This document shows positions 1 through 7,903 of a DNA stretch of 7,903 nt, one piece after another. Origin of the DNA: Thermoprotei archaeon ex4572_64. GTDB lineage: Archaea > Thermoproteota > Thermoprotei > Thermoproteales > Thermocladiaceae. Where the stretch lies: contig NJDF01000006.1 of assembly GCA_002254895.1 (NCBI GenBank), positions 1 to 7,903 on the forward strand, written 5' to 3'. Both the position numbers and the translations under genes were made by a program. Position 1 is the stretch's first letter. Each line of letters starts with the position of its first letter. Under the pieces are notes generated by a model. It was not told the origin of the DNA and did not search any database. It saw only the letters and a program-made list of their open reading frames with translations.

Positions 1-2
1 AA

Positions 3-314
3 AAGATTGGTACTAAAGTACCAATACCTATAGAAGTTCTTCCCATATCGTGGAGATGGGTAGCGAGTGAAATTAAGTCCAGATTTGGTGGTGATGTTAA
101 TCTTAGAGTTGGTATTAAGGGTAAGAGAGGCCCAATCATTACTGATAATGGTAACTACATTCTTGACTGGAAGTATCGCGGTCTTGATAATCCTGAAGAG
201 ATGGAGCATAACTTAAAGGTAATGCCTGGAGTTGTTGAGTCTGGAATTTTTAGTAACTCTAAAGTTCACAAGATAGTCATAGCTAGAAGTGACTCTACAA
301 TTACTGAACTTTAA
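3..314 (+). CDS. rpiA: Ribose-5-phosphate isomerase A, C-terminal part (5' end outside window)
   Basis: This is the last 103 codons of an RpiA-type isomerase, which interconverts ribose 5-phosphate and ribulose 5-phosphate in the cytoplasm. In archaea it feeds nucleotide synthesis. The frame is open from base 3 to a TAA at 312-314. Recognisable family segments are VPIPIEVLP near the start, the GPIITDNGNYILD block about residues 41-53 of the fragment, and MPGVVESGIF near residues 75-84. The usual protein is about 225-235 residues, so slightly more than half is missing to the left. The active-site Asp/Lys segments of the N-terminal half are therefore not visible. The next gene on the same strand has its own TATA box after a short gap, so read-through is not needed to express it. 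Identification rests on recalled motifs and is firm. Confidence 0.92.
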   Translation, partial: KIGTKVPIPIEVLPISWRWVASEIKSRFGGDVNLRVGIKGKRGPIITDNGNYILDWKYRGLDNPEEMEHNLKVMPGVVESGIFSNSKVHKIVIARSDSTITEL

Positions 315-344
315 CTTAGTATTACCTAGATATTTTGTACGCTT

Positions 345-354
345 CTTATTTAAG
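345..354 (+). promoter_or_regulatory. TATA box for the surface-protein gene
   Basis: CTTATTTAAG is a good archaeal TATA element. Its centre lies about 27 bases before the ATG at 377, which predicts a transcript starting at or next to that ATG, that is, a leaderless mRNA. This spacing is the reason the ATG at 377 is preferred to the TTG at 335, which lies upstream of the TATA box. Confidence 0.6.
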
Positions 355-376
355 CAATCATGACTCAATCATTATC

Positions 377-2401
377 ATGAACTTGAGAAGAGCCCTACTT
401 ATAAGTGCAGTTATAGTTGGAATTATGATCATTAGCGCAATTGCGTATACCTTAACAACAAGTACTGACAATACTGTTAAGAAAATTGTTTTACCGTACT
501 ACGCTAAGTTAAGTTATGTAGTAACTATTGAGAAGTCTAAATCATTAACGTTACCTCCTGGAAAGGAGTTCACTATTGAGATTCCACCACTACCTCCAAG
601 TAATTACAGGTTTGACTACATGATAATTAGTATTGAGAATCCCGTAATGACGCTTAATGTTAGATCTGCGTCTGAGATTTATCTTGAAAAGAGTAGAATG
701 GGTGCTATTGAGAAAATTTATGCTAAAGATAAGGTAGTAGTTACAAATATTGGTTCAAAACCTGTAAACACTAAACTCACTATTAAGTACGTATTTGTTA
801 AGAGTAGATATGTAGAGTTGAGAGAAGGTGAGAATGTTATTGAAGTTGAGATACCTGACTCTGAAGTTTTAAATCTAGGTCAGCAGAAAGTAATCTTTCA
901 CATTGATAATTACCTACCTTTCACTATAATCGATGTAAAGCTACCTAACGGTACATCACTAAGTAAGACTATTTCAAGTATTGAAAATTCAACACTAGGT
1001 ATTAAGATTGAACCTAAGAATTTAGAACTTAATTGTGATACATTACCTGCAGGTACTTACAAGATCATCATTGGTTATGGTGAGGAGTATATAATGCCTA
1101 GCGTCTTTCTAGTAAAGGGTACGCAGTTTCTAAATGCATCAGTATCGCCTCACGAGTCTTTAACGATAACAGGTACAGAGTTTGGTATTCCTAAAGATTG
1201 GAATCTTCTCAGCTACGTTGTTGCCATATACAGCATTCAACCACTAGTTATTGGTCAAGAACCTGAAAGTTTCACTATAGAAGCTTCAAGAATATTACCA
1301 GTAACTACATATAGAACCATAATTGAAGTTGCAGGAATAAGTTACATACTACCACCATTTATAAAGTTCGTACCTGCAATTGGTGTCTACATCATTTTTG
1401 ACAAGATCTTCAAGATTGTAAATTCACAGAAAGTACCTCTCGTAGTAACTTACATGCCCATAATTTATAAGAGTGTAGGTGTCTGGAGTAGAGACTATGT
1501 TGAAGTTTACGTTAAGGATAGCGATGTAGCTAGTGGATTATGGACTGCACTTGTTGCTCAATTACCTGAAAATGCACGTATTGTTAAGATAGTCACACCA
1601 AGTGGTGCTGTTTATAGTGGATGGACTAGCACTGAAGTCTTATGGGGTTCAGTACCTAGATTAATATCAATATCGCCTAACGGTCATGAAGCATATATTG
1701 CAGTATCTACATTAGATGTATCAGAGGTGGGTAAGTACAGAATTCACATTGAGTGGAAGCCCATAATCTTTAAGGTAATGACTAAGACAGGTAAGCCATT
1801 AAGTAACGTAACTTTAAAAGCATACGTTGGAGATGAATATGTAGGTACTTTCAAGACGAACAAGAATGGTATTGCTGAAGTTTACGTAACTAAACCATTA
1901 GAGAATAGTGAACTTGTAGTTCACGTGTATTATCAAAATGTTGAAGTCTATGAAGTGCATGTACGTACATTAACTACAAGACCAATAATTGTAGAGATAG
2001 GTACGTACAATGTGACGGTACTCTTCATGGGTGCTATGAATCAGGCAATACCTAATGCAAAAATTACACTCTTCAGAATTGGTTCAGGACCAACATATAC
2101 AGCAACAACTGATGATTCAGGTATGGCAATCTTCACAGATGTACTTGAAGGAACATATTTAGTGACTGCTGAATATAAGGGTCTAAAGTATAGTGATGCT
2201 GTGAAGATTAATACTAACAATGTCGTAACTATTAAGAGTGATATTCTTGCAGAGATTGGAGGCTTTGTATTAACAACACTACATGCCCTAATAGCTACTG
2301 CAGGTATTGGTGGTGGATTGACTGCAGCAGCACTAGCTTTCAAGTTCTTAAAGAAGGAAAGAAATAAGAGAAAGCCAGATTATGAAGTATTGACAATCTA
2401 G
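377..2401 (+). CDS. Large secreted or cell-surface protein with N- and C-terminal membrane segments
   Basis: A 674-residue protein of unknown function, predicted to lie mostly outside the cell. The N-terminus (MNLRR followed by a hydrophobic run at about residues 7-25) looks like a signal peptide or anchor. The C-terminus has a hydrophobic Gly/Ala-rich segment at about 628-658, then a basic tail of 16 residues, the usual arrangement of an outward-facing anchored protein. The body is beta-rich. Two tandem domains at about 463-532 and 544-623 carry the GxPLSNVxLxAY / IPNAKITLFR...DDSGMAIF...EGTYLVTAEY pattern of carboxypeptidase-regulatory-like Ig-type folds. Several N-x-S/T sites are present. 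The start could be extended to a TTG at 335, but a TATA box at 345-354 argues for ATG 377. It could be an S-layer-associated or adhesion protein; the sequence does not decide. Its stop overlaps that of the opposite-strand gene. Confidence 0.8.
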   Translation: MNLRRALLISAVIVGIMIISAIAYTLTTSTDNTVKKIVLPYYAKLSYVVTIEKSKSLTLPPGKEFTIEIPPLPPSNYRFDYMIISIENPVMTLNVRSASEIYLEKSRMGAIEKIYAKDKVVVTNIGSKPVNTKLTIKYVFVKSRYVELREGENVIEVEIPDSEVLNLGQQKVIFHIDNYLPFTIIDVKLPNGTSLSKTISSIENSTLGIKIEPKNLELNCDTLPAGTYKIIIGYGEEYIMPSVFLVKGTQFLNASVSPHESLTITGTEFGIPKDWNLLSYVVAIYSIQPLVIGQEPESFTIEASRILPVTTYRTIIEVAGISYILPPFIKFVPAIGVYIIFDKIFKIVNSQKVPLVVTYMPIIYKSVGVWSRDYVEVYVKDSDVASGLWTALVAQLPENARIVKIVTPSGAVYSGWTSTEVLWGSVPRLISISPNGHEAYIAVSTLDVSEVGKYRIHIEWKPIIFKVMTKTGKPLSNVTLKAYVGDEYVGTFKTNKNGIAEVYVTKPLENSELVVHVYYQNVEVYEVHVRTLTTRPIIVEIGTYNVTVLFMGAMNQAIPNAKITLFRIGSGPTYTATTDDSGMAIFTDVLEGTYLVTAEYKGLKYSDAVKINTNNVVTIKSDILAEIGGFVLTTLHALIATAGIGGGLTAAALAFKFLKKERNKRKPDYEVLTI

Positions 2402-2919
2402 CTTCTTCTATAAAACTCCATATATGCTCTTCTCATTAAGTGTATAAGCTTCTCGAAGAGAGCATGTCTAACATCTAGTGCTGAATGTAGATTTACAATT
2501 CTCTTATACTCTTTATCAATAGTTAAAAATTCCTTTCTTACTCTTTTCACTTCATCTCTACTACAAGCTCTCAACTTGTTGATAATGTTTTCAACTCTCC
2601 TAATCAACTTATCACACTCCTTCTCTAACCTCTTACTAACTAAATTTCTAAGAGCTCTATACTGTTCATCACTTAACTCAATTATAGAGTATGCTAGCTC
2701 AGCTCTCTCACGACTAGCTTCAATTCTTCTAATAATGTCATCTTTAATCTTTAATAAGCATCTCTCAACTTCACTTCTAGATTTCCATGAAATAACTACA
2801 TTATTAGCAATTTCGTAACCAATTTTCTCCAACTCATTACGTACTCTTCTATCAATGTGAATTTCCGCATTGAGTGAATACACATCATATATTATTAGGA
2901 CGTAGTTTGAATTTCTCAT
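2398..2919 (-). CDS. Unknown helical protein, 173 residues
   Basis: I do not recognise the family. The first 12 residues or so form a hydrophobic strand (NYVLIIYDVYS). The rest is strongly charged, rich in Arg, Lys and Glu, and predicted by eye to be almost all helix, with possible coiled-coil character from about residue 50 to 130. No signal peptide, membrane segment or metal motif is visible, so it is probably cytoplasmic. The ATG start at 2917-2919 overlaps the TGA of the upstream gene as ATGA, which implies translational coupling and a shared mRNA. The stop TAG shares three bases with the stop of the surface-protein gene coming the other way (CTAG at 2398-2401). The reading frame is intact and its codon use resembles the neighbours, so it is very likely a real gene. 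Confidence 0.75.
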   Translation of the reverse strand: MRNSNYVLIIYDVYSLNAEIHIDRRVRNELEKIGYEIANNVVISWKSRSEVERCLLKIKDDIIRRIEASRERAELAYSIIELSDEQYRALRNLVSKRLEKECDKLIRRVENIINKLRACSRDEVKRVRKEFLTIDKEYKRIVNLHSALDVRHALFEKLIHLMRRAYMEFYRRS

Positions 2920-3323
2920 TGAGATTCACATTTCTTAACGTAATTCACGATCTTATAAAGCCACTTAGGTGAGTATCTGCTCAGTACATCTATGATGATT
3001 TCTCTCAGTTTCTCAATGTCTAGCTTAACTGTGTAAATTCTAACTGATATTAATTCTCTTTTCTCAGGATTTTCATAACCAATAAGTTCAATAGTCATAT
3101 TGTTTAACTTATCAAAGTGATATATAAGTTTATGACTTCCTAAAGATACTTCCTTATCTACCTGATAACTCCAAGAATCAACTACATCAATAGATATTAA
3201 ACACTTATCATTCAAGTACATGACCTTACCTAAAGGTAACTTCTCAATTTTTAACTCAATGAAGAGTCCTCTATCTTCACTAATCAATTTACTAACTATC
3301 AATTCTCTATACTCCTGATTCAT
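2916..3323 (-). CDS. Unknown protein, about 135 residues
   Basis: I do not recognise this protein. With the ATG at 3321-3323 it starts MNQEYRELIVSKL and has 135 residues. It alternates beta-like stretches (IELKIEKLPLG, CLISIDVVDS, MTIELIGYE, LISVRIYTVKLD) with a C-terminal helix (IEKLREIIIDVLSRYSP) and no obvious catalytic motif. The open frame continues upstream to a GTG at 3374, which would add 17 residues. I reject that start because a TATA-like element (CTTTATAAC on this strand, about 3349-3357) lies 29 bases before the ATG at 3323, so the longer version would start upstream of the likely promoter. The gene overlaps the next one by ATGA and the two should be made together. It runs head to head with the M29 peptidase gene. 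Confidence 0.72.
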   Translation of the reverse strand: MNQEYRELIVSKLISEDRGLFIELKIEKLPLGKVMYLNDKCLISIDVVDSWSYQVDKEVSLGSHKLIYHFDKLNNMTIELIGYENPEKRELISVRIYTVKLDIEKLREIIIDVLSRYSPKWLYKIVNYVKKCESQ

Positions 3324-3347
3324 TAATTTTAAATTAATGATGTAAAA

Positions 3348-3357
3348 GTTATAAAGG
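3348..3357. promoter_or_regulatory. TATA region that could serve both divergent genes
   Basis: GTTATAAAGG contains a near-symmetric TTATAA core. It is about 25 bases before the plus-strand ATG at 3377 and about 29 bases before the minus-strand ATG at 3323, both suited to leaderless or near-leaderless transcripts. On the plus side it is preceded by an A-rich BRE-like stretch (GTAAAAG). No other equally good TATA is seen in the 53-base gap. Whether the same bases really serve both directions is inference. Confidence 0.5.
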
Positions 3358-3376
3358 TATGTAGATAATCTCACTT

Positions 3377-4489
3377 ATGTTTGAAGAATATGTCCCTAAA
3401 TTTGCAAAATTACTTATCGACTACTGTATTGAAGCTAAATCTGGTGATGAAGTGTTAATTACTTCAACTCTCGAAGCTAAATTATTAATTAAGCATTTAA
3501 TTAAGGAACTCGTACTGAAAGATGCGTATCCACTAGTTAATCTTCTTGATGAGGAGTTAATCGAGACGTTCTATGAATATGCAGGTGATAGTGTTCTTAA
3601 ACACTTATCAAAAATTGACTATGACTATGCTGAAGTACCTAATGCAAGTATTAGAGTAATCTCATCAACACACACAAAATACCTAGCAAGTATTGATAGT
3701 GAGAAAATTCGTAAAAGACAAGCAGCTTTAAAACCTTTAACAGAAATCTTCAACAAACGTGATGAGGAGGGTTCACTAAGATGGTGCGTAACTATCTACC
3801 CCACAAAAGCACTTGCACAGCAGGCAGAAATGAGTCTTAAACATTATGAAGAATTCATTATAAAGGCATGCATGCTTGATAAGGAAGATCCAGTAAAAGG
3901 ATGGTTAAACTTTAGTAAAGAATTGTATAGAGTATGTGATGAACTATCAAGACGTACAGAGTTTAGAATAGTGCATCCTGACGGTACGGATTTAAGAGTT
4001 GTAGTTGACAAGTCTAGAAAATGGATTGTAGATGATGGTAAGAACAATATGCCAGGCGGTGAAATCTTCACAGCACCTGTAGAGGAGAGTATTGAAGGCA
4101 CTATAGTGTTTTCAGGAATTCAAAACTTTAGAGGAATGTTTGATATTGAAAACATCAAGCTCAGAGTCAAGAATGGTGTGATAGTTGACGCTAAGGCAGA
4201 GAAAGGTCAAGAATTTCTTGAGAAGATAGTAAATACTGATGAAGGTTCAAGAAGATTTGGTGAACTCGGTATTGGATTTAATTATGGAATAACAAGAATA
4301 ACAAGACAAGTACTGCTTGATGAAAAGATAGGTGGAACTATACATTTAGCTATAGGTATGGCTTATAGAAGATGTGGTGGTAAAAATGAATCATCAATAC
4401 ATTGGGACTTAATTAAGGATATGAGAAGTGGTGGTAAAATATATGCTGATGGAGAGCTAATTTACGAGAATGGCAAATTCACAATCTAA
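3377..4489 (+). CDS. M29-family metallo-aminopeptidase
   Basis: A 370-residue cytoplasmic aminopeptidase of MEROPS family M29 (aminopeptidase T/AmpS type), which removes N-terminal residues from peptides using two metal ions. The C-terminal half carries the full family signature. It has NMPGGEIFTAPVE at 224-236 with ligand E229, GELGIGFNYGI at 295-305 with E296, and IGGTIHLAIGMAY at 318-330 with H323 and the conserved Tyr330. SSIHWDLIKDMR at 339-350 has H342 and D344. The N-terminal half is the more variable domain. Bacterial members are about 408-413 residues; archaeal ones near 370 are common. The ATG is placed about 25 bases after a TATA box, with no Shine-Dalgarno sequence, as expected for a leaderless message. 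The stop TAA overlaps the opposite-strand stop at 4486-4488. The role is probably peptide turnover; neighbours give no pathway hint. Confidence 0.93.
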   Translation: MFEEYVPKFAKLLIDYCIEAKSGDEVLITSTLEAKLLIKHLIKELVLKDAYPLVNLLDEELIETFYEYAGDSVLKHLSKIDYDYAEVPNASIRVISSTHTKYLASIDSEKIRKRQAALKPLTEIFNKRDEEGSLRWCVTIYPTKALAQQAEMSLKHYEEFIIKACMLDKEDPVKGWLNFSKELYRVCDELSRRTEFRIVHPDGTDLRVVVDKSRKWIVDDGKNNMPGGEIFTAPVEESIEGTIVFSGIQNFRGMFDIENIKLRVKNGVIVDAKAEKGQEFLEKIVNTDEGSRRFGELGIGFNYGITRITRQVLLDEKIGGTIHLAIGMAYRRCGGKNESSIHWDLIKDMRSGGKIYADGELIYENGKFTI

Positions 4490-4788
4490 TAGAAAGGCAT
4501 GTAAACTCTACATAGGTTAGGGTTAAGACCAAGTCTACACCTGCACTTACCAGGAACTAGATCTTCAATAATGATCATTGAGAATTTACATTTAGAGCAA
4601 GGAATCTGTGCTTCAAGATTTCTCAAAATCTCATTAACAAGCTCATCAAAGCTCATGGATAATATCTTTCTAGCTCTAAATGTGAGATCTCTATCACTAT
4701 CATTACGATTCAAGACCTCTCTAGCATGGTCTCTATACGTTAGTGCCAATTTAATAATGTCAATATCAGACCATGCGATTGCGATCAT
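4486..4788 (-). CDS. Small Cys-rich protein, possible zinc ribbon, 100 residues
   Basis: An unrecognised protein with a helical N-terminal half and a C-terminal half with paired cysteines. These are IPCSKC (C64, C67), GKCRCRLG (C82, C84) and LCRVY (C93), which could hold one zinc ion. No signal or membrane segment is visible. The ATG at 4788 is preceded by GGTGAT, which looks like a Shine-Dalgarno sequence. However, that ATG and the upstream bases lie inside a box C/D sRNA (box C 4808-4814, box D 4766-4769), so the apparent ribosome site may be only guide and box sequence. A TTG at 4747-4749 is the first in-frame alternative start downstream of the sRNA and would give 87 residues. The stop TAG overlaps the stop of the M29 gene on the other strand. 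The gene lies 68 bases downstream of another Cys-pair protein gene in the same direction. Confidence 0.62.
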   Translation of the reverse strand: MIAIAWSDIDIIKLALTYRDHAREVLNRNDSDRDLTFRARKILSMSFDELVNEILRNLEAQIPCSKCKFSMIIIEDLVPGKCRCRLGLNPNLCRVYMPFY

Positions 4789-4818
4789 GAATCACCCGGT
4801 TGATCCTTCATCACTAAC
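4760..4818 (-). ncRNA. Box C/D guide sRNA with both guides against the 5' end of 16S rRNA
   Basis: On the minus strand the order is box C GTGATGA (4808-4814), a 12-base guide (4796-4807), degenerate D' GTGA (4792-4795), degenerate C' ATGATCG (4782-4788), a guide (4770-4781), and box D CTGA (4766-4769). The box C to box D span is 49 bases, normal for archaea. The first guide is exactly complementary to CCGGUUGAUCCU, the near-universal start of archaeal 16S rRNA (the 21F primer site). The second is complementary to CCAUGCGA, found near position 50 of many archaeal 16S rRNAs. By the box-plus-five rule the methylated bases would be the U of CCGGU (U8 in Sulfolobus numbering) and the U of CCAUG (U52). 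As I recall, U52 is the reported target of Sulfolobus sR1. A TATA box at 4839-4846 sits about 26 bases before the expected 5' end. The ends given are estimates. Confidence 0.82.
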
Positions 4819-4838
4819 TCATTATGATTAGTTACCTA

Positions 4839-4846
4839 CTTAAACT
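4839..4846 (-). promoter_or_regulatory. TATA box of the 16S-guide sRNA
   Basis: AGTTTAAG on the minus strand, preceded by a purine-rich GATA stretch, centres on about 4842.5. A start 25-26 bases downstream falls at about 4817, three bases before box C of the sRNA, which is the usual 5' margin for archaeal C/D RNAs. It lies just downstream of the stop of the preceding gene, so the sRNA need not depend on operon read-through. Confidence 0.6.
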
Positions 4847-4856
4847 TATCTTCACA

Positions 4857-5162
4857 TTAATAACCACTACATGTACTTACTATTACTTGTGAAAGCTTCT
4901 TGACATTGTTTATAGTACACTTTACGCATAGTATTAACTTTACACGATCTCCATCTATACTTAACGTACCTATATTTACAGGACTTACACGACTATTGCA
5001 GTACTGACATGATAATTCACTATTTTTCAGAAGTTTATTGTGAACTTTACTTAACATCTTTAATGCTTTTTCATCACTTAACAACTGTACTTTCCCATTC
5101 TTCTCAATCATGGCGTAGGCGTACGTACCTACATGGACTATAGTTACTTTCACTCTACTCAC
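4857..5162 (-). CDS. Small Cys-pair protein, probable zinc ribbon, 101 residues
   Basis: I do not recognise the family. The N-terminal strand region (VKVTIVHVGTYAYAMIEKNGKVQLL) is followed by a helix at about residues 30-48. A zinc-ribbon-like pair of knuckles comes next: CQYC (C52, C55) and CVKC (C79, C82), 23 residues apart, with a further C98. This spacing is typical of one structural zinc site. No signal peptide or membrane segment is seen. The start chosen is a GTG at 5160-5162; a second GTG three codons on (AGA GTG AAA) is possible. The gene begins 14 bases after the stop of the 305-residue gene, so the two are almost certainly on one transcript. The following gene in the same direction also encodes a small Cys-pair protein, which may reflect a shared RNA- or protein-binding role, but that is inference. 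Confidence 0.75.
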   Translation of the reverse strand: MSRVKVTIVHVGTYAYAMIEKNGKVQLLSDEKALKMLSKVHNKLLKNSELSCQYCNSRVSPVNIGTLSIDGDRVKLILCVKCTINNVKKLSQVIVSTCSGY

Positions 5163-5176
5163 TCTCTCACAATTCT

Positions 5177-6094
5177 CTACATTCTTGAAAAGTTTAATAA
5201 GTTACTTTCACTTTCACTCAAGCACTTACCTATAATTATATCAATATTGGCATCTATACATTCAATTACGTGAACTCTCCTTCTTCTTAAATAATTCATA
5301 ATACATTCAATTTCCCTCTCCTTCAAAGTTTTAGGCAAGTTAAGTATTGGTACTTCTCTTAAGAGCTCACTACACGGATGGTAACTGCTTGTACTTACAG
5401 GAACTATAACTTTATCATAATTTCTAATTGATGATCTTAACTTAACTCCATAATTGTAGTATGATGTGAAGACTGGATCTCCTACCTCAAAGTTATCAAT
5501 AAGTGATTGTGATGTAGGTGTGTATGGTATTAATCCATTACTACTCCAATCAATAACAACTAAATTCCTCTTAGCTCTCTGAATTAGAATCACAACTTCA
5601 AGATTAAACTTTCTACCCCTTCCATACTCAACCAATACTTCTCTTCTCAGTAATACTCCAGGCATGGTTATAGGTTTCTGTCTATAGCCATTAATGACTA
5701 GTTGTGGATTTTCATAAATAATTACTAAGTCAAGATCTAGAACGTTCATGTCAAGTATGGTCTTCATGTATATGTTTAAGAGTGATAAGTCTTCAAAGTG
5801 AAAATCATGTTTACTGAATATCTTAATTAAGTCTCTTCTAAACTTGTCAATACTTACAATATTCTTCTCTAAACCATGTGTAAGAGATACTAACTCTTCA
5901 ATTAATACTTTATTACCTGTTAATCTAGACCAAGTCTCAAGTAAAAGCTTTCTCAATTTATCACGTTCTTCAGAATTTACATCAATTATTACTAATGTAA
6001 TTGAGAGTGCAGGTTTTTTGTGAAAAATTTCCTCTAACTTCTCGATACTCTCAACATATCCTCTATATAGTGCGTGATCTATGTATGCTAACAT
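5177..6094 (-). CDS. Unknown protein, 305 residues
   Basis: An intact frame from ATG 6092-6094 to a TAG at 5177-5179, not recognised as any family. It looks cytoplasmic: no signal peptide or membrane span, with alternating helix and strand through its length. Beta-like stretches include LSITLVIIDVN (about 31-41), LDLDLVIIYE (about 119-128), FNLEVVILIQ and NLVVIDWSS in the middle, and YDKVIVPVSTSSYHP and VHVIECIDANIDIIIG near the C-terminus. Charged helices lie between these, giving an alpha/beta appearance. I see no P-loop, metal cluster or known catalytic motif. A likely TATA box lies about 28 bases before the ATG, and the gene is the first of a three-gene minus-strand run. It is divergent from the dephospho-CoA kinase gene with only 66 bases between starts, so shared control is possible but not shown. 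Confidence 0.75.
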   Translation of the reverse strand: MLAYIDHALYRGYVESIEKLEEIFHKKPALSITLVIIDVNSEERDKLRKLLLETWSRLTGNKVLIEELVSLTHGLEKNIVSIDKFRRDLIKIFSKHDFHFEDLSLLNIYMKTILDMNVLDLDLVIIYENPQLVINGYRQKPITMPGVLLRREVLVEYGRGRKFNLEVVILIQRAKRNLVVIDWSSNGLIPYTPTSQSLIDNFEVGDPVFTSYYNYGVKLRSSIRNYDKVIVPVSTSSYHPCSELLREVPILNLPKTLKEREIECIMNYLRRRRVHVIECIDANIDIIIGKCLSESESNLLNFSRM

Positions 6095-6118
6095 TTATTT
6101 TCTTCAAGTAAATTATGA

Positions 6119-6126
6119 TAATATAG
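6119..6126 (-). promoter_or_regulatory. Probable TATA box of the three-gene minus-strand run
   Basis: CTATATTA on the minus strand centres about 28 bases before the ATG at 6094, consistent with a leaderless message. It abuts the plus-strand TATA box of the kinase gene, so the two promoters sit back to back within about 16 bases. The neighbouring TTTAAA (6127-6132) is an alternative for the minus strand at a slightly longer spacing. Confidence 0.4.
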
Positions 6127-6134
6127 TTTAAATA
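6126..6134 (+). promoter_or_regulatory. TATA box of the dephospho-CoA kinase gene
   Basis: GTTTAAATA is a strong archaeal TATA sequence. Its centre is about 30 bases before the ATG at 6161, so the message would be leaderless or have a leader of a few bases. No Shine-Dalgarno sequence precedes the ATG. Confidence 0.6.
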
Positions 6135-6160
6135 GTCTAGTACTGCTAATTCTTCACGTA

Positions 6161-6685
6161 ATGTATATTCTTCAAGACCATGTTCGTGAATATTTTAGAA
6201 AACGTCTAGGTATTGTCATTAAGGACTGTGCACCTAAATCAATACGTAAAGTTAGGACTATTTATCAAGATCTAAACTGTAAATACTTGATAACTATTGG
6301 AGATATAGTAACTGAGAATGTATGTAGGTACTGGAAAATACCAAACATAGCAATTATTGATTTTAAATCTCAAAGAAGACCTTACAGAACTGAAATTTCA
6401 AAATTCACTACCGTACTTGTTCTTGAAAATCCTAGATCAACCATATCTTCAATTAGTGAAGACATGATATGTAAAGTCTTCAAGTTAATGTCTAGTAAAA
6501 ATTTAAAAATATTGATAGTTGTTGATGGTGAGGAAGATCTACTTGCCATACCTTCAATACTGTACTCACCTTCACGTTCACTAGTTCTTTACGGTCTTTT
6601 TAATGAATTGATAGTTATACCTACATGTACTGACTATAAGCTTGCAGTACTTAAGCTATACTCACTACTTATAAGAAAGTACTGA
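6161..6685 (+). CDS. GTP-dependent dephospho-CoA kinase (DUF359)
   Basis: A 174-residue protein of the archaeal DUF359 family. The family has been shown in Thermococcus to phosphorylate dephospho-CoA with GTP, the last step of archaeal CoA synthesis. The defining blocks are in order: LITIGDIVTENV at about 43-54, NIAIIDFKSQRR at about 62-73, and VVDGEEDLLAIPSILYSP at about 120-137 with the invariant GEEDLL, followed by LVLYGLFNELIVI at about 141-153. The acidic residues of GDIV, IIDFK and GEEDLL are the probable metal- and nucleotide-binding positions. Length agrees with the family (about 160-190). The YG-Q-P-G-G-V block usual in relatives is changed here to YGLFNELIV. The ATG is supported by the TATA spacing. 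Its stop is followed after four bases by a tiny ORF. Confidence 0.9.
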   Translation: MYILQDHVREYFRKRLGIVIKDCAPKSIRKVRTIYQDLNCKYLITIGDIVTENVCRYWKIPNIAIIDFKSQRRPYRTEISKFTTVLVLENPRSTISSISEDMICKVFKLMSSKNLKILIVVDGEEDLLAIPSILYSPSRSLVLYGLFNELIVIPTCTDYKLAVLKLYSLLIRKY

Positions 6686-6689
6686 GGAA

Positions 6690-6797
6690 ATGAAAGTGTT
6701 AATTCTACATCTTCACGGCTTCTCAATAATTCGTAGGGATTTAGAGATCAGTAAGGTATCAAGTTTACACGACTTCATAGATTTATTGAGAAGTTGA
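6690..6797 (+). CDS. Possible 35-residue ORF downstream of the kinase gene
   Basis: ATG 6690-6692 begins four bases after the kinase stop and is preceded by GAGG, a plausible ribosome site for a coupled second gene. The product begins MKVLILHLHGFSIIRRDLE and ends at TGA 6795-6797. I recognise no family. The N-terminal strand looks like the start of an alpha/beta enzyme, so this could be a decayed or truncated gene as easily as a true small protein. Its stop lies directly against the inverted repeat that closes the GC-rich RNA candidate on the opposite strand. Confidence is low because 35 codons can be open by chance. Confidence 0.35.
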   Translation: MKVLILHLHGFSIIRRDLEISKVSSLHDFIDLLRS

Positions 6798-6955
6798 GTG
6801 GTCCGCACTACCTCGTGGGTAAGTGTAACCCCTCTTCTGTACTGTTTATCTCAGGTCCTACCCAGACCATCCCCCACGGCAGTTCATCGGTCTCTACTTG
6901 GACCACCGCCCCTTGACGGGTTTTACCCCGAGGGTTGGACTCGCTAGGCGGGTCT
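6798..6955 (-). ncRNA. GC-rich structured RNA candidate, possibly a minimal RNase P-like RNA
   Basis: Bases 6801-6950 are about 58% G+C in an otherwise AT-rich window and contain no convincing frame. Pairings are nested: GTGGTCC 6798-6804 with GGACCAC 6900-6906; ACTACC 6807-6812 with GGCAGT 6878-6883; and GTGGG 6815-6819 with CCCAC 6873-6877. A separate hairpin stack lies at about 6904-6953, with CGGG/CCCG at its tip. I favour the minus strand: TTTAAAAG at 6975-6982 predicts a start at about 6954, exactly where the GC-rich part begins, and a C/D sRNA lies upstream on the same strand. Minus-strand bases about 6853-6825 read AGATAAAC, ACAGAA and GGGTTA, resembling conserved regions IV and V of RNase P RNA. 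However, I find no clear conserved region I and the helix order does not fit, so that identity is tentative. The ends are estimates. Confidence 0.6.
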
Positions 6956-6974
6956 GAAGATTATATTGTTCTAG

Positions 6975-6982
6975 CTTTTAAA
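6975..6982 (-). promoter_or_regulatory. TATA box of the GC-rich RNA candidate
   Basis: TTTAAAAG on the minus strand, with an A-rich stretch just upstream. The centre, about 6979, is 25-26 bases before 6954, where the G+C-rich segment begins. It lies between the C/D sRNA and this RNA, so the two can be transcribed separately. Confidence 0.55.
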
Positions 6983-6991
6983 TTTCTTCTC

Positions 6992-7049
6992 CTAATCAGT
7001 GAGAGGAAGATTCATCAGAACTCAGTGCGACCGAAAGTTCATCACTATG
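6992..7049 (-). ncRNA. Box C/D guide sRNA with canonical boxes, target unassigned
   Basis: On the minus strand the order is box C GTGATGA (7039-7045), a 13-base guide (7026-7038), box D' CTGA (7022-7025), a 3-base spacer, box C' CTGATGA (7012-7018), a 12-base guide (7000-7011), and box D CTGA (6996-6999). Box C to box D spans 50 bases. All four boxes match consensus, apart from the first base of C'. The D' guide would pair with UGCGACCGAAAGU and the D guide with UGAGAGGAAGAU. By the box-plus-five rule both methylated bases would be A. I cannot assign these targets from memory. Short CTA/TAG segments just outside boxes C and D could close the terminal stem. A TATA-like TTTTATGA sits about 26 bases before the expected 5' end. 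The ends are estimated at three to four bases outside the boxes. Confidence 0.82.
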
Positions 7050-7058
7050 TAGAGTACT

Positions 7059-7067
7059 CTTTTTAAG
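7059..7067 (+). promoter_or_regulatory. TATA box of the lysK gene
   Basis: CTTTTTAAG centres about 33 bases before the ATG at 7096, giving a predicted leader of a few bases. It overlaps the region between the sRNA promoter and the sRNA itself on the other strand, so lysK and the sRNA have interlocked divergent promoters. Confidence 0.45.
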
Positions 7068-7071
7068 AGAT

Positions 7072-7079
7072 TCATAAAA
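7072..7079 (-). promoter_or_regulatory. TATA-like element of the second C/D sRNA
   Basis: TTTTATGA on the minus strand is about 26 bases before the expected sRNA 5' end near 7049. A second AT-rich element (CTTAAAAAG at 7059-7067 read on this strand) is too close to box C to be its TATA box. Confidence 0.4.
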
Positions 7080-7095
7080 CCTAAGTTTGAACTTA

Positions 7096-7903
7096 ATGTT
7101 TAGTCATGATTTTAAGATTGAGATGTTAATGAAGGCTGTTAAAATATACTCACCTACAGGTCATGAGAGAATGATGTTGGTAATGTAATTGCTATTAGAG
7201 GTAAGGGAGATCCAACTCTCTGGCTTCACGCACATATGGACACTGTTCCCGGCTATTTAGAGGTCAAGTTAAGTAATGGTAAGCTTTACGGTAGAGGTGC
7301 ATGTGATGATAAGGCATCACTTTTAGCTATGGCTTTTGCTTTCCTAGAAGTTGAGGAGATTAGAGGAACTTTAATGTATGTAGGTGTTGTTGATGAGGAA
7401 GGAGATAGTTCAGGTACTAGATACTTAATTGAAAATGCAGGTAAAAGCATACCTAAACCTAACGCCATCATTATTGGTGAACCTACAGGTCTTGATAAGA
7501 TAGTAACTACTTATAGAGGTGGCTTTATTGTTAAAGTGAAGGTTAAGTCTAGAGGTGGTCATGCATCAAGCCCCATAACTACTACAAATCCTATAGTTAA
7601 AGTTTACGAAATTTACAATAAGTTGTGTAGATTGTTAAGTGTAGGAAATGCTTACGATTCAATAAGTATAACACCTACAGTAATTAAGGGTGGTGATTTT
7701 GAAAATAAAATACCAACCACGTGTGAGATGATTTTAAACATTAGAATACCTCCAAAGACTAATTGTTTGGAAGTATTAGAGAGACTTAACAGATTTATTA
7801 AAGAGTTAAGCATTGATAACTCTACATCAATCACCTACTCTAGATGTATCGAACCTGTAAATCTACGTATTGATAATCCCATAGCTAGAGCAGTAACTAG
7901 AGC
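7096..7903 (+). pseudogene. lysK: LysK-type [LysW]-lysine/ornithine hydrolase, frame-disrupted and cut by window end
   Basis: Members of this M20 metallopeptidase branch release lysine (or ornithine) from the carrier protein LysW. From ATG 7096 the frame gives MFSHDFKIEMLMKAVKIYSPTGHER, the expected N-terminal helix, then stops at TAA 7186-7188. The catalytic part continues in another frame from about 7167 to the window end, beginning DVGNVIAIRGKGDPTL. It shows HAHMDTVPG (metal His at 7233-7235, Asp at 7239-7241), GRGACDDK (bridging Asp at 7305-7307), DEEGDSSG (Glu pair at 7395-7400), GEPTGLDK (Glu at 7479-7481) and YRGG. Relatives have about 20 more residues between SPTGHE and GN, so the simplest explanation is a deletion of roughly 60 bases (length 3n+1) near 7171-7176, in the genome or in the assembly. 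The last metal His lies beyond the window. Family assignment is firm; loss of function is inference. Confidence 0.82.

Follow-up and report, generated by a model that had tools for sequence, protein, structure and literature searches.

Within the window, by which we mean the whole 7,903-nt stretch of DNA that was analysed, positions 4766–4814 of the minus strand very probably hold an archaeal C/D box sRNA of the standard double-guide kind, with predicted targets at U8 and U52 of 16S rRNA (Table 1). Boxes C, D′, C′ and D follow one another from 4814 down to 4766, the order that an earlier note on this DNA had claimed for the minus strand, and they frame guides of ~10–13 nt. The G and A letters of the boxes and the covarying pairs beside them agree with a C/D k-turn and a C′/D′ k-loop, and the complementarity of the guides to the rRNA of relatives is in the correct register. 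The mature RNA probably ends a few nucleotides beyond the 49-nt core on each side, at about 4760–4820. A covariance-model search, which the note had proposed as a check, did not bear the assignment out: Rfam gave no family for 4760–4818 up to an E value of 5. The class of such sRNAs is already known, and the individual RNA is a further member of it.

Table 1. Positions of the sRNA, its parts and other features of the window.
Feature	Positions	Strand	Remarks
TATA-like box TTTAAGTA	4837..4844	-	5′ end 30 nt before box C and ~26 nt before the expected start of the RNA; putative promoter
Core of the C/D box sRNA, boxes C through D	4766..4814	-	49 nt
Box C, GTGATGA	4808..4814	-	Read from the sequence
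D′ guide AGGATCAACCGG	4796..4807	-	Perfect complement of relatives' 16S nt 4–15; RNAduplex −21.7 kcal/mol
Box D′, GTGA	4792..4795	-	Read from the sequence; base 1 Watson-Crick with C′ base 6 in 9/9 family members
Loop D′–C′, TTC	4789..4791	-	3 nt; putative k-loop
Box C′, ATGATCG	4782..4788	-	Sequence and family comparison
D guide CAATCGCATGGT	4770..4781	-	Pairs with GCCAUGCGA of relatives' 16S; RNAduplex −15.3 kcal/mol
Box D, CTGA	4766..4769	-	Read from the sequence
ORF, 100 aa	4486..4788	-	ATG at 4786–4788 coincides with the first three bases of box C′; no Pfam family
Second C/D sRNA candidate	6996–7045	-	Same architecture pattern
Truncated RNase P RNA match, weak	6815–6999	-	RF02357, 27.9 bits, below the gathering score of 60

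Promoter, overlapping reading frame and genome setting

A TATA box had been claimed at the right distance upstream, and TTTAAGTA is found there. The distance usual for archaeal TATA boxes fits an RNA start near 4818; the sRNA is probably transcribed from a TATA-like promoter of its own, and the transcript could run on into the ORF at 4486–4788. The sRNA overlaps the 5′ end of this ORF, an overlap absent from the earlier note. Homologues of the ORF form one cluster (P0121) of three members, 100 aa long and 90% identical, which indicates that it is probably a gene, and a close relative is evident from the protein clusters P0121 (90%) and P0122 (95%). P0121 had no match in 81 genomes of the class of genome G009 or in 229 of the class of genome G004. 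By tblastn, none of eight window proteins was found in the relatives' loci L015 and L102–L114. In L015, as judged by eye, it is an upstream reading frame that the sRNA overlaps, at the frame's 3′ end, with the TGA stop falling inside D′. Among archaeal C/D genes, 25% overlap the 3′ end of an ORF and 7% the 5′ end, a TATA-like motif accompanies 20%, and in cases of 5′ overlap the transcription of the downstream gene is lowered, according to passages of PMC7994747.

rRNA targets of the two guides

The rRNA targets were judged on the 16S and 23S rRNA of relatives, not on those of the host itself, and target positions were converted to E. coli K-12 numbering. In the relatives' 16S, the D′ guide is the complement of nt 4–15 over its whole length, and its N+5 target is predicted to be U8 (E. 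coli U13). The D guide pairs at CCAUGCGA, forming eight Watson-Crick pairs and one G-U pair with GCCAUGCGA, and its predicted N+5 target is U52 (E. coli 56). The perfect 12-base complement, the eight-base pairing of the second guide and the predicted methylations at about U8 and U52, all put forward in the earlier note, are thereby reproduced on relatives. We take U52 to be the target of sR1 of Sulfolobus acidocaldarius as well, so that the two RNAs would presumably share this predicted methylation.

For the comparison, 33 related 16S genes were assembled (3 plus 30 further loci), 16S having been detected in 45 of the 81 genomes of G009's class. The first target, CCGGUUGAUCCU (CCGGTTGATCCT), stands at the 16S 5′ end in 33/33, and the second, CCAUGCGAG, lies at or near nt 49 in 22/33; the spellings at nt ~49 are CCATGCGAG (22 genes), CCATGGAAG (7), CCATGCAAG (2) and CCATGGGAG (2). 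When 13 rRNA regions of at most 4.7 kb (three of ~3 kb) were scanned in register, the best seven rows for each guide all fell at nt 8 (D′) or nt 52 (D). Within the first 80 nt, the best site of the D guide was nt 52 or its equivalent in 26/33 genes and elsewhere in 7/33. Genome G234, the one carrier of the guide pair (see below) whose own 16S (L159) was read, has both targets. A literature text search with the guide letters and archaea matched no paper, and guides to nt 8 and nt 52 were not found together in the literature passages on archaeal C/D sRNAs that were consulted.

Chance controls

The architecture pattern matched twice in the window against once in 400 dinucleotide shuffles, a figure that indicates rarity and is not a clean test, since the pattern was drawn up with the window already in view. 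CCGGTTGATCCT with at most one mismatch occurred in 1/200 shuffles, and a perfect 12-nt register-correct match within one 4.7-kb rRNA region (L080) in 0/3000 random guides. The D guide alone is not significant, as 20% of random guides equal its score somewhere in the L080 region, and the second target therefore rests on position and on conservation of the pair. The best sites of the two guides are 44 nt apart; best sites fell within 60 nt of each other in 2.8% of 1500 random pairs.

Conservation of the guide pair

At least 8 of the 81 genomes of G009's class (G009, G346, G268, G272, G409, G327, G307 and G234; loci L015, L102–L106, L155 and L156) carry the nt 8/nt 52 guide pair. In all nine sequences, window included, C′ base 6 and D′ base 1 make a Watson-Crick pair, of the C-G, G-C or U-A type, which happens in 0.45% of permutations with kinship ignored, a figure that overstates the evidence because several of the nine are close kin. 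The neighbouring C′ base 5 and D′ base 2 are G-C or C-G in six, U-U in two and A-G in one. Judged by eye, one or two bases beside D′ fail to match the 16S 5′ end in the D′ guides of L102–L106, as does a single base at the far end in those of L155 and L156; the D-guide base beside box D is unpaired with the common GCCATG in L015, L102–L105, L155 and L156.

The 5′-end guide alone is widespread among archaea. A search that allowed up to two mismatches retrieved it from 34/41 genomes of G008's genus (the G008 record is titled Thermococcus) with no match of the control, and from 66/226 genomes of G004's class with one. With three allowed, 19/81 genomes of G009's class were retrieved against six control matches, so that single matches in this class need reading. 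These 19 comprise eight with the window-type pair, eight with a GGAGGTGA guide, G011 with a TTCAGCCTT guide, G315 without further boxes, and G048 (3 mismatches), which was left unread. Spelled exactly, box C plus the 5′-end guide occurs in 12/398 genomes of G009's phylum (reversed control 0) and in 25 records of the genome collection, of which the titles mark 18 as archaeal and 7 as bacterial; by our own estimate, the seven are about the number due by chance, and the archaeal share would give far fewer.

Exact patterns for both guides retrieved only L015 among the 81 genomes of G009's class and 15/226 genomes in G004's class; exact spelling proved too strict, because the mismatch-tolerant search found further carriers. 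In six of the 15 (L003, L093, L094, L097, L098 and L099), the 5′-end guide is present, as read by eye, and CATGG is the start of a downstream ORF; the printed match of G317 resembles these six. By eye, the order appears reversed in G563 (L157), whose guides seem to target nt 52 and the 5′ end. For the other seven, neither the printed match nor the sequence around it contains box words. As a separate observation, the sRNA with the 5′-end guide stands directly upstream of an ORF starting MAYTWEPKWE in L003, L093, L097, L098 and L099 (G004's class), and L039 has a similar setting (YTWEPKWE), a gene neighbourhood that appears by eye to be kept.

Relatives with other partner guides

Eight genomes of G009's class (G100, G390, G378, G402, G411, G299, G277 and G159; loci L107–L112, L114 and L154) combine the 5′-end guide with a D guide containing GGAGGTGA. 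Their D′ guides, GGATCAAC in L107–L112 and L114 and GGATTAAC in L154, target the 16S 5′ end, while GGAGGTGA is the complement of the 16S 3′-terminal TCACCTCC, a site carried by the own 16S 3′ ends of three of these genomes. The fit to the 3′ end UCACCUCC has RNAduplex values of −17.5 (L111) and −15.7 (L107), and an sRNA of this kind could link the 5′ and 3′ ends of 16S. Of four spellings scanned in register, only that of L111 scored highest at the 3′ end. In 7/8 of these RNAs (all but L111), the three bases adjoining box D are, by eye, left unpaired at the 3′ end; such a gap may impair methylation while leaving binding intact.

A second combination pairs the 5′-end guide with TTCAGCCTT (L016, L017, L018, L020, L024, L031, L032 and, by eye, L158), which is complementary to helix 27 (E. 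coli ~899–908) in its loop and 3′ arm, not far from where eukaryotic U3 makes its second contact. Scored against the 16S of its own genome, the L018 guide fits helix 27 better than any other 16S site (17.5), and so do the L016 and L024 guides when scored against L018's 16S. For L017, L020, L031 and L032, however, helix 27 (17.5) is outscored by a site around E. coli 616 (18.0). Other partner guides point to E. coli 564–570, ~510 and ~820. The automatic parse of partner guides left 40/73 rows without a site scoring at least 16, and 25/34 in the set scored on L075; no partner is assigned to these rows. Such swapping of partners fits the modular guide evolution described for archaeal C/D sRNAs in passages of PMC4644070.

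The central pseudoknot and comparison with U3

The target of the D′ guide, nt 4–15, includes UCCU at nt 12–15 (E. coli 17–20), which can pair with AGGA (915–918) in 9/9 aligned archaeal 16S sequences. Since the guide covers UCCU, binding of the sRNA and formation of the central pseudoknot are predicted to be mutually exclusive. By analogy with general C/D biology, L7Ae would bind the C/D k-turn and the C′/D′ k-loop, Nop5 and fibrillarin would then join, and the guides would direct 2′-O-methylation of 16S U8 and U52. As long as it stayed bound, the sRNP would, judging from the pairing, hold the central pseudoknot open. A role in rRNA end maturation or folding is plausible.

We take yeast and archaeal numbering to correspond at the 5′ end. 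On this footing, the D′ guide sits on rRNA bases bound by eukaryotic U3, which suggests a U3-like role for the 5′-end guide; yeast U3 pairs with 18S nt 9–16 and also with helix 27, on its 5′ arm (PMC5354517). U3 combines C′/D and B/C motifs with a long 5′ region and also binds the 5′ external spacer, as described in passages of PMC8162545, and it is not known to methylate, whereas the window sRNA consists of the 49-nt C/D′/C′/D core only. U3's second contact, helix 27, is matched by a guide only in relatives such as L018, the D guide of the window sRNA going to nt 52 instead, and the relatives' guide uses the loop and 3′ arm where U3 uses the 5′ arm. From the archaeal C/D sRNAs of the Sulfolobus, Pyrococcus and Pyrobaculum sR families, by contrast, the window sRNA is no different in kind: box order, box sequences, the N+5 rule and two guides to nearby sites are shared (PMC4644070), and the TATA-like motif and the overlap with an ORF start, both present here, each occur in a minority of them (PMC4644070, PMC7994747).

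While the sRNA itself is one more guide RNA, its significance lies in its rRNA site. U3 chaperones the 18S 5′ end in eukaryotes, and the site raises the question of an archaeal counterpart. We consider it rather improbable that archaea possess a U3 equivalent in the form of an ancient C/D guide on the 5′ strand of the pseudoknot, kept in Thermococci and several groups of Thermoproteota, whose second guide would have been swapped between nt 52, helix 27, ~564–570 and perhaps the 3′ anti-Shine-Dalgarno end; the window RNA would be one form of it, and eukaryotic U3 a descendant or a functional parallel. The presence of the 5′-end guide in much of the genus Thermococcus (34/41 genomes searched) makes the question testable in a genetically tractable archaeon. 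A literature search that covered few subscription papers gave, among the matches listed, no title or abstract opening linking archaeal C/D guides to the U3 site.

Alternative explanations

The RNA might chiefly serve rRNA folding, as a C/D sRNP that holds the nascent 16S 5′ end and, like U3, delays the central pseudoknot; we think this unlikely. The coverage of nucleotides bound by U3 (yeast 18S nt 9–16; PMC5354517) speaks for it, as do the recurrence of the 5′-end guide in distant archaea with partners to helix 27, ~564–570, ~510, ~820 and possibly the 16S 3′ end, and the unpaired bases beside box D in 7/8 GGAGGTGA RNAs, seen by eye, which may hurt methylation and not binding. However, the boxes and their spacing are those of methylation guides, and the partner site at nt 52 is so close in sequence that long-range bridging is not needed. 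Within helix 27, the archaeal guide also takes the loop and 3′ arm, not the 5′ arm used by U3; four of the helix 27 guides (L017, L020, L031 and L032) score slightly higher at the E. coli 616 site, just one of four GGAGGTGA spellings has its top site at the 16S 3′ end, and more than half of the partner rows (40/73; 25/34 on L075) have no site of at least 16. Passages in the literature weigh against it too: U3 and processing-only snoRNPs are described as not known in archaea (PMC8339473), U3-like sRNAs as apparently absent (PMC3608112), and a 1995 claim of an archaeal U3-like RNA as an artefact, with a small RNA for U3's job still awaited (PMC3879963).

That the element is instead a k-turn-like leader of the mRNA of ORF 4486–4788, which would bind L7Ae and regulate translation while the rRNA match is incidental, seems very improbable to us. 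The ATG inside box C′ and the conservation of the ORF at the same length would suit such a leader, and translational regulation by archaeal L7Ae has been proposed (PMC5539422), but both guides are kept in the same order in eight other genomes, at six of these loci (L015 and L102–L106) none of the eight window proteins was found nearby by tblastn, a perfect 12-nt rRNA guide would be left unexplained, and overlap with an ORF 5′ end is known for 7% of archaeal C/D genes (PMC7994747). That box-like words and a word antisense to 16S came together by chance deserves hardly any credence: box motifs are short, the window is AT-rich and the D guide alone is within chance, yet the pattern matched once in 400 shuffles, 0/3000 random guides gave the perfect match, and the family is conserved with covariation (0.45% of permutations reach nine Watson-Crick pairs when kinship is ignored). 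The double-guide C/D sRNA remains the preferred reading of 4766–4814.

Other features of the window

For the second C/D sRNA candidate, at 6996–7045, the best register-correct site of the D′ guide in relatives is GGCGACCGAAAG, downstream of 16S (23S), and that of the D guide is TGAGAGGAGG in 16S, at ~nt 1003–1011 where no intron shifts it. The 5′ end of the RNase P RNA match touches the 3′ end of this candidate, so that the two may form one transcript. At ~7100–7903, a peptidase-like frame (SPTGHERM, then GDPTLWLHAHMDTVPG) seems, by eye, to be broken near 7170–7200, through a frameshift, a deletion or an assembly error.
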